Shown: piece after piece, positions 1 to 64,000 of the stretch
How the letters are laid out: every line of letters starts with the position of its first letter
Numbering within the stretch: position 1 is the first letter of the stretch
Origin: an uncultured Oligoflexia bacterium
Lineage (GTDB): Bacteria; Bdellovibrionota; Bacteriovoracia; Bacteriovoracales; Bacteriovoracaceae
Length of the DNA stretch: 64,000 nt
Direction: 5' to 3'
Assembly: GCA_913058265.1 (NCBI GenBank)
Contig: CAJXPQ010000004.1
Coordinates: forward strand, 1 to 64,000
Program-made: the position numbers and the translations under genes
The notes under the pieces: model-generated
What the model saw: only the letters and a program-made list of their open reading frames with translations
What the model was told of the DNA's origin: nothing
The model's database searches: none

Positions 1-96
1 TCTGTTGAGTCGTCTGCTACTACTTCTGTTGAGTCGTCTGCTACTACTTCTGTTGAGTCGTCTGCTACTACTTCTGTTGCATCATCTGCTATTACG
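1..96 (-). repeat. 24-bp tandem repeat encoding VVADDSTE
   Basis: Three perfect 24-bp units (1-24, 25-48, 49-72) and one diverged unit (73-96) lie inside the secreted-protein gene. 24 is a multiple of three, so copy number can change without a frameshift. The array runs off the left edge, so its total size is unknown. Confidence 0.95.
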
Positions 97-650
97 AGTG
101 ATCTCTTTGTTTCATCTAACGATTTTTTTATATTTTCATCGATGTCTCTTATTACATCTTCTCTTAAACTTGCACTCGCCTCATCACCACTCTTCTTAAT
201 GGAGATCGCCAGGTCTCTTTGGACTTCTTCACTATTTATAAAAGTACTTGAATTATCTATTGGAGTATCTGCAATTTCTAGAATTGGTTGAGCTGAAGAT
301 AGGCCGTCAAGACCTTCAAGTCTCGTGATAATATCGTCTGCAATTTCTTCTGCAGTTCTTGTATCTTCTGGGAAAAGAACTTCGCCTTCATTAACCGCCT
401 CTGCAACTTCACTAAGTTGATGATCGTTTGTTGTATCAACTTGCGCTGTAGGAGCACGTCCATCAACAGATAAAATACTATCTGCGAATTCAGCAACTTC
501 TTCTTTTGCTTGAAGCTTTGATGCTTCTTGGATAACAGGCCCTGATAAATTTGCATCTGTAATTTCGGCAAGGGCGTTAACCGAAAATGTGCTGGACAGG
601 ACTAGGGGTGATAACACCGCTAAGACCTTAAACAGGTTTTTTGTTTTCAT
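1..650 (-). CDS. Secreted protein with C-terminal octapeptide repeats (3' end missing)
   Basis: The reading frame starts with ATG at 650, preceded by a GAGGAGAG ribosome site, and stays open to the left edge, so at least 216 codons are present and the C-terminus is missing. Residues 1-28 form a signal peptide (MKTKNLFKVLAVLS, ending VNALA), so export is expected. The mature part is acidic, Ala/Glu/Asp-rich and probably helical. At the window edge it enters tandem copies of the octapeptide VVADDSTE, which continue out of the window. I do not recognise a family; acidic, low-complexity exported proteins are often surface or periplasmic. The function is unknown. Confidence 0.8.
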   Translation of the reverse strand, partial: MKTKNLFKVLAVLSPLVLSSTFSVNALAEITDANLSGPVIQEASKLQAKEEVAEFADSILSVDGRAPTAQVDTTNDHQLSEVAEAVNEGEVLFPEDTRTAEEIADDIITRLEGLDGLSSAQPILEIADTPIDNSSTFINSEEVQRDLAISIKKSGDEASASLREDVIRDIDENIKKSLDETKRSLVIADDATEVVADDSTEVVADDSTEVVADDST

Positions 651-866
651 GTACTCTCTCTCCTCGTTGTATTAAATCTATATACACTTATACATACAAG
701 AAGCATGCCAAAACCATGATCTAAGGAAGAGAATAAAAAGGTGTGTAAAAACAGTGTTTTAGGGGGTGATCTAATAGGCTATAGTGTTCTTTATAGGCAT
801 GCTAATTGATCATAAAGATAACACTGTTTAAACTTTAAACGGCCTATGTATTAATTTCAAGGGGGA

Positions 867-1034
867 CTATTTTTGAATTGGAGTGTTCGTTTGGTTATTA
901 GTAGAGACGAGTATTTTAATAATTTGAATTTGTTTTTTCTTAACATCAATAGAGATCTCTCTATCATTAACTTCTGCGCTAAATGTTTTCAGCGAAAAAA
1001 TTGCTACAAGAGTCAGTATTAACTTATAGATCAC
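867..1034 (-). CDS. Small secreted peptide, 55 aa
   Basis: A 55-codon frame starts with GTG at 1034 behind an AAAGGAT ribosome-site-like sequence and ends with TAG at 867. The product begins with a clear signal peptide (IYKLILTLVAIFSLKTFSA, cleavage expected after FSA). A short, charged, Lys/Asn/Gln-rich mature part of about 35 residues follows. It contains no cysteine and no family is recognised. It lies divergent from the NhaC gene. The match of signal peptide, start and ribosome site makes it more likely real than a chance frame, but there is no homology evidence. Confidence 0.5.
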   Translation of the reverse strand: MIYKLILTLVAIFSLKTFSAEVNDREISIDVKKKQIQIIKILVSTNNQTNTPIQK

Positions 1035-1125
1035 TTATTTATCCTTTCCAAATCGTTGAATTAAAAACTATAGTATGAACTGGGCCATAATGTGTCAACG
1101 TATTAATTTTATTGAGGATTGCCGA

Positions 1126-2568
1126 ATGATTAAAAAACCATCTCTATTTGTAGCTTTAACTCCTGTCATTGTTCTGATTGTTCTTTTAAGTTTTAATGTT
1201 TATGTCTTTAGTGACAACTCATCTTATGGGCCAAATCAATTAGCACTTTTATTTGCTGCAATTGTAGCAGCAGCTATTGGAGTTTTTCACCTAAAGCTCA
1301 ATTACTCTAAGATAGAGGACAAGGCGATTGATTCTATTGGTATGGCGATGCACGCCTTATTGATTTTATTAGTAGTAGGTTCTTTAATTGGTGTTTGGAT
1401 ACTAAGCGGTGTTGTTCCAACGATGATTTACTACGGTATAAAAATGATTAGCCCAACAGTCTTTCTACCAGTTAGTCTTATTATCTGTTCAGTTGTTTCA
1501 TTAGCGACTGGTAGCTCATGGTCAACTGTAGGTACAGTTGGTATTGCGCTGATAGGAATAGGGCAAACACTTGGTATACCTGAAGGCATGGTTGCAGGAG
1601 CAATTGTTTCAGGGTCATACTTTGGTGATAAGATGTCTCCATTATCAGATACAACAAATCTAGCTCCAGCAATGGCCGGGACGGATTTATTTAGCCATAT
1701 ACGACATATGGTTTATACATCAGGTCCTGCGGTCATCATTTCTTTAATCATATTTATCGTCCTGGGATTCTTTTATAATGGAGATTCAATTTCTACAAGT
1801 GAAGTTGATACAGTTCTAGGAGTGATGAATAGCAGCTTTAATATCACACCTTGGTTATTTACTTTGCCTTTAATTGTTTTTCTTTTAGTAAAGAAAAAAG
1901 TTCCAGCACTTCCAGCTCTACTGGCGGGAACGATCTTAGGTGTTGTTTATGCTGTTATATTTCAAGGAGAACTACTCCAAACTCTAACAGGTGGAAGTAA
2001 TACCTTTACTAAAACTTATGAGGTTGTTCTTTCTACCGCATTTGATGGTTTCAAATCTGAGACGGGTAATGCAGTTATCGATAAGCTTTTTAGTCGGGGT
2101 GGAATGTCGAGTATGTTGAACACTGTTTGGCTAATCTTAATGGCGATGATTTTTGGTGGGATGCTAGAGGTGACAGGTATGCTTAACAGAATTGCAGAAG
2201 CAATTCTAACAATGGTTTCAGGAGTCACAAGTTTAGTGGCCTCAACTGTTGGAACTTCAATCTTTCTAAACATTACGACATCTGATCAGTATATAGCGAT
2301 TGTTCTAACGGGACGAATGTTTAAAGGGGCTTATAAGGAGCAGAATCTCCATCCAAAAAATCTTTCTCGTGCTGTTGAAGATGGTGCGACAGTAACTTCT
2401 GTACTAGTGCCTTGGAATACCTGCGGTGCCTATTTTAGCTCTGTACTTGGTGTCGCTACTTTGACTTACCTTCCATTTGCATTCTTTAATCTTTTGAGTC
2501 CATTGATATCTATCTTACTTGCCGCTTCAAACAAAACTATGGAGCCATTGGATAAAGAAAAAGCTTAG
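1126..2568 (+). CDS. nhaC: Na+/H+ antiporter, NhaC family
   Basis: A 480-residue polytopic membrane protein with about eleven or twelve hydrophobic segments. The stretch SYFGDKMSPLSDTTNLAPA is the characteristic NhaC signature, including the acidic residues thought to take part in ion exchange. The family exchanges Na+ for H+ across the inner membrane, which suits a marine, salt-exposed cell. The frame could begin at 1075, but the ATG at 1126 has a GAGG ribosome site about nine bases upstream and gives a normal membrane-protein N-terminus, so I use it. It is monocistronic and converges, with no intervening base, on a radical SAM gene. Confidence 0.92.
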   Translation: MIKKPSLFVALTPVIVLIVLLSFNVYVFSDNSSYGPNQLALLFAAIVAAAIGVFHLKLNYSKIEDKAIDSIGMAMHALLILLVVGSLIGVWILSGVVPTMIYYGIKMISPTVFLPVSLIICSVVSLATGSSWSTVGTVGIALIGIGQTLGIPEGMVAGAIVSGSYFGDKMSPLSDTTNLAPAMAGTDLFSHIRHMVYTSGPAVIISLIIFIVLGFFYNGDSISTSEVDTVLGVMNSSFNITPWLFTLPLIVFLLVKKKVPALPALLAGTILGVVYAVIFQGELLQTLTGGSNTFTKTYEVVLSTAFDGFKSETGNAVIDKLFSRGGMSSMLNTVWLILMAMIFGGMLEVTGMLNRIAEAILTMVSGVTSLVASTVGTSIFLNITTSDQYIAIVLTGRMFKGAYKEQNLHPKNLSRAVEDGATVTSVLVPWNTCGAYFSSVLGVATLTYLPFAFFNLLSPLISILLAASNKTMEPLDKEKA

Positions 2569-3870
2569 TTAGTACTTTAAGAACTCAGGGAAGAAGCTAA
2601 AAAGATCTAGCTTTCTATCCTGATCAAATTTTTTCTGGAAACTGATAAACTCTTTAAACCCTCTTTCTTCTTGGGTACTTTCATCATTTGGAATAATATA
2701 CTCATCCTCAGAATTCATAAAGTTTATTATTTGTTGGATATTGTCCGTTAAGTAGAGGTAGTGATCAGGTAGTATCGCTTCATACTTCGCCTTGATACGA
2801 ACTAGTTTTTCTGAGGCAATTTCTTTAAGCTCCGGTGGAAGATAAGTAGACTTAAAGTATGTTGGAACGTGTACATTAATTAGGTTTGGAGTGGGTACGA
2901 TAAACTTAAATTGCTCTAAGTATTCATATAACTCTTCCATTCGTAAAATATTTAGAATCTGAACAGTTGTACTAACCATACACTCGGTAATATTATATTC
3001 TTCGTGGTGTTGGTCTATGAAGTGAAAGTTTTCATGTATCTTACTCCACTTAGATGGATACCGAATATAATTATTTAGATCACCTACAGCATCAACACTG
3101 GCTAAAATCTTAACAGACTTAAAGCTTTTCCATAGTTCTAAAACTTTTTTAGGAAGAATTGTCATATTAGTATTGTAGGTAATAGTGATATTCTTAGCGC
3201 TGTCGGCTTCAATACAAGTTTGAAGTATCTTTGACATTTGAGGTACAAGTAAAGGTTCACCACCTGCAAAGTGAAGATGGGTAAGCGTTGCTGCTTTTTC
3301 CTCCACATCTTGAATCAGTCTTTCTGAGTCAATCCAGAAGTATTCTTCATATGATTCCATAGTCTCTTTATCAAAAGTTTCTCTTTGTGGCTTCATATCA
3401 TTCCACTCTTTAATCCAAAGCTTTGTGGATCTTGGATTACACATTCTACACTGTAGGTTACATAGATTGCCTAAGCGATAGTCAGCGGATGTAATGGGGG
3501 CAGTTGTTGAGCCGTCTTCATTAGTCGATTCTAGGAATGACACATTATCTTCACTATAATTATCTATTTCAATATTTCTTCTTGATATTCCGCCGTGATT
3601 TTCGGTAATTAGACATCTTTTACAAAGTGCTGGCCACTTTCCATCCATCATTTTTTTTCGAATATCTTTCATGAAATTGGTATTCATTACTTCTTTTGAA
3701 GTTACCAGGTCAGATATGAAGATCTTCTTACCTTGATCATCTCTTATATGATTATCAAACTCTTCGCTAGTACAGCAAACCTGATAACTTCCATCTTGGT
3801 TAATGAAATTATGTGTCCATGCCAGAGGGCAGTAGGACTTGGAGAATTTTTCTTTTTCTTCATCACTCAT
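2569..3870 (-). CDS. N-terminal-twitch radical SAM protein, type A (lone copy)
   Basis: A 433-residue radical SAM enzyme. An N-terminal cysteine region (C14, C32-C33, C83, C86) resembles a twitch/SPASM-type auxiliary cluster moved to the N-terminus. The radical SAM CxxxCxxC follows at C137, C141 and C144 (CNLQCRMC), then the SAM-binding GGEP motif (LHFAGGEPLL). It is a paralogue of the two type A genes downstream on the other strand (3956 and 7410) but is more diverged. Its ATG aligns exactly with an ATT codon in those copies. The family makes SAM-derived radicals to modify peptides, sugars or small molecules; the substrate here is unknown. No precursor peptide gene is visible nearby. It is divergent from the 3956 gene. 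Confidence 0.88.
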   Translation of the reverse strand: MSDEEKEKFSKSYCPLAWTHNFINQDGSYQVCCTSEEFDNHIRDDQGKKIFISDLVTSKEVMNTNFMKDIRKKMMDGKWPALCKRCLITENHGGISRRNIEIDNYSEDNVSFLESTNEDGSTTAPITSADYRLGNLCNLQCRMCNPRSTKLWIKEWNDMKPQRETFDKETMESYEEYFWIDSERLIQDVEEKAATLTHLHFAGGEPLLVPQMSKILQTCIEADSAKNITITYNTNMTILPKKVLELWKSFKSVKILASVDAVGDLNNYIRYPSKWSKIHENFHFIDQHHEEYNITECMVSTTVQILNILRMEELYEYLEQFKFIVPTPNLINVHVPTYFKSTYLPPELKEIASEKLVRIKAKYEAILPDHYLYLTDNIQQIINFMNSEDEYIIPNDESTQEERGFKEFISFQKKFDQDRKLDLFSFFPEFLKY

Positions 3871-3877
3871 TTGTTCT

Positions 3878-3901
3878 ATTATACGTGCTAAATAGATGAA
3901 A
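3878..3901 (+). promoter_or_regulatory. Conserved block upstream of type A radical SAM gene, copy 1
   Basis: A 24-base block beginning ATTATACGTGC lies 78 bases before the ATT start of the type A gene. It recurs at 7336-7359 with 22 of 24 bases identical, 74 bases before the second type A gene. Conservation outside coding sequence suggests a promoter or operator. Here it sits in the divergent region shared with the 2569-3870 gene. Confidence 0.5.
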
Positions 3902-3955
3902 AGTTAATAGAATTATAATGAAATAAATAATATTAAAATTTTGCAAGGTGTTACT

Positions 3956-5236
3956 ATTAGTAAGTTTGATAAAGAAAAATTTGGAAAAACTTTTTGTGTC
4001 CTCCCGTGGATACATAGCTTTATTAATCTGGGTGGTGAGCATCAGGTTTGCTGTACTGGTGAAGAATTTAGTAACTATATTCTTGATGAAAATAATAAGC
4101 GAATGAACGTTTTAGACAATAAGTCAGTCGACGATGTCATGAACTCTCAGTACATGAAAGATTTTCGCCTCAAGCTGTTAGCAGGAGAGTTTCCAAATGC
4201 TTGTACTCGCTGTGCAGTGACAGAGAAAAATGATGGTATATCTAGGCGCTGTATTGAGAATGATCAGTATTCTGAATTAGTAGAAGACTTGATTGAAGAA
4301 ACGAAAGAGGATGGAGAAATTGATCCGAAAATTATTCACTCCGACTACCGTCTAGGAAATATTTGTAATTTAAAGTGTAGAATGTGTAACCCTCGCGCTA
4401 CAAAAAAATGGATTAAAGATTACTCAATTTTATCTGAGGACGTCCTGCCACAAGAATTTCTGAGTAAGATTGATAGCTACAAAAAGAGCCCTTGGCTTGA
4501 TTCGGAAATTCTTACGGATGACTTTCGAAAAAAACTACCAACAATGACAAGACTTCATTTTGGTGGAGGAGAGCCATTATACAACCCAAAGATGCTGGAG
4601 ATGTTAAGAATAAGTATTGAGATGGGCCATGCACACAAATTAACCATTTCTTACAACACGAACTTAACAATTTTAAATAACGAAATATTAGATCTATGGA
4701 AACAGTTCAAATCTGTGAAACTCTTAATTAGTATTGATGGATTTGGTGAACTTAATGATTATATACGTCCTCCTTCCAAATGGGGGGTTATTGATAAGAA
4801 TCTAAAGTTCCTTGATACTCATCATGCAGATTATAATATTGAAGAAATTATTGTAAGCACGACTGTTCAGATAAATAACGTTTTACACCTCGATAAACTA
4901 TTCAACTATCTTTGTGACTTTAGCTTTGTCGAAAGATGTCCAAACTTAATCGCATTATATTTCCCTCAACAGCTGTCTCTGATAACACTACCTAAGCCAC
5001 TTACTATCTTGGCCAAATTTAAAATAGACTCCATTCTTGAGAAAATAAAAAAACAAGATGGAGTGCAAGAGTATATGATACAAAATCTAAGACAAATTAG
5101 AGAGTCCTTGAAAATTAGAGAATCTCAAGACCCTAAATTGTTTAAAAAATTTGTAAAGTTTTCAAGAGAGTATGATAATGCAAACGGCTTGGATCTTTTA
5201 TCAGTAAACCCTGAGTTTGAAAAATTTATCTCTTAA
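3956..5236 (+). CDS. N-terminal-twitch radical SAM protein, type A, module copy 1
   Basis: Radical SAM enzyme of about 426 residues with the same layout as the lone type A gene: N-terminal cysteines in FCVLPW, QVCCTGEEF and CTRC, then CNLKCRMC, then HFGGGEP. There is no ATG or GTG in frame near the N-terminus. A TTG at 3941 has no ribosome site. The ATT at 3956 has AAGGTG five bases upstream and aligns with the ATG of the 2569-3870 paralogue, so I place the start there; a TTG start at 3941 would add five residues. It overlaps the convergent glycosyltransferase-like gene by 11 bases. The substrate is unknown; a partnership with the type B protein is inferred from the duplicated pairing. Confidence 0.85.
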   Translation: MSKFDKEKFGKTFCVLPWIHSFINLGGEHQVCCTGEEFSNYILDENNKRMNVLDNKSVDDVMNSQYMKDFRLKLLAGEFPNACTRCAVTEKNDGISRRCIENDQYSELVEDLIEETKEDGEIDPKIIHSDYRLGNICNLKCRMCNPRATKKWIKDYSILSEDVLPQEFLSKIDSYKKSPWLDSEILTDDFRKKLPTMTRLHFGGGEPLYNPKMLEMLRISIEMGHAHKLTISYNTNLTILNNEILDLWKQFKSVKLLISIDGFGELNDYIRPPSKWGVIDKNLKFLDTHHADYNIEEIIVSTTVQINNVLHLDKLFNYLCDFSFVERCPNLIALYFPQQLSLITLPKPLTILAKFKIDSILEKIKKQDGVQEYMIQNLRQIRESLKIRESQDPKLFKKFVKFSREYDNANGLDLLSVNPEFEKFIS

Positions 5237-5909
5237 GACTGAAGTATAAGCAAACGCAAAATCTTCTAAGGTTTAGCTTCAAGAAAGATGAAGAATTATA
5301 TCCATTATCAACGTCAGTAAAAAATAAGTGTTTTCGTAACTTCTTCAGTACTAATAAATAATAGTTTTCTTTTAAATTTATTATGTCTTTTTTAAACGAT
5401 TCTGAAAGCTCCAATTCCTTAACTCTTACTATGTTTATAGAGTCGCCTTTTGTATCCTGTATAACGACTTTAAACCTTAGAGACATTAGTATTGAGCATA
5501 GTTTATCGAGTAGAGAACCGATTGAGAAATCTTTGGTTTTTCTCACAGAGGTGGTTAAGTTATAAGGTAGAAACTCTTTGGAGCGAATAATACTCAACAT
5601 CTCGTAGATATTATCTTCCCACCCTTCATTAAAAAAAATAATATAATCAAACTCTCTACTTTTTGCATATTCAAGAGCAGTGATAAATGATTCGGCTCTA
5701 TTTGTTTCGCGGTTAATATCGATATATTTAAAAGGTGTTTTGAGCTTTTCGTATTCAAGCTTTGCTACATGTGCTGTTTGATCATTGCTGTTTTCATTTA
5801 TAAATAAGTGCTCATCTATAAATGATACAAGAAATTTATGAATAATTCTAAATAATGGCTGGATACGAATGTCTTGATTGTGTAAGGGATAGACAGCTAA
5901 TATTTTCAT
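5226..5909 (-). CDS. GT-A-fold glycosyltransferase-like protein, probably degenerate
   Basis: A 227-residue protein. The start (MKILAVYPLHNQ), a family-2-like FINENSNDQT segment near residue 40 and an FDYIIFFNEGWED segment near residue 90 match the order of motifs in family-2 glycosyltransferases. The position where the metal- and nucleotide-binding DxD would stand reads FNEGWED, so the key motif is altered and catalysis is doubtful. It has no membrane segment. Its ATG overlaps the TGA of the upstream type B radical SAM gene (ATGA), so the two are translationally coupled. It is absent from the second module, so it was gained or lost after the duplication. Confidence 0.65.
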   Translation of the reverse strand: MKILAVYPLHNQDIRIQPLFRIIHKFLVSFIDEHLFINENSNDQTAHVAKLEYEKLKTPFKYIDINRETNRAESFITALEYAKSREFDYIIFFNEGWEDNIYEMLSIIRSKEFLPYNLTTSVRKTKDFSIGSLLDKLCSILMSLRFKVVIQDTKGDSINIVRVKELELSESFKKDIINLKENYYLLVLKKLRKHLFFTDVDNGYNSSSFLKLNLRRFCVCLYFSLKR

Positions 5910-7183
5910 ACTTCAATCACAGGGGCAAGCTCTGGGTAAGTTGTTTTAAAGTCCTCAGATCTAATCATATCAAGTTTATTCGTTTGTTTTTGAAAACTCT
6001 CGAGTAGGTGCGTCAGGTCTTCAGAGTTCATAAAGTCAATTTGTTGCTTTAAACTACTAAAGAAGTAGCCCCAATCTGTATTAGGATGACTCTCTTTAAG
6101 AAAACTCATATAAGTAATGAGGTTTCCTTCAGCTATTTTTTTATATTTACTTGGTAAAACTTGCGTTCGATACTCGGACGGGTCTTGAAGAGTATTAAAG
6201 ATAAATCCATACTCATTAATAATCTTGTTATTAAAAAAGTAGGAATGGATCTGTGGGATCCGGTGAATATTGAACAGCTGTATTGTACAATTGATTTGAT
6301 AGACTGTATTTGTTAGCTCTCTTTGAACCTTGTTCACGTTTTCTACAAATTTAGACCAATTGAGACCTGATCTAAAGTATTCACCTCTTGATTCTATATC
6401 ATCTAGACTAATACTTAGATTAATCTTTTTAAATTGCTTCCATAGGTGAAGAAGATCATACTTTTTAAATTTCAAAACACTCATATTGGTATTGTAATGT
6501 AGCTCAACGTCAGTTTTACCTTTTGCAATTAGTAGTTCGAGGCACTTATAATGTTCTTCCATCATTAGTGGTTCGCCACCAGCAAAATAAGCAATTTCTA
6601 AATGATCCAAGCTTTCTTCTATGTCTTGCCATAGAGCAGGGTTTGTATCCGTTATGTTGATTAGTTTCTTTTCCTCAGATTTAAAATCCCATAGTTTTTG
6701 GTGATCTTCATACCAATTTGTACTTAGGGCAGGGGAGCAACCTCTACATTTAAAGTTACAAATATTACTAAAGCGAATATCTAAGTAGCGCATTTTTAAG
6801 TTTGTGCTGCTACCATCTGCTTTTGTACTTTTTAGAACGTCAGAGTGATGCTTGAACCAACGATTCATTCTTTTTCTCATGGTATCAATACCGCTCTCTT
6901 CAAGCTCATAGCACTTTGAGCAACTGTATACCGGTCTATCTGAGAGCATCAGTTTTCTCATGGCATTGTACTTTTCGCTATTCCAACCTTCATTGATACT
7001 TTTATCTTTTACATTGGCGTAGGGATCGTTAAAGTCGGATACACAGCAGGGAAGTACATCACCATTTGGTAGGATATGACTGTGAACCCATGGAAGCATG
7101 CAGAAGTGCTTACTCTTGTCGATATCTTCGGGAGTATTGATTTGAGGTTTTTCCTTAAATAGACTCTTTAGTATGCCCAGCAA
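5906..7183 (-). CDS. N-terminal-twitch radical SAM protein, type B, module copy 1
   Basis: A 425-residue radical SAM enzyme. The N-terminal cysteine set is C28 (CMLPW), C46-C47 and C88/C91 (CSKC). The radical SAM cysteines are C142, C146 and C149 (CNFKCRGC), followed by FAGGEPLM. It is closely similar to the 8697-9974 gene and clearly distinct from type A. It starts with TTG behind CGGAGAT, a good ribosome site. A near-consensus sigma-70 promoter lies at 7208-7236. It heads a two-gene operon with the glycosyltransferase-like gene. Function and substrate are unknown; similar proteins are often found near surface polysaccharide genes, which agrees with its partner. Confidence 0.88.
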   Translation of the reverse strand: MLGILKSLFKEKPQINTPEDIDKSKHFCMLPWVHSHILPNGDVLPCCVSDFNDPYANVKDKSINEGWNSEKYNAMRKLMLSDRPVYSCSKCYELEESGIDTMRKRMNRWFKHHSDVLKSTKADGSSTNLKMRYLDIRFSNICNFKCRGCSPALSTNWYEDHQKLWDFKSEEKKLINITDTNPALWQDIEESLDHLEIAYFAGGEPLMMEEHYKCLELLIAKGKTDVELHYNTNMSVLKFKKYDLLHLWKQFKKINLSISLDDIESRGEYFRSGLNWSKFVENVNKVQRELTNTVYQINCTIQLFNIHRIPQIHSYFFNNKIINEYGFIFNTLQDPSEYRTQVLPSKYKKIAEGNLITYMSFLKESHPNTDWGYFFSSLKQQIDFMNSEDLTHLLESFQKQTNKLDMIRSEDFKTTYPELAPVIEV

Positions 7184-7207
7184 TTGATCTCCGTTTTCAT
7201 TTAGTTA

Positions 7208-7236
7208 ATTAAAGGGAATGTTAAGTGTAATGTCAA
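7208..7236 (-). promoter_or_regulatory. Sigma-70 promoter of type B gene, module copy 1
   Basis: On the minus strand, TTGACA (7231-7236), a 17-base spacer and TTTAAT (7208-7213). The -10 box ends 24 bases before the TTG start at 7183. The same promoter occurs at 9999-10027 within a 39-base block (7199-7237) that differs by one base between copies. Confidence 0.8.
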
Positions 7237-7259
7237 AGGTGATATGACCTTTGACCTTT
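7235..7259. promoter_or_regulatory. Operator-like palindrome next to the -35 box
   Basis: AAAGGT (7235-7240), six bases, then ACCTTT (7247-7252) forms a perfect inverted repeat touching the -35 box. A direct repeat of GACCTTT follows (7246-7252, 7253-7259). The second module lacks all of this although the promoter itself is conserved, so copy 1 may have its own regulator. Confidence 0.4.
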
Positions 7260-7335
7260 AGATCTATTATCAATACTGTTACTTATACTTAATTATACTA
7301 AGGCTGTGATCTCATCGGAAATATTTTATGAACGT

Positions 7336-7359
7336 ATTATACGTGCCATATAGATGAAA
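7336..7359 (+). promoter_or_regulatory. Conserved block upstream of type A radical SAM gene, copy 2
   Basis: The counterpart of 3878-3901 (22 of 24 bases identical). It lies 74 bases before the ATT start at 7410, in the 226-base divergent gap between module 1 type B and module 2 type A genes. Confidence 0.5.
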
Positions 7360-7409
7360 TATAATTAAAGTGATAGATATATTGGAATTTCTTTTTGTGG
7401 AGCGTTAAT

Positions 7410-8696
7410 ATTACTAGGTTTGATAAAGAAAAATTTGGAAAAGCTTTTTGTGTCCTCCCGTGGGTACATAGTTTTATTAATCTTGGCGGAGAGCATCAGG
7501 TTTGCTGTACAGGTGAAGAGTTCGATAATTATATTCTTGATGATAATAATAAGCGAATGAACGTTTTAGACAATAAGTCAGTCGACGATGTCATGAACTC
7601 TCAGTACATGAAAGATTTTCGTCTCAAGCTCTTAGCAGGAGAATTTCCAAATGCATGTACGCGTTGTGCTGTGACGGAAGAGTCTGAAGGGATCTCAAGA
7701 CGTTGTATTGAGAATGATGAATATTCAGGTTTAATCGATGATCTAGTTCAAGATACGAAGGATGATGGAGAGATTACTCCTAGAGTTGTTCACTCTGATT
7801 ATAGGCTTGGTAATATCTGTAATTTACAGTGTCGGATGTGTAACCCTGTGGCCACACGAAAGTGGATAAAAGATTATAGAATTTTATCTGATGATATTTT
7901 ACCCGAAGACTTTTTAGAAAACATTGATAACTACAAGACAAACTCTTGGCTTGACTCAAGCATTCTCTTGGATGATTTTCGAGATAAATTGCCGACAATG
8001 ACTCGACTTCATTTTGGTGGAGGAGAACCACTCTATAACCCAAAAATGCTAGAGATGTTACAAATTTGCATTGAAATGGGATATGCTCAACAAGTTACCA
8101 TTTCATATAATACAAATTTAACAATTCTTAATGATAAAATTCTGGATATTTGGAAGCAGTTTAAGTCTATTAAACTACTGGTTAGCATTGATGGGTTTGG
8201 AGAGCTAAATGATTATATCCGTTCTCCTTCAAAATGGAAGATTATTGATGAAAATTTAAAATATCTTGATGTGCATCACGCAGATTATAATATTGATGAA
8301 ATAATTGTGAGTACGACGGTTCAGATGAATAATATTTTACACCTTGATAAGTTATTTAATTACCTGGGAGATTTTAATTTCGTAGAGAAATGTCCAAATT
8401 TAATCGCACTCTACTTTCCGCAACAGTTATCTTTTTTTATCCTCCCAAAGCCTCTTGTTTATGTTGCAAAGCTTAAGATTGATTCGATTCTTGAAAGAAT
8501 TAAAACTCAAGAGGGAATTCAAGAGTTTATGATTCAAAATTTAAGGCAGATTAGAAATAGCTTAAACGTTCGTCAATCGGATGATGCTCACTTACTCCAA
8601 AAGTTTTTTAAATTCTCAAGAGAGTATGATGAAATACATGGACTTGATATGTTGAAGGTGAATCCAGAGTTTGAGAAATTTGTTTCACAAGAGTAA
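7410..8696 (+). CDS. N-terminal-twitch radical SAM protein, type A, module copy 2
   Basis: About 428 residues, highly similar to the 3956-5236 protein throughout, with the same FCVLPW, VCCTGEEF, CTRC, CNLQCRMC and HFGGGEP motifs. The TTG at 7395 is a possible start, but the ATT at 7410 has TGGAG seven bases upstream and aligns with the ATG of the lone type A gene, as in copy 1. 77 bases (7545-7621) are identical to 4091-4167 although flanking third positions have diverged, which suggests gene conversion. The TAA stop directly abuts the stop of the convergent type B gene with no base between. The substrate is unknown. Confidence 0.85.
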   Translation: MTRFDKEKFGKAFCVLPWVHSFINLGGEHQVCCTGEEFDNYILDDNNKRMNVLDNKSVDDVMNSQYMKDFRLKLLAGEFPNACTRCAVTEESEGISRRCIENDEYSGLIDDLVQDTKDDGEITPRVVHSDYRLGNICNLQCRMCNPVATRKWIKDYRILSDDILPEDFLENIDNYKTNSWLDSSILLDDFRDKLPTMTRLHFGGGEPLYNPKMLEMLQICIEMGYAQQVTISYNTNLTILNDKILDIWKQFKSIKLLVSIDGFGELNDYIRSPSKWKIIDENLKYLDVHHADYNIDEIIVSTTVQMNNILHLDKLFNYLGDFNFVEKCPNLIALYFPQQLSFFILPKPLVYVAKLKIDSILERIKTQEGIQEFMIQNLRQIRNSLNVRQSDDAHLLQKFFKFSREYDEIHGLDMLKVNPEFEKFVSQE

Positions 8697-9974
8697 TTAG
8701 CTGTCTAACATTTCCAAAAGTTCAGGATAAGTATCTTTAAAACTTTCAGATCTAATCCTATCTAATCTTTCTGTTTGAATTTGAAAGTTTTCAAGAAGAT
8801 GAGTTCGATCCTCCGAATTCATATAGTTAATTTGACTTATAAGTGTTCCAAAGAATTCACTCCAGTCAGCATCAGGATGAGTTTGTTTGAGTAGACCCAT
8901 ATAAGCTTTGAGCTTAACCTCTGCAGACTCTTTGAACCTTTTTGGTAAGACTTGAGTTCGGTATTCAGTGGGGTCTTGTAAAGTGTTAAAGATAAAACCA
9001 TACTCATCAATAATTTTTTTATTGTAAAAATAAAAATGAATTTGTGGAATACGGTGAATATTGAATATCTGTAATGTACAATTTATTTCGTAAACTGCAT
9101 TTGTTAACTCACTTTGTACCTTGTTTACGTTTTCGACAAACTTAGACCAGTTAAGCCCAGATCTAAAATATTCGCCTCTGGCTTCTATGTCATCAATACT
9201 TATACTGAGGTTAATTTTCTTAAACTGTTTCCATAAATGAAGGAGGTCATATTTCTTAAACTTTAAGACACTCATATTTGTGTTGTAGTGTAATTCAACG
9301 TCTGTTTTTCCTTTTACAATTAAAAGTTCAAGACACTGGTAATGCTCTTCCATCATAAGTGGCTCACCTCCAGCAAAGTAGGCAATTTCTATATGTTCTA
9401 AACTATCTTCAATCTCTTCCCATAGTGCAGGGTTTGCATCGGTTAGATTTATAAGCTTTTTATCTTCTGATTTAAAGTCCCAAAGTTTTTGGTGATCTTC
9501 ATACCAGCTTGAACTCAAAGCAGGGGAACAACCTCTACACTTAAAGTTACAAATATTACTGAAGCGTATATCAAGATAGCGCATCTCTAGATTTGTACTA
9601 CTACCATCTGGCTTGGTGTCTTTGAGAACGTTCACATGATGCTTAAACCAGCTATTCATCTGCTTTCTCATGGTATCAATACCGCTCTCTTCAAGCTCAT
9701 AGCACTTTGAGCAACTGTATACCGGTCTATCTGAAAGCATCAGCTTTCTTGTGGCATTGTATTTGTCGCTATTCCAGGCTTCCTTAATACTTTTATCGTT
9801 AACATTGGCATATGGGTCGTTGAAATCGGACACACAGCAAGGAAGTACGTCTCCATTTGGTAGAAGGTGAGTGTGAATCCAAGGAAGCATGCAGAAATGT
9901 TTGCTTCTCTCAATATCCTCGGAAGTATTAATTTTAGATTTTTCTCTAAATATATTCTTTAATCTTTTTAACAA
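8697..9974 (-). CDS. N-terminal-twitch radical SAM protein, type B, module copy 2
   Basis: A 425-residue paralogue of the 5906-7183 protein with the same cysteines (CMLPW, LPCC, CSKC, CNFKCRGC) and FAGGEPLM. It starts with TTG behind TGGAG and is driven by the duplicated promoter at 9999-10027. Bases 9664-9734 are identical to 6873-6943 of copy 1, while neighbouring bases differ. It has no glycosyltransferase-like gene after it: its stop codon touches the stop of the convergent type A gene. The copies may have diverged in substrate, or may simply raise dosage; neither can be decided from sequence. Confidence 0.88.
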   Translation of the reverse strand: MLKRLKNIFREKSKINTSEDIERSKHFCMLPWIHTHLLPNGDVLPCCVSDFNDPYANVNDKSIKEAWNSDKYNATRKLMLSDRPVYSCSKCYELEESGIDTMRKQMNSWFKHHVNVLKDTKPDGSSTNLEMRYLDIRFSNICNFKCRGCSPALSSSWYEDHQKLWDFKSEDKKLINLTDANPALWEEIEDSLEHIEIAYFAGGEPLMMEEHYQCLELLIVKGKTDVELHYNTNMSVLKFKKYDLLHLWKQFKKINLSISIDDIEARGEYFRSGLNWSKFVENVNKVQSELTNAVYEINCTLQIFNIHRIPQIHFYFYNKKIIDEYGFIFNTLQDPTEYRTQVLPKRFKESAEVKLKAYMGLLKQTHPDADWSEFFGTLISQINYMNSEDRTHLLENFQIQTERLDRIRSESFKDTYPELLEMLDS

Positions 9975-9998
9975 CTAAACTCCAGTTCTATTTAGTTA

Positions 9999-10027
9999 AT
10001 TAAAGAGAATGTTAAGTGTAATGTCAA
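9999..10027 (-). promoter_or_regulatory. Sigma-70 promoter of type B gene, module copy 2
   Basis: TTGACA (10022-10027), a 17-base spacer and TTTAAT (9999-10004) on the minus strand, 24 bases before the TTG start at 9974. It is part of the 39-base block 9990-10028 shared with 7199-7237. The palindrome seen upstream of copy 1 is missing. Confidence 0.8.
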
Positions 10028-10034
10028 AATACAG

Positions 10035-11585
10035 TTACTTTGTTCGCTGAGTTATTTTTTCTAGCTCAGCACCTTCAATAGCAACAACAGTTGGTTTAGG
10101 CATATTTCCTGTGGGCCAGTTACTGGTAGGATTACTTAGGTCTTTTGTTCTCTCCCCAGGATGCTGTACAGATAAAAATAAAGTCTTCTGGTCTGGCGAA
10201 AAGCTTAGACCTGTTAGTTCTGCGTCAACTGGAGCTGATGCAACCTGAATGACATTACCTGCATTTTTACCGCTGGTAGGAATTACAAATAGGCCGTTAT
10301 TGCCAAAACTCTTGTACTTGCCTTTTCCAATGGCACCTCCGCTAATATCAGAGGACATCCATAAATTCCCATTTTGATCGAACGCAAGATTATCCGGGCA
10401 AGAGAATTTAGAAAGTTCTCCTCCAAAGAGGAAGGTTTCGGCCTTAAAGCTAGTAGCACTGTGGTCGTTAGCACTTTCACTAACTTTTAGTATACTGCCA
10501 AAAGGATCATCTTTAGACGCACTTTTAGTAAGTGCAATATAAACATCTCCTGTATGTGGGTGGACTTCAATATCTTCTGGTCTGTTTAGCTCTGTTGCTC
10601 CAAGAACTTTAGAGGCTTCTCTCGCGTAAGTAAGAACTTCTAATTGTGTCTTAAAGTGTTTCTTTAATATTGGTGAGAGTTCCAAGTCGAGCGGCAGCCA
10701 TTTACCTTGCTCAGTATTGGCAACGTAAAGTATACCTTGATTAAAATCAGAGTTATTTTTTGAGACAAACTTATAGAGATGTTCATTTTCTTTATCATCT
10801 CCCGAGTAGACTACAACATGACCACTTTTAGAAGTAATGCAGGTTGCACTTTCATGCCCAAAGCGTCCGAGGTTTGTATGCTTTTGAGCTTTACCCGTAT
10901 CTGGATCTACTTCAACTACCCAGCCGTAATGTTCGACGGGATGAGGGTAGAACTTTTCCCATTCAACTCGTGTCTTTTTAAATTTACCTGTTTTTCTATT
11001 ATGTTCACCATAGTTTTTATGGGTATTTTCTTCACAGGTTAAGAATGTATTCCATGGAGTAAAACCCCCGGCACAGTTTGAGCATGTGCCCTCTACTGTA
11101 TTGAGGCCTTTTACTTTTACACCATTAGCAAAAGTCATAGGAGTGTCGCCTCGAACACCTCTGTTTACGGGGTCATCTTTTTGAAACTTCCATTTACGAT
11201 CAATCTTTTTTACTTTGATAATCGATCCGCCGACCAAGCGTCTTTCTTTGTCTACATTCTCTTTTGTTCGCTCAAGTCCTGATACAAAAAGCGGATGTGT
11301 GTACTCGTGGTTGACCCACATAATGAGCTCGGAAGAAGATAACGGCTTATAGGTTATATAATCATTATTAAAGCCAAATACATCATATTTATTTATTTGG
11401 TCACCCCAACTAATTAGGGGGTAGTAGTTGAATCCATCAGCTAGTATTAGGTCATCTTCCAAGGAAGGAAAGGTGTTTGGACTAATACTTTGGCAGGAGA
11501 CCAGGCTTTCTAGTACGGATATTCCAGCAAGTGAGTAGCTAGTAACACCTAAAAACTTTAAAAATTCTCTTCTATTATTATTCAT
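10035..11585 (-). CDS. phoX: PhoX-family (DUF839) alkaline phosphatase-like protein
   Basis: A 516-residue exported protein. The N-terminus NNNRREFLKFLG carries a twin-arginine motif, so Tat export of a folded metalloprotein is expected. A cysteine in LVSC near residue 31 could also serve as a lipidation site. The segment CAGGFTPWNTFLTCEEN is typical of PhoX, a Ca/Fe-dependent phosphatase that releases phosphate from phosphoesters outside the cytoplasm. Repeated beta-propeller-like segments (HPHTGDVYIALT, DQNGNLWMSSD) fit the family. It is monocistronic and divergent from the aminotransferase gene. The gene symbol is by family resemblance only. Confidence 0.8.
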   Translation of the reverse strand: MNNNRREFLKFLGVTSYSLAGISVLESLVSCQSISPNTFPSLEDDLILADGFNYYPLISWGDQINKYDVFGFNNDYITYKPLSSSELIMWVNHEYTHPLFVSGLERTKENVDKERRLVGGSIIKVKKIDRKWKFQKDDPVNRGVRGDTPMTFANGVKVKGLNTVEGTCSNCAGGFTPWNTFLTCEENTHKNYGEHNRKTGKFKKTRVEWEKFYPHPVEHYGWVVEVDPDTGKAQKHTNLGRFGHESATCITSKSGHVVVYSGDDKENEHLYKFVSKNNSDFNQGILYVANTEQGKWLPLDLELSPILKKHFKTQLEVLTYAREASKVLGATELNRPEDIEVHPHTGDVYIALTKSASKDDPFGSILKVSESANDHSATSFKAETFLFGGELSKFSCPDNLAFDQNGNLWMSSDISGGAIGKGKYKSFGNNGLFVIPTSGKNAGNVIQVASAPVDAELTGLSFSPDQKTLFLSVQHPGERTKDLSNPTSNWPTGNMPKPTVVAIEGAELEKITQRTK

Positions 11586-11706
11586 GGCAATAATTTATCA
11601 CGATTATAAATATTGTACATAATTACAGTCATATTTTTGTTATTTTTTTGTTTTAAATTTAATAATTTGGTACTCTTCCATTAGTAATTATTTAAAAGGA
11701 AAAGCT

Positions 11707-12828
11707 ATGTCTATTGATCGTGTACCATTTATCACTCTAAATCGTTTTGAAAATGGTTTTAAAGAGAATTTTTTAAGTGGAGTTACAACATTATTTGATA
11801 ATACTCAATTTGTTGGAGGCCCACAAGTTGCGACCTTGGAGCAAAAGCTATCAGAAAAAACTGGAGCAAAATATACAGTTGGCTGTGCAAATGGAACAGA
11901 CGCTATCCAACTAGCTTTAAGAGGTGTCGATGTTAAGAAGGACGAAGTTGTTCTTATTCCTGATATGACTTTTTGGGCGACTTTTGAAGCCGTTGTAAAT
12001 GTTGGCGCAAAGCCGGCGACGATAGACGTAAATAGAGAAAACTGTCATTGGGACATTGAAACATTTAAACAAGCTGTTGATAAATTTAAGCCAAAGGCAG
12101 CGGTTATGGTTCACCTTTATGGTTGGGGATCTCCTGACACGATGGCCATTAGAGAATATGCTAAAGAAAAAGGAGTTGTTCTTATTGAAGACGGAGCACA
12201 ATGCTTTGGAACAAAGGTTGATGGAAAGTCACTTCTTGGAACAGCTCAAATTGCAACAACAAGTTTTTACCCTGCAAAAGTTTTAGGTGCCTCAGGTGAT
12301 GCTGGAGCAGTTTTTACTAATGATGAAGAACTTGCAAACAGAGTTCGTGTTTTGAGTAATCACGGTAGAACAACTCACTATACTCATGGGCTTGTAGGGT
12401 GGAATTCTCGTATTGGTGCCTACGAATCATTATTTTTAAACCTATCTCTTGATCATATTGATGCAAGACTTGATAGCAGAAGAAAAGCTGTCGCTTACTA
12501 TAATGAGCACTTAAAAGATCTACCCCTTAAGGTTGTATTATCTCCTGATAATGTAGATGAAAATGGCTATTGTGCAGTTGCGATGATAGATCCAAGTTTA
12601 CGTACAGCTTTAATTGATGACCTGAAATCTCAGAATATTGGAGTGGGAACAATTTATCCTGGAGCGATGAGTTTACAAGAAGGTGCTCCAGAGTTTCTAG
12701 CAGGAAAAATCGATAACGGAAATGCTCACCATATCTCTCAATCAGTAGTAAACCTTCCATGTTTTGCTTATATCACTGATGAGGAGCTAAACTATGTTGT
12801 TTCTGCAGTAAATAAACACTTTTCTTAG
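11707..12828 (+). CDS. DegT/DnrJ/EryC1/StrS-family PLP aminotransferase
   Basis: A 373-residue cytoplasmic enzyme of the sugar-aminotransferase family, which transfers an amino group to a nucleotide-linked keto sugar using pyridoxal phosphate. The N-terminal FVGGPQVATLEQKLSE segment, the VGCANGTDAIQLAL phosphate-binding region, EDGAQCFG, and the lysine in SFYPAKVLGASGDAGAVFT (Schiff-base position) are all present. The length is normal for the family. The start ATG has AAAAGGAAAAG upstream. No other sugar-nucleotide gene is adjacent, but the surface-modification theme of the radical SAM cluster is close by. The exact sugar is unknown. Confidence 0.88.
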   Translation: MSIDRVPFITLNRFENGFKENFLSGVTTLFDNTQFVGGPQVATLEQKLSEKTGAKYTVGCANGTDAIQLALRGVDVKKDEVVLIPDMTFWATFEAVVNVGAKPATIDVNRENCHWDIETFKQAVDKFKPKAAVMVHLYGWGSPDTMAIREYAKEKGVVLIEDGAQCFGTKVDGKSLLGTAQIATTSFYPAKVLGASGDAGAVFTNDEELANRVRVLSNHGRTTHYTHGLVGWNSRIGAYESLFLNLSLDHIDARLDSRRKAVAYYNEHLKDLPLKVVLSPDNVDENGYCAVAMIDPSLRTALIDDLKSQNIGVGTIYPGAMSLQEGAPEFLAGKIDNGNAHHISQSVVNLPCFAYITDEELNYVVSAVNKHFS

Positions 12829-12894
12829 AGTCAACTATTTGTGTATTTTTAATCTTCTCGCAAGAATCTTTGCCAAATAGGCCATAATAATTGC

Positions 12895-13253
12895 TTAGGT
12901 TCTTGTATTATTTGCATAGTACGCATGAATTTTTTTTAATGGTATCTCAAGAGTGAACACTTCTTTTGAGTTTTCGATAATATCCGTTGTGACCTCATCA
13001 TCTTCTAAAATATTGAGCTCACCAAAAAGAGAACCTTTACTTAGAATTATTTTTTTCCGTCTCTACGAGTTAGATAGACTTCACCTTCAAGAATGATAGT
13101 TAAGTTCGAATTATTTGCTCCACTCTCAAGGATTTTTATTTCTTTACCATATTGATGAACACTACAGTCAGAAATAATTTCTTCTATTTCTTTTTCTGTT
13201 AACTCGTAGAACAATGGAGACGATTTAACCAATTTGATTACAGAGTTACCCAC
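12895..13253 (-). pseudogene. Cyclic-nucleotide-binding domain protein, frame interrupted at an A7 run
   Basis: A GTG-started frame (13253 to 13047, 68 aa) encodes the first half of a cAMP/cGMP-binding fold (SPLFYELTEKEIEEI, ILESGANNSNLTIILEGEVY). It stops at TAA directly after GGA AAA AAA. If one A is re-read (-1), translation continues as IILSKGSLFGELNILEDDE, which contains the phosphate-binding-cassette signature FGELNIL, and ends at 12895, giving a complete domain of 119 residues. The heptamer A AAA AAA is a classic slippery site, so this may be programmed frameshifting, transcript slippage, a mutation or a sequencing error. No effector domain is attached. Confidence 0.7.
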
Positions 13254-13390
13254 AATTACACCGAGAGTAGAGGATTTTTCATAAAAAAGATTCTTTGGTT
13301 ATATTTAAAAATATATTGTGATTCTATCACCTTTGTTATTATAGTTGGGTATGACTAATAGATCAAATAGCGACTTAGGACATTTGAAGT

Positions 13391-13504
13391 CTAAATTAAG
13401 TAACCATCATCTATTTTGAGGTCCACAATTTCAGTATTTACCATTTCAGTCAGCACTTTCTCTATAAGTATTTCAGGATGACTTGCTGTAAGAGTAATTG
13501 AGGG
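13391..13504 (-). pseudogene. Possible 3' remnant of a lost gene
   Basis: On the minus strand 37 codons read PSITLTASHPEILIEK, then VLTEMVNTEIVDLKIDDGYLI, then TAG. The composition is protein-like, but there is an in-frame TAG just upstream and no ribosome site. It may be the tail of a deleted gene or chance. Confidence 0.2.
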
Positions 13505-13517
13505 CTAAAGAAGGTAT

Positions 13518-14672
13518 ATGCAAAATGCAATAGATGCCATCTCTGAACAATTAATTGGAGAAACATTTGAAAAATGTACCTTTTCTTCACCTCGTAATAA
13601 GTCCGGTGAGATCCGTAGTGTTGTTATCAATGCTATAAGTAATTCGCTAGAAATCACGGTTGAACTTCGACTACAAAAGCATAATGATATTAAAACGATC
13701 CTAAAAAAAGATTTTTTAACGAAAGAACTTCCTGAATATTTACAACAATTCAAGCAATGTCTTGTGAAGAGTGAAGCATCAGAGATACAGATACTATTAA
13801 ACAAAAAAATGACATCAAAAATAATAAAATCTGTTAACAAAAATGAAGTAAATAAAAAACATAATCGCGATAAAAATTATCTTATTCCTGACGGTGAGCC
13901 ATGTCCCTTTCTTGTGGCAATTGATGTTATGGATAAGAGTGGGCGAGTTAAGTCCAATCATTATAAAAAATTCCGCCAAATAAATCGTTTCCTAGAATTA
14001 GTTAATGATTTATATAGGGATCAAGAATTAAGTGAGTTTCACGCTGTAGATTTCGGTTGTGGAAAGTCTTATCTGACTTTCGCCCTATATCATTATTTTG
14101 CAAATATAAAAAAAATTAAAATTAAAATTACTGGCATTGATCTCAAGCAGGAAGTCATTGATCATTGTAATGAAATTGCTGAAAAATTATCTTTTGATCA
14201 ACTCCATTTTGCTCATGGATTTATTCATGATTTTAAAACAGATGATCCTGTAGACTTTGTGGTGACATTACATGCCTGTGATACCGCTACAGATGATGCA
14301 ATACTTTTCTCTCTAAGACATAAGGCTGAAAAAATGATGTTTGTTCCATGCTGTCAGCATGAGCTTAACAAACAGCTGAAGAATGATGAATCTTCCATAT
14401 TATTAAAACATGGAATTTTTCGAGATCGTATGACTGCTCTTGTGACTGATACTATGAGGGCACAATTATTAGAGGTCTGTGGTTATAAAGTTCAAAGTAT
14501 GGAGTTTATCAGTCTTGAACATACTGCTAAAAATATATTACTTCGATGCTCAAAGATTGAAAGAGACTCAAAAAAGACTGAAGAGTTGCTTCAAAATTAT
14601 CTTACTTTTAAAAAACAGTGGAATATCGAACCTTATTTAGAAAAAGAATTATCAAGTGGAAAATTTATATAA
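13518..14672 (+). CDS. Class I SAM-dependent methyltransferase
   Basis: A 384-residue protein. The C-terminal half is a Rossmann methyltransferase: motif I is DFGCGKSYLTFALYHYF (about 175-190), followed by ITGIDLKQEVIDHC. LHACDTATDDAI and the cysteine pair FVPCCQHE are typical of the methyltransferase group related to eukaryotic GSTCD and similar proteins. The N-terminal half is unrecognised and may bind the substrate, possibly RNA. The start at 13518 has AAGAAGGT just upstream. The stop lies six bases from the 3' end of the convergent tRNA-Gly gene. The substrate is unknown. Confidence 0.82.
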   Translation: MQNAIDAISEQLIGETFEKCTFSSPRNKSGEIRSVVINAISNSLEITVELRLQKHNDIKTILKKDFLTKELPEYLQQFKQCLVKSEASEIQILLNKKMTSKIIKSVNKNEVNKKHNRDKNYLIPDGEPCPFLVAIDVMDKSGRVKSNHYKKFRQINRFLELVNDLYRDQELSEFHAVDFGCGKSYLTFALYHYFANIKKIKIKITGIDLKQEVIDHCNEIAEKLSFDQLHFAHGFIHDFKTDDPVDFVVTLHACDTATDDAILFSLRHKAEKMMFVPCCQHELNKQLKNDESSILLKHGIFRDRMTALVTDTMRAQLLEVCGYKVQSMEFISLEHTAKNILLRCSKIERDSKKTEELLQNYLTFKKQWNIEPYLEKELSSGKFI

Positions 14673-14678
14673 ATAAAA

Positions 14679-14753
14679 TGGAGCGGCTGATGAGGGTCGA
14701 ACTCACGACCTCCTCGTTGGCAACGAGGCGCTCTACCACTGAGCTACAACCGC
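14679..14753 (-). tRNA. tRNA-Gly (GCC)
   Basis: A full cloverleaf can be drawn: acceptor GCGGTTG/CAGCCGC, D-arm GCTC-AGTGGTA-GAGC, anticodon stem CCTCG/CGAGG with loop TTGCCAA (anticodon GCC), variable AGGTC, T-arm GTGAG-TTCGACC-CTCAT, discriminator T. CCA is encoded in the DNA (14679-14681). Confidence 0.97.
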
Positions 14754-14801
14754 TTATAAAGGTAGAGACATATTAGATTTTGGGTTGGTTTCTGTCAATA
14801 G

Positions 14802-16130
14802 CTATTCGATCTTTTGCTCTAAGGCCCGAATGATCTTCTGGAAGCTTTCAGAAGGGAATTGTAGGTAAAGAATCTGTAGAATTTCTTTTTTATTCTTTGG
14901 TGCACTTGAGTCAAGCATGGTTTTTACAAATGCATCTGCAATGATGAAAACCTTGGCGATAGGGTGTATTTCTTCTGAAATATCATCCGGAAATCCAATT
15001 CCATCCTCTGAGCCCTGGTGTTGCAGAAGAACATGCTCAATATATTCATTTGTTTGCGGAAATTCTTTAATTAGAGTCGTGGCATCAAGTGCGTGGGTCA
15101 TTACGTCTTGTTTTTCACTTATTTCTAAACCTGCCGCTTCTAGCTCTTCATTAGTATTAATTTTCATCTGCTTAGCTGACTTAAGCGTAATATCTGCAAA
15201 GAAGCTTAGGTAGGTAATAGTTTCAAGATGCTTTTCTTTATACCAACTTTGCTTGGCAACAACAAAGTTAGAAATAACACATGTAAGGTGTGCTTTTTGA
15301 TAGGCGTAACTGATCTTACTTGAAAATAAGAACTTCAATAGACTTGCTAGTTTTGGAGCTTCTTTAATCGCCTTAATCATCGACCTAATGTTGACCTCAG
15401 ATAGCTCTGAAATTTCAGCTGTTAAACCAGCTTTTTGTATATGCTCTCTAACGATTTCATAGGCATTAGCATTTGTCAGAAGTCGCTCATCGAGACCAAT
15501 ATTATTTTCAAGTTTTGAGATGATACAATTGGTTACAAAGGTAACAAAGTATTGTTGGTAATCTACATGTATCCAAAAGTCTTTTAAGCCCTGAGAGCCA
15601 TATTTATCAATGTCATCAGGAGTGAAACTATCTTGAGCGTGCAGCCTTTTTACGTATTGAAAATCAGAGACGCCTTTTTTTATTCGAATATATACATCAC
15701 AGGGGGTGTGATTTATATCGTAGAAGTAGCTAATTGAGATCGGTATATGCTTTGGTTGAACTTTCTGAGCGAGCTCGTCATCCTTGACTCCAAGAAGATT
15801 CGCAGCATTTTTAACTAGTATCTCCCAAGAAATAGGGTCCTGTAATAGAAGAACTTTATCTTTAAGTTCACTCACTTCTCCAAGAACAATCATTGGTATA
15901 TCAAGCTGCTTTTCTTGTAGAAAATTATAAATTCTAATGGCGGTATTTTTTTCGTCGGTAGCATCAGTTCTGGTAACGATGAGATTAATTGAGGGGAGAA
16001 TATTTAATAATTCAATCGCCTCATCAGCATTATTGCGATCAATAATATCGGTTCCGGTATATGTAAGAAGGTTTAGAGAAAATACCTTTCTTAATTCGCT
16101 GTCATTTTCAATTAAAATCGTCTGGCTCAT
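14802..16130 (-). CDS. Receiver-like protein with degenerate HD-GYP domain
   Basis: A 442-residue protein. Residues 1-115 resemble a response-regulator receiver (TILIENDSELRKVF; a TRTDATDE segment at the phosphoacceptor site). A middle PilZ-like or linker region follows (CDVYIRIKKGVSDFQYVKRL). The C-terminal third resembles HD-GYP: LLQHQGSEDGIGFPDDI and AKVFIIADAFVKTM match the HHExxDGxGYP and IADxxDALT regions. The HD pair itself appears replaced (YLSFFADITL), so cyclic-di-GMP hydrolysis is doubtful and a binding or signalling role is more likely. No ribosome site is obvious at the ATG (16130). Confidence 0.72.
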   Translation of the reverse strand: MSQTILIENDSELRKVFSLNLLTYTGTDIIDRNNADEAIELLNILPSINLIVTRTDATDEKNTAIRIYNFLQEKQLDIPMIVLGEVSELKDKVLLLQDPISWEILVKNAANLLGVKDDELAQKVQPKHIPISISYFYDINHTPCDVYIRIKKGVSDFQYVKRLHAQDSFTPDDIDKYGSQGLKDFWIHVDYQQYFVTFVTNCIISKLENNIGLDERLLTNANAYEIVREHIQKAGLTAEISELSEVNIRSMIKAIKEAPKLASLLKFLFSSKISYAYQKAHLTCVISNFVVAKQSWYKEKHLETITYLSFFADITLKSAKQMKINTNEELEAAGLEISEKQDVMTHALDATTLIKEFPQTNEYIEHVLLQHQGSEDGIGFPDDISEEIHPIAKVFIIADAFVKTMLDSSAPKNKKEILQILYLQFPSESFQKIIRALEQKIE

Positions 16131-16183
16131 GTAATAATAGTAACATAGCTAGCTTATTTGAGTATATAGGTAAAAAGGTGCGA

Positions 16184-17167
16184 CTAAACTAGTTTTTTGC
16201 CTGATCCATCGGGTGAATCAACGACATATTGTGGAAGCGCCCAACCTGGAAGATCGTTACGGAGTTTATTGAATATTTTTTTGCCCTCCATTTCACTGAT
16301 ATAGAAATGAATACCACCTCTGACTTTGTCCGGGTGATGAAGGTAGTATGGCCTAAAGTTACAATCAATAACTTTATTGAGTAGATTCTTTAAACATTTC
16401 TCCGAATCATTCACACCTTTGAGTAAGACGGATTGAGTAAGACACTCAATCTTTTGCTTGGATAATAGTTCAAGTACTCCTGCAACTTCTGTATCAATCT
16501 CGTCAATATGATTTGTATGAACAACCATAAGTAGCTTTTTAAATTGCGTTGAATATTTTTCTATAAGCTCTATAAAGCCAAGGTCAATCCTATTGGGTAG
16601 GATAATGGGAGTTCTTGTGTGAAATCTAACAAATGAGATCTGGGTAGTAGAGAGAACTTTCAGTAATTGATCAAGATTAGCATTTCCTAGAATCAGTGGA
16701 TCTCCACCAGTAAGGATGACTTCGTTTACCTCTGGTGAGTTTGCTAGATACTCTTTTAGGCCGAGTAAACTCTTTTTAAAAATATCATCGTTTGAGTAAA
16801 GTTCATTCTTTCTGAAGCAGTAGCGACAGATTATGGGGCAAATAGTAGTGGGAGTAAAAAGAATTCGATTTTTATAACGATGAATTATTCCATCACCTTT
16901 AGACTTTAGATGGTCACCAATGGGATCTACTAGTCCTGTTTCTTCCAGTTCCTCGGACGTGGGAATAAATTGATTCCATAAGGGGGAACCATGACCGGCG
17001 ATTTTGATTTTTTCTGCAAAATGATAAGGAATAAAAACGGGGTAGTTGAGTTTAAATTCTAATTTGATATCAAAGAAGGATTCTAGTTCTCGCTGAGATT
17101 TTATCGCCTGCTTGAAGTCAATTTGCCAGGTGTGCTCTCTACTTGAGTAGTTCGTTAATTGTCTCAT
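16184..17167 (-). CDS. epmB: EF-P beta-lysylation protein EpmB (KamA-family radical SAM)
   Basis: A 327-residue radical SAM and PLP enzyme of the lysine 2,3-aminomutase family. The cluster motif is CPIICRYCFRK, followed by EVILTGGDPLIL. The short length matches EpmB (about 340 aa) rather than full KamA (over 400 aa), because the C-terminal oligomerisation part is absent. EpmB converts (S)-alpha-lysine to (R)-beta-lysine, which EpmA attaches to elongation factor P. No EpmA or EF-P gene is in the window. The start overlaps the upstream small membrane-protein gene by 29 bases. A stand-alone aminomutase is an alternative. Confidence 0.85.
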   Translation of the reverse strand: MRQLTNYSSREHTWQIDFKQAIKSQRELESFFDIKLEFKLNYPVFIPYHFAEKIKIAGHGSPLWNQFIPTSEELEETGLVDPIGDHLKSKGDGIIHRYKNRILFTPTTICPIICRYCFRKNELYSNDDIFKKSLLGLKEYLANSPEVNEVILTGGDPLILGNANLDQLLKVLSTTQISFVRFHTRTPIILPNRIDLGFIELIEKYSTQFKKLLMVVHTNHIDEIDTEVAGVLELLSKQKIECLTQSVLLKGVNDSEKCLKNLLNKVIDCNFRPYYLHHPDKVRGGIHFYISEMEGKKIFNKLRNDLPGWALPQYVVDSPDGSGKKLV

Positions 17168-17366
17168 TATTCATCTTCATGGTGAGTAGAGTTAAGAGAC
17201 CTATTATAAGATAGGATAAAATAATGGATGAGTTATCCATTACTTTAGTATTAAAAGCGAGGTGAGAGATTGTAATAATAATAGATACGTTTAGTAAGAT
17301 TAGTCCTAGCTTTTGTGCCAAGTCCCAATTTAAAGAATTCAATTTTTTTTGAACTAGTGCAACCAT
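17139..17366 (-). CDS. Small two-helix membrane protein
   Basis: 75 residues with two hydrophobic helices (about 18-36 and 44-62; LGLILLNVSIIITISHLAF and SSIILSYLIIGLLTLLTM). The frame is open from 17387, but the ATG at 17366 has AAGGAG eight bases upstream and is the better start. It overlaps epmB by 29 bases, so the two are probably co-transcribed. No family is recognised. Confidence 0.6.
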   Translation of the reverse strand: MVALVQKKLNSLNWDLAQKLGLILLNVSIIITISHLAFNTKVMDNSSIILSYLIIGLLTLLTMKMNNETINELLK

Positions 17367-17418
17367 ATTAAGTACTCCTTGCATCAATTATTTCAAACTT
17401 AACTGAGTATGTCATATA

Positions 17419-18369
17419 TTATTCTTTTATATCTTTAATTTTCTTTAATATGAAGTATTTATTCATCTGAGACTTAACGCATAGAGCGTAAAGAACTAGG
17501 CCGTTTGGAAGTGCCATTAATGATATAGGCTTAACTTCTCTGAACTCATTTTTATATGAGCCTCCGCTGTATTTTATCTGGATATTTGTTTTGTTTTGTA
17601 CAAATTCCTTAAGGCACACATGCTTGCGACCTAGGATATAATTCCCCGAAGGCTTAAAGGAGTTGAGCTTAAACAAGTAAGCAAGGTCCTTTAGAGATTT
17701 ATCACCGGCTTGATCATCAAAATACATCAAGCATCTTGCAAATACCTTCATCGCCACCACTGAGTCTTCAAGAGCGATATGATGGATAAACTTAATATCA
17801 AAAAACTCAGCAAGATCCCCAAGCTTAAATGACTTTGGCTTTATATCGGCCTTCTTGTAGAGAGTTCTCGGGAAAATACATGAGTCATAGATGTCTGAGA
17901 GACTGACAGGATAGTTATATTCGTGGATACCACGAATAATGAAGCTAATATCAAATTTAGCGTTGTGCGCTAACAGTGGAGTATTCCCATAGAAATCAAT
18001 AAAATCTTTTAATGGTTTCTTTAGAGTTGGTGCATCTCTAAGGTCTTCGTTGTGAAGCCCGTGATACTCGATAGTATGCTCTGGTATGGTAATCAGTGGG
18101 TTAACTAATGAGTGGAAAGTTGTGACTTTGCCATCAGGCTCAATCTTGCATGCAGCTATCTCAATCACTTTATCAAAAAGGGCCGATAGTCCGGTCATCT
18201 CGAGATCAAAAGAGCAAATACCTTTTGGGAAATGATTTAAGAGAATTTTCACTTCTTCTGGAGAAATAATAAGAGCTGTTTCAGAGCGATTTTGCATTGA
18301 AGGTTTATAGGTAATAGTACAGTCTAAGTCAAAGTAAAAACTGAGTAGGCGTTGCATCAATATTGACAT
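17419..18369 (-). CDS. DnaQ-like 3'-5' exonuclease
   Basis: A 316-residue DEDDh exonuclease. Motif I is FDLEMTGL (D55, E57), motif II includes AHNAKFDISFI, and motif III is the H and D of HIALEDSVVAMKVF. These residues bind two metal ions and remove 3'-terminal nucleotides, as in the epsilon subunit of DNA polymerase III. The protein is longer than epsilon (about 240 aa) and has an extra C-terminal region of about 90 residues, so it may be a DnaQ paralogue for repair or RNA processing. GGGAG four bases before the ATG supports the start. It is divergent from lpdA. Confidence 0.85.
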   Translation of the reverse strand: MSILMQRLLSFYFDLDCTITYKPSMQNRSETALIISPEEVKILLNHFPKGICSFDLEMTGLSALFDKVIEIAACKIEPDGKVTTFHSLVNPLITIPEHTIEYHGLHNEDLRDAPTLKKPLKDFIDFYGNTPLLAHNAKFDISFIIRGIHEYNYPVSLSDIYDSCIFPRTLYKKADIKPKSFKLGDLAEFFDIKFIHHIALEDSVVAMKVFARCLMYFDDQAGDKSLKDLAYLFKLNSFKPSGNYILGRKHVCLKEFVQNKTNIQIKYSGGSYKNEFREVKPISLMALPNGLVLYALCVKSQMNKYFILKKIKDIKE

Positions 18370-18422
18370 AAGCTCCCGAAAATCTTATTAATTTGCTACT
18401 AATTTTTTTAAAGGAAATCTAT

Positions 18423-19799
18423 ATGTCTAAAAAGTTTGATCTTGTTGTTCTTGGAGCTGGACCCGGTGGTTATGTGGCGGCGATACGTGCTGCTCAACTT
18501 GGTAAGAAAGTGGCGATTGTTGAAAAAGAACATATGGGCGGAGTTTGTTTAAATAAAGGATGTATTCCTACAAAAGCTGTCTTGAAGTCAGCTCATTCAG
18601 TTCATGAAATAGCTGATATGAAGGATCTAGGAATAAATGTTGATCTTAAAGGCTTAGATGGATCTCAAGCAGTAAAACGTGCAACTAAGATTTCAGAGAA
18701 AGTTTCAAAAGGTATTGATTACCTAATGAAGAAAAATAAAATTGAAGTTTTTATGGGCAACGGAGAGTTCATTAACAAAACATCAATTAAAGTTGGAAAA
18801 GAAACACTAGAGTTTAAAAATGCCATGATAGCTACAGGTGCAAAGTATAGAACTTTTCCTGGTCTTGAGCACGACGGTAAGAGACTTATCGGTGCATGGG
18901 AAGCAGTTAAAATGGAGAAACTTCCAAAGTCTATTGGGATAATAGGTGCTGGTGCCATTGGAATGGAGTTTGCTTATTTTTGGAATGCATTTGGTGTAGA
19001 CGTTCATATATTTGAATTACAAAAACACTTACTTCCCATTGAAGATGAAGATTCTTCTAAGGAAGTTGAAAGAGCTTATAAAAAATACGGTGTTAAATTT
19101 AATACAAGTGTTGAAAAAGTATCAGCTAAAAACAACGGTAAAGACGTAACGATTACTGCTGTTATTAAAGGTAAAGAAGAAAAATTCAAATTTGAAATGG
19201 GTTTAATTGCTGTTGGTATGACAGGAGAATTAGATGGTTTTGGTATGGATAAAATTGGAATAAAAGCTGAACGTGGTTTTATTAAAGTTAACGATATGAT
19301 GCAGACAAATATTCCAAATATTTATGCTATTGGTGATGTATCCGGTGCACCACTTCTTGCCCATGCGGCATCTCATGAAGGTGTTGTGGCCGCTGAACAT
19401 CTGGCCGGCTTAAAGCCACATGCAATAGATAAAATGAATATTCCTGGCTGTACTTATTGTCAACCTCAGGTGGCTTCAGTTGGATACACTGAAAGAGCGC
19501 TTAAAGAGAAAAAAATCAAATATACAGTTGGAAAGCTACCTTTTATGGCCAATGGAAAAGCAGTTGCCTCAAATGAGACAGTTGGCTTTGTGAAGACATT
19601 AATGGGCGAGCATGGAGAGATGCTTGGTGCACATATAGTAGGAACACAAGCAACTGAGCTAATCCATGAGTACACATTGTTTAAGCAGATGGAAGGTATT
19701 GATGAGGAAATTTTTGCCACTGTTCATCCGCATCCGACACTTGGAGAGTTCCTAGCTGAATCAGTTATGGCGGCAAAAAATAGAGCCCTCAACTTTTAA
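18423..19799 (+). CDS. lpdA: Dihydrolipoyl dehydrogenase (E3)
   Basis: A 458-residue FAD enzyme that re-oxidises dihydrolipoamide on E2 and reduces NAD+. The FAD dinucleotide fold GAGPGGY, the redox pair C42/C47 in GGVCLNKGCIPTK, the NAD fold IIGAGAIGMEF, FAD-binding YAIGDVSG and the C-terminal HPHPTLGEF catalytic His/Glu are all present. The frame extends to 18393, but AAAGGAAA precedes the ATG at 18423. The E2 gene follows 56 bases downstream, so the two probably form one operon; E1 is not in the window. Confidence 0.95.
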   Translation: MSKKFDLVVLGAGPGGYVAAIRAAQLGKKVAIVEKEHMGGVCLNKGCIPTKAVLKSAHSVHEIADMKDLGINVDLKGLDGSQAVKRATKISEKVSKGIDYLMKKNKIEVFMGNGEFINKTSIKVGKETLEFKNAMIATGAKYRTFPGLEHDGKRLIGAWEAVKMEKLPKSIGIIGAGAIGMEFAYFWNAFGVDVHIFELQKHLLPIEDEDSSKEVERAYKKYGVKFNTSVEKVSAKNNGKDVTITAVIKGKEEKFKFEMGLIAVGMTGELDGFGMDKIGIKAERGFIKVNDMMQTNIPNIYAIGDVSGAPLLAHAASHEGVVAAEHLAGLKPHAIDKMNIPGCTYCQPQVASVGYTERALKEKKIKYTVGKLPFMANGKAVASNETVGFVKTLMGEHGEMLGAHIVGTQATELIHEYTLFKQMEGIDEEIFATVHPHPTLGEFLAESVMAAKNRALNF

Positions 19800-19855
19800 A
19801 TGAATTTTTAGGTAAAATAGATAGATAAAATTATAAATAATAAAGGTAAGAAATT

Positions 19856-21130
19856 ATGGCAAGAATAGAAATTGTTATGCCTCAAATGGGTGAGTCAATC
19901 ACAACAGGTACAATTACTAAATGGACAAAAAATGTTGGAGATACAATTGAGATTGATGAAATCTTATTAGAAATCTCTACAGATAAAGTCGAATCTGAAA
20001 TCCCAAGTCCTACAGAGGGAAAAATCGCAGAGCTTCTATACCCGGAAGGTGAAACAATTGATGTTGGCAAAGTTATTGCTTATATCGAAGATGATATGAG
20101 TGCTGATATTTCTGCCGATTCAGCTGCGCCGGCAGATAAGAAAGAAGAGGCAAAATCAAAGCCAGTAGCAGAAGCACCAAAAGAAACTGCACCCGCTGAA
20201 GAAGATACAAGTGGAGAGAGACGATTTTATACACCACTTGTTAAAAAATTAGCAAAAGATGCAGGTGTTGCTTTAAGTGAACTTAAATCAATCACAGGTT
20301 CTGGAGCAGGTGGAAGAGTTAATAGAGCAGACTTTGAGAAATATTTAAGTGGAGGAAGATCAAAAGCTTCCCCAAGTGGATCTTCTTCATCTGTTCAATT
20401 GTCTACAGTTCCAGCCTTTACAAGCTCTGAGAATGTTGAAATTGTACCAATGGATAATATGAGAAAAATGATTGCCAAGAACATGCAATCTTCAAAGCTT
20501 ACTTCTCCTCATGTTAATTCAATCGTTGATATTGATATGACAAACCTAGTTAACATAAGAAACGAAATAAAAGGTCCATTTAAGGCTGAGGAAGGATTTA
20601 ACTTAACTTATTCTCACTTTGTTATGTATGCACTTGTACAAGCTCTTAAAGAGTTTCCAACAGTTAATGCATCAATTGATGGTGATAATATTGTTTATAA
20701 AAAAGATATCAATTTAGGATGTGCCGTTGCTGTTCCTGGAAATGGACTAATTGTTCCTGTTATTAAAGGTGCTGATAATTTAAACCTAACAGGTATTGCA
20801 AGACAGCTTAACGAGCTAGCTCTTAAAGCCAGAAATAAAAAATTAACGATGGATGACTTAAGTAAAGGGACTTATACTTTTACAAATAATGGATCATTTG
20901 GAGTCTTGGCCGCTACACCAGTTATTCTTCAACCACAAGTTGGAATCTTCTGTGTTGGGGCGATTAAAAAATCTGTTGAAGTTATGCCTGATAACTCTTT
21001 GGCAATTAGAGATATTATGTATGCAACACATACTTACGATCATAGGTTAATTGATGGGGAAGTTGGATCAAAGTTCTTAATGCATGTTAAAAATACTCTT
21101 GAGACAATGGACCCAAGAGATTTATTATAA
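19856..21130 (+). CDS. 2-oxoacid dehydrogenase E2, dihydrolipoamide acyltransferase
   Basis: 424 residues in the standard order: N-terminal lipoyl domain (lipoylated K44 in STDKVESE), an Ala/Pro/Glu-rich linker, the peripheral subunit-binding domain (YTPLVKKLAKDAGV to GGRVNRADFEKYL), a second linker, and the catalytic domain ending in HTYDHRLIDGEVG, where His and Asp drive acyl transfer to CoA. A single lipoyl domain is present. The acyl group cannot be fixed from sequence: pyruvate, branched-chain or 2-oxoglutarate complexes are possible. It follows lpdA and ends at a strong terminator. Confidence 0.93.
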   Translation: MARIEIVMPQMGESITTGTITKWTKNVGDTIEIDEILLEISTDKVESEIPSPTEGKIAELLYPEGETIDVGKVIAYIEDDMSADISADSAAPADKKEEAKSKPVAEAPKETAPAEEDTSGERRFYTPLVKKLAKDAGVALSELKSITGSGAGGRVNRADFEKYLSGGRSKASPSGSSSSVQLSTVPAFTSSENVEIVPMDNMRKMIAKNMQSSKLTSPHVNSIVDIDMTNLVNIRNEIKGPFKAEEGFNLTYSHFVMYALVQALKEFPTVNASIDGDNIVYKKDINLGCAVAVPGNGLIVPVIKGADNLNLTGIARQLNELALKARNKKLTMDDLSKGTYTFTNNGSFGVLAATPVILQPQVGIFCVGAIKKSVEVMPDNSLAIRDIMYATHTYDHRLIDGEVGSKFLMHVKNTLETMDPRDLL

Positions 21131-21157
21131 GATTTAAATAAATTAAAAATATGAATG

Positions 21158-21184
21158 AGGCACCCAAGTTAGGTGCCTTTTTTA
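21158..21184 (+). terminator. Rho-independent terminator after E2
   Basis: AGGCACC (21158-21164) pairs with GGTGCCT (21172-21178) across a seven-base loop and is followed by a run of T. It ends the lpdA-E2 operon. Confidence 0.9.
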
Positions 21185-21253
21185 TTGAATTATTTGTAAA
21201 GAAAGAGTCACATTCTCACAAAGGCTCTTTTGTCAGTTTCTATCGAAATTAAA

Positions 21254-21376
21254 TTATTTTTTAGCTTCTGTAATAGCTCTTGATAAGCAGGCGCTAATAG
21301 CGTCAGTTTTGTCTTAAGTATCTGAAAAGACATTATCTTTAGTAGGCAAATCTATCCATTATAGAGATACATAGTT
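21254..21376 (-). pseudogene. Possible gene remnant with in-frame stops
   Basis: On the minus strand the frame reads NYVSL, stop, WIDLPTKDNVFSDT, stop, DKTDAISACLSRAITEAKK, stop. Both internal stops are TAA (21359-21361 and 21314-21316). The last segment looks like the tail of a secreted protein. No start can be assigned. It lies in the 294-base gap between the E2 terminator and the coiled-coil gene, where nothing else was seen. Confidence 0.25.
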
Positions 21377-21425
21377 AAATGGGAGACAATTACCTCAGTA
21401 CGCTAGGAAGGCGTTTGGAGAATTT

Positions 21426-22181
21426 ATGACAACAAGACTTGAAAGAAATAAACGAAGAAATCATTCAAAAAGAAACTCTGTTTCACTTGAAAGAGCTAGA
21501 CTTGAAACACTTGTTTATAAAGATGAGCTAGAGAATGGTTTATTACTTGTTGATAAAATCCAAAAAGAGCGAGCACGTATGGTTAAGGAAGTAGAGCTGG
21601 AGCTTAGCTATCAAGGTGTACTAAAGGAAAAAATAACTTATCTAAAAGAGCAGGTAAATGAACTTAGACAAAGTCATACTGCAAACTCAAAAGTTCTAGA
21701 TTCTATTAAAGCTCACCGCTCTAATATGCAGCAAGAGGTTGTTGAGCTTGAAAGTAATATTTTAACTAATAAAGCAGTCTCTACGGCGAAAAATGTCACA
21801 GATAATTATGCTAAGTTGATGGAAGCAGTCAACTCAGATCGAATGAATCATCCTAAGGAGAAGAGCATTCTATTATCGATACTAAGGGATCTCATTCAAA
21901 CGACTCATGAAAATGAATTCGAAGGGTACTCTTGGAAAGCAAAGGTTGCACACTCTGGTTCATCTGTTGGTGCTCGAATTCGATTCTCCAATCTTGCAAT
22001 ACATGAATCAAATTTAAAGGGGATTTACCAGCCTGTGATTAAAGGTTTCGAGACAAAGTTCTCAACACAGGATATCTCAATTGATGCGCAAACAAAGAAA
22101 GAGAGTGGTGTCGTTTCTACATTAGATATTATTGTAAAGATATCGTACCAGGTCAGAGGACAGTTTGCAGAACTTCCATAG
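21426..22181 (+). CDS. Coiled-coil protein of unknown function
   Basis: A 251-residue cytoplasmic protein. The first 25 residues are strongly basic (ERNKRRNHSKRNS). Residues 25-130 are charged and heptad-like, predicted as long coiled coil. Residues 140-251 look globular (GYSWKAKVAHSGSSVGARIRF, then a tail of beta strands). No catalytic motif or membrane segment is seen and no family is recognised. TTGGAG seven bases before the ATG supports the start. It converges with zero spacing on the YciO/TsaC-like gene. Confidence 0.75.
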   Translation: MTTRLERNKRRNHSKRNSVSLERARLETLVYKDELENGLLLVDKIQKERARMVKEVELELSYQGVLKEKITYLKEQVNELRQSHTANSKVLDSIKAHRSNMQQEVVELESNILTNKAVSTAKNVTDNYAKLMEAVNSDRMNHPKEKSILLSILRDLIQTTHENEFEGYSWKAKVAHSGSSVGARIRFSNLAIHESNLKGIYQPVIKGFETKFSTQDISIDAQTKKESGVVSTLDIIVKISYQVRGQFAELP

Positions 22182-22817
22182 TTAGAAGTAAGAGATATCC
22201 CCAACTCCCTCCCGAATAATTTCAGGGCCTGTATCTTTTGATAAGTTAATTATTGAGGACTTCCCAACAAATTCAAATTCACCCGGGTCAATTATCATCG
22301 CGACAATATCCAATAATGCATCTTCCAACTGGTATGAGTAAATCATATCTGTGGAGTCTTCCGAGAGACCAAGCAAGGACTTTGGAAGATTTGTACTAAC
22401 AACAGGTTGACCATGAATTTCGATGATTTTCGAGACTAGGTGGGATGGAACAAAACGTATTCCAACTTCTTTATCTACCTTTGATGCCTGTACAAATTTA
22501 GCAAGCTTCTTTGTAGCTTCAAAAATAAAAGTATAATGACCTGGAATTGATTTTTTTAAAAGTCTGAAAGCAGAATTATTGATAATAGCAACTTCGGCCG
22601 CCATAGATAAATCTGAGCATAGTATTGAGAAATGCTTTTGTTTGTCTTCTTTTTTAATTTTATATAGTTTCTCAATCGCACTCTTTTGAGATGAGCAGGC
22701 GGCGAGTATCCAATTTGTATCAGTTGGAAAGCAGATAAGCTTACCTTGGCCTAAGGCTTCAGACGCTTTTCGCAGAATTCGGTCATCTGGATTATGTTCT
22801 AGTACATATTCAATCAT
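22182..22817 (-). CDS. YciO/TsaC (Sua5-YrdC) family protein
   Basis: A 211-residue protein of the YrdC fold. CFPTDTNWILAA matches the PTD(T/S) substrate loop, and KLYKIKKEDKQKHFSILC matches the KxR/KxK nucleotide-binding region. HYTFIFEATKKL and VGIRFVPSHLVSKII follow as in the family. TsaC makes threonylcarbamoyl-AMP for t6A37 in tRNAs that read ANN codons. Length and spacing resemble E. coli YciO more than TsaC, so it may be a paralogue that does not make t6A in vivo. Confidence 0.82.
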   Translation of the reverse strand: MIEYVLEHNPDDRILRKASEALGQGKLICFPTDTNWILAACSSQKSAIEKLYKIKKEDKQKHFSILCSDLSMAAEVAIINNSAFRLLKKSIPGHYTFIFEATKKLAKFVQASKVDKEVGIRFVPSHLVSKIIEIHGQPVVSTNLPKSLLGLSEDSTDMIYSYQLEDALLDIVAMIIDPGEFEFVGKSSIINLSKDTGPEIIREGVGDISYF

Positions 22818-22860
22818 AATAGGATTTTAGGTGGATGCCTTGTGGCTGTAAAGAAGTTCT

Positions 22861-24108
22861 TTACTTGTTTTGAGTTCTATTTATGAAGTCATCCTGCATT
22901 TTTTCATACCCAATACCTGATGAATCAAAAAAATGAGTTTTCTCGTCCATATAAGTTTGTTTTACCCAGTGATTTTCATATGAGTGCGGGTATTTATAGT
23001 TTGATTTGTTAGGGTGATGATTTCTTAAATGTGTGGGAACCTCTAGGCTAGGATTATTTTTCACATACTCTAAGGCTTTATCTATCGCTAGGTAACTTGC
23101 ATTGGATTTTGGGGCACGAGCAAGATAAGTTACCGCCTGGGCCAGGATAATTCTCGCTTCTGGCATACCTATGGTCTTAATGGCATAATGCGCGTCAGTT
23201 GTAATTGAAAGCGCTCTTGGGTCTGCATTTCCTATATCCTCACTGGCAAGAATGATAAGTCTTCTGGCAATAAATTCTATGTCTTCGCCACCATCAAGCA
23301 TGACTGCAAGCCATAATATCGCCGCGTCTACATCTGATCCTCTAATACTCTTAATAAACGCAGAGATTACATCATAGTGTCTTTCATTATTTTTGTCATA
23401 GCTTCGATTATCAAAAAAGTAATTCTTAATAATTTCGTCAAAATTGAGTTCTACGAGGGAGTCTTTATTATTTTCAAGGGTTTCAATTTGGTTGAGTGCG
23501 AACCTTGCATCACCATTTGAGTGTTCAGCAATATAATCCACTAATTTACTATCAAGCTGAAAGTTTATATTTTTGAGAGTGTTAGTTAAAAGCAATCTAA
23601 TATCGGTCACAGATAAGCTGTCGAGCCTCCATTTTTGTACTCTTGAGAGTATCGCTTTATTTAATGTTGTGTTTGGGTTTTCTGTAGTAGCTCCAAATAA
23701 AACAAAGTCACCTTTTTCTAGGTGAGGGAGAAGAGCGTCTTGCTGGCCTTTATTAAATCTATGTATTTCATCGATGAAGATTATCGACTTCTTCCCTTGA
23801 GATTCTTTAAGATTTATCGCCTCCGATATTATTTTTCTAAGATCATTCACTCCACCAAGAACAGCATTAAAGCTGAATAGTTGAAGTTTTGCATTGGATG
23901 CTAGGATATTTGCAAGGGTGGTCTTTCCACAACCCGGAGGTCCATGAAGTACTATATGTGGCAGCTTATTAAAGTCGAGCATACTTACTTTTTTTAGCAC
24001 GGATTTTTGTCCAAAGAATTGGTCTAATTCTTTGGGGCGGACCTTGAATGCTAGAGGTGCGTCATCCTTAATATTTGAGCTGAAGAGTCCCATCTGATCT
24101 TGCATCAT
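22861..24108 (-). CDS. rarA: Replication-associated recombination protein A (AAA+ ATPase)
   Basis: A 415-residue clamp-loader-like AAA+ ATPase of the RarA/MgsA/WRNIP1 family that acts at stalled replication forks. Visible are RPKELDQFFGQ, Walker A GPPGCGKTT (K62), Walker B IIFIDEIHRFNKGQQD, sensor 1 GATTENP and the arginine-finger region LSRVQKW. The C-terminal tetramerisation domain is present (VTYLARAPKSNASY to HLRNHHPN). Length is normal. No clear ribosome site precedes the ATG at 24108. It is divergent from rpsU. Confidence 0.93.
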   Translation of the reverse strand: MMQDQMGLFSSNIKDDAPLAFKVRPKELDQFFGQKSVLKKVSMLDFNKLPHIVLHGPPGCGKTTLANILASNAKLQLFSFNAVLGGVNDLRKIISEAINLKESQGKKSIIFIDEIHRFNKGQQDALLPHLEKGDFVLFGATTENPNTTLNKAILSRVQKWRLDSLSVTDIRLLLTNTLKNINFQLDSKLVDYIAEHSNGDARFALNQIETLENNKDSLVELNFDEIIKNYFFDNRSYDKNNERHYDVISAFIKSIRGSDVDAAILWLAVMLDGGEDIEFIARRLIILASEDIGNADPRALSITTDAHYAIKTIGMPEARIILAQAVTYLARAPKSNASYLAIDKALEYVKNNPSLEVPTHLRNHHPNKSNYKYPHSYENHWVKQTYMDEKTHFFDSSGIGYEKMQDDFINRTQNK

Positions 24109-24109
24109 G

Positions 24110-24138
24110 TTGACATTTATACCTTATTATCATACTTT
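24110..24138 (+). promoter_or_regulatory. Candidate sigma-70 promoter of rpsU
   Basis: TTGACA (24110-24115), a 17-base spacer and TACTTT (24133-24138), the latter a weak -10. It would give a leader of about 70 bases before the rpsU ATG at 24214. Confidence 0.5.
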
Positions 24139-24163
24139 ATCCAAACTCAATTTTGAGATATTT

Positions 24164-24205
24164 CCTCCTGCTTTGCGGGAGCCTTGAATGTTAGTAAGAA
24201 GGAGG
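24164..24205 (+). promoter_or_regulatory. rpsU leader with alternative pairings of the ribosome site
   Basis: CTCCTGC (24165-24171) pairs with GCGGGAG (24175-24181) in a tight hairpin. The overlapping CCTCCT (24164-24169) can instead pair with AGGAGG (24200-24205) of the very strong ribosome site. The two structures exclude each other, as in a translational switch. Confidence 0.4.
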
Positions 24206-24213
24206 TGAATTAG

Positions 24214-24426
24214 ATGCAAAATATATACATTACAGTTGATGACCGAGGTGTTGAGAGATCCCTTAGAAAATTTAAAAGAATGTGTGACACATACGGAATT
24301 GTGAAATTGTATCGTTCTCGCCAGGAATATAAAAAACCTTCGATTATGGCCAAAGAAAAAAGAGAAGCCGCTGAGAAGAGAAGAAGAAAGACTTCAGTAA
24401 AGTCTAGAACGAGATCTAAAATTTAA
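24214..24426 (+). CDS. rpsU: 30S ribosomal protein S21
   Basis: A 70-residue basic protein of the small ribosomal subunit, involved in selecting the mRNA start during initiation. The core RSLRKFKRMCDTYGIV and the basic tail KREAAEKRRRKTS match S21; length is normal. The ribosome site AAGGAGG eight bases before the ATG is close to the perfect anti-16S complement, unlike most genes here. The usual neighbours dnaG and rpoD are not adjacent. The gene has its own promoter and a strong terminator. Confidence 0.93.
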   Translation: MQNIYITVDDRGVERSLRKFKRMCDTYGIVKLYRSRQEYKKPSIMAKEKREAAEKRRRKTSVKSRTRSKI

Positions 24427-24438
24427 TTTTAAATATGA

Positions 24439-24466
24439 AGCCTCCTTTTTAGGGGGCTTTTTTTTT
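24439..24466 (+). terminator. Rho-independent terminator after rpsU
   Basis: AGCCTCC (24439-24445) pairs with GGGGGCT (24452-24458) across TTTTTA, followed by a long T run. The minus-strand gene ending at 24472 converges on it. Confidence 0.92.
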
Positions 24467-24471
24467 GCTAT

Positions 24472-25275
24472 TTACTTCCGTATGGTAACTTTTAGAACAT
24501 TGTTCCATCTTCTGTGGATGACTTTTAAGAGGGTTGCAGTTGGCTTTGAAATCTTATGATTTCTCTTAGTCAGAACAATATTAAGGATATTTAGCCTTAC
24601 GTTTAATTCGTTAAGCTTTTTTAAGAAGATTTTTTGTCCGCCACCCTTTAAAATATGAAATATAGTCGTCGTGTAGAATTCATTCCAAAATGAGATAAAC
24701 TCATCTCGAAACCTATTATCTGAAGAAACAAATATATAGTTAAAGAAAGAAGAAAATAGCTTCTTTGACTGTGTGGGAAAGTAAGAATAGCCTTTATAGC
24801 TTTTAACATTTTGAATCTGGGAATCTTTCAGAAATATAAAATTATCTAGGTCTAAATAAAATGCGTAAATTTCATTTTTAAGCTTATGGAAGTGATCATT
24901 TGAAATCATTATATCTTCAGTTGTAAAGTTCTCCTTATCTATCAAAGAGGGAGGAGTCTTGAGATGGGAGAGAATTTGATTCGTTAATTCTTTTGCTTCA
25001 TTGAGTGATTTTTCACATCTCTCTATAGATTTTGCCGAACATTTTGTATCAGCAATTAAGAGCTGTGAGTGCAGTGATCTAAATTTCGAAAAGATTGGTT
25101 TAAGGTCATTTAACTCAGGATTAATCAACATGATTAAGGTGATGAAATCTTGACTGATACTTGTTAGCTGGGGAGTTACGTACCTACGATATTTAAAATC
25201 ATTTAAGTTAATATCTTTAGGCCCATAGGCAAAGCATATAGTTGATAACAATAGAGAAAGTAGAATAAATTTCAT
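24472..25275 (-). CDS. Secreted protein of unknown function
   Basis: 267 residues. A signal peptide at 1-16 (MKFILLSLLLSTICFA) directs export. The mature part is helical, lysine-rich and has no recognised domain; two cysteines (C79 and C87 region, TKCSAKSIERCEKS) may form a disulphide. The C-terminus is very basic (RRWNNVLKVTIRK). It is single and convergent with rpsU. Secreted unknowns of this kind are common in predatory Bdellovibrio-like bacteria. Confidence 0.72.
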   Translation of the reverse strand: MKFILLSLLLSTICFAYGPKDINLNDFKYRRYVTPQLTSISQDFITLIMLINPELNDLKPIFSKFRSLHSQLLIADTKCSAKSIERCEKSLNEAKELTNQILSHLKTPPSLIDKENFTTEDIMISNDHFHKLKNEIYAFYLDLDNFIFLKDSQIQNVKSYKGYSYFPTQSKKLFSSFFNYIFVSSDNRFRDEFISFWNEFYTTTIFHILKGGGQKIFLKKLNELNVRLNILNIVLTKRNHKISKPTATLLKVIHRRWNNVLKVTIRK

Positions 25276-25393
25276 AATTAAGTATAAATTGTATTCCTAG
25301 TAAAAGAAAGCTTACCTTTTCTATATTGCGGCGCATGTTTGATTATCTTCTTTAGAACTCTAAAATACTAAGTAAATTAAGAGGCATTTATAA

Positions 25394-26155
25394 GTGGCTA
25401 TTCGTAAAAAATTAAAAGCGTCAACGGTACCTATTATATTGGTGACGGATGATCTTGCAGATAAGATGTTCAAAATCTTTGAAACGTATTATGAAAAAAC
25501 GAATTATGAACACTTCATTAGAGATCTTAGAAGTAAAGATAAGGTGATTCTCTTAAAAGATACAGCTGGCGATATTAGAGGCTTCTCTACTATTGTAGAG
25601 TTTAACTTAATAATCAATGGCCGTGAACAGCATATTGTTTATTCAGGGGACACGATTATTGTTTCTGATTTCAGGGGGACCTCTGCTCTGACAATGGAGT
25701 TCTTAAAAAATATATTAAAGGCAAAAATAAAGAATCTTAACAAGCCCGTTTGGTGGTTACTTGTATCAAAAGGATACAAAACCTATTTACTACTCGCAAA
25801 TAACTTTATTGAGTACTTCCCTAGGTACGACAAAGAAACGATAGTAGAAGTAAAAAGTATATTAAAGGACTCAACAGATATTCTTTTTCCAGGTTGTTAC
25901 TGCGAGGATACAGGGATTGTTGGTACTGAAAATAATGAACATGAAATTTTAAAAAGTACTGTCGCCCCAATATCCGAAGAGCTAATTAAAAAATATCCTC
26001 GAATTAAATTTTTTAATGATATTAATCCAAATTGGGGACAGGGCGAGGAATTGGCGTGTATTGGTCGTGTTGACCTTATGCTTGGTATTGTCCATCCATT
26101 TAAGATTTTAAAGAAAGTATTTTTAAAGAAAAAATCAAATAAGAAAATTAAATGA
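25394..26155 (+). CDS. GNAT-like acyltransferase, first gene of GH3 operon
   Basis: A 253-residue cytoplasmic protein. Strands and spacing such as LLKDTAGDIRGFSTIVEF, YSGDTIIVSDFRGTSAL and WWLLVSKGYKTYLLLANNF resemble an N-acyltransferase (GNAT) fold with an acyl-donor site, but no standard Q/RxxGxG motif is clear, so the call is tentative. It starts with GTG. Its stop overlaps the ATG of the GH3-type gene by four bases, so the two are coupled. With a ligase and two oxygenases downstream, it may acylate an amine intermediate. Confidence 0.6.
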   Translation: MAIRKKLKASTVPIILVTDDLADKMFKIFETYYEKTNYEHFIRDLRSKDKVILLKDTAGDIRGFSTIVEFNLIINGREQHIVYSGDTIIVSDFRGTSALTMEFLKNILKAKIKNLNKPVWWLLVSKGYKTYLLLANNFIEYFPRYDKETIVEVKSILKDSTDILFPGCYCEDTGIVGTENNEHEILKSTVAPISEELIKKYPRIKFFNDINPNWGQGEELACIGRVDLMLGIVHPFKILKKVFLKKKSNKKIK

Positions 26156-27615
26156 TATACAACGTACTTATTCATAGATGCCTAAAGGTAGCGAGTGCAT
26201 TTCAGTATTTTCAATTTAAAAAGCTACTTATAAATCCAAGAAAGGCCCAGGAGATTGTACTTAATACTTACCTTGCTAGGTTAGAAGTTCAAAATTATTC
26301 TGAGTTTTGTAAAAGGTATCCGATTACTAGGTATCAAGATATTGAGAGGTCAATTCTACAGCAAATGGAACAGGGGGATCGCTCATTTATTGATGATGTT
26401 ATTCGCTTTGAGCCTACCAGTGGATCTGTTGGTGCTATCAAGTGGATTCCTTATACGACACAGTTCTGTTCAGAACTGGATAAGGCCTCATCACCATGGC
26501 TTTATGATCTCTATCGTAAATATCCATTAATTGGAAATGGGAAACATTATTGGTCGCTTTCCTGGCTACCTAACGATCTTAGAGAGAAGGCTTCAAATAA
26601 TGAGACAGAGATATTTCCCTGGTATAAAAAAATTGTCTTAAGTCATCTGATGGCGATTAACGATGAAGTCGTTAAAAAAGAAACTTCTCAGCAAGCAATG
26701 GAGGAGACTCTTTATTATTTATGTAAAGAAGACATTTCTCTTTTTTCTTTTTGGAGTCCAACTCTCATTTTAAGTTTACTCGAAAACTTATTTACGAATA
26801 AAGAAGTGATTATTAACAGGCTTCAGACTTCAAGCCCCGATAAAGCCGCTATCCTATCTAAGCATAAACATCTTACTAAAGACTTCACCAAAGAAATGTG
26901 GCCAAATCTCAATCTCATTAGTGCTTGGGGAACATCTACATCTAGACAATGGGCCGACGTAGTCACGACCTTATTTCCACACGCAAACTTTCAAGGAAAG
27001 GGTCTTTGGGCCACAGAGGGGGTCATCACAATTCCTTTTGAAGGTAAATATCCTCTCGCGATTAATTCTCACTTTTATGAGTTTCAATGTTTAAAAACCT
27101 CGCAAGTCCTTTGTTCATGGGAACTCAAAGTAGGTCAGATCGTTAAGCCTATCCTCACAACTGGGAGCGGTCTAACTCGATATATCTTGGATGATAAAAT
27201 TAAAGTTGAGTCTTTTATGGGACAAACACCATGCTTTGAATTCTTAGGACGAGATAGAGTGTCCGATTTTGTAGGAGAGAAGCTTGATTTTGATTTATTA
27301 GAAAAACTGAGTTCAAAAATAGCCTCAAAATTAAAAGCTAAATTTGTCACGGTTTTGTTTCATAATTCAGGTATGAAGTACTATGAATTACTTTTAGAGT
27401 CTAAGAATACTATTGCAATTGATAGTAATGACTTTGAAGAAGACCTTATGAAGGTATACCACTATCGTCTGGCAAGGGAACTTGAGCAATTGGGTGAAGC
27501 AAAGATTAAAATGGTCTCTTCCGGCGTAGATTATTATTATGAGAAATGTCATAATGAGATTAAGGGTAATATTAAATTCGAAATTGTTATGCCCGTTTAT
27601 GAGGACAAAAAGTGA
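26152..27615 (+). CDS. GH3-family acyl-adenylating ligase
   Basis: A 487-residue member of the GH3 branch of adenylate-forming enzymes, which activate a carboxylate with ATP and couple it to an amino acid or amine. FEPTSGSVGAIKWIPYT is the phosphate-binding loop. ISAWGTSTSRQWAD and GLWATEG (the YxATE-like motif) line the ATP and acyl sites. The C-terminal subdomain includes FLGRDRVSDFVGEKL, the hinge/DR motif. Length is somewhat shorter than plant GH3 (about 600 aa) and usual for bacterial ones. It is coupled to the genes on both sides (ATGA and GTGA overlaps). Confidence 0.85.
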   Translation: MIYNVLIHRCLKVASAFQYFQFKKLLINPRKAQEIVLNTYLARLEVQNYSEFCKRYPITRYQDIERSILQQMEQGDRSFIDDVIRFEPTSGSVGAIKWIPYTTQFCSELDKASSPWLYDLYRKYPLIGNGKHYWSLSWLPNDLREKASNNETEIFPWYKKIVLSHLMAINDEVVKKETSQQAMEETLYYLCKEDISLFSFWSPTLILSLLENLFTNKEVIINRLQTSSPDKAAILSKHKHLTKDFTKEMWPNLNLISAWGTSTSRQWADVVTTLFPHANFQGKGLWATEGVITIPFEGKYPLAINSHFYEFQCLKTSQVLCSWELKVGQIVKPILTTGSGLTRYILDDKIKVESFMGQTPCFEFLGRDRVSDFVGEKLDFDLLEKLSSKIASKLKAKFVTVLFHNSGMKYYELLLESKNTIAIDSNDFEEDLMKVYHYRLARELEQLGEAKIKMVSSGVDYYYEKCHNEIKGNIKFEIVMPVYEDKK

Positions 27616-28658
27616 GTAATTTAAGAGAAAGAGATGGGAAGCTAAGAGAGAATTGGTATATAGTCTGCCTCGAATCAGAATTGAAAGCTAAGCCAATTCA
27701 GCGAATGATTTACGATAAGAAAGTTGTCATTTTTAGAGGTAATAAAGGTATTGCTGTTCTTGATGATACTTGTCTGCACCGTAAAGCGACCTTATCAAAA
27801 GGGAGAGTTGAAAAAGGGCAGTTGATTTGTCCTTACCATTCTTGGACTTATAATACTGATGGTGAGGTTGCTCATGTACCAAGTGAAGGAGAGAACCAAA
27901 ATATAGGGGCCCGCTGCCTAAAGTCTTACGCAGTACACTTAAAAGATGGTGCCGTTTGGATTTGGATGGGGGATGAGAAGGCATCTGATACTTCAAAAAT
28001 ATGGAATTTTCCTCACTATGCTGAACGAGGTTGGTCCCACTACTTTATGGTTACAGACTTTGACAATGAAGTGACAAATTTAGTCGAGAACTTTGTGGAT
28101 GTTCCTCACACCGTTTCTGTTCATAAGGGATGGTTTAGAAATAAGTCCCTTCAAAAAGTTCCCTTTAATACAGCGACAAGTAATGGTGAGGTGTTAGTTA
28201 CTTATGATTCACCTGATGACAATATCGGTGTTTTAATGAGACCGCTTTTAAACCCCAAAAACGAGAGTATGCTTCATACTGATAAGTTCATTTATCCTAA
28301 TATAACCAGAGTCGACTATAGCTTTGGACAAAACTACAAATATGTTATTAATAGCGAGTGTACACCTGTTAGTACAATGCGCAGTAGAGTTTATACCTAT
28401 ATTGCCTACAAGATCCCGGTGATTGGTAGCTTTTTTAAGCCACTTATCCAATACTATACTCGTCAGGTAATTAATCAGGATGTATGGATAATGAAGGTTC
28501 AGTCTGAAAACCTAGATACTGTAAATGGGAACACCTTTCAATCAACCCCTGCTGATGAGCCTCATATACATATAGAGCGTTTAAGAAGACAGGGAGTTAC
28601 AACTCCAGCTAAGGTTTATGAAGTCGAAATGAATTCTGATCACACGATGTGGATTTAA
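27612..28658 (+). CDS. Rieske non-haem iron oxygenase
   Basis: A 348-residue oxygenase alpha-type subunit. The Rieske [2Fe-2S] ligands are C54, H56, C73 and H76 (CLHRKA, CPYHSW). The mononuclear iron site is canonical: N160-x2-D163-x2-H166-x4-H171. Such enzymes hydroxylate, demethylate or desaturate aromatic or lipid substrates with electrons from a separate reductase, and no reductase gene is adjacent. It starts with GTG overlapping the GH3 stop (GTGA). The substrate is unknown; context suggests tailoring of the GH3 product. Confidence 0.88.
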   Translation: MSNLRERDGKLRENWYIVCLESELKAKPIQRMIYDKKVVIFRGNKGIAVLDDTCLHRKATLSKGRVEKGQLICPYHSWTYNTDGEVAHVPSEGENQNIGARCLKSYAVHLKDGAVWIWMGDEKASDTSKIWNFPHYAERGWSHYFMVTDFDNEVTNLVENFVDVPHTVSVHKGWFRNKSLQKVPFNTATSNGEVLVTYDSPDDNIGVLMRPLLNPKNESMLHTDKFIYPNITRVDYSFGQNYKYVINSECTPVSTMRSRVYTYIAYKIPVIGSFFKPLIQYYTRQVINQDVWIMKVQSENLDTVNGNTFQSTPADEPHIHIERLRRQGVTTPAKVYEVEMNSDHTMWI

Positions 28659-28737
28659 AGACTTATGTTTATTACCTACTGTTAATCTAACATGGCGTTT
28701 GCTACAATATCATTAGAGATTTCTAACGTAGGACGTA

Positions 28738-29628
28738 ATGAGCGGAACCGTTTATAAGCAATATTTATCGGATAAAACAGACTTTCGCATGAAGTGGAAG
28801 AGTTATATTAACTCCGATAAATCTAAGCTGGGTCCCAACGATTTCAAGGATGAACTTACTCCTTTTAGCGGACAAGAAATTTATAGTTCTTTCTCTGATG
28901 AAAAAAAACTAAAACTTTTCTATGAGTATACAAAATTTATAGCAGAATCTATTATTGTTCTTGAGCAAGTGTTGATGTTTGCTTTTTGGCACTATAAAAA
29001 GAATCACGATTTCTCAGAACCTATTAATGACTCTATAGACAAGTTTTGTAACGAAGAGCTCTATCATTCTGAAGGGTACCGGTCTTTTTTAAAATCACAA
29101 GATGTTTTCTCATGGCCTGAAGAAAAGCTTTTCTTAAAAAATAAATGGGTCGTTCTTTGTATTACTTGGGTCATAAAGCATGCACCTTTAGGGATAACAT
29201 TACCCGGGGCAAAACTTGAGGCTTTCTCAGTTTCTTATTATCGCTATTTAAAGAAGATCTATGGAGATGAGGAAAATTCGTGGGTGGAGCTAAACCGCTT
29301 ACACCACGAAGATGAGATCTTTCATATTCCACTCGAGTTTGATATTTATAATTCAACTCTAGACCGTGCAGGGCACGTAAAGTCCATTGTCTCAACATTC
29401 GTATTCTTTATTTTTTTACAAGTCACCCTAATCAGCTCTTGTACTCAATATATTAAACGCTGCTTTCCAGAGAAAAACTCTATCCAAAAGTTTTTTCTTA
29501 TTATAAAAATGGCAAAATGGGCCGTGAGAGAGATGCCGGCCTATAAAGATGGAATCAAGCTAACGCAATCATTTTTCAAGAAAAAGAATCCAAAATATAA
29601 ATCAATATTTAAATTTTTAAGAATGTAA
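28738..29628 (+). CDS. AurF-like diiron oxygenase
   Basis: A 296-residue helical protein with a complete ferritin-like diiron ligand set: E76, E107 and H110 (EELYH), E161 (KLEAFS), and H189, E193 and H196 (HHEDEIFH). Order and spacing match the p-aminobenzoate N-oxygenase AurF (E, ExxH, E, HxxxExxH), which turns an aryl amine into a nitro group. N-oxygenation is therefore likely but a C-hydroxylase is possible. A hydrophobic stretch near 217-235 may touch the membrane. It follows the Rieske gene by 79 bases on the same strand, with TAGGA before the ATG. Confidence 0.78.
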   Translation: MSGTVYKQYLSDKTDFRMKWKSYINSDKSKLGPNDFKDELTPFSGQEIYSSFSDEKKLKLFYEYTKFIAESIIVLEQVLMFAFWHYKKNHDFSEPINDSIDKFCNEELYHSEGYRSFLKSQDVFSWPEEKLFLKNKWVVLCITWVIKHAPLGITLPGAKLEAFSVSYYRYLKKIYGDEENSWVELNRLHHEDEIFHIPLEFDIYNSTLDRAGHVKSIVSTFVFFIFLQVTLISSCTQYIKRCFPEKNSIQKFFLIIKMAKWAVREMPAYKDGIKLTQSFFKKKNPKYKSIFKFLRM

Positions 29629-29640
29629 TAGGAGAACTGA

Positions 29641-31197
29641 ATGAAATTCATTAACTTAGCATTAGGTATGGCAACATTAGTATTTGTTAGCTCTGTAAAT
29701 GCAAAAATTGACTCTAGTAATTATGAATGGATGTCAAAAAAAGAATTCAAGCAAGAAAAGAGGAGTGCAGTTAAAAGAGCTAAGCGTAATGTAGCCTCTA
29801 CTAACGAAATTACTGATGATCTCATGAGTTCAGACATGAAGATGTTTAGAGCACTCGTTATTGGTGAGAGTAATGCAGATATACGTAATAAGTATATGGC
29901 CCACTTTAAGGATAAAGGGGTGAGTGCTTGTTCTGATTTTACTGGAATTAAGAATGCAGATGAAGTTGATGCTTGTATTGATTATTTAGATGAAAACTAT
30001 GAAACATTTGCTAATGATCTAAAGTACTTTGCAGCACTCTTAGTGCCTCTAAGATCGTTTAAATCTTTTACTTACAAAATGTATCCTCTAGTTAAAAGGG
30101 AAAAGATCACTCATAGTGTCGTTGTGACAAGAGTCTTTGATTTTGCATCATTTATGAATGTAAATTTACCTACCACAGAGTGGAAGGCTGGGTTTTCTTA
30201 TGTTTCGGAGCCACACCACGGCAAGATCAAGCGTTTTTCTAGATCAAAAGACCTACAACAATATTTAAAAGTATTTGTTTACGAAGATCTTCTAAAGGCC
30301 GCAAAAAGAATTGATGAGTTAGAGCTAAATACAAAAATTGTTTGGGATCATAAATTACTATACGGACTAGCAAGTTTTAGTGATGAGTTTAAGCGATACC
30401 GCTATATTGGGGAGGCCGAAAGACTTGCAACACTAGCTTCTCTTCATATGGGAATGTCTTGGATATCGAAATTTAATTCTTTTAATGTTGATGGATTAAT
30501 GAAAGTAACGAAGGATATTTCAACTCTATATGGTGTCGACGCTTTGTTTTGGCAAAATGTAGACGGGGTAACAGCTCAGCAAGTTGCAAACGTGCTTAAT
30601 AAGAAAAAATATAAGAAATTATATACTATATTGCCGGATGGTAGTTCTACTTTAGATGCAGCATTTAAGCACCAAAAAGAAGCAATCTTTTTAAGAATTG
30701 TAGCATGGGAAGAGTTAAAAAATAGATCGGCCGATGAGCTTGATATTGTGAATTCATTAATCTCTGGTGCTGTTGAAACAAGAACTAACAGGGGAGCTGA
30801 AAAGCTAGAAGAACTAGTTTTAGGTAAAACGGAAATTAGATCAGACATTACAGGGGAGACTATTGTTGTAGACTTACCCGCATTCTACGCTAACGCCCCT
30901 GATGATCTTAAGATAATGATGCCTAATGCTTTTGCTGATTCAAAAAGTAAAACTCATAACGAAAAGAAAATGCTGGAGAAAGTGATTAAGGCCAAAGATG
31001 GTAAGTCTTATAAAACAACCTATAGAAACTACTATTATGGTAGAGCAGTTGGCTGGAATTATTCAGCATTTAAATACTTGTTCCCAGAAATGAAAGAAGG
31101 TGATGACGTTGCTAAGTATACTCGAATATTAAATCAATCTACGGGTGGTCTTCCAGTTGCCAGCTTGATGAATATATCGATGTTTTACAATAGATAA
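29641..31197 (+). CDS. Large secreted protein of unknown function
   Basis: 518 residues with a signal peptide at 1-21 (MKFINLALGMATLVFVSSVNA). The mature part is mostly helical with alternating Lys and Asp/Glu. Two cysteines (SACSDF and DACIDY) may form a disulphide. No catalytic motif is clear. It starts 12 bases after the AurF-like gene with AGGAGA upstream, so it probably belongs to the same transcript and may be the exported partner or target of the pathway. No family is recognised. Confidence 0.72.
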   Translation: MKFINLALGMATLVFVSSVNAKIDSSNYEWMSKKEFKQEKRSAVKRAKRNVASTNEITDDLMSSDMKMFRALVIGESNADIRNKYMAHFKDKGVSACSDFTGIKNADEVDACIDYLDENYETFANDLKYFAALLVPLRSFKSFTYKMYPLVKREKITHSVVVTRVFDFASFMNVNLPTTEWKAGFSYVSEPHHGKIKRFSRSKDLQQYLKVFVYEDLLKAAKRIDELELNTKIVWDHKLLYGLASFSDEFKRYRYIGEAERLATLASLHMGMSWISKFNSFNVDGLMKVTKDISTLYGVDALFWQNVDGVTAQQVANVLNKKKYKKLYTILPDGSSTLDAAFKHQKEAIFLRIVAWEELKNRSADELDIVNSLISGAVETRTNRGAEKLEELVLGKTEIRSDITGETIVVDLPAFYANAPDDLKIMMPNAFADSKSKTHNEKKMLEKVIKAKDGKSYKTTYRNYYYGRAVGWNYSAFKYLFPEMKEGDDVAKYTRILNQSTGGLPVASLMNISMFYNR

Positions 31198-31234
31198 ATT
31201 TAGAACTAAATATCAAAGGTCCCTCTAATGATCT

Positions 31235-31254
31235 GAGTCCCACAATTGGGGCTC
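31235..31254. terminator. Hairpin, possible bidirectional terminator
   Basis: GAGTCCC (31235-31241) pairs with GGGGCTC (31248-31254) across ACAATT between two convergent genes. It lacks a T run on either side, so termination is uncertain. Confidence 0.4.
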
Positions 31255-31372
31255 ATTAATAAAATCTTCATTTGTAATATAGCGCGCCTTTCTTTTAGCA
31301 GTTCAGAATTCCATCCTTTATCCGAATGCCAATTCAAGTAAAAATAAGTTATTAAACTATTCACGTTACGGA

Positions 31373-32773
31373 CTAGTTTGGTGTCTCGTCCTCTAATTCT
31401 TTTAAGGAAACATGTCGAGAGTCATTTAGACTTGTTGGTGTAAATGTAGATATTTTGTTATCTTTGGCATATATGAGTTGGTTAAGAAGTATTCGGATTT
31501 TCTTGGTATCTAATTCATCAGCATCTACAAAGAGTAGCTTATGAGAGTACGAGCCCGATATGGCTTCTGAAATAAGAGTAATGCTATTAATCTCTCTCCA
31601 AAAGCCTGTTGTTAGGATGGAGCTATCTTTTAGTTTGAAAGGAAGGTTTAAATTAAATGAGTTCTCGGTGAAGGACGTTATCAAACCTTTTATAGACATT
31701 TTTCCAGAGCTAGATGAGTCCCACTCATCATAAATAATGTGTTTTGATTCAATCTTTTTTCTAAAGATAGTTGTTAAATCATTAAAAATTTCTAATGAGA
31801 AGAGGTTCTTATATAAGATAATATTTCTATAGTCATAGGCTTTTTGATAAGCCTTAGAACTAGATTTAGCTTCAAATATAATGACATACTGGCTCTCAAG
31901 CGTAATCTTACTTAAAATTTCTCGAGAAAGGGGATTGTTGTCAATATATCTCTCATTAATGATAATAATTTGACTACTATTAACGTACTCCAGGTCTATG
32001 TGTGTGCAGCTTTTAAACTCCATGATACTTAGGTTTGAAATTTCATATAGATCTTTAGTTATTTCATTGTTATTGGAAAAAATGGCAGTCTTTATATAGG
32101 GAGTACTTCGTCCACCTAAGCTTTTTATCTGCTCAACAGCTTCATTAAAGTCTCCAGAGACAGTAATCATATTATCTGAGTATGTTATTTTTTGTTTCGA
32201 GCTAACTTCAAAGTTAAGAGTGTCGAAATTGATTGTAAAATCCTGTTCTTCAATTTCTTGAGAAAAACTAGGACGTTTGATAATGAGCTCTTCACTTGAA
32301 ATGGCATCGATGTACACAGGGAACTGAACATCGGTCTTAATTGATATATCATTAATAGATAAAAGCTCTTCACTTCGATCTAAAATCTTTAACTCTGAAT
32401 TTATTTGATATATTGCCGTCTCAAAGTTAAAACTTTTAATAACGGTGTAGGCATCAACACGATTAAGCTCCATTTTATGGGCTGAGAGCTCTGACTCGTT
32501 CTCAAAAAATAAGATGAACTTTGTTTCTTCTCTAGTCTTGAAGGTGTTTAATATAGACCTTATGTCCATATCCCAATCTATGAACTCTATATAAATAAGA
32601 CTAATTTCAATTCGACCTTCGTGAGATGAAAGGTGAAAGTCTACGAGAAAATCGGTAATTGATGTATAGGTCAGAAGGGTGCAATCATTTTTTATATAGT
32701 CTCTTTTGATGCCACTTGGGAGTTGCAATAAGCTTCCAATATAAATAATATTTCTTTCGCCAACGTTCAACAT
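31373..32773 (-). CDS. Probable pseudo-receiver/PilZ-like signalling protein
   Basis: A 466-residue cytoplasmic protein without transmembrane segments or a signal peptide. Two stretches alternate strand and helix like receiver domains (IIYIGSLLQLPSG to ILFFENESELSAHKMEL; KTAIFSNNNEITKDLY to NIILYKNLFSLEIF) but lack the phosphoacceptor aspartate pattern. A later part (GKMSIKGLITSFTENSFNL) recalls PilZ. These are weak structural impressions, not firm matches. It is divergent from the response regulator/H-NOX/kinase operon, suggesting a related signalling role. Confidence 0.5.
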   Translation of the reverse strand: MLNVGERNIIYIGSLLQLPSGIKRDYIKNDCTLLTYTSITDFLVDFHLSSHEGRIEISLIYIEFIDWDMDIRSILNTFKTREETKFILFFENESELSAHKMELNRVDAYTVIKSFNFETAIYQINSELKILDRSEELLSINDISIKTDVQFPVYIDAISSEELIIKRPSFSQEIEEQDFTINFDTLNFEVSSKQKITYSDNMITVSGDFNEAVEQIKSLGGRSTPYIKTAIFSNNNEITKDLYEISNLSIMEFKSCTHIDLEYVNSSQIIIINERYIDNNPLSREILSKITLESQYVIIFEAKSSSKAYQKAYDYRNIILYKNLFSLEIFNDLTTIFRKKIESKHIIYDEWDSSSSGKMSIKGLITSFTENSFNLNLPFKLKDSSILTTGFWREINSITLISEAISGSYSHKLLFVDADELDTKKIRILLNQLIYAKDNKISTFTPTSLNDSRHVSLKELEDETPN

Positions 32774-32840
32774 AAATTTATTATATCACATATAAGACAT
32801 TGGAATTAATGATCTATTAATATAAACTAAATATCTTTAT

Positions 32841-32869
32841 CATTTCAGAAGCTTAAACGATGATATAAT
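32841..32869 (+). promoter_or_regulatory. Candidate promoter of the H-NOX operon
   Basis: A perfect -10 TATAAT (32864-32869) with a poor -35 (CATTTC, 32841-32846) at 17 bases. The weak -35 may mean an activator is needed. The response regulator ATG lies 46 bases downstream. Confidence 0.4.
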
Positions 32870-32915
32870 GATTCCAAGTTCAGTACTTAGAAGTTAATGA
32901 ACTTAGGAGGAACGT

Positions 32916-33326
32916 ATGTTAAATGGTTCAATAGTATTGCTCGTGGATGACGAGGAAGAGTTACTAGAAAACCTAACTTTCGATCTTAGGGAAGATGTTG
33001 AAGAGTTTGTCACCGCAGGTGATGGTAATGAAGCACTGGAGCTTTTTAAAAAACATCAACATGAAATCTCTTGTATTATCACTGACATTAAAATGCCACG
33101 GATGAATGGGTTACAATTCATCCAAGAGGTTCGTAAAATTAATACGAATGTGCCTGTGGTTTTTCTCACGGCCCATGGAGATGAAGAACAGATGCATGTT
33201 GCACTATCTCTTGATGCTCGAGACTTCATAAGTAAACCATACGACACCTTTGAGCTTAGAGAATCAATCATTTTAATTCATGAAGATATTGAAGAGGATA
33301 TCCTTCAGATTGCGGAGGGGTTGTGA
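32916..33326 (+). CDS. Single-domain response regulator
   Basis: A 136-residue CheY-like receiver with all conserved residues: D11 and D12 (metal), D57 (phosphoacceptor, ITDIKMP), T85 and K107 (SKPYD). It has no output domain. The ATG has AGGAGGAA upstream. Its stop overlaps the start of the H-NOX gene. It is expected to be phosphorylated by the kinase two genes downstream and to act by protein contact. Confidence 0.93.
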   Translation: MLNGSIVLLVDDEEELLENLTFDLREDVEEFVTAGDGNEALELFKKHQHEISCIITDIKMPRMNGLQFIQEVRKINTNVPVVFLTAHGDEEQMHVALSLDARDFISKPYDTFELRESIILIHEDIEEDILQIAEGL

Positions 33327-33868
33327 AAGGAGTTGTATTTAATGCACTAGAAGAATTTACTGATAGAAACTATGGTGAAGATCAGTTCCAAGATATTGTT
33401 GAAGAGTGTCACCTCGAGACAAAAGATCCATTTGTGGGACCTGGGACTTACCCAGATTCTGATTTAATGAAAATAGTGTCTCGCTTAATTGATATTAAGA
33501 AGGTGAAGCTAGATTGGGCCTTGAAAGAATTTGGTCATTTTCTTTTCCCTAAACTTATAAGTATTAATGAGTCTTATGCAAGTGAATCAAAAGGGATTAT
33601 TGATTTTCTACAAAGAGTGGATTCAATTATACATATTGAGGTGAAAAAACTTTTTGAGGGAGCTATAACTCCAACATTTATCTATTCAGAAATCACTGAG
33701 ACCTCAATTAATATAAAGTATATTTCGAATAGGCAATTATGCTTTTTGATGGAAGGACTTATTCTTGGAGCTAGCGAGTATCTTAATGAGCGAATAGATT
33801 ATAAGCAGTTAGAATGTCATCATGAGCATGGGTGTGATTACTGTCTTTTTCAGATCAAAAAGGTGTGA
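33323..33868 (+). CDS. H-NOX (HNOB) haem nitric oxide sensor
   Basis: A 181-residue stand-alone H-NOX protein. The N-terminus KGVVFNALEEFTDRNYG matches the family. H104 aligns with the proximal haem ligand, and Y133, S135 and R137 (YISNR) form the YxSxR propionate-binding motif. These proteins bind NO on ferrous haem and control a partner kinase or cyclase. It starts with GTG behind GGAGGGG, overlapping the response regulator stop by four bases. The histidine kinase follows directly, the usual HnoX-HnoK arrangement. The C-terminal HHEHGCDYC cluster could bind a metal. Confidence 0.9.
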   Translation: MKGVVFNALEEFTDRNYGEDQFQDIVEECHLETKDPFVGPGTYPDSDLMKIVSRLIDIKKVKLDWALKEFGHFLFPKLISINESYASESKGIIDFLQRVDSIIHIEVKKLFEGAITPTFIYSEITETSINIKYISNRQLCFLMEGLILGASEYLNERIDYKQLECHHEHGCDYCLFQIKKV

Positions 33869-33871
33869 GTT

Positions 33872-34705
33872 ATGTCAGTTGAAAAGAAGATTGAAAGGCT
33901 TAATCAAAAAATTTCAATCTTAGAAAAAATGATTGAAGATAAGACGAGAGAAAACTTCAATAACCAAGAGAAGCTCAAAGAGCAGCAGGCACAGATTATG
34001 TTTAATGCAAAATTAGCCTCTATTGGAGAGATGGCAAGCTCTATTGCTCATGAGGTAAATAACCCTGTGGGTATTATTGAAGGTCAACTTAGAAGGCTAA
34101 GGCATCATATTGAAAACGGTAACCTTGAAAAGCAATTGAATCTCGTTGAGAAGATAGAGAATAATACTCAGCGAGTTATTAAAATTGTCAATGGACTTCG
34201 GCAGCTCTCAAAATCCACAGAGAGTGAAGAGTTAAAGGTAATATCTCTGAAAGATTTCTTCGATGAATTTAAGGAGTACAATCATATCAAGACAATTGAT
34301 TCGAGTGTTGAAATCACCTTCCCTCATTTTGTGGATGATATACAGGTTTGGGGAAAAGATACATCCCTTGCTCAAATAGTAACAAATCTTATAAATAACT
34401 CTCTTGATGCAATTGGTGACGACCATGCTTCGTGGGTAAGGATAATCGTGGCCCAGGCTGGAGACTTTTGTCACTTGACCTTTATTGACTGCGGAAGGGG
34501 AATTGATAAGGCACACATATCAAAATTATTTGATCCCTTTTTTACAACAAAGTCACATGAGAAAGGGACTGGTGTTGGATTAAATATTTGTAAGAAACTA
34601 GCAAGAGAACTCGATGGCGATTTAAATTACCAGTTAACTAAGGGAAATACCTCTTTCGTTCTAAAGCTGAAACTCAATAAGATCAAGGGGGATTCAACTA
34701 TTTAA
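33872..34705 (+). CDS. Histidine kinase partnered with H-NOX
   Basis: A 277-residue soluble kinase without membrane segments, so it needs a cytoplasmic input. Residues 1-45 are coiled coil. The H box is IAHEVNNPVG (H60), the N box is NLINNSLDAIGD, and G boxes are DCGRGID and GTGVGLNICKKLA; the phosphorylation and ATP sites are intact. It lies three bases after the H-NOX gene, so NO-bound H-NOX is the likely regulator of its activity. The cognate receiver is probably the regulator at the operon start. Confidence 0.92.
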   Translation: MSVEKKIERLNQKISILEKMIEDKTRENFNNQEKLKEQQAQIMFNAKLASIGEMASSIAHEVNNPVGIIEGQLRRLRHHIENGNLEKQLNLVEKIENNTQRVIKIVNGLRQLSKSTESEELKVISLKDFFDEFKEYNHIKTIDSSVEITFPHFVDDIQVWGKDTSLAQIVTNLINNSLDAIGDDHASWVRIIVAQAGDFCHLTFIDCGRGIDKAHISKLFDPFFTTKSHEKGTGVGLNICKKLARELDGDLNYQLTKGNTSFVLKLKLNKIKGDSTI

Positions 34706-34793
34706 TTTAAAAGAACTTTAAAATAAATCGTAAAGATTTTTTCATCGCTCAAGTTGAGCCTTTCATTTACCTATCCTGTTTATATTCTAGAGA

Positions 34794-36929
34794 TCATACC
34801 ATATGTCTTTTTAATGCCTTCAGTACCCAAAGATCACCAATTAAAGAGCTAGCAAGACCTAACATGAGTATAATTCCAAAGTCTCTCGGTGGTTTAAAGT
34901 AATAAAAGAGAAAAAGTGAACAACATACAATCATGATAAAGCTTGTGATGATACTAGCAATAGATTTTCTTTTGAGACCAGAGTCTAAGTCTCTAACACT
35001 TAAAAGGTATTGAATTGCATTATCACCTGTAAGTCCAACTAATATAGACAGTGCAGCACATGTCACAAAATTTATACTAACACCAGAAATCGCAATAAAG
35101 GTAATAATAAAGGCCACTCCCCAAAATGAAGAGAGAAGAACTATCAAAATATTTCTTTGTTTCTGATAAAGGCAGAGAATAATAATAATAATCGCAACAA
35201 AAGATAAGCTGTAGGCTAGTGAAGTAAGCAGTGTCTTTGGGACAGAGTTGGCAAAGTCAGCGTAGGATACGAGTCTACCTGTTAGATAACACTCATCGTT
35301 GGGACAAAGCTTCTGACTTACATAATCTTTAAGTGATTCTATATCCGGTAATGAAGTTTTACGAAGGTAGATAATCGCTCTCGACTGATGATCAGATATT
35401 AATCTTTTGTAATTAGTACTTTGCTGTATAGAACTCAGTACAGTTCTTTGTGTGAGAACTGGAAGGTCATCTGTAAAGTAATCAGTAAGCTCGTACGGAC
35501 TCTCAATCTTTTTTACAGTGGGAACTGAAGAGATTGTACTTAGAACCTTTTCGTTAAATATTCTATGTTCAGGCTCATTAAAAACTAGAGAGACATCTCC
35601 TTGAAACCCTCTCGTCTCCTCAAGATATTGCATCGCCTTGCTAAACTCTTGTTCTTTTGGGAAAAGAAACATGGGGTTATCTTTCAAGTTGATTTTAAAG
35701 AATGCAAACGGTGCACTAATGAAGAATATAAGTAATAAGTAGCTTACAGTCTTAGATATATTAAACTTCTCTATAGTAGATAATTTCTTTAAAATCGATG
35801 AATTTGTTTTGACCCATGATTTTCCCTTGTTTAAGTTTACAATCAAAGGAAGCAAGGTAAATAAGGCAAACCATTCAATAATTGCTGAAATACTGCACCA
35901 TAGGCCAAGTCTTTGTATAATTTCTAAGTCAGAAGAGTATAAAGATATAAACCCTATGAAAGTTGTTAAGGAGGTGAAGAGAGAGGGAAGTGCCATCGCC
36001 TTAAAACTCTCTCGTGTTTTTCCGATATTTCTAATTTGAAAGTTTGATAAAAATATAAAATCTCCGAGACTACTAATCGTGAGGAGCAAGATGATCGTGT
36101 TATTAAGAATATCAATGGGAACGTCAAATAGTGACATCAATCCGTAAAGTGTGGTTATTGAGTAAATTAATGTTGTAAAAAAATAAAAACTTGAAATATA
36201 TGTGCCTAGAAATAACCTGAACGCGATTATGATGATAAAAATAATTCCTATATTTAAGAGTCCGTTATGTCTTAGACCTATTTTCATCCAGAACTGATAG
36301 ACAGCAGTACCTGTCCAGTAGGATTGAATATCATTAAATTGACTAAAATAAGAATCTCTAACTTGTGAAACGATTATGGGAACGGTCTTTGAGTCAAAGT
36401 TTTTATCCTCATCAGATGCAAGCTTAATATCAACTAAAAAATCATTGTTAGCGCTGTTAAACAGTAGGTCATTCCAAGGGGTTGGTTTTAATGGAGTGAG
36501 GGTATATTTGTTACTATCAGGTAGCTCACAATTAAACTCATATGTTTTTTTAAATAAGAGTGAACTCAGAGAGTTTGCTTTTTTTTCGTAGACAGTTCCT
36601 CGCAAGTGGAATGGTGAAAATGAAGATTTAATATAGTCCTGTTCTACACTCAATCTAGAAAGCCATTTTCGATATTCACAAAGAGAAACCTCATTAATTC
36701 CATTCTGATACTGGTTCAAAATTAGTATGTTCGGCCCCAGATGAAAGTCTTTCTTTAATTGAAAGTATCGCTTTGATTCAAACGTATTTGGATTGATTAA
36801 ACGATCAACCGTAATACTGAGATCAAAACCTTTAAATTGTGACAGAATTACTATTGGAATCAAAACCACTGTGAAGAGTGAAATACGTGGATTCTTTAAA
36901 ATCAAATCAATATATTTAGCGTATTTCAT
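34794..36929 (-). CDS. RND/MMPL-superfamily exporter
   Basis: A 711-residue inner-membrane protein with one N-terminal helix, a large periplasmic loop (about 35-220), a block of five to six helices, a second loop (about 410-550) and a final block of helices. This is the repeated plan of MMPL and sterol-sensing-like exporters, which move lipids or hydrophobic metabolites using the proton gradient. No clear adaptor or outer-membrane gene is adjacent. The start overlaps the stop of the upstream acyltransferase-like gene by one base (TAATG), so the two are coupled. The cargo is unknown. Confidence 0.78.
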   Translation of the reverse strand: MKYAKYIDLILKNPRISLFTVVLIPIVILSQFKGFDLSITVDRLINPNTFESKRYFQLKKDFHLGPNILILNQYQNGINEVSLCEYRKWLSRLSVEQDYIKSSFSPFHLRGTVYEKKANSLSSLLFKKTYEFNCELPDSNKYTLTPLKPTPWNDLLFNSANNDFLVDIKLASDEDKNFDSKTVPIIVSQVRDSYFSQFNDIQSYWTGTAVYQFWMKIGLRHNGLLNIGIIFIIIIAFRLFLGTYISSFYFFTTLIYSITTLYGLMSLFDVPIDILNNTIILLLTISSLGDFIFLSNFQIRNIGKTRESFKAMALPSLFTSLTTFIGFISLYSSDLEIIQRLGLWCSISAIIEWFALFTLLPLIVNLNKGKSWVKTNSSILKKLSTIEKFNISKTVSYLLLIFFISAPFAFFKINLKDNPMFLFPKEQEFSKAMQYLEETRGFQGDVSLVFNEPEHRIFNEKVLSTISSVPTVKKIESPYELTDYFTDDLPVLTQRTVLSSIQQSTNYKRLISDHQSRAIIYLRKTSLPDIESLKDYVSQKLCPNDECYLTGRLVSYADFANSVPKTLLTSLAYSLSFVAIIIIILCLYQKQRNILIVLLSSFWGVAFIITFIAISGVSINFVTCAALSILVGLTGDNAIQYLLSVRDLDSGLKRKSIASIITSFIMIVCCSLFLFYYFKPPRDFGIILMLGLASSLIGDLWVLKALKRHMV

Positions 36930-38092
36930 TAGACCAGTTCCATTTCAAAATATGGAGGCATATTGTTCAGAGAAACAGGGAATGCAATCTCATTATTATC
37001 ACTTATAGAGTGTACCGTATACATTCCCATGGGAATCTTTTGATAGATAAAGCCTTTCATTTTTCTACACAGTGAATACTTAGTGAAATCAGCGAAAGCT
37101 AAGACATTAAAAAAGAATTTTTCTTGCTTGAATAAAAAATGACAAGAAAGTTTGAATACTTGTTCTTTTTCAGCTTCAGATAAAGTAGGACACCAAGTAA
37201 ATTGACTCAGGTAGAGGATATTAAAAGGTTTTTCCTTTATGGGAAGAGAGCGCATATTTAAAAAGGGTATGAGTTTACTTAGGTAGTGTATAAAATTAAA
37301 AATACTTGGAATACAGCTTAAGACAACTTGTTTTGTGGAAACAGGGTCCCAAACATAATTTATAGATTTTATGACATTATTTGACTTAATAATGATAAAG
37401 TTTTCAACTGTAAAGTTATCTAGACTCTGTATCTTTCTTTCAATCTCAATTGATTGATTGTGACCAAATTGTAAGTTTTTATGTTTCGAATTTAAGAAAT
37501 CTACAATCATTTCTTTTGTGCTTGATGATCCCCATTCAATAGCGAATTCTTCATTTGTACTGAGTTTCGGTAATTGAAAGGCACCGATGATATTATACAT
37601 ATTATAGGATGCCAGTTCCTTGAATTTAACATTTTTAATCTTTGTATTTATAAGATTAATTTTGGAGTAAATATTAGAGTGAATAAAAGCGGTGTAATAA
37701 TATTTGCAGTGAAATGTATCAGACATTTTATGAGTATTCTGGAAGAATTCTGTTAGCATTCCTCTCCACTCTTTAATCAGTTTTCGATTCAGAGATATAC
37801 GTAAGTCTCCTACATAGCCAATTGTTGTCTTCTCACCATTAATATAGCCTTCTCTGTAAGAGACAATGGCCACACCTTGAATCTTCTCATTATCGTCCTT
37901 TAGGAGAAAAACAATATAATCATTAGATCTCTCTTTGAGAAACGCGAAAAAATCATTGCCACGAAGGTATTGGAGGGAATCTTTGCCCTTTGAAAGTGGA
38001 GACCCATGGTAATACTCAAGTATTATTCGGTTATCTTCCTCAGATGCAACCTGTACATGTGGATATTTCTCTAAGAGGCTTTGTAAATTCAT
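36929..38092 (-). CDS. GNAT-like N-acyltransferase coupled to RND exporter
   Basis: About 387 residues from the ATG at 38092. The frame is open to a TTG at 38155, but that start has no ribosome site. A TATAAT box lies about ten bases before 38092, so the transcript may be almost leaderless. The N-terminal 170 residues resemble a GNAT fold (DYIVFLLKDDNEKIQGVAIVSY, IGYVGDLRISLNRKLI, KYYYTAFIHSNIYSKINL). A second half-repeat may follow (residues 250-387). It is coupled to the exporter, so it may acylate the cargo. The assignment is structural inference. Confidence 0.55.
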   Translation of the reverse strand: MNLQSLLEKYPHVQVASEEDNRIILEYYHGSPLSKGKDSLQYLRGNDFFAFLKERSNDYIVFLLKDDNEKIQGVAIVSYREGYINGEKTTIGYVGDLRISLNRKLIKEWRGMLTEFFQNTHKMSDTFHCKYYYTAFIHSNIYSKINLINTKIKNVKFKELASYNMYNIIGAFQLPKLSTNEEFAIEWGSSSTKEMIVDFLNSKHKNLQFGHNQSIEIERKIQSLDNFTVENFIIIKSNNVIKSINYVWDPVSTKQVVLSCIPSIFNFIHYLSKLIPFLNMRSLPIKEKPFNILYLSQFTWCPTLSEAEKEQVFKLSCHFLFKQEKFFFNVLAFADFTKYSLCRKMKGFIYQKIPMGMYTVHSISDNNEIAFPVSLNNMPPYFEMELV

Positions 38093-38170
38093 ATAGAAGT
38101 ATATTATAATGTTTGCAGGCCACTGCAAAGAACTTAGTCTTCTCATAAAGGTCAATTGGTAACATAGGCA

Positions 38171-40939
38171 ATGAATACGACGACAATTAAACCTTCACTT
38201 TATGATAGGATTGATCCCAAATTAACTGTTACTTTATTGCTAATCTCTTACAATATTCTGGGAATAGTATACCTTGGATTCAACCGTACATTTGAACAAG
38301 TCTTCTTAACATGTGCTGCGGCGGTTTTAGTTCAGTTTTTACTTGAAGGATTATTTAATAAGAGGTGGGTGTTTAGTCAGAGTGCACTCATAACTGGCTT
38401 AGGTCTTGCTATTCTTGTGAACTATGGTCACAGCTATCTACTTCTACTGGTTCCTGTCTTTTTAGGAATAGGCTCTAAATTTCTTTTTACTTTTAACGGT
38501 AAACATATTTTTAATCCTGGTTTGATGGGGGTAGTTTTATCACTTCTGATCACCAATGAACTTATATCACCTGCGCCAGCGTATCAATGGAACCAGGGGG
38601 GCTTGATGGCCTTTATGATAGCTCTTCCTGCTTTATTTTTGGTTATGCCAAAAATTAATAGGCATTGGCTAGTTATTGCATGGCTGGGTACTTTTACTGC
38701 TCAGATCATTCTTAGATCAATACTGATTCAGCACTACTTACCATGGTCGACTTTATTCTTTGGGACGTTGACCTCTCCTTCATTCTTCTTATTTACTTTT
38801 TTTATGATTACAGACCCTGGAACGACTCCTGGTACAAAAAAAGAGCAGATCAAGGTCGGTGTTATCTTAGGTGTTTTAGATTTATTCTTTCACCTTGTAT
38901 CCAGTTATCATACGTTTTTTTATGCCGCTTTGGTTTTAGGAAGTTACAAGCTATTTAAGGTACACACTCAGGAAATGATTAAAGAGAAATCTTTCTTTCC
39001 ATATATTTCCCAATACTTCTTTAAGTCGGGACATTATCTAAAAACCTTGGTTCTTTTTGCAATCATGGGTAGCTCGGTTTGGATTTATAAAAATGTTTTA
39101 CAAGATAATGTGGGCATCACAAAAGCAGGGTTTCGTTTTGAATCAGTAAGTTCATTGAAAACACAGTTTGACTTCGGTCGGGGGGATATTGATGCCAGTG
39201 CAGACCCTAGGGTCCAACACATGGCGAAGTGGTTATTGTCTATTACCGATGGAGTTGCTGTTGTAGACTTTGATAATGATGGGCTTCAGGATATCTTTTT
39301 TGCAAATCCTCATAAAGCAGCTAAAGATAGAAATGCCCTTTTCAGAAACTTAGGGGAATTTAAGTTTGAAAGAGTTAAGAGTGAAGAACTTAGTTTTTAT
39401 GGAAGCAGTTATAAAGACTATGGTGCTGCTAATAACGCAATCTTTGTTGACTTTGATAATGATGGGGATAAAGACCTGTATCTTATGTATGCTTTTGGAG
39501 CAAAAGGGACAAGTCGATTATTTAAAAATTTACTGAGTGAAACGGGGACTCTTGTTTTTAAGAATATTACTGATGAGTCAGGCCTTAGACTCTATTCTAA
39601 CTCAGCAACAGCAAACTTTTTTGATTATAATAAAGATGGAAAACTTGATCTCTTTCTAGGGAATACAATTGCTACTCACTTAAAAGGTTATGATAAACCG
39701 ACAGAGCTAGACTATTTTGAACTTCCTGCACCAGAGTATGAAGGTGATCGAAGAATGCTTCATTTTATGCATGAGTCATGGCATATGGCGAACAACGGTG
39801 GAACGAATTATCTTTTTGAAAATTTAGGGGATACTTTTAAGCTTCTCGATTCTAAAGTCATGGGGTTTCCAGAGACACGGTGGTCTATGGCGATTGCAAC
39901 AGCAGATTTTAATCAAGATGGCTGGACTGACCTTTATGTCGCAAATGACTTTGGACCTGATGATCTCTATTACAATAGAGAAGGAAAATCTTTTGAAAAT
40001 ATCAAGGGCGAATACTTTGGTGAAATCGGTAAGGATACCTATAAGGGGATGAATGCAACGATATTGGACTTTGATCGTAACGGATATATGGACGTTTACA
40101 TATCTAATGTACATCATGCTCTTCAAGCAGAGGGATCACTATTGTGGAGCTTTCATAAAAACAAAGATAAGGATAGTGATCCTTACATTAAGGAAGTTGC
40201 AAGCTTTACAGGTGCACTTAATGAAAACCGTTTTGGTTGGGGAGCAGGCTCTGGAGACTTTAATAACGACGGGTGGATTGATCTTGCTCAGGCCAACGGA
40301 ATGGTTGATGATATCTGGGATAAAGAATCTGATGACTGTCCAGACTATTGGTATGTTAATGAAAAGCTGGCCAGGTCACCACCAGAGATACACACCTTTA
40401 TAGATAATTGGGGTGATATCCGAGGGAAGTGTATATATGGTAAAGAGAAGAATCGCTTATACCTAAATCGAGGAACATCTAAGAAGCCTCAATTTGTTGA
40501 TATTGCCAATCAGATTGGTATGACTCAAGAGGCGAATTGGAGAGGGATGGCGATTGCTGACTTCAATAACGATGGAAAACTTGATTTAGTTGCAAGTTCT
40601 CTACGAAGAAATCCTTTAGTCTTTAAAAACCTTGGGGGAGATAGTGATAAGAATAACTGGATTGGATTCGATCTAGTATCCAATAGTCCTAAGTGTAATA
40701 AGGATGCTGTTGGTTCAAGAGTAGAGCTTACATTTTTGGATAGTAAGGGTGTGGAGCAACGGCAAACAACAGAGCGTGTGGTTGCTAATGGCTTCTCTGC
40801 CCAGTCGGATGGACGCATACACTTTGGTTTAGGTGAAAAAGGAACTCCCTTAAAACTTAAAATCACTTGGTGTGGCGGTGATGTACTTGTATATAAAGAC
40901 TTAGAGGTAAATGCATACCAGAAGATGACCTATGAGTAA
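38171..40939 (+). CDS. NQR2/RnfD-like membrane domain fused to FG-GAP repeats and ASPIC/UnbV domain
   Basis: A 922-residue fusion. Residues 20-310 form about nine helices with NQR2/RnfD features (GKHIFNPGLMGVV, MITDPGTTPGTK). Residues 330-830 carry seven calcium-binding DxDxDG-type FG-GAP motifs (DFDNDGLQDIFFAN, DFDNDGDKDLYL, DYNKDGKLDLFLGN, DFNQDGWTDLYVAN, DFDRNGYMDVYISN, DFNNDGWIDLAQAN, DFNNDGKLDLVAS), a likely extracytoplasmic beta-propeller. The C-terminal 90 residues match ASPIC/UnbV (VGSRVELTF to LKITWCGGD). RnfD-type proteins bind flavin for electron transfer; here the domain may serve as redox or membrane anchor. It overlaps the next gene by eight bases. Confidence 0.85.
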   Translation: MNTTTIKPSLYDRIDPKLTVTLLLISYNILGIVYLGFNRTFEQVFLTCAAAVLVQFLLEGLFNKRWVFSQSALITGLGLAILVNYGHSYLLLLVPVFLGIGSKFLFTFNGKHIFNPGLMGVVLSLLITNELISPAPAYQWNQGGLMAFMIALPALFLVMPKINRHWLVIAWLGTFTAQIILRSILIQHYLPWSTLFFGTLTSPSFFLFTFFMITDPGTTPGTKKEQIKVGVILGVLDLFFHLVSSYHTFFYAALVLGSYKLFKVHTQEMIKEKSFFPYISQYFFKSGHYLKTLVLFAIMGSSVWIYKNVLQDNVGITKAGFRFESVSSLKTQFDFGRGDIDASADPRVQHMAKWLLSITDGVAVVDFDNDGLQDIFFANPHKAAKDRNALFRNLGEFKFERVKSEELSFYGSSYKDYGAANNAIFVDFDNDGDKDLYLMYAFGAKGTSRLFKNLLSETGTLVFKNITDESGLRLYSNSATANFFDYNKDGKLDLFLGNTIATHLKGYDKPTELDYFELPAPEYEGDRRMLHFMHESWHMANNGGTNYLFENLGDTFKLLDSKVMGFPETRWSMAIATADFNQDGWTDLYVANDFGPDDLYYNREGKSFENIKGEYFGEIGKDTYKGMNATILDFDRNGYMDVYISNVHHALQAEGSLLWSFHKNKDKDSDPYIKEVASFTGALNENRFGWGAGSGDFNNDGWIDLAQANGMVDDIWDKESDDCPDYWYVNEKLARSPPEIHTFIDNWGDIRGKCIYGKEKNRLYLNRGTSKKPQFVDIANQIGMTQEANWRGMAIADFNNDGKLDLVASSLRRNPLVFKNLGGDSDKNNWIGFDLVSNSPKCNKDAVGSRVELTFLDSKGVEQRQTTERVVANGFSAQSDGRIHFGLGEKGTPLKLKITWCGGDVLVYKDLEVNAYQKMTYE

Positions 40940-41471
40940 TAAGAATTACTTTATGTTTCTTGGAAGTTATGACCATCCTTTGATTCCAACATGGACGCCC
41001 CATACATTTGCTTATTTCTTCTCGGATGAAGAACATTTTTGTATTAGTTGGCTTCCAGAGTCTGGCCCCGGAGATGTGAAAGTTTTAAGTAAGGCGGTGC
41101 CAGGTAAAAACTATACTATCTCGGAAACACTTAATTTCTTAAAAAGTAATAAGTTGAAGTTTATTAACGGTGGTACTTTTGAGATTACTCATGAACATTT
41201 CGCTAGTGCCCTTCTACAATTTAAGAAATTAAATAGTCATGATGTTAGCTATAAGGTTCTAGGTGTGAAGAGGAACACGGGACATGACAGCTATCATTGC
41301 GTTTATGCTATTAGCGATATTAAGGTTAAACCTCTTATGAATAATGGTGTAGCAACAACAAGTAAGAGCATGAGAAAAATAACTAAGCATTTTAAACAAT
41401 ATATTATTAAGGAAAATGTTAATCATTTACATATCGCTGAAATTTTAAAAAAACACGGGATAGAAAACTAA
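40932..41471 (+). CDS. Unknown protein between ASPIC fusion and desaturase
   Basis: A 179-residue soluble protein with no signal peptide. It is rich in aromatic residues and histidine near the start (YDHPLIPTWTPHTFAYFFSDEEHFCISWLP), with an NTGHDSYHCVYAIS segment near residue 115. The pattern could suggest a small cysteine or metal enzyme, but I do not recognise it. Its start overlaps the fusion gene by eight bases and its stop overlaps the desaturase start by one (TAATG), so it is tightly coupled and probably works with them. Confidence 0.72.
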   Translation: MSNKNYFMFLGSYDHPLIPTWTPHTFAYFFSDEEHFCISWLPESGPGDVKVLSKAVPGKNYTISETLNFLKSNKLKFINGGTFEITHEHFASALLQFKKLNSHDVSYKVLGVKRNTGHDSYHCVYAISDIKVKPLMNNGVATTSKSMRKITKHFKQYIIKENVNHLHIAEILKKHGIEN

Positions 41472-42424
41472 TGGAAAGAGATGAGTATAAAATATTAAAA
41501 GAAAAATTTAAAGATCGTTTGAAAGCGAACAATTTTAAAGCTTTGCTTATATGCGCATCTGTTCTAGGTTCTTGGGTCTTCCTTATTTATCTCTCTCTAA
41601 CTTTTGACGGTGCGATATGGTTTCTTTCACAGTTCTTACTTGCTATTGTGATCTTGCAGTCCTTTGTTTTAGTACATGATCTTGGTCATAATAACTACTT
41701 TTCCAGTAAACCCCTTAACGCATTCTTTGGACATTTAATGAGTTTGCCTATAATGCTTCCTTTCTACCCATGGCGCGCTATACACCAGGGGCACCATGTT
41801 TGGACTGGTTGGAAAGACAGGGATCCAACTCAAGATCAGACTAAACCTAAAGAACACTCCGAAGCCCGTAAGTGCATATTGAATTTTTGTTGGAAGTTTT
41901 GGGTGCCACTACTTACGTTAGCATTTTCTTTTGGAAACTTTTGGAATATAAAAAAAATAATCACGATGTTTCCAAAATCAAAATTAAAAAATATCTCTTC
42001 AATAATTTTTTTGATAATCTTTTATGTTTCGCTGATCTCGATTCTTGGAGTTGATTCCTTCTTTCGCTTTTGGGGGCTGTCATACTTCATTTTTCTTATG
42101 CTAAGCGATCCATTACTCATCTCTCAGCATTCTAGTATACCTCAGCAGTTATCACATGGTGAAGAGGTTAAAATGATACCCCTTCATGGACAAGACACCT
42201 TTACACGGGCGCTTATCTTTCCAAGTTTTATTAGAAAGTATATATTGATGGGGTTTAATCAGCATATTCTTCATCATCTCTTCCCAACTGTACCTGGTTA
42301 TCACTTATGTGAGGCTGAGGTCATCTTCCCTAATTCTGAGAACTGGTATGATTGGCTTAAGAGAGCAAAGAAGACGAAAGGGTATGATTTAATCCTTTCG
42401 TCTGAGAATAATATCAAAAAGTAA
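41471..42424 (+). CDS. Fatty-acid desaturase/hydroxylase-type membrane diiron enzyme
   Basis: A 317-residue membrane protein with four or more helices and the three histidine boxes of membrane fatty-acid desaturases: HDLGH (69-73), HQGHH (105-109) and, near residue 265, HILHHLF. These bind two irons and introduce a double bond or hydroxyl into an acyl or carotenoid chain. It is the last gene of a three-gene operon after the NQR2/FG-GAP fusion, a possible electron source. Its stop abuts the stop of ileS with no base between. Confidence 0.87.
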   Translation: MERDEYKILKEKFKDRLKANNFKALLICASVLGSWVFLIYLSLTFDGAIWFLSQFLLAIVILQSFVLVHDLGHNNYFSSKPLNAFFGHLMSLPIMLPFYPWRAIHQGHHVWTGWKDRDPTQDQTKPKEHSEARKCILNFCWKFWVPLLTLAFSFGNFWNIKKIITMFPKSKLKNISSIIFLIIFYVSLISILGVDSFFRFWGLSYFIFLMLSDPLLISQHSSIPQQLSHGEEVKMIPLHGQDTFTRALIFPSFIRKYILMGFNQHILHHLFPTVPGYHLCEAEVIFPNSENWYDWLKRAKKTKGYDLILSSENNIKK

Positions 42425-45400
42425 TTACTTCGTTAGTAGTAATCTAACTTTGTTATTTTCAATGTCAAAGTCAATGCCACCTGTAAGAGTCTCATCTGTG
42501 AACGTTATTTTCGTTGTGAGAGTTTCTTTTTGGATATGCTCTTTGAAGTCAGTAATAATTTGAGTCAGTTTTTCATCGGCTTTGGCCGTAATAGTGATTC
42601 TGTCATCAACATTAAAGTGTAAGTCTTTTCTCGATCTCTGGATTCTGTTGACAACTTCCCGCGCCAGGCCTTCATCAATTAATTTATCTGTGAGGTTAGT
42701 GTCCATATCAATTGTTATCCACCTATTTGAAAGAGCTTCTAGGCCTTCTAGTGGCTCTCTGTATACAAGAATATCGTCACCAGTTAGCTCGACTCCACCA
42801 AGCTCCATAGATCCTTTTGCCTCATATGATTTGAGGGTCTCAGAGTCTACTTTTTTAATCATGCCCATCATCTTGCCAAAGTCCTTACCAAGTCTTTTCC
42901 CAAGAACTCTAGAGTTCGGTTTTGCGTAGAGCTTAATAAATTTGTCCTCATCTGTAGAGTAGAGAACTTCTTTAATATTCAGTTCTGTTTTTATATAAAT
43001 TTCTAACTTTGATATTCCGTCTAGCTGATCTTGGCTTTGATGAATGACCGTTAGACTTTGTAGTGGTGTTTTTACTTTAATATTTACTTGATTTCTTTTT
43101 TGTCGTCCCAGTAAAATAAGCTCTTGCATACGAACAACAGCATCTTCTAAACTTTCATCAATAAGTTCTGACTTGAAGTCAGGATAGTCACAAAGATGAA
43201 CAGATTCAGGTGTATCTTCTCCAAAAGATTTAAGCTCTTGGAAGATATGTTCAGATAAGAATGGTGCAAATGGGGCCATAATCTTGGACATCTCTTTTAG
43301 GGCAGAGTAGAGAGCAGAGTATGCCTCACACTTGTCATCGTTAAGTCCGTCCGCCCAAAAGCGTCTTCTGTTGAGTCTTATGTACCAATTTGTTAGGTCT
43401 TCAATATAGGTAAATAATTGTGGGACGACATTATAGAGTCTATATCCTTCCATTTGCTCAGTTACATCTTTCGTGAGTGTTTGTAGCTTTGATATTAGCC
43501 ATCGATCAAGAATATTATCTCCAAGCTTGAAATTGTCTTTTGCTGACCAATTATCAACTTTTGCGTATGTATGAAAAAACTTGAAAGAGTTGTACCACGG
43601 AAGTAGTGCCCTTCTTACCATGTCCTTAACGGCTTCATCAGTAAAGCGCAGCTCTTCACCTTTAACCAGACCAGAGTTAATAAGTGTTAGTCTAAGCGCA
43701 TCAGCACCGAAGTCATGCATAATCTTATCTGGTTCAGTATAGTTTTTAAGACGCTTGCTCATCTTCTTACCGTCTCCGGCCATTACCATTCCATTAACGA
43801 TAACATTTTTAAAAGCAGGTTTACCTGTGAGGGCGGTTGATAAAACTGTCAGTGTATAAAACCAGCCTCTTGTTTGATCAAGTCCTTCTGCAATAAATTC
43901 TGCAGGAAAACCTGCATCAAAAACTTCTTTGTTTTCAAATGGGTAGTGAAGTTGAGCAAAGGGCATTGAGCCCGATTCAAACCAGCAGTCAAATACATCA
44001 TTTATTCTTTTATAAGTTCCAGCTTCACCATCAATCGTAAATTCAAGTGTGTCTACAACCTCTCGGTGAAGATCATCTACTTCGACACCTGTATATTTTT
44101 TTAACTCTTCAATTGAACCAATAGCAAGAAACTTTCCTGATTCCTCATTTTCCCAAATCGGTAAAGGAGTTCCCCAGAACCTAGATCTAGAAATTGCCCA
44201 ATCTCTTGCGCCGTCTAGCCATTTTCCAAATCGTCCCTCTTTAATATGACCTGGAACCCAATTTATTTGAGAATTAGATTCTAGTAGTTGTTCTTTGATC
44301 TCTTCAACCTTCATGTACCATTGTGGCATTGCCATGTAGATGAGGGGAGTATCTGTCCTTGGACAAAATGGATAACTATGCACTAGTACGGATTGATGAA
44401 AGAGCTGACCATTATCTTTCAGGTGTTTAATGATCGGCTTGTCAGCGTCTTTAATATAGATTCCTGCAAAATCTGTTACTTCAGATGTAAATTCGGCTTT
44501 CGAGTTTATTGGTTGAACGAATGCTGAGATTTTATGAGCTTTCAAAACTCTATTGTCATCCTCACCAAAAGCTGGAGCTGAATGAACGATCCCAGTACCA
44601 TCCGTTGTGGTAACATAGTCATCACTAACAACCTGGAAAGCACCATTGGCCGCTTCGTCTTTAAAATAAGGAAAGAGTGGCTCGTATTTTTTACCTACTA
44701 GGTCACTTCCTTTAACTTCTTTTATGATTTCAAAGTCATGACCTTTTTTATATGATTCAACTCTTTCTTTTGCTATATAGAATTTTATGTCCTTCGATTT
44801 CTCGTGAACGAGTTGGTAGTCAATATCAGAGTTAACAATGAGTGCTAAGTTAGATGGCAGAGTCCATGGTGTAGTCGTCCATGCGGATAAGTAAGCATCT
44901 TCATCTTGAATTTTAAACATAACTGTGACAGCAGGATCTTGAACATCTTGATAGTTTGAGGTAGCTTCAAAGTTTGATAAACCGGTCTCAAGCGCCACAG
45001 AGTAAGGAACAATTTTATTTCCTTTATAGATTAAGCCTTTGTCCCATGCTTGCTTAAATACCCACCATACAGATTCCATGTAATCTTTATCCATGGTTTT
45101 GTAGTCGTTCTTAAAATCAACCCATCTCCCCATTCGATTAATTGTTTTTTCCCATTGGCCTGTGAAAGTTAAGACAATGTCACGACACTCTTGACAGTAT
45201 TTTTCAATCCCATATTTTTCGACAAAGTCACTTGCAGACATTTCAAATTTTTTATCAATTTGTTGTTCAATCGGAAGGCCATGACAATCCCATCCCCAGC
45301 GACGGGAAACATAGCGATCCTTCATGGTAAAGTACCTAGGAATAATATCCTTGATTGTTGAAGCAACTAAATGGCCATGGTGAGGCATGCCCGTAGCAAA

Positions 45401-45550
45401 TGGTGGCCCGTCATAAAATATATAAGGTGCCTTATCTTTTGTTTTCTCTAGTGACTTCTCAAATATCTGATTTTCATTCCAAAATGAGAGAATGCTCTCT
45501 TCTGTTTTTACAAATGAAAATGATTCGTTAGCTTCATTGTCTTGTGACAT
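42425..45550 (-). CDS. ileS: Isoleucyl-tRNA synthetase, eukaryote-like type 2
   Basis: A 1041-residue class I synthetase that charges tRNA-Ile. The HIGH-type motif is PHHGHLVAS (residues 57-60 are HHGH), the KMSKR loop is GKKMSKRLKNY, and the editing domain with TTPWTLPSN is present. The length and the motif context (GMPHHGHLV, SKRLKNYTEPD) point to the type 2 form shared with eukaryotes and some bacteria, which is less sensitive to mupirocin than type 1. TTAGGAGC precedes the ATG. No other ileS copy is in the window, so whether it is the only one cannot be said. Confidence 0.95.
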   Translation of the reverse strand: MSQDNEANESFSFVKTEESILSFWNENQIFEKSLEKTKDKAPYIFYDGPPFATGMPHHGHLVASTIKDIIPRYFTMKDRYVSRRWGWDCHGLPIEQQIDKKFEMSASDFVEKYGIEKYCQECRDIVLTFTGQWEKTINRMGRWVDFKNDYKTMDKDYMESVWWVFKQAWDKGLIYKGNKIVPYSVALETGLSNFEATSNYQDVQDPAVTVMFKIQDEDAYLSAWTTTPWTLPSNLALIVNSDIDYQLVHEKSKDIKFYIAKERVESYKKGHDFEIIKEVKGSDLVGKKYEPLFPYFKDEAANGAFQVVSDDYVTTTDGTGIVHSAPAFGEDDNRVLKAHKISAFVQPINSKAEFTSEVTDFAGIYIKDADKPIIKHLKDNGQLFHQSVLVHSYPFCPRTDTPLIYMAMPQWYMKVEEIKEQLLESNSQINWVPGHIKEGRFGKWLDGARDWAISRSRFWGTPLPIWENEESGKFLAIGSIEELKKYTGVEVDDLHREVVDTLEFTIDGEAGTYKRINDVFDCWFESGSMPFAQLHYPFENKEVFDAGFPAEFIAEGLDQTRGWFYTLTVLSTALTGKPAFKNVIVNGMVMAGDGKKMSKRLKNYTEPDKIMHDFGADALRLTLINSGLVKGEELRFTDEAVKDMVRRALLPWYNSFKFFHTYAKVDNWSAKDNFKLGDNILDRWLISKLQTLTKDVTEQMEGYRLYNVVPQLFTYIEDLTNWYIRLNRRRFWADGLNDDKCEAYSALYSALKEMSKIMAPFAPFLSEHIFQELKSFGEDTPESVHLCDYPDFKSELIDESLEDAVVRMQELILLGRQKRNQVNIKVKTPLQSLTVIHQSQDQLDGISKLEIYIKTELNIKEVLYSTDEDKFIKLYAKPNSRVLGKRLGKDFGKMMGMIKKVDSETLKSYEAKGSMELGGVELTGDDILVYREPLEGLEALSNRWITIDMDTNLTDKLIDEGLAREVVNRIQRSRKDLHFNVDDRITITAKADEKLTQIITDFKEHIQKETLTTKITFTDETLTGGIDFDIENNKVRLLLTK

Positions 45551-45655
45551 TTGATATTGCTCCTAAGGTATGGGTAAAATTTGCCTGAATAACATAACAA
45601 TTTATCATTTAATTGAATAGTAAACAATTAAAATTACTGGGACGATAAGGGTAAT

Positions 45656-47140
45656 ATGAAGACTCTAGCTTTTTTAATATCTCTCATAATTGTGCAAGGC
45701 GGCTACGCCTTGGATGCAATTGATGCTGATCTCATAGATGAATTCAATCTTGTCCCTACAAGTATCGCTAAATTTGATGAAGATTGGGATGTTAACTCGT
45801 CGAAATTAGATAAGGATGAGTTTAAATTTAAAGGGCAAGATAGAAATACGACCCAGTGGGACAGTATTGACCCAATTGCTTGGTTTGATTTGAATACTTG
45901 GATAAAGAACAGAGAGGTTAAGGATCGTAACGAAAGCTGGAAGCAAAAGTTTAGAGAAGTAAATCACTTTGAACGGATTGGGAAAGTGATAAAGTGCATC
46001 GGTGTTTGTGAGATGTATAGGGGGAGCCGATCAAACTCTATCGAATATAATTCAAATCTATTCGAAGGGGATGAAGTTTATACACTGGAGAATTCGGCGC
46101 TATGGGTAATGTTGATTGATGGGACTATCGTGCGCTTCTCAGCAAAGACATCTGTTAGCTTTATGGAAGTCAATATCTCAAAAAAGAAACTTTTCATTCT
46201 TAGTCGTCTCAATTTCGGCCATATTCATTATGAAACGAGAGAGAGTGGTGAGTATTTAGAGCGTAACTTACCCGAAACAGACCTTGCCTTTTTGCCTCTT
46301 ATGGAAAAAAGAGCGAATCGTGAATTTTATATGATTAAAGAGTATCGAAGGTTAGATGAAGTTGAAAAACTAGAATATTCTATTGTTAAAAATCCAGGAT
46401 TCATAAATCAATACAAGGAACTAAATAATTATATTACTGCAAATGATAGCTTGATAGGTGACAAGAAAAGTCATTTTTTTATCTATACACCAAATGCTAC
46501 CTTTGAAGGAGAAATGGCCAATATGGATATTTCTTATACCTATTATGGAAAAAGCTTAGTTTACCTTTCAGAGAAGCAAGATGGTTTCAAAACAAGGCAC
46601 GAAGAAAAAGTTGATATCAACGTAACACTTCGTGGATATAAAGAATTTAAAGTCGAAAAACTTGGCTTTAATACTTGGTATGAAGTAGACCCTAAAGGGC
46701 GTGAAATGATTTCTTCAAATGAAAATCTCAATGTTTTGGATGCGGCCAGAGGTTTTACCAAGAGAATTCCCTCTCTATATCTTTTGCGTGAGATATGGCT
46801 TAAAGAGAAGTTTGCTGAAGTTTTTAAAACAGATCTTTCTTTTAAAAAATATGCACAGTTGACCGGATATCGTATTTGGGATGAATTAAGTGAAAATGAA
46901 ATGAATCTTCGTAACAAGTTTGTCCATGAGTATACAAGAAGAGTTGAGACGACAAACCTGGCGACTATGAGTAAACTATACAAAAAAACAGAGGAGTTCT
47001 CCTATCCTATAGATAGGATAAAAACTGTTATGGCAAAACACTATATGAGCTTAAGAACAAGATATAGTAAAAAAAGAAAATTAGTTCGAGAGATGACAGA
47101 TACACAATATTCATTATGGGTTTTAAGATATGCAAAATAA
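45656..47140 (+). CDS. Secreted FecR-domain protein
   Basis: 494 residues with a signal peptide (MKTLAFLISLIIVQGGYA). Residues 105-190 resemble FecR: KVIKCIGVCEMYRGSRSNSI, LFEGDEVYTLENSALWVMLIDGTIVRFSAKTSVSF. This beta fold is found in periplasmic sensors but here there is no transmembrane anti-sigma part, so a structural or binding role is possible. The C-terminal half is charged and unrecognised. It overlaps maf by 11 bases and starts a three-gene operon with maf and a small secreted protein. Confidence 0.78.
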   Translation: MKTLAFLISLIIVQGGYALDAIDADLIDEFNLVPTSIAKFDEDWDVNSSKLDKDEFKFKGQDRNTTQWDSIDPIAWFDLNTWIKNREVKDRNESWKQKFREVNHFERIGKVIKCIGVCEMYRGSRSNSIEYNSNLFEGDEVYTLENSALWVMLIDGTIVRFSAKTSVSFMEVNISKKKLFILSRLNFGHIHYETRESGEYLERNLPETDLAFLPLMEKRANREFYMIKEYRRLDEVEKLEYSIVKNPGFINQYKELNNYITANDSLIGDKKSHFFIYTPNATFEGEMANMDISYTYYGKSLVYLSEKQDGFKTRHEEKVDINVTLRGYKEFKVEKLGFNTWYEVDPKGREMISSNENLNVLDAARGFTKRIPSLYLLREIWLKEKFAEVFKTDLSFKKYAQLTGYRIWDELSENEMNLRNKFVHEYTRRVETTNLATMSKLYKKTEEFSYPIDRIKTVMAKHYMSLRTRYSKKRKLVREMTDTQYSLWVLRYAK

Positions 47141-47732
47141 AAAGTATAAAATAATTCTAGGAAGTGCTTCTCCCCGAAGGAGAGAGCTATTAGAATATAC
47201 TGCTTTAAAGTTTGAAGTCGTAACAGCTGATATTGAAGAGGTAAGTCGTTATGAGCTACCTGAGGATATTGTTAAAGACCTTGCGATTCAAAAAGCAGCA
47301 GCTGTTTATAATAAGTTAGAGTCTGACGATATATTTGTTATTGGTGCAGATACCATCGTTGTAAAAGATAATACTCTATTAGGTAAGCCAAAAACTATGT
47401 CAGCAGCAAGGCAGATGCTCATGAGCTTAAGTCATAGTTCTCATGATGTCTTAACAGGTGTTTCATTTGTGGCAAAGGAGTTTTGTTACTCATTCGCTGT
47501 AACCACTAAAGTTTATTTTGATGAAATCGACTTAGATATTCTAGAAGACTATATTGATAGTAAAGACTCTCTAGATAAAGCAGGGGCCTATGGTATTCAA
47601 GGGCAAGCTATGTCGTTTGTAAGCCGAGTTGATGGTAGCTACTCCAACGTCGTAGGGTTACCAATTTCAGATGTTATAAAGCATTTAGAACTGTGTTTTA
47701 AAGAAAAAAAATGGAGAGATCTTTTTGAATAA
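47130..47732 (+). CDS. maf: Maf-family nucleotide pyrophosphatase
   Basis: A 200-residue enzyme that hydrolyses non-canonical or modified nucleoside triphosphates (dTTP/UTP or m7GTP types) to the monophosphate and pyrophosphate. The signature ILGSASPRRRELL, IGADTIVV, LGKPKTMSAARQML, DKAGAYGIQG and SNVVGLP is complete. In many bacteria it also affects septation. It is inside an operon, overlapping the genes on both sides by 11 and eight bases. Confidence 0.93.
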   Translation: MQNKKYKIILGSASPRRRELLEYTALKFEVVTADIEEVSRYELPEDIVKDLAIQKAAAVYNKLESDDIFVIGADTIVVKDNTLLGKPKTMSAARQMLMSLSHSSHDVLTGVSFVAKEFCYSFAVTTKVYFDEIDLDILEDYIDSKDSLDKAGAYGIQGQAMSFVSRVDGSYSNVVGLPISDVIKHLELCFKEKKWRDLFE

Positions 47733-48207
47733 ATTATTTGTTTTTGTACTGCTACTACCAGTTATTTGTTTGGCTCAAGAAAACTCAAGCGAGTTTCTGG
47801 ATACCGAAGTTACGGAAGATAGTATCATTTTGAAATTGGAGTCCCTTTTAGGAAAGGAAGAAGGGGATTTTATATCAAATATTGCTATTGTTAATGAATT
47901 AGTTGATAGATACATTGAGCAAAAGAAAGGTGTTTGTGCGGGAAGCTTGTCCTCAATTGATTTAAGTGGTGATGGAATTTTAATGCCAAAGAAATCAGAG
48001 CGGAGAGGAAAACAAAAACTTACAAGGAAAGAGAGAAGGCTTTGCCAATATTTACTTGTGAAATTTAGGATTAGATATACTAAGGTTGCTTTCAAACTGA
48101 GAAAGTCTTACCTAATAAGCCAGCAAGAAAAGCAATTAAATAATTTAGACATGTTAAAAAATAGAAGTATTCAAGAGTTAGAAAAACTATCTTTCAAGCT
48201 TAAATAA
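47725..48207 (+). CDS. Small secreted protein, unknown
   Basis: 160 residues starting with TTG behind GGAGAGA. A signal peptide (MNKLFVFVLLLPVICLA) is clear. The mature part is helical and basic, with cysteines in GVCAGS and RLCQYL. No family is recognised. It is the third gene of the FecR-maf operon and overlaps maf by eight bases. Confidence 0.72.
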   Translation: MNKLFVFVLLLPVICLAQENSSEFLDTEVTEDSIILKLESLLGKEEGDFISNIAIVNELVDRYIEQKKGVCAGSLSSIDLSGDGILMPKKSERRGKQKLTRKERRLCQYLLVKFRIRYTKVAFKLRKSYLISQQEKQLNNLDMLKNRSIQELEKLSFKLK

Positions 48208-48214
48208 GAGGCGA

Positions 48215-48412
48215 CTAAGAGTTTACTTTTTTTGAAGTAACCTTCATTGCAATATTTAATCTTTTTGGTTTTAAACTCTGAACTCTCACCATCGATTTTT
48301 GGGGTCTCAAGCTTCTAGAAGGTATGATTCTTCCCTGAGGAATACTCATCGTTTTCTGATCTTCATTTAGTGGTGTTTGTGCCGTTTGTGTTTCATTTTT
48401 TGTTGTTTTCAT
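48215..48412 (-). CDS. Small basic protein, 65 aa
   Basis: A short frame started at the ATG at 48412, which has TTGAGG seven bases upstream; the frame is open further but without a better start. The product is rich in Lys, Arg, Pro and Ser (MKTTKNETQTAQ, IIPSRSLRPQKSM), without hydrophobic segments or a known domain. It may bind nucleic acid. It converges on the previous gene with a seven-base gap. Confidence 0.45.
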   Translation of the reverse strand: MKTTKNETQTAQTPLNEDQKTMSIPQGRIIPSRSLRPQKSMVRVQSLKPKRLNIAMKVTSKKVNS

Positions 48413-48500
48413 AGTTGCCTCAATAGTGAATAAAGTCTTCTCTTTATCAGGAGAATAGGCCAATTCAAGTTAAGGTGACAATGACTTCAATTAGCTAATA

Positions 48501-48698
48501 TTACTCCCAAATTGCGAAAAAGTTCCAATAATCAACTCCTCGTATTTGGTTAATATCTAAGTCTTCGGTATCTCAAGGCTTTAACTTAAGAACTTCTGAA
48601 TTTCGAGTATAGCATAGAGTCATCCCTTTTGCATCCAAACGGTAAAAAGGTAAGTTATCTTTGCCTAGTAAGGAAAATTTTGAACAATTATAATAAAA
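48501..48698 (-). pseudogene. Remnant of a secreted-type gene with in-frame TGA
   Basis: On the minus strand a frame reads CSKFSLLGKDNLPFYRL, then DAKGMTLCYTRNSEVLKLKP, stop (TGA at 48573-48575), then DTEDLDINQIRGVDYWNFFAIWE and TAA. Both halves look like real protein in one frame. No start codon is found, so the 5' end is also lost. It fills the gap before the TRAP operon, whose promoter probably overlaps its 5' part. Confidence 0.4.
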
Positions 48699-48715
48699 TT
48701 ATAACGTAATTTCAT

Positions 48716-49690
48716 ATGTTTACCATAGGAGTAACTCTGAGAGTTTTATTTTGGCCGGCCCTGTTTTCAATAATGTTTTCTTGTTCAATGGTGAATAAAG
48801 TCGCCGTTAAGTCTACTGCGGGGATTATTTATGAAGGTAGTGATGAGCTTTTAAAGGAAAATGACTACATTTTTTTTAAAGAATCCGCTCCGGCAAACCT
48901 TAAATTTATCGAGGGACTGTGGGCGAGTGATCGCTCCAATAAGAAGCTACTTACTTTATTAGTAAAGGGTTATGCCGCGTATACTTTTGCAGTGCTTGAG
49001 ACAGAAGCCTATGAAGATATCTTAAATGATGAGCAAAGTGATAAAACTTTGAGAGTAATTCTAAATTATGAGAAAGCTATCAAGTATGGGTATTTATTTT
49101 TAAATGAAATTGGAATTAGTAAAACACAGTTTGATGATAAGGGCTTTCCTGCAATGCTTAATGAAGTTTTTGAATCACAGACATCCTCAGATGATTACAT
49201 TGCATTATTTTACTTTGCTCAAGCACTAGGCTCATCTATGAATCTACAACGAACAAATGTTTCAAAGATGGGGAAGCTTACTCATATAAAAGTATTACTT
49301 GATTGGATATGTACAAAAAAACCTGACCTTGAAAATGGTATGTGCACTCTATTCTCTGCTGTTATTGAGGCGAGTACACCACTCATACTTGGCGGTAGTA
49401 AGGATAAGGCTATGAAACAGTTTGCTTTGGCACAAAAGAAGTGGCCAAATAATTTATTATCAAGATTAAGTTATATTCAATTTTACTTACTTCCGATGCT
49501 TGAGGAAGAGGAGTATCAAGTTGAGATGAAAAAGCTTAAAATTTTAATTGATAAATGGTATAATGTTCAGCTTGGTAACGATCCTAAAGATCAATTAAAT
49601 TTTAGCGGAACAGATCAATTCAATCTATTCAATGCCTTGGCAATGAGAAGATATAATATTTTAAAGAAAATAGAAAAAGACTTATTTTAA
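48716..49690 (+). CDS. tatT: TRAP-associated protein TatT, probable lipoprotein
   Basis: A 324-residue protein matching the TatT component of TatT-dependent TRAP transporters: a periplasmic, TPR-like helical protein that binds the substrate-binding protein. The N-terminus has a hydrophobic segment ending IMFSC, so it is probably a lipoprotein anchored to a membrane. The ATG at 48716 has no ribosome site. AGGAG lies five bases before a CTG at 48740 that would give a shorter signal peptide, so the start is uncertain. It is the first gene of a four-gene TRAP operon. Confidence 0.78.
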   Translation: MFTIGVTLRVLFWPALFSIMFSCSMVNKVAVKSTAGIIYEGSDELLKENDYIFFKESAPANLKFIEGLWASDRSNKKLLTLLVKGYAAYTFAVLETEAYEDILNDEQSDKTLRVILNYEKAIKYGYLFLNEIGISKTQFDDKGFPAMLNEVFESQTSSDDYIALFYFAQALGSSMNLQRTNVSKMGKLTHIKVLLDWICTKKPDLENGMCTLFSAVIEASTPLILGGSKDKAMKQFALAQKKWPNNLLSRLSYIQFYLLPMLEEEEYQVEMKKLKILIDKWYNVQLGNDPKDQLNFSGTDQFNLFNALAMRRYNILKKIEKDLF

Positions 49691-49701
49691 AGGAAGCATA
49701 A

Positions 49702-50670
49702 ATGAAAAAAATAGTAATCTTACTCATAGTTCTTTCTTGTCAGATGACATATGCGAAGACAAGTATCAAGCTTGCAACCTTAGTTCCTAAAGGAACAAGT
49801 TGGGCCAATACTTTAAAAGATATGACAAAGGAAATTAAAACAGCCACAGACGGAGAAGTACGACTTAAAATTTATTATGGTGGAACACAAGGTGACGAAC
49901 CAGATGTTCTTCGTAAATTAAGAATTGGGCAACTTCATGGTGGTATCTTTACAGGAAAGACATTAAGCGAAATATATTCAGATATAAGAAACATTGAAAT
50001 ACCTTTTAATTTTTACCATGATGATCAAAAAGCTCTAAAGGCAATACAAAGCCAAGAGAGCTTTTTCAACAAAGGTATTGAATCCAAGAACTTTGTGAAT
50101 TTAGGGATTTATGGAATCGGTAAGGTTTATGTTGTAAGTTCCAAGAAAGTTACAAGTATTGAAGAAATGAAGGGTGTAAAGATGTGGGCCTGGGAGGGTG
50201 ATCAGCTCATTGCTGCATTGATGGAATCGTTGGGTTTAGTTTCTGTGCCTTTAGCGATTACAGATGTAACTTCTTCTTTATCTACTGGTATGATAGACGC
50301 TGCTTACGCACCACCATTAGGCATCGTTGCGCTACAGTGGCAAAATAAAATAAAGTATTTAATCGATTTCCCAACAGCATATTCTATTGGTGCCTTAGTA
50401 GTGACAAAGAAAATATGGTCTAAATTATCAAAAGAGCATCAAGATATTGTTATGAAAATTTCTAAAAAATATGTGGCAAAGGCGAATGAGCTTGCTGTGT
50501 CTGATAATGAAGCCTCACTTAAGGTTCTAAAAGAGAATGGTGTAGAATTTATTCAATTCTCAAAAGAGGATCTCGCCAATGCTGAGAGTATCAGAGCGAA
50601 TGTCATTGAAAGACTAAGAGACAAAGTCATATCAAGTAAGGCGATTAAAAGGATAGAGGACTTAAGATGA
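49702..50670 (+). CDS. TRAP transporter substrate-binding protein (DctP-type, TatP)
   Basis: 322 residues with a signal peptide (MKKIVILLIVLSCQMTYA). DctP features are IKLATLVPKGTSWANTL, VRLKIYYGGTQGDEPDVLR, and MKGVKMWAWEGDQLIAALMESLG with the ligand-contact region after it. The family binds carboxylates and related solutes in the periplasm and delivers them to DctQM. AAGGAAG precedes the ATG. The ligand is unknown; the TatT partner suggests hydrophobic or unusual substrates. Confidence 0.9.
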   Translation: MKKIVILLIVLSCQMTYAKTSIKLATLVPKGTSWANTLKDMTKEIKTATDGEVRLKIYYGGTQGDEPDVLRKLRIGQLHGGIFTGKTLSEIYSDIRNIEIPFNFYHDDQKALKAIQSQESFFNKGIESKNFVNLGIYGIGKVYVVSSKKVTSIEEMKGVKMWAWEGDQLIAALMESLGLVSVPLAITDVTSSLSTGMIDAAYAPPLGIVALQWQNKIKYLIDFPTAYSIGALVVTKKIWSKLSKEHQDIVMKISKKYVAKANELAVSDNEASLKVLKENGVEFIQFSKEDLANAESIRANVIERLRDKVISSKAIKRIEDLR

Positions 50671-51143
50671 TCAAAAGATTTGATCAATTTCTAGAAGATT
50701 TATCGAAGTGGGGAGTCATTATCTGTGTCGCCTTTATGCTGATATTGACTCTCTCTAATATATTACTTCGATGGTTTGAAACCTCAGTGCTATGGATTGA
50801 ACCTTTAGTTAGACATATTGTTTTTCTCGCAACTTTCCTGGGGGGAAGTCTGGCCACTGGTGAAAAACACCATATTAAAATTGATGTCTTGAGCCGTATT
50901 CTAGAGTCAACAAACAATGAAAATATTAATTATTATCTTGAGAAAGTTATTGGTATTGCAACATTAATCGCAGTTGTAACACTCACTTATGCGTCTTTCA
51001 ATCTTGCCGAAATAGAGTTCGAGTTCGGAAAAGAATCATTCTTGAATATTCACTCAGGTTATTTATTAAGCATTATTCCCGCTGGGATGTCGCTAATTTC
51101 ACTTCGAGTCCTTTTAAACTTGTTTATAAAGGATCAAAAATAG
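50667..51143 (+). CDS. dctQ: TRAP transporter small permease (DctQ)
   Basis: 158 residues with four transmembrane helices (about 15-35, 50-65, 90-112, 128-150). It pairs with DctM to form the sodium-driven permease. The start overlaps the stop of the binding protein (ATGA) and its stop overlaps the DctM start (TAGTG), so the operon is tightly coupled. Confidence 0.88.
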   Translation: MIKRFDQFLEDLSKWGVIICVAFMLILTLSNILLRWFETSVLWIEPLVRHIVFLATFLGGSLATGEKHHIKIDVLSRILESTNNENINYYLEKVIGIATLIAVVTLTYASFNLAEIEFEFGKESFLNIHSGYLLSIIPAGMSLISLRVLLNLFIKDQK

Positions 51144-52399
51144 TGGAACTGGCCTTATATTTAACAATTCTTTTACTTGCAATCATGGGTACTCCAATCT
51201 ACGCCATAATGATCTTGTTCTCTTCTGTGGCATTTTTTTTTGCAGATATAAATATTTCGGCAATTGCTGTTGAAGTTTATAAAATGGCGGCAGCACCCAC
51301 ACTTCTTACCATTCCACTTTTCACTTTTGCTGGGTACTTAATGGCAGAGTCAAAGTCTCCACAAAGGCTGTTGAGATTGGCTCAGGCATCTCTAGGATGG
51401 TTACCCGGTGGGGTTGCAATTGCCAGTTTGGTTCTTTGTGCCTTCTTTACTGCATTTACAGGTGCAAGCGGTGTCACAATTATAGCTCTTGGTGGGCTCT
51501 TGTATCCGATGCTAATGAAAGAGAATTATGATGAAGATTTCACCTTAGGTATTATCACAACATCTGGATCATTGGGTCTTCTGTTTCCTCCAAGCCTACC
51601 TATTATTCTCTATGGAATCGTTGCTAGAGTCGATATCGATCAGCTCTTCTTGGCCGGTATTATTCCTGGTATTTTATTAATTGTTGTTTTGTCTGGATAC
51701 TCTATTTACAAGGGGAGTATGAAGACGCGAGGATCTTTTAATTTACAAGAGTTAACTCTTGCTATGAAAGAAGCAAGATATGAGATTCCGCTTCCATTTA
51801 TAATTATAGGAGGTATCTACTCCGGAATTGTTACGCCAACAGAAGCCTCGGCCATATGCGCTTTTTATGTATTGTTTATAGAGTGTGTTCTTTATAGAGA
51901 TATCGATTTCTTTAAAGATGTACCGGGTATTATTAAGAAATGTATGAGTCTTGTGGGAGCAATACTTCTTATTCTGTGCTGTGCTCTTGCTATGACTAAT
52001 TACCTTGTCGACGAAGAGATACCTCTGAGACTACTTGAAATGATGAAAGAGCTTATTCATAATAAATATGTCTTTCTTCTATTTTTAAATATTTTTCTTC
52101 TAGCTGTCGGTTCGGTGATGGATATATTCAGCGCAATCATTGTCGTTGTACCACTAATCTTACCTATTGCTGAAGAGTTTGGTATACATCCAGTTCACTT
52201 GGCAATAATTTTTCTAACAAACTTAGAAATTGGATACATCACGCCACCAGTTGGAATTAATTTATTTATTAGTAGTTTCCGATTCAATAAATCGGTTTTA
52301 CACCTATACAAAGTTGCTGTTCCCTATCTCATTTTGATGATTGGTGCACTTATTGCTATTACCTATATTCCTTGGTTAAGTCTGGTATGGATAAAATGA
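51143..52399 (+). CDS. dctM: TRAP transporter large permease (DctM)
   Basis: 418 residues with about twelve helices and typical DctM motifs: FLAGIIPG, IVTPTEASAICAFY, GSLGLLFPPSLPIILYG, LEIGYITPPVGINLF. It is the transport channel, driven by a sodium or proton gradient. It starts with GTG behind AAAGGATC, overlapping the dctQ stop by one base. A secreted unknown follows with a four-base overlap. Confidence 0.93.
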   Translation: MELALYLTILLLAIMGTPIYAIMILFSSVAFFFADINISAIAVEVYKMAAAPTLLTIPLFTFAGYLMAESKSPQRLLRLAQASLGWLPGGVAIASLVLCAFFTAFTGASGVTIIALGGLLYPMLMKENYDEDFTLGIITTSGSLGLLFPPSLPIILYGIVARVDIDQLFLAGIIPGILLIVVLSGYSIYKGSMKTRGSFNLQELTLAMKEARYEIPLPFIIIGGIYSGIVTPTEASAICAFYVLFIECVLYRDIDFFKDVPGIIKKCMSLVGAILLILCCALAMTNYLVDEEIPLRLLEMMKELIHNKYVFLLFLNIFLLAVGSVMDIFSAIIVVVPLILPIAEEFGIHPVHLAIIFLTNLEIGYITPPVGINLFISSFRFNKSVLHLYKVAVPYLILMIGALIAITYIPWLSLVWIK

Positions 52400-53871
52400 T
52401 CAAAGTTTTATTATTTCTCCTCTTCACCACTTCTTCAGCTTATGGAGTTGATATAGAACAGAGGTTTCTAAGTGATCAAAGAGACCTAAAACGAGAGAAC
52501 TTTTATCCTGAGTATCAGAGTGATCAATACTTTTATCACAGACTCAATCTGGAATTTTTTGAATTAAATAGTTTCTTCTCTAATGAATATCGAGAGGCCA
52601 TTACTTGTCCAAAATCAGAATACAAAAAATATAAAGAGAAAATTCATTTTTCTTTTCGATTAATGGCACTAAATCATTTATATCAATCTCTCGCGAAGTA
52701 CGAAGCGATTTCAAAAAATTTTGAGTTTAACAATCTGTGTCGTTTTAACTGGAAGGAAATCTTTAAAGAGTGTAAAAGTAAAACGACAGATATGACCTTC
52801 TTTAAGAGAAGTATGATTCACTTTGGAAAAGAAATATCATCCACTAGCTCCTCTGTTACAGATACATCTATTACAAGTAGAAAAAATTGGCTTTCAAAAC
52901 TAAAGAGTAATCAGTCCTCAGATCTTGCGCAGGTACGCATAATTAATTCTAAAGTGAGTAAAGACCCCAAGAGACTGAGTAAGTCGTTGAATACAATCTG
53001 TAAGGATGACTTAGCTGAGTTCATGATGATATGTTCTGAACTGGATAGAAATTTTGGTTATTCATACTCCCCCTCACTCTTTAACTCTGTTATATACTCA
53101 GGATTACTAAACGATATTGAAGATAACTACCTTTATGGGTGTACTCGTCGTTATGTAGAAGAGAGTAGAGGTGAAGAAGCTAAAAAGTACTATTTGAATG
53201 ATTTATTTAAATTTTCTTTTGAAAACCCTTCACCCGAGGAAAGTATCTATGAGTACGGTCTTCTAAAATCAATTAGTGATAAGGGGCTTGTGAGTATTTT
53301 CTCTGGGGCGACTCCAGAGACTGAAGACGAGGGGATAAAGCTTGTAGCTTCAAAGAGCAAGGAAAAGAAGCCTGAATTTGAAAAAATAACGCTTAAGAAA
53401 ATTAAGGCAGAAAAAAAGAGAATCAAAAAAGTTAAAACGAATTTAAGAAAAGAAGTTAAGAAGAAAGATCTTAGTAGTACTTTTCTTTTGGCCTCAAAGT
53501 TTCGTAGGAAAAACTTACTTCAAGAAGTTAAGCTTGATATGTTTAAATTTAAAAATGATTATATTTTTGGTTCAAAACAGCGTCAAACTATTGCTAAGAG
53601 CATTTCTAAATTTACAGAGCCAAGTGCTTTAAAAGAGATGAAGTCTAAAGATAAGCTTGGTTCAATAAAAGCACCATTCCCACTTACTTTTATTAAATTT
53701 TTAATTGATGAAAATATGCACTATGCTCTTTTTAATATTACCAATGTTATTGGAGAGACATTTTATGTTGTTAATAATATAGATATTAAAGTTAAAAATA
53801 TAGAGCATATTAAGCTTATCAATAATATTGAAAACAATAATAAGTGGGAACTGACGATTATTGAGAATTAG
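52396..53871 (+). CDS. Secreted protein downstream of TRAP operon
   Basis: About 491 residues. I start at the ATG at 52396, which overlaps the DctM stop (ATGA) and gives a neat signal peptide (MIKVLLFLLFTTSSAYG); the frame is open to 52372. The middle is helical with several cysteines (NLCRFNW, KECKSK, NTICKDD, MMICSEL, YGCTRR). Residues 325-400 are extremely lysine-rich. The C-terminal 90 residues look like a beta domain (FKNDYIFGSK, YALFNITNVIGETFYVV). No family is recognised. Co-translation suggests a role with the transporter. Confidence 0.72.
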   Translation: MIKVLLFLLFTTSSAYGVDIEQRFLSDQRDLKRENFYPEYQSDQYFYHRLNLEFFELNSFFSNEYREAITCPKSEYKKYKEKIHFSFRLMALNHLYQSLAKYEAISKNFEFNNLCRFNWKEIFKECKSKTTDMTFFKRSMIHFGKEISSTSSSVTDTSITSRKNWLSKLKSNQSSDLAQVRIINSKVSKDPKRLSKSLNTICKDDLAEFMMICSELDRNFGYSYSPSLFNSVIYSGLLNDIEDNYLYGCTRRYVEESRGEEAKKYYLNDLFKFSFENPSPEESIYEYGLLKSISDKGLVSIFSGATPETEDEGIKLVASKSKEKKPEFEKITLKKIKAEKKRIKKVKTNLRKEVKKKDLSSTFLLASKFRRKNLLQEVKLDMFKFKNDYIFGSKQRQTIAKSISKFTEPSALKEMKSKDKLGSIKAPFPLTFIKFLIDENMHYALFNITNVIGETFYVVNNIDIKVKNIEHIKLINNIENNNKWELTIIEN

Positions 53872-54515
53872 TAGTACCATCTTGCTGGGATAACATGAGA
53901 CTGACTTTCTTTCGCTGCTGTTAGTCCTACCTCTGAGTCTTCAAAAATTAAAACTTCATTAGACTTTAATTCAAGGTCATCCATCGCTTTTAGGTAGGGT
54001 TGCGGCGAAGGCTTGTTATATTCTGTATCTTCTCTAGCGACAATGAATTGAAAGTACTCTCTCAGCCCTACATGCTCTAATAAAACTTCTGCAGTATCTC
54101 TTTCACTTGAAGTCACGACAGCTTGTTTTATTCCGTGCTTATGTGCCGATATAATAAGGTTTTTTAGATCGGTGTGTAAGAGATCTTCCGTTTTCCACTT
54201 TGTAATCTCTGAACGCATGGTTAAGTTCTTATGCTCAATAAACGATTTTTCATCATATTTAGTTAGCATTCCAAGCTGCTGAAGCTCTTTAAAAACTCGA
54301 GGATCGGTTTGGCCCATACACTTTTTTTCAAGCTCAGCAATATCTATAGATTCATCAAGATCTTCATCGTTTTGATTGATAATAGTCTTGTAGGCATTCG
54401 CGTGGACAACCTCAGTCATAAGTATGGTTCCGTCTAAGTCCCATAAAATCGCTCCAAGATCTGGAAATTGATCCACTAAATCACTAAAAGTAGGTGCAGG
54501 TTGAGATAATAGCAT
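53868..54515 (-). CDS. HAD-superfamily phosphatase (beta-phosphoglucomutase-like)
   Basis: A 215-residue HAD subfamily IA hydrolase. Motif I is LWDLDGTIL (nucleophile and general acid aspartates), motif II is VVTSSE, motif III lysine is in EYNKPSPQPY, motif IV is FEDSEVGLTAA. The cap is the small helical type (HANAYKTII). Substrates are small phosphate esters, possibly a sugar phosphate; not predictable. It overlaps the stop of the upstream convergent gene by four bases. Confidence 0.88.
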   Translation of the reverse strand: MLLSQPAPTFSDLVDQFPDLGAILWDLDGTILMTEVVHANAYKTIINQNDEDLDESIDIAELEKKCMGQTDPRVFKELQQLGMLTKYDEKSFIEHKNLTMRSEITKWKTEDLLHTDLKNLIISAHKHGIKQAVVTSSERDTAEVLLEHVGLREYFQFIVAREDTEYNKPSPQPYLKAMDDLELKSNEVLIFEDSEVGLTAAKESQSHVIPARWYY

Positions 54516-54603
54516 TTTTTACCTTCTGTAATCTATCTGACCTATTTGTTATTATATCATATATAGGCGCATTGGGAGAGCTTTTAGCATTTATGAGGAT
54601 ACA

Positions 54604-54939
54604 ATGAAAGTCCAAAATACCAATAACAAAAATATTACAGAGCAACAGAGTCAACCTAAGAAGTTATCTAAAGCTGAACTTGAGGCAAAAGTTAAGTCTA
54701 AATTTGGCTTAGCTGCCAAGATCAAGCCCAAGAAAGCGGTTATTCCGGAAGTAAAACCTGAACTAAGTAATACTGCTAAGAAAGGCGTCACAAACTCTAG
54801 TCAAGGAGCCTTTGGCGATTTAGCTGCAAATGATCCTAGTGCCCCTGAAACTCAAGAGAAACTCAAGGGTCTACTTAAAACGGGAGCATTTAATTTTTCT
54901 GAGAGGGAGCGCCACGCTCTAGCTAAGATACTTAAATAA
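54604..54939 (+). CDS. Small soluble protein, unknown
   Basis: 111 residues, hydrophilic, with a disordered Lys/Pro/Gln-rich first two thirds and a compact helical tail (KLKGLLKTGAFNFSERERHALAKILK). GAGGATACA precedes the ATG. It is followed 67 bases later by a DUF6178-like gene on the same strand. No family is recognised. Confidence 0.65.
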   Translation: MKVQNTNNKNITEQQSQPKKLSKAELEAKVKSKFGLAAKIKPKKAVIPEVKPELSNTAKKGVTNSSQGAFGDLAANDPSAPETQEKLKGLLKTGAFNFSERERHALAKILK

Positions 54940-55006
54940 GCGTACTGATACTTTACGTCCCTAGTTTGTTAGGGTATCAATAGACCCTATTATTAAGGGG
55001 TTATCA

Positions 55007-56737
55007 ATGATTAGAAAAGATATTCTATCTCAAATTTTATTTGAGGCTAAATCATATAAAACATTTGAAGGTATTGAAAAACTCGTTGATGTTGGAACAG
55101 ACCTTTCTATGATTCCTATTCAGCCTTTATACATATCACTGATGGGAACTTCTACAGATCAAATAGCTCAAATTCTACCAAAACTATCCAGGGCACAAAG
55201 ACAAAGTCTCCTAGATCTTGATTTGTGGAGAAAAGATGTTGTAGATGTTAATTCTTTTGAGCATTGGATTGAAGTATATTCAAAAGTTGAGGACCATGAC
55301 CTTACTCAAGAGTTTGTAACCTCAGAAGATTTTTATTTGTATTTAAAGTCACGAGTTAATATTCATACCTTTGACACTGAGGAGCCTGAGTATCCAGATC
55401 ACGACTATTATTTTTTAACAGATGATATGCTTTTACTGATCGAGTATTCTGAAGAATATACATATCCAAATGAATTAAAATATTTAGTGCGTATGATTTA
55501 CTCTAAGTTTGGCGTTGAAGTCGCTTATACGACTTTATTCAAGTTAATTAATGATAATTTTTCAGAGCTTCAAGAGCAAAGATATCAAATAAAAAAAGAT
55601 AGACTTAGAGACTTTGGTTTTGTTGACTATTATGAAGCCATTGAGAAACTTCACCCGTTTGCAAGCTTTAAGCAAATCGATAATTTTATTAATAAAAAAA
55701 TTCAAGTCACTGCAAATATTGACCTCACAGCTCAGAATCAAAGTCTGCATAGCTCTGCCCTTGTCAGTTTTGATAGCGACATGGAGAATATTTTAAAAGA
55801 GCTTGCAAAGGTTAAGGATGAAGGTCGTTTAAATTATCTACATTTCACTTTTATTCGCATGGTAAATTCAACTATTACGATCAACGATGCCTTAAAGGGT
55901 GGCCGTATTGAGCTCACTCGAATTGGGAAGCATACTCGAAATACAATGGAGCTTGGACTTCAGTATGTGAAGATGAAGTCATTGGAGTCAGGTGATAAGA
56001 GTCTTTTTACTCGCTTCGACTTCTTTGATTTATATAAAGTGGGTCATACTCTCATTATGCTTCTCAAGAACAAAGTTAAGAAGTCACTTGTAAAAACACC
56101 CTTTGAGTCTGAAGATTTTGAATATTTTCTGGGAGCCTGGTGGAATTCATTTTTGGATAACTCTGAACTAGATATTCCAAAAGTTAAGGCCTATGGTGCA
56201 GCTTTACATGCCAGTGAGGTTAATAACCTCACTGTTTATGAGTACTGGAAAAAAGACGTCACTCTCTTTACAGAGAGCCTTCCTTTTATTAATTCATTCT
56301 TCACCATGTTCCAAAAACTAAAGGCAGATGGTAAGCTCCACGATGAGTTTTATTTAAACTATGAGGTCGAAAATATAGATTTCGAGTCCATTATTATTTC
56401 TAGCTATATAAACTTTTCACTTGGATACTTTAGTGGCACCGATGTTAATAAAATGGGAGTCTCTATTAGTGAGCTTAGAGAATTTTTCAAGGAATACTTT
56501 ATTCGAAACGATTCTGACGGTGAGTATTTTCTCATACCATTCGATAATGTGAAGATGAAAAATTCACTTTCGGAATTTATTGAAAAATTTGGTTTCTCGA
56601 GCATTAATAACTTTGGAGAGTATTTCTATGGGATCCTGTCAGAGCACCTAAGCGGCTATGATTTTGATACTCTAGGGGATGAGGACTTTAAGCATATTGG
56701 TGGACCTATTCTGCTGAACTCGATACCGAATAATTAA
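55007..56737 (+). CDS. DUF6178-like protein
   Basis: A 576-residue soluble protein. The pattern LSRAQRQSLLDLDLWRKDVV with a following EHWIEVY, and RLRDFGFVDYYEAIEKLHPF, recall the DUF6178 family of delta-proteobacteria-like and Bdellovibrio-like genomes; the match is from memory of the pattern. It has no membrane segment, signal peptide or catalytic motif. The gap upstream contains an imperfect inverted repeat (CCCTAG/TTAGGG) and AAGGGG serves as ribosome site. Its 3' end overlaps the convergent gene by 32 bases. Confidence 0.7.
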   Translation: MIRKDILSQILFEAKSYKTFEGIEKLVDVGTDLSMIPIQPLYISLMGTSTDQIAQILPKLSRAQRQSLLDLDLWRKDVVDVNSFEHWIEVYSKVEDHDLTQEFVTSEDFYLYLKSRVNIHTFDTEEPEYPDHDYYFLTDDMLLLIEYSEEYTYPNELKYLVRMIYSKFGVEVAYTTLFKLINDNFSELQEQRYQIKKDRLRDFGFVDYYEAIEKLHPFASFKQIDNFINKKIQVTANIDLTAQNQSLHSSALVSFDSDMENILKELAKVKDEGRLNYLHFTFIRMVNSTITINDALKGGRIELTRIGKHTRNTMELGLQYVKMKSLESGDKSLFTRFDFFDLYKVGHTLIMLLKNKVKKSLVKTPFESEDFEYFLGAWWNSFLDNSELDIPKVKAYGAALHASEVNNLTVYEYWKKDVTLFTESLPFINSFFTMFQKLKADGKLHDEFYLNYEVENIDFESIIISSYINFSLGYFSGTDVNKMGVSISELREFFKEYFIRNDSDGEYFLIPFDNVKMKNSLSEFIEKFGFSSINNFGEYFYGILSEHLSGYDFDTLGDEDFKHIGGPILLNSIPNN

Positions 56738-57068
56738 AATGGTCTTGAAGGACCATATCCAGGTTTTGGTAGAATACGGAATTTTTATCCATTACTTTTT
56801 CAACTGCTTTTGTCTGTAAAGCAAAGTTTTTTTCTTCTTGCTCTGAGATTATTTTTACGTCTTGAGGAAACTTTCTTAAAATAAATGCCTTTTCTTCAAA
56901 TAAACTTATTTGGCAACTCAGCCTCTCGGACTCTCTTTCAAGAAACGTTATAAGATCAAAGCCTCTAAATTTTTTTGATTCATAAATTCCTTGTTTCTTT
57001 ACATCATCATGTTCAAGAAACTCTTTAAAGCCAATGAGTTCGTTGTCGCCTGATTTCTTTTTAGACAT
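56706..57068 (-). CDS. Small coiled-coil protein, unknown
   Basis: 120 residues, charged and helical (ITFLERESERLSCQISLFEEKAF begins the longest helix). It starts inside the end of the upstream gene: GGAGGAGAG ribosome site, ATG at 57068, eight-base overlap. The two probably form a coupled operon. Its end overlaps the convergent DUF6178-like gene by 32 bases. No family is recognised. Confidence 0.62.
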   Translation of the reverse strand: MSKKKSGDNELIGFKEFLEHDDVKKQGIYESKKFRGFDLITFLERESERLSCQISLFEEKAFILRKFPQDVKIISEQEEKNFALQTKAVEKVMDKNSVFYQNLDMVLQDHFNYSVSSSAE

Positions 57069-57549
57069 GCTCTCCTCCAGTATTATTAATAATATCTTCT
57101 AGAAAATTATTTTCTTTTTGAAGCTGATTAATAATTTTGTGTGTTCGAGCATACTCCTTAAGAACAGGATTATATTCTATGCTATTCATATTTTGTAGAT
57201 TTTTTCTTTTTAAGTCGATCTTATTCATGATGACACTCTCTTTTGTTCCAAGAGGCCGCGATTTTACTTTGAAAAAAAAGGGCAAATCTTCTTTTGCTGA
57301 TACAACTAATATTTTACCCTTATAGTCACTAGCATTACCGATGATATATGGTGCATATGGAAAGATACTAACTCTATGACCTGTAATATATTGATCGATA
57401 TTTGAAATGGCTTCGGCTTGCTTATCACCAAGTGTTTCTACGATAAAAACGTATGGTCCTAGCTCAAATTTGATTTGATTTAACTGCGCATATATCATTC
57501 TTTGATTGCTTGAGTTGACTTGTATATATTTATAATGGGGTAATGACAT
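57061..57549 (-). CDS. Unknown protein with C-terminal coiled coil
   Basis: About 162 residues from the ATG at 57549 (GGAAAGAG upstream); an ATG at 57570 would add seven residues but has no ribosome site. The N-terminal 110 residues look globular (YVFIVETLGDKQAEAISNID, GKILVVSAKEDLPFFF); the last 50 are coiled coil ending NTGGEHV. It is coupled to the 120-residue gene downstream and divergent from the HDOD-like/CpaF-like pair. Confidence 0.62.
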   Translation of the reverse strand: MSLPHYKYIQVNSSNQRMIYAQLNQIKFELGPYVFIVETLGDKQAEAISNIDQYITGHRVSIFPYAPYIIGNASDYKGKILVVSAKEDLPFFFKVKSRPLGTKESVIMNKIDLKRKNLQNMNSIEYNPVLKEYARTHKIINQLQKENNFLEDIINNTGGEHV

Positions 57550-57603
57550 AAATGCTCTTTCCTTTAACATTAATTATAGTTAAAATATTTGAAGAGGTAA
57601 AAC

Positions 57604-58299
57604 ATGTTATTAGACTTTCCGCGAATAGAAGTTCCGAACTCGATCGCTCAGGTATGTTCTTTTTCTTTAAAGAATAATAGGACTTCAACTTCAGAGATTA
57701 TCAAAGTTATCGAGAAGGATGATTTCCTTAGTTTACATATAAAAAACTCATATAAAGATAAATTAAAAAAAGGTAATGTTAGTACCCTTATTTCGAGTAT
57801 GGGCTTGGAAGGTATTCGTAATAGGTTAACAGAAACCTATATACATCATGCTAGGTATGGAAAATTTCAAATGCAGGACGAAATTGATGAAGTCCACGAC
57901 ATACTAGATCTTGAGAATCGTTTTAATTTTATGTTTTCAGAAGGAAATAGTCGGGTTTTTCTATTAGGGCTTTATCTCAAACTTTCTGACATTCATATGG
58001 AAGATAGTTTTGACTTTCTTGCTGGGGATTTTATGGTTATCCCTCCTGAAGTTGATGAAATTCTGATTCTTTCAAAATCACGAAGTCGCTATCCTGATTG
58101 GTTAATCCTAATAACTTGGACATTACTTTTGATACTTGGCAAAGAGAAGGCGGAGCAGACTCTTGTAAAAACGAAGGGAAAGCTTGATGATATATTTTCC
58201 GTTCTTTCAAAAGATGAAGGCGAAGCTATAGTTCGAGTATTGTTAAAATATGCTTATGGCATATCTGATCGAGATTTTTTATTAGTACCTAGGATATAA
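57604..58299 (+). CDS. HDOD-like protein paired with CpaF-like ATPase
   Basis: 231 residues. The first 85 residues resemble the start of an HDOD domain: a leading LDFPRIEVPNSIAQV, then SEIIKVIEKDDFLSLHIKNS, then VSTLISSMGLEGIRNRL, the order seen in HDOD proteins (vI..D..Ls..l, Ai..lG). Metal-binding HD residues are not seen. The rest includes a hydrophobic stretch WLILITWTLLLILG. It ends one base before the CpaF-like start, so the two are surely co-expressed. Its function may be to link the ATPase to a signal. Confidence 0.55.
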   Translation: MLLDFPRIEVPNSIAQVCSFSLKNNRTSTSEIIKVIEKDDFLSLHIKNSYKDKLKKGNVSTLISSMGLEGIRNRLTETYIHHARYGKFQMQDEIDEVHDILDLENRFNFMFSEGNSRVFLLGLYLKLSDIHMEDSFDFLAGDFMVIPPEVDEILILSKSRSRYPDWLILITWTLLLILGKEKAEQTLVKTKGKLDDIFSVLSKDEGEAIVRVLLKYAYGISDRDFLLVPRI

Positions 58300-58300
58300 A

Positions 58301-59332
58301 ATGAATAGTGTTTGGAATTTACTTGATGACTTAAAAAAGAAAAAAGGTGTAACTGAGATTATTATAAATAGTCCAGAGTATGTTTATATTGAAAGGGATG
58401 GTGAACTTATTCGCCTTAATGTCGAAATTAAAGATAAAGACCTTTTCGACTTTTCATTAGATGTGGCCACTAGAGCTCATAAAAAGTTTGATGCTGAACA
58501 CCCAATTATAGATGATGTTATTGATGACGGAAGTCGCATAAATATGGTTCATCAAAGTTATACTGAAGGCTATCCGGCCATAACAATTCGAAAGTACCTA
58601 CAAAATATCAATTCCCTTGATGAGCTTGATGGTAAGTTTCTAATTACTGACAGATGGATACAGTTCTTAAAGAGTCTTGTGGTTTCCAAGTCAAACATTA
58701 TTGTCTCTGGAGGCACAAGTTCCGGTAAAACAACAATGTTAAACCTGTTGCTGCAAGAAATTCATCCAACTGAGAGAATTGTTACAATTGAAGATACGAG
58801 AGAGCTTAACTTTGAAGCTCCAAATCATGTAAGCCTTATATCAGCACCTAACTTTACACATCTTCAAAATCCACTTGATACAAGGATTCTCGTTAGAAAT
58901 ACTTTAAGAATGAGACCTGACCGAATTATTATTGGAGAGGTTAGAGGTGCAGAGGCTTTTGATCTCTTGCAAGCTATGAATACTGGACATGATGGAAGCA
59001 TGTGCTCTGTTCACGCCAATTCACCAGCAGAAAGCTTAAAACGAATTGAGAACCTTTATTTACTATCTGGATATACTGTTCCTTTAAAGGCAGTACGAGA
59101 GCAAATGTCTACATCTATTGACTTCATTGTTCATCTTGGAAGAAACAGAGAAAATCAAAGATGTATCACACGAATCTCTGAAGTCTCAAATATGGAAGGT
59201 GATACGATCTTAACCCAAGAGATTGGTCGTTTAGGCGATCATGGACTTGAGTTTACTGGTCTTGTTCCTAAAAATGTTAACAAATTATTTGAAGCAGGCT
59301 TAGATCGAAACTTTTTTCAAGACTTAGAATAG
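58301..59332 (+). CDS. CpaF/TadA-type secretion ATPase
   Basis: A 343-residue hexameric motor ATPase of the VirB11/CpaF family. Walker A is SGGTSSGKTT (K143), Asp box ERIVTIEDTREL, Walker B RIIIGEVRGAEAFDLLQA, and the His box is HDGSMCSVHANS. It is shorter than typical CpaF (about 450 aa) because the N-terminal extension is missing. No pilin, CpaE, TadB or TadC gene is in the window, so it is an orphan here; it may serve a Tad/Flp system elsewhere or a separate machine. AGGAT precedes the ATG. Confidence 0.9.
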   Translation: MNSVWNLLDDLKKKKGVTEIIINSPEYVYIERDGELIRLNVEIKDKDLFDFSLDVATRAHKKFDAEHPIIDDVIDDGSRINMVHQSYTEGYPAITIRKYLQNINSLDELDGKFLITDRWIQFLKSLVVSKSNIIVSGGTSSGKTTMLNLLLQEIHPTERIVTIEDTRELNFEAPNHVSLISAPNFTHLQNPLDTRILVRNTLRMRPDRIIIGEVRGAEAFDLLQAMNTGHDGSMCSVHANSPAESLKRIENLYLLSGYTVPLKAVREQMSTSIDFIVHLGRNRENQRCITRISEVSNMEGDTILTQEIGRLGDHGLEFTGLVPKNVNKLFEAGLDRNFFQDLE

Positions 59333-59347
59333 TGTCACTCTGACACT
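59331..59347. promoter_or_regulatory. Perfect palindrome after the CpaF-like gene
   Basis: AGTGTCA-CTC-TGACACT overlaps the CpaF-like stop codon. It has no T run, so it could be an operator for the protease gene (ATG 130 bases downstream) or a weak terminator stem. Confidence 0.45.
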
Positions 59348-59476
59348 GTAACTCCCCATCAGCAGTGCATTTCCGCGAATTATTTGTAAGTAAATAAATA
59401 TTGATTCTGATTCAATAATAAGGGATCATTTTCCTCGAATAGCATTTAGCTATTTCTATTCAGATAAGGGAAATAC

Positions 59477-60445
59477 ATGTTCAAAATCCTTTTAATACCA
59501 ACGACTTTATTAATTTCAACGCTATCATTTGCTGGTCAAGCGCAAATCAAAGTCATATATGGTGATGATAATAGGGAGGATGTAATGAATGTTATCACTC
59601 CACTTTATCTGAAACTTTCAGAGTCTACCGCAGCGATGATTTCTAAATATAAAATTGTCGAACTAAACTCTGAGGAGTATTCACTGGAATCGGATACGTT
59701 GAAAGATTCAGGTGTTTGCTCTCATGAGCGTTTTGCAGATCAACCTGTTGCTGCCAATTGCTCTGGTTTTCTTGTGGGCCCTAAGCTGTTAGTTACGGCC
59801 GGACATTGTGTGAAATCCGAATCAAGTTGTAAAAATAGCTCGTGGGTTTTTGATTATAAGGTTGAGTTTTCTTCACAATCAGAAGTCACAGTAAAAAAAT
59901 CGAGTGTTTATAAATGTACAAAAATAATATCTCAAGAATTAAATACTGATTCAGAGAACGATTATGCAGTTATTGAACTTGACCGAGAGGTGACAGATAA
60001 GAAACCTCTTAAGCTTCGACGTGACGGCACACCTTCTAAAGGAGATAGCTTGGTAGTTATAGGTCATCCATCAGGGTTACCCACAAAGGTGACTGATAAG
60101 GGAACGGTGAGAGATGTGAATTCTGTTTTCATGGTAACTAATCTTGATACCTATGGTGGGAACTCTGGCTCGGCAGTATTCAATTCTAAGACAGGCTTAG
60201 TTGAGGGAATACTTGTTAGAGGAGAGCAGGACTACGTGTGGGATTCAAGTATGAATTGCCGAGTATCTAATATGATTGGAGTTGATGCCGGACGTGGAGA
60301 GGATGTAACCCTTATAAGTACAGTGCTTAGCTTTGTACCAAAAGTTGAAGAACCTAAGCCTAAGCCAGAATTACCTATTTGGTGGCAACAGTTTTTAGAC
60401 TGGCTTGAGTCCAGAAGAAATAATCAGCTAGCTTCATCATTTTGA
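59477..60445 (+). CDS. Secreted trypsin-like serine protease
   Basis: 322 residues with a signal peptide (MFKILLIPTTLLISTLSFA). The chymotrypsin fold shows the catalytic triad H110 (TAGHC), D162 (ENDYAVIEL) and S230 (GGNSGSA). Six or more cysteines suggest disulphides (CSHERFADQPVAANC, SSCKN, YKC, MNC). The tail is Pro/Lys-rich then Trp-rich (PKPELPIWWQQFLDWLE). The shape resembles small bacterial endopeptidases of the glutamyl type. In a predator such a protein may digest prey, which is inference. Confidence 0.88.
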   Translation: MFKILLIPTTLLISTLSFAGQAQIKVIYGDDNREDVMNVITPLYLKLSESTAAMISKYKIVELNSEEYSLESDTLKDSGVCSHERFADQPVAANCSGFLVGPKLLVTAGHCVKSESSCKNSSWVFDYKVEFSSQSEVTVKKSSVYKCTKIISQELNTDSENDYAVIELDREVTDKKPLKLRRDGTPSKGDSLVVIGHPSGLPTKVTDKGTVRDVNSVFMVTNLDTYGGNSGSAVFNSKTGLVEGILVRGEQDYVWDSSMNCRVSNMIGVDAGRGEDVTLISTVLSFVPKVEEPKPKPELPIWWQQFLDWLESRRNNQLASSF

Positions 60446-60454
60446 TGAAATAAT

Positions 60455-60519
60455 TCTAGGCCAGTTTTTTGCAATTAGCCCCACTAACCTGAAACTAACG
60501 CTGCATAAACTGGTCTAGA
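60455..60519. repeat. Inverted repeat, 13-base arms
   Basis: TCTAGGCCAGTTT (60455-60467) and AAACTGGTCTAGA (60507-60519) pair at 12 of 13 positions around a 39-base loop, directly after the protease gene. A second small hairpin (TTCATCA/TGATGAA, 60433-60449) covers the protease stop codon. The role may be 3' mRNA stability or termination. Confidence 0.5.
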
Positions 60520-60643
60520 TATTTAATTATATACATCTACACTGTCTAGAAAGTATACACAGCTTACATTTATTACAATTATAACCAACGCTATTACTCT
60601 GAGTGATACACTGTCTCAAATACTTAAAATAGAGGAGTCAGTT

Positions 60644-61108
60644 ATGCTTAAAATCATAGGTTCAATCTTAATGCTATCTTCACTTTCAGCAGGAGCTGTA
60701 AGTCCAGATGTCTTATCTCAAGTTAGTACTGGTTTTATGGCAGATGAGATGCAAATAGAGGTAACGCTCCCAAATCAAAAAGGTACCCACTACTCGAGCG
60801 CTCATGATGTATCTATTGATGCAAACCGAGTAAACTTTGAAGTTTTGGGGAAAAACTACGACTTTGCTATGGAAGGATGCCATAAGGTGAAGAAAGATGG
60901 TGAGTCAGGAATTTTAGCAGTCAAAACCTGTGTGACCGAAGAAACAAGTAATACCGTTCTTGGTACAATTACAAATATTTTAGATACAGGTGAGACAGAA
61001 CTTTTTGGTAATTATAAAATAAGAGTTTTAGGGAACGAAGTTCAAATAGAGAAGCAAGATAATAGTAAAAGTATGACAAGTGATATGAGTATTAAGTTAA
61101 CTAAATAA
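60644..61108 (+). CDS. Small secreted protein, unknown
   Basis: 154 residues with a signal peptide (MLKIIGSILMLSSLSAGA). The mature part is beta-rich (VNFEVLGKNYDFAMEGCHKV, GNYKIRVLGNEVQIEKQ) with two cysteines that can pair (GCHKV, VKTCVT). AGAGGAG precedes the ATG. No family is recognised. Its stop abuts the end of the convergent pseudogene. Confidence 0.72.
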   Translation: MLKIIGSILMLSSLSAGAVSPDVLSQVSTGFMADEMQIEVTLPNQKGTHYSSAHDVSIDANRVNFEVLGKNYDFAMEGCHKVKKDGESGILAVKTCVTEETSNTVLGTITNILDTGETELFGNYKIRVLGNEVQIEKQDNSKSMTSDMSIKLTK

Positions 61109-61609
61109 TTACTTATACCAACAAGGGTTCCTCTTGCAGTTACCCTCAAGACACTTACTTGCATTTTTAAAAATATCAATTCTAGATTGAAGACTTGGAT
61201 ATGAATTATAAAGCGTTTCGGGAACCTCTGGAGCGCTTTTTTCGTATGTTGGAAGATCTCTATCCGGGTAAAGATGCATAAGGATAGCTGCAAAGCCTCC
61301 CCAAAAATTTATCTGAAACTGAGTATCTGATAACTCTGAGGCCCAGGCCGAAAAATAAGGGTTTTACCAGTCCATGTAGAGATTTAAAAATCTTTCCTGG
61401 CTTACACCTTCGTTCACATAAACCTAGTAAACCTAGGTTATAATCTTTGTAAATACTTTATCGTCTATTTCACCAGTCGTGACTTGGTCAAATGGAATCA
61501 TATACCGAATTGGGTCGGTCTCTTCTTTTAAGATATCTAAATTTTTAAATGCTGAGGCCAGTGCCCCAAGTGAGGGCAAATACAAAATAATAATTAATGC
61601 TATTTTCAT
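61109..61609 (-). pseudogene. Secreted protein gene with three in-frame stops
   Basis: One frame of 167 codons runs from an ATG at 61609 with a clean signal peptide (MKIALIIILYLPSLGALA) to TAA at 61109, interrupted by TAG, TAG and TAA but by no frameshift. The two TAGs lie in a tandem 9-base repeat (TAAACCTAG twice on the plus strand, near 61419-61436). The C-terminal part (LYPDRDLPTYEKSAPEVPET, YPSLQSRIDIFKNASKCL, NPCWYK) is well preserved and resembles tails of secreted proteases of this group, but I cannot name the family. It is recently inactivated. Confidence 0.65.
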
Positions 61610-61777
61610 TCAGCATTTCTAACGGAATTTCAAATATCTAGCAATACTTTGAATAAGACTGGGTAGTATTTTTAGCAAATGATTAGGCGCATATAATATT
61701 AAGACATCAGACAATTGTTCTATAAGATGACGACTTAACTTGAATATGTTATATTTTCATAGATTTCAAAGACTTAA

Positions 61778-64000
<2,223 letters not shown>

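Follow-up and report, generated by a model that had tools for sequence, protein, structure and literature searches.

A duplicated two-type array of N-terminal-twitch radical SAM genes in a Bacteriovoracaceae genome, with a possible role in surface-glycan sugar chemistry

Introduction

Of the SPASM/twitch radical SAM enzymes that have been characterised, most modify peptides or proteins. Other radical SAM enzymes, BlsE and DesII among them, act on sugars. The N-terminal-twitch (N_Twi) enzymes are collected in the NCBIfam family NF033640 (N_Twi_rSAM, 'twitch domain-containing radical SAM protein'; curated cut-off 170 bits), whose members are abundant in marine bacteria and phages; the literature that we searched held no functional study of them. 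Accumulation of radical SAM genes has been described in viruses, where a T4-like genome was found to carry 12 of them, N_Twi or other (PMC5332604).

Here, we describe an array of five N_Twi genes in an uncultured marine member of the Bacteriovoracaceae, a relative of predatory bacteria. The window, that is, the whole stretch of DNA analysed, is 64,000 nucleotides long. The array is not categorically new, as it represents a named family in a conserved two-type combination.

Results

Five N-terminal-twitch enzymes of two types

The gene order in the window is A'(−) A1(+) GT(−) B1(−) A2(+) B2(−) PhoX(−) (Table 1). An earlier sequence-only reading had proposed five radical SAM enzymes of two types, A and B, and both proposals held. 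The five proteins matched NF033640 over their full length (353, 336, 400, 340 and 400 bits) and all contain the radical SAM core, PF04055. Judged by these matches, they appear to be ordinary members of NF033640, with nothing to set them apart from that family. Types A and B formed separate clades in the tree and are only 27–28% identical, while A' is 44% identical to the A proteins. A SPASM domain (PF13186) was observed at the N-terminus of B (residues 28–92, E about 5e-12) and was borderline in the A types (21.0–22.6 bits against a cut-off of 21.5). The motifs reported earlier were present in 5/5 proteins, together with a single Cys, in the order single Cys, CC, CxxC, CxxxCxxC and GGEP. The cysteines of C, CC, CxxC and CxxxCxxC were invariant when 14 proteins of type A and 11 of type B, drawn from several genera, were aligned.

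Table 1. Genes and elements of the array, with related loci elsewhere (window coordinates unless a locus is named)
Feature	Position	Strand	Basis or remark
A', type-A N-terminal-twitch radical SAM enzyme, single copy	2569–3870	−	CxxxCxxC at residue 137, CC at 32, CxxC at 83, GGEP at 203
A1 upstream element, core TATTATACGTGCYAWATAGATGA	3877–3917	+	Repeated upstream of A2
A1, type-A N-terminal-twitch radical SAM enzyme	3941–5236	+	ORF, NF033640 match and motifs
GT, 227-aa GtrB-like (GT2-type) glycosyltransferase-like ORF	5226–5909	−	phrog_841 match; conserved in congener
B1, type-B N-terminal-twitch radical SAM enzyme	5906–7183	−	ORF, NF033640, Pfam and motifs
B1 conserved upstream element, TTTGACATTACACTTAACATTCCCTTTAATTAACTAAAT...	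7189–7237	−	Alignment with B2 upstream
A2 upstream element, copy of 3877–3917	7335–7375	+	Local alignment
A2, type-A N-terminal-twitch radical SAM enzyme	7395–8696	+	79% identical to A1
B2, type-B N-terminal-twitch radical SAM enzyme	8697–9974	−	80% identical to B1; AlphaFold model pLDDT 94
B2 conserved upstream element	9980–10028	−	Alignment with B1 upstream
NTase-like gene	L147:11391–12269; L148:7553–8467; L149:6510–7343; L150:7511–8431; L091:237–1112		Beside A'/B pair or B
Viral N_Twi arrays	L283–L362, e.g. L287:805–9676, L302:702–7179		Marine and other phages; neighbouring genes for NodU-like carbamoyltransferase and putative glycosyltransferases

A sixth gene, GT, lies between A1 and B1 and had been overlooked in the earlier inventory. 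It overlaps A1 by 11 bp and B1 by 4 bp. Its N-terminal 132 residues gave a weak 28-bit match to phrog_841 (GtrB-like; E=3.2e-6), and no Pfam or NCBIfam family matched it. Counterparts of about 41–42% identity occur in the same place in the same-genus locus L067 (8283–8987) and also in L210. A clear DxD motif is absent from both GT and the L067 counterpart, the alignment reading NEGWED at that place in GT. The AlphaFold model of GT was poor (pLDDT 41) and was built from two sequences.

The array is flanked by an NhaC-like antiporter gene and by PhoX, the latter confirmed by Pfam. Elsewhere in the window, we observed one ORF (38171–40939, +) in which FG-GAP repeats and an UnbV/ASPIC domain are combined with an NQR2/RnfD-type membrane domain. 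A cluster at 25394–29628 (+) has a GH3-family protein (26152–27615) followed by an ORF that looks Rieske-like by eye and by another lacking a Pfam match. A 24-bp tandem repeat, TCTGTTGAGTCGTCTGCTACTACT, of about four copies stands at the contig start (1–95).

Upstream elements and intergenic gaps

Upstream sequence was copied along with the genes. The regions before B1 and B2 are near-identical over about 50 bp (alignment score 76, shuffle maximum 32), and a shorter block of about 23 bp is common to those before A1 and A2 (local alignment score 43, shuffle maximum 30). These paired blocks fit the private promoters that had been proposed for each gene. A sigma-70 consensus scan of the region gave 32 matches against 36 in shuffles, no excess, and no promoter of its own was visible for GT. 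The 21-bp core of the B element was found nowhere in the genome except before B1 and B2 (≤3 mismatches), and a regulon under this element was rejected. An inverted repeat, TCAAAGGT-CATATC-ACCTTTGA, lies directly upstream of the promoter-like element of B1 (window 7184–7260) and is missing before B2.

We sought a precursor peptide gene in the 70-, 211- and 60-bp gaps (341 bp in total) and, in agreement with the earlier reading, found no candidate conserved ORF; the only ORFs in the largest gap are of 22 and 43 aa. No RRE/PqqD gene was found on the contig of the window, the two PqqD matches of the genome being on contigs C5 and C9, and Pfam gave no PqqD match within the five radical SAM proteins.

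An old duplication under purifying selection

The same-genus relative G002 has the order D(−) E(+) A'(−) A(+) GT(−) B(−) PhoX(−), with one A-GT-B, and A' holds the same position beside PhoX/NhaC/PPX genes in L154 and L067. The ancestral order is thus shown to be A'-A-GT-B. Because the congener keeps a single A'-A-GT-B at the same PhoX-adjoining site, A-GT-B was duplicated in the window lineage, to which the duplication is specific. The simplest history is a single tandem duplication of A-GT-B followed by loss of GT from copy 2. Hence, of the duplication of a whole module claimed earlier, the doubling of A and B stands, while A' is single and GT is present in copy 1 only. As A' is a type-A gene lacking a B partner, the two types are not 'always' paired either.

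The dN values were 0.135 (A1/A2) and 0.116 (B1/B2), with dS saturated (1.8 and 3.0), which indicates that the duplication is old and that both copies are under strong purifying selection. Residues invariant in other genomes were kept about equally by the copies: 68 and 68 of 70 for A, 80 and 81 of 84 for B. A difference in substrate or expression between the two array copies is probable.

Pairing of A and B is conserved, their orientation is not

We surveyed 129 genomes of the family, with the orthologue line set post hoc at about 40% identity or more. A scan of genome contigs with single proteins found no relative, whereas the alignment-based scan did. Each type was present in 10 genomes: eight had both, two only A, two only B and 117 neither. 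Co-occurrence in 8/12 genomes having either type (Fisher p=1.3e-9) is strong, though not a clean probability, as kinship and the post hoc identity line are uncorrected. The two types do not, therefore, usually occur alone. The B-only genomes, G120 and G104, are 85% and 59% complete and have the B gene on short contigs. The A gene of A-only G124 is at a contig edge; in the other A-only genome, G055 (96% complete), B seems truly absent. A lone A was observed at L155, and the window genome itself has a lone B3 on contig C5 (L056), next to a gene that looks like a heptosyltransferase by eye and lacks a Pfam match.

The convergent arrangement proposed earlier is not conserved, whereas the pairing is. 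B and A' are immediate divergent neighbours in four genomes of two other genera (G041, G042, G053 and G134; g15 and g5), A and B are co-directional at L068 and co-directional neighbours in G001, and they are apart in G057.

Partner and neighbour genes

A conserved protein of 277–306 aa with the motif FNxFxSDIDxT is encoded in the four divergent-pair genomes and beside B in G120. It belongs to no Pfam family and, going by the motif alone, is likely to be nucleotidyltransferase (NTase)-like. All strong matches to its profile (E<1e-40) were in type-B genomes. In the window genus, GT stands in the place of this gene.

Across the family, the neighbours of N_Twi genes included a second radical SAM family (18 genomes), DegT aminotransferase (8) and GT4 glycosyltransferase (6), as well as the NTase-like gene, an ABC transporter ATPase, a carbamoyltransferase and an amidinotransferase (5 each). 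Pfam/NCBIfam confirmed the names DegT, GT4, ABC ATPase, radical SAM and NodU homologue; some others were read from sequence. The best solved match of the amidinotransferase was inosamine-phosphate amidinotransferase (1bwd, E=3.7e-49; StrB-like). At L148:850–3651 (−), 4.8 kb from an A'/B pair, a fusion of a carbamoyltransferase, with both its N and its C domain, to a SPASM/radical SAM protein is encoded. In the window genome, a large glycan-type island on contig C6 (L054, L055) includes two 650-aa radical SAM proteins and further N_Twi genes, of types D and E, whose divergent D/E pair is kept in two congeners (L067, L069). A PMT_2-like transferase is also encoded in this island, as is a carbamoyltransferase, NodU-like by its sequence (L054).

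A gene for a small Peptidase_S74-domain protein adjoining a PqqD-like gene was observed at L148:4910–5680, and an S74-domain gene at L155:7414–7872 lies near an A gene. The S74/PqqD-like genes may form a separate peptide system.

Heterotypic arrays in viruses

At least 589 relatives of type B were found in IMG/VR viral contigs, the viral homologues being 35–40% identical to the type-B proteins of the window. Among phage records, there were only weak matches, in Vibrio phages K566 and K567 and in one short marine virus record. We examined 88 viral loci (≤13 kb), which have 2–8 N_Twi genes apiece. The viral proteins fall into a few clades (FastTree, weak deep support), and the most frequent array, seen in 21 loci, draws exactly one member from each of five clades. 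Of 80 loci selected for their B member, 64 also had an A-superclade member; the two nearly always shared a strand, and about half of the pairs were <300 bp apart. Heterotypic arrays of N_Twi genes are thus widespread, most of all in marine phages. This bears on the earlier statement that no pathway with this A/B module has been described: as a unit, A/B (with GT or the NTase-like gene) is indeed undescribed in the literature searched; the family, however, is already named, and multi-type arrays are general in it, mostly with further types.

Predicted structure of B2

The AlphaFold model of B2 was of high confidence (pLDDT 94, pTM 0.91). A sequence search of solved structures with A2 and B2 gave no match. 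By structure, the solved proteins matched the model over the radical SAM core alone (TM normalised to query 0.39 or less), with the best matches tied at Z 11–12: anSME (12.3), BlsE (12.0), DesII (11.3) and also SuiB; BtrN was not among the matches listed. The whole fold matched predicted phage proteins (TM to query up to 0.87). The substrate class cannot be read from the predicted fold.

Discussion

Our preferred reading, tentative and slightly more apt to be wrong than right in its complete form, is that the array represents, in reduced and duplicated form, a widespread multi-enzyme N-terminal-twitch system, in which A and B would take successive radical steps on a surface-glycan sugar. From the conserved cysteines and the established chemistry of radical SAM enzymes, each enzyme is expected to hold two clusters: CxxxCxxC would bind the [4Fe-4S] cluster that cleaves SAM, and the N-terminal C...CC...CxxC a single auxiliary cluster. 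Genomic context suggests the rest. One sugar or cyclitol, destined for a surface glycan, would be the substrate of both types, A and B taking it through different radical steps in succession, e.g. dehydrogenation, deoxygenation or epimerisation. Transfer of the sugar would fall to a partner, GT in the window and the nucleotidyltransferase-like protein in the second clade. We infer joint action of A and B on a single target.

This glycan reading is supported by NF033640 membership together with the cluster cysteines that are invariant in both types across genera, by the co-occurrence of A and B and their adjacency in other genera, and by the partner genes, GtrB-like in the window and congener and NTase-like beside B in five genomes. 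The C6 island, the family-wide neighbours and the L148 carbamoyltransferase fusion also point to glycans, and the B2 core resembles BlsE and DesII, among others. Against it, the window locus has a single glycan-type gene, which is weakly matched, DxD-degenerate and missing from copy 2, and its NhaC-like antiporter and PhoX flanks give no pointer to a glycan. The B2 core fits the peptide-modifying anSME and SuiB equally well, and we know of no N_Twi family member with a known substrate. The lone A and lone B of some genomes count against a joint pathway. A bolder version is doubtful: that A and B depend on each other as obligate partners, forming an undescribed radical pathway of two steps to an unusual surface sugar, and that the same heterotypic set (up to five fixed types, one each) serves very many marine phages in remodelling their own or host glycans.

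The array could instead be a local paralogue expansion, N_Twi genes multiplying and travelling in glycan and phage islands with A and B having separate roles and no joint target. The diverse 2–8-member arrays of phages and bacteria, the lone B3 and the lone A, and the varying A/B order and orientation would fit. We nevertheless consider it unlikely, since A/B co-occurrence is far above chance (kinship uncorrected), A' and B adjoin in two other genera, both types were retained in both copies under purifying selection, and the A-superclade accompanies B in most of the viral loci.

Somewhat less probable is that A and B modify a peptide or protein, either RiPP-like or as maturases of a remote protein. 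The SPASM-type auxiliary domain, the predicted core fold nearest to anSME and CteB/SuiB-type sactipeptide enzymes, and the PqqD-like and S74-domain genes near A' or A in L148 and L155 argue for this, against which stand the gaps with no precursor, the contig with no RRE/PqqD gene, an auxiliary domain that is N-terminal, unlike that of peptide maturases, and the glycan genes that neighbour the family. A viperin-like role in phage defence or predator–prey interaction, in which a nucleotide or small molecule would be made or modified, is very improbable. For it, there are weak viperin-family matches, viperin among the structural matches and the nucleotidyltransferase-like partner of the second clade. 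Against it, the viperin-family scores (NF038283) are 25–32 bits against a curated cut-off of 180, no defence genes were recognised nearby (neighbours read, no defence library used), and phages themselves carry N_Twi genes in numbers, which is unusual for a defence gene.

If the glycan reading is true, relatives of predatory bacteria and phages would have in common a radical-chemistry route to surface sugars. No smaller natural unit of the system was observed than the compact A'/B pair of the Bacteriovoracaceae with its one partner gene, which makes this pair the easiest place to seek the substrate.

Compared with known systems, the window enzymes have the radical SAM core in common with the sugar-acting BlsE, DesII, AprD4 and BtrN, the first two being among the best structural matches; they differ in an N-terminal auxiliary domain, and the match is core-only at 9–16% identity. 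GT resembles the GtrB-like bactoprenol glucosyltransferases of phrog_841 in its N-terminal part, and differs from them in being short, faintly matched and degenerate at the DxD position. As in the marine T4-like viruses with multi-copy radical SAM genes, several such genes stand together in the window; the viral arrays usually run in a single orientation and comprise as many as five deep types, whereas the window has only A and B, in cellular subclades. Since the viral arrays are heterotypic, arrays of this kind are a habit of the N_Twi family, of which the window is a reduced cellular case.
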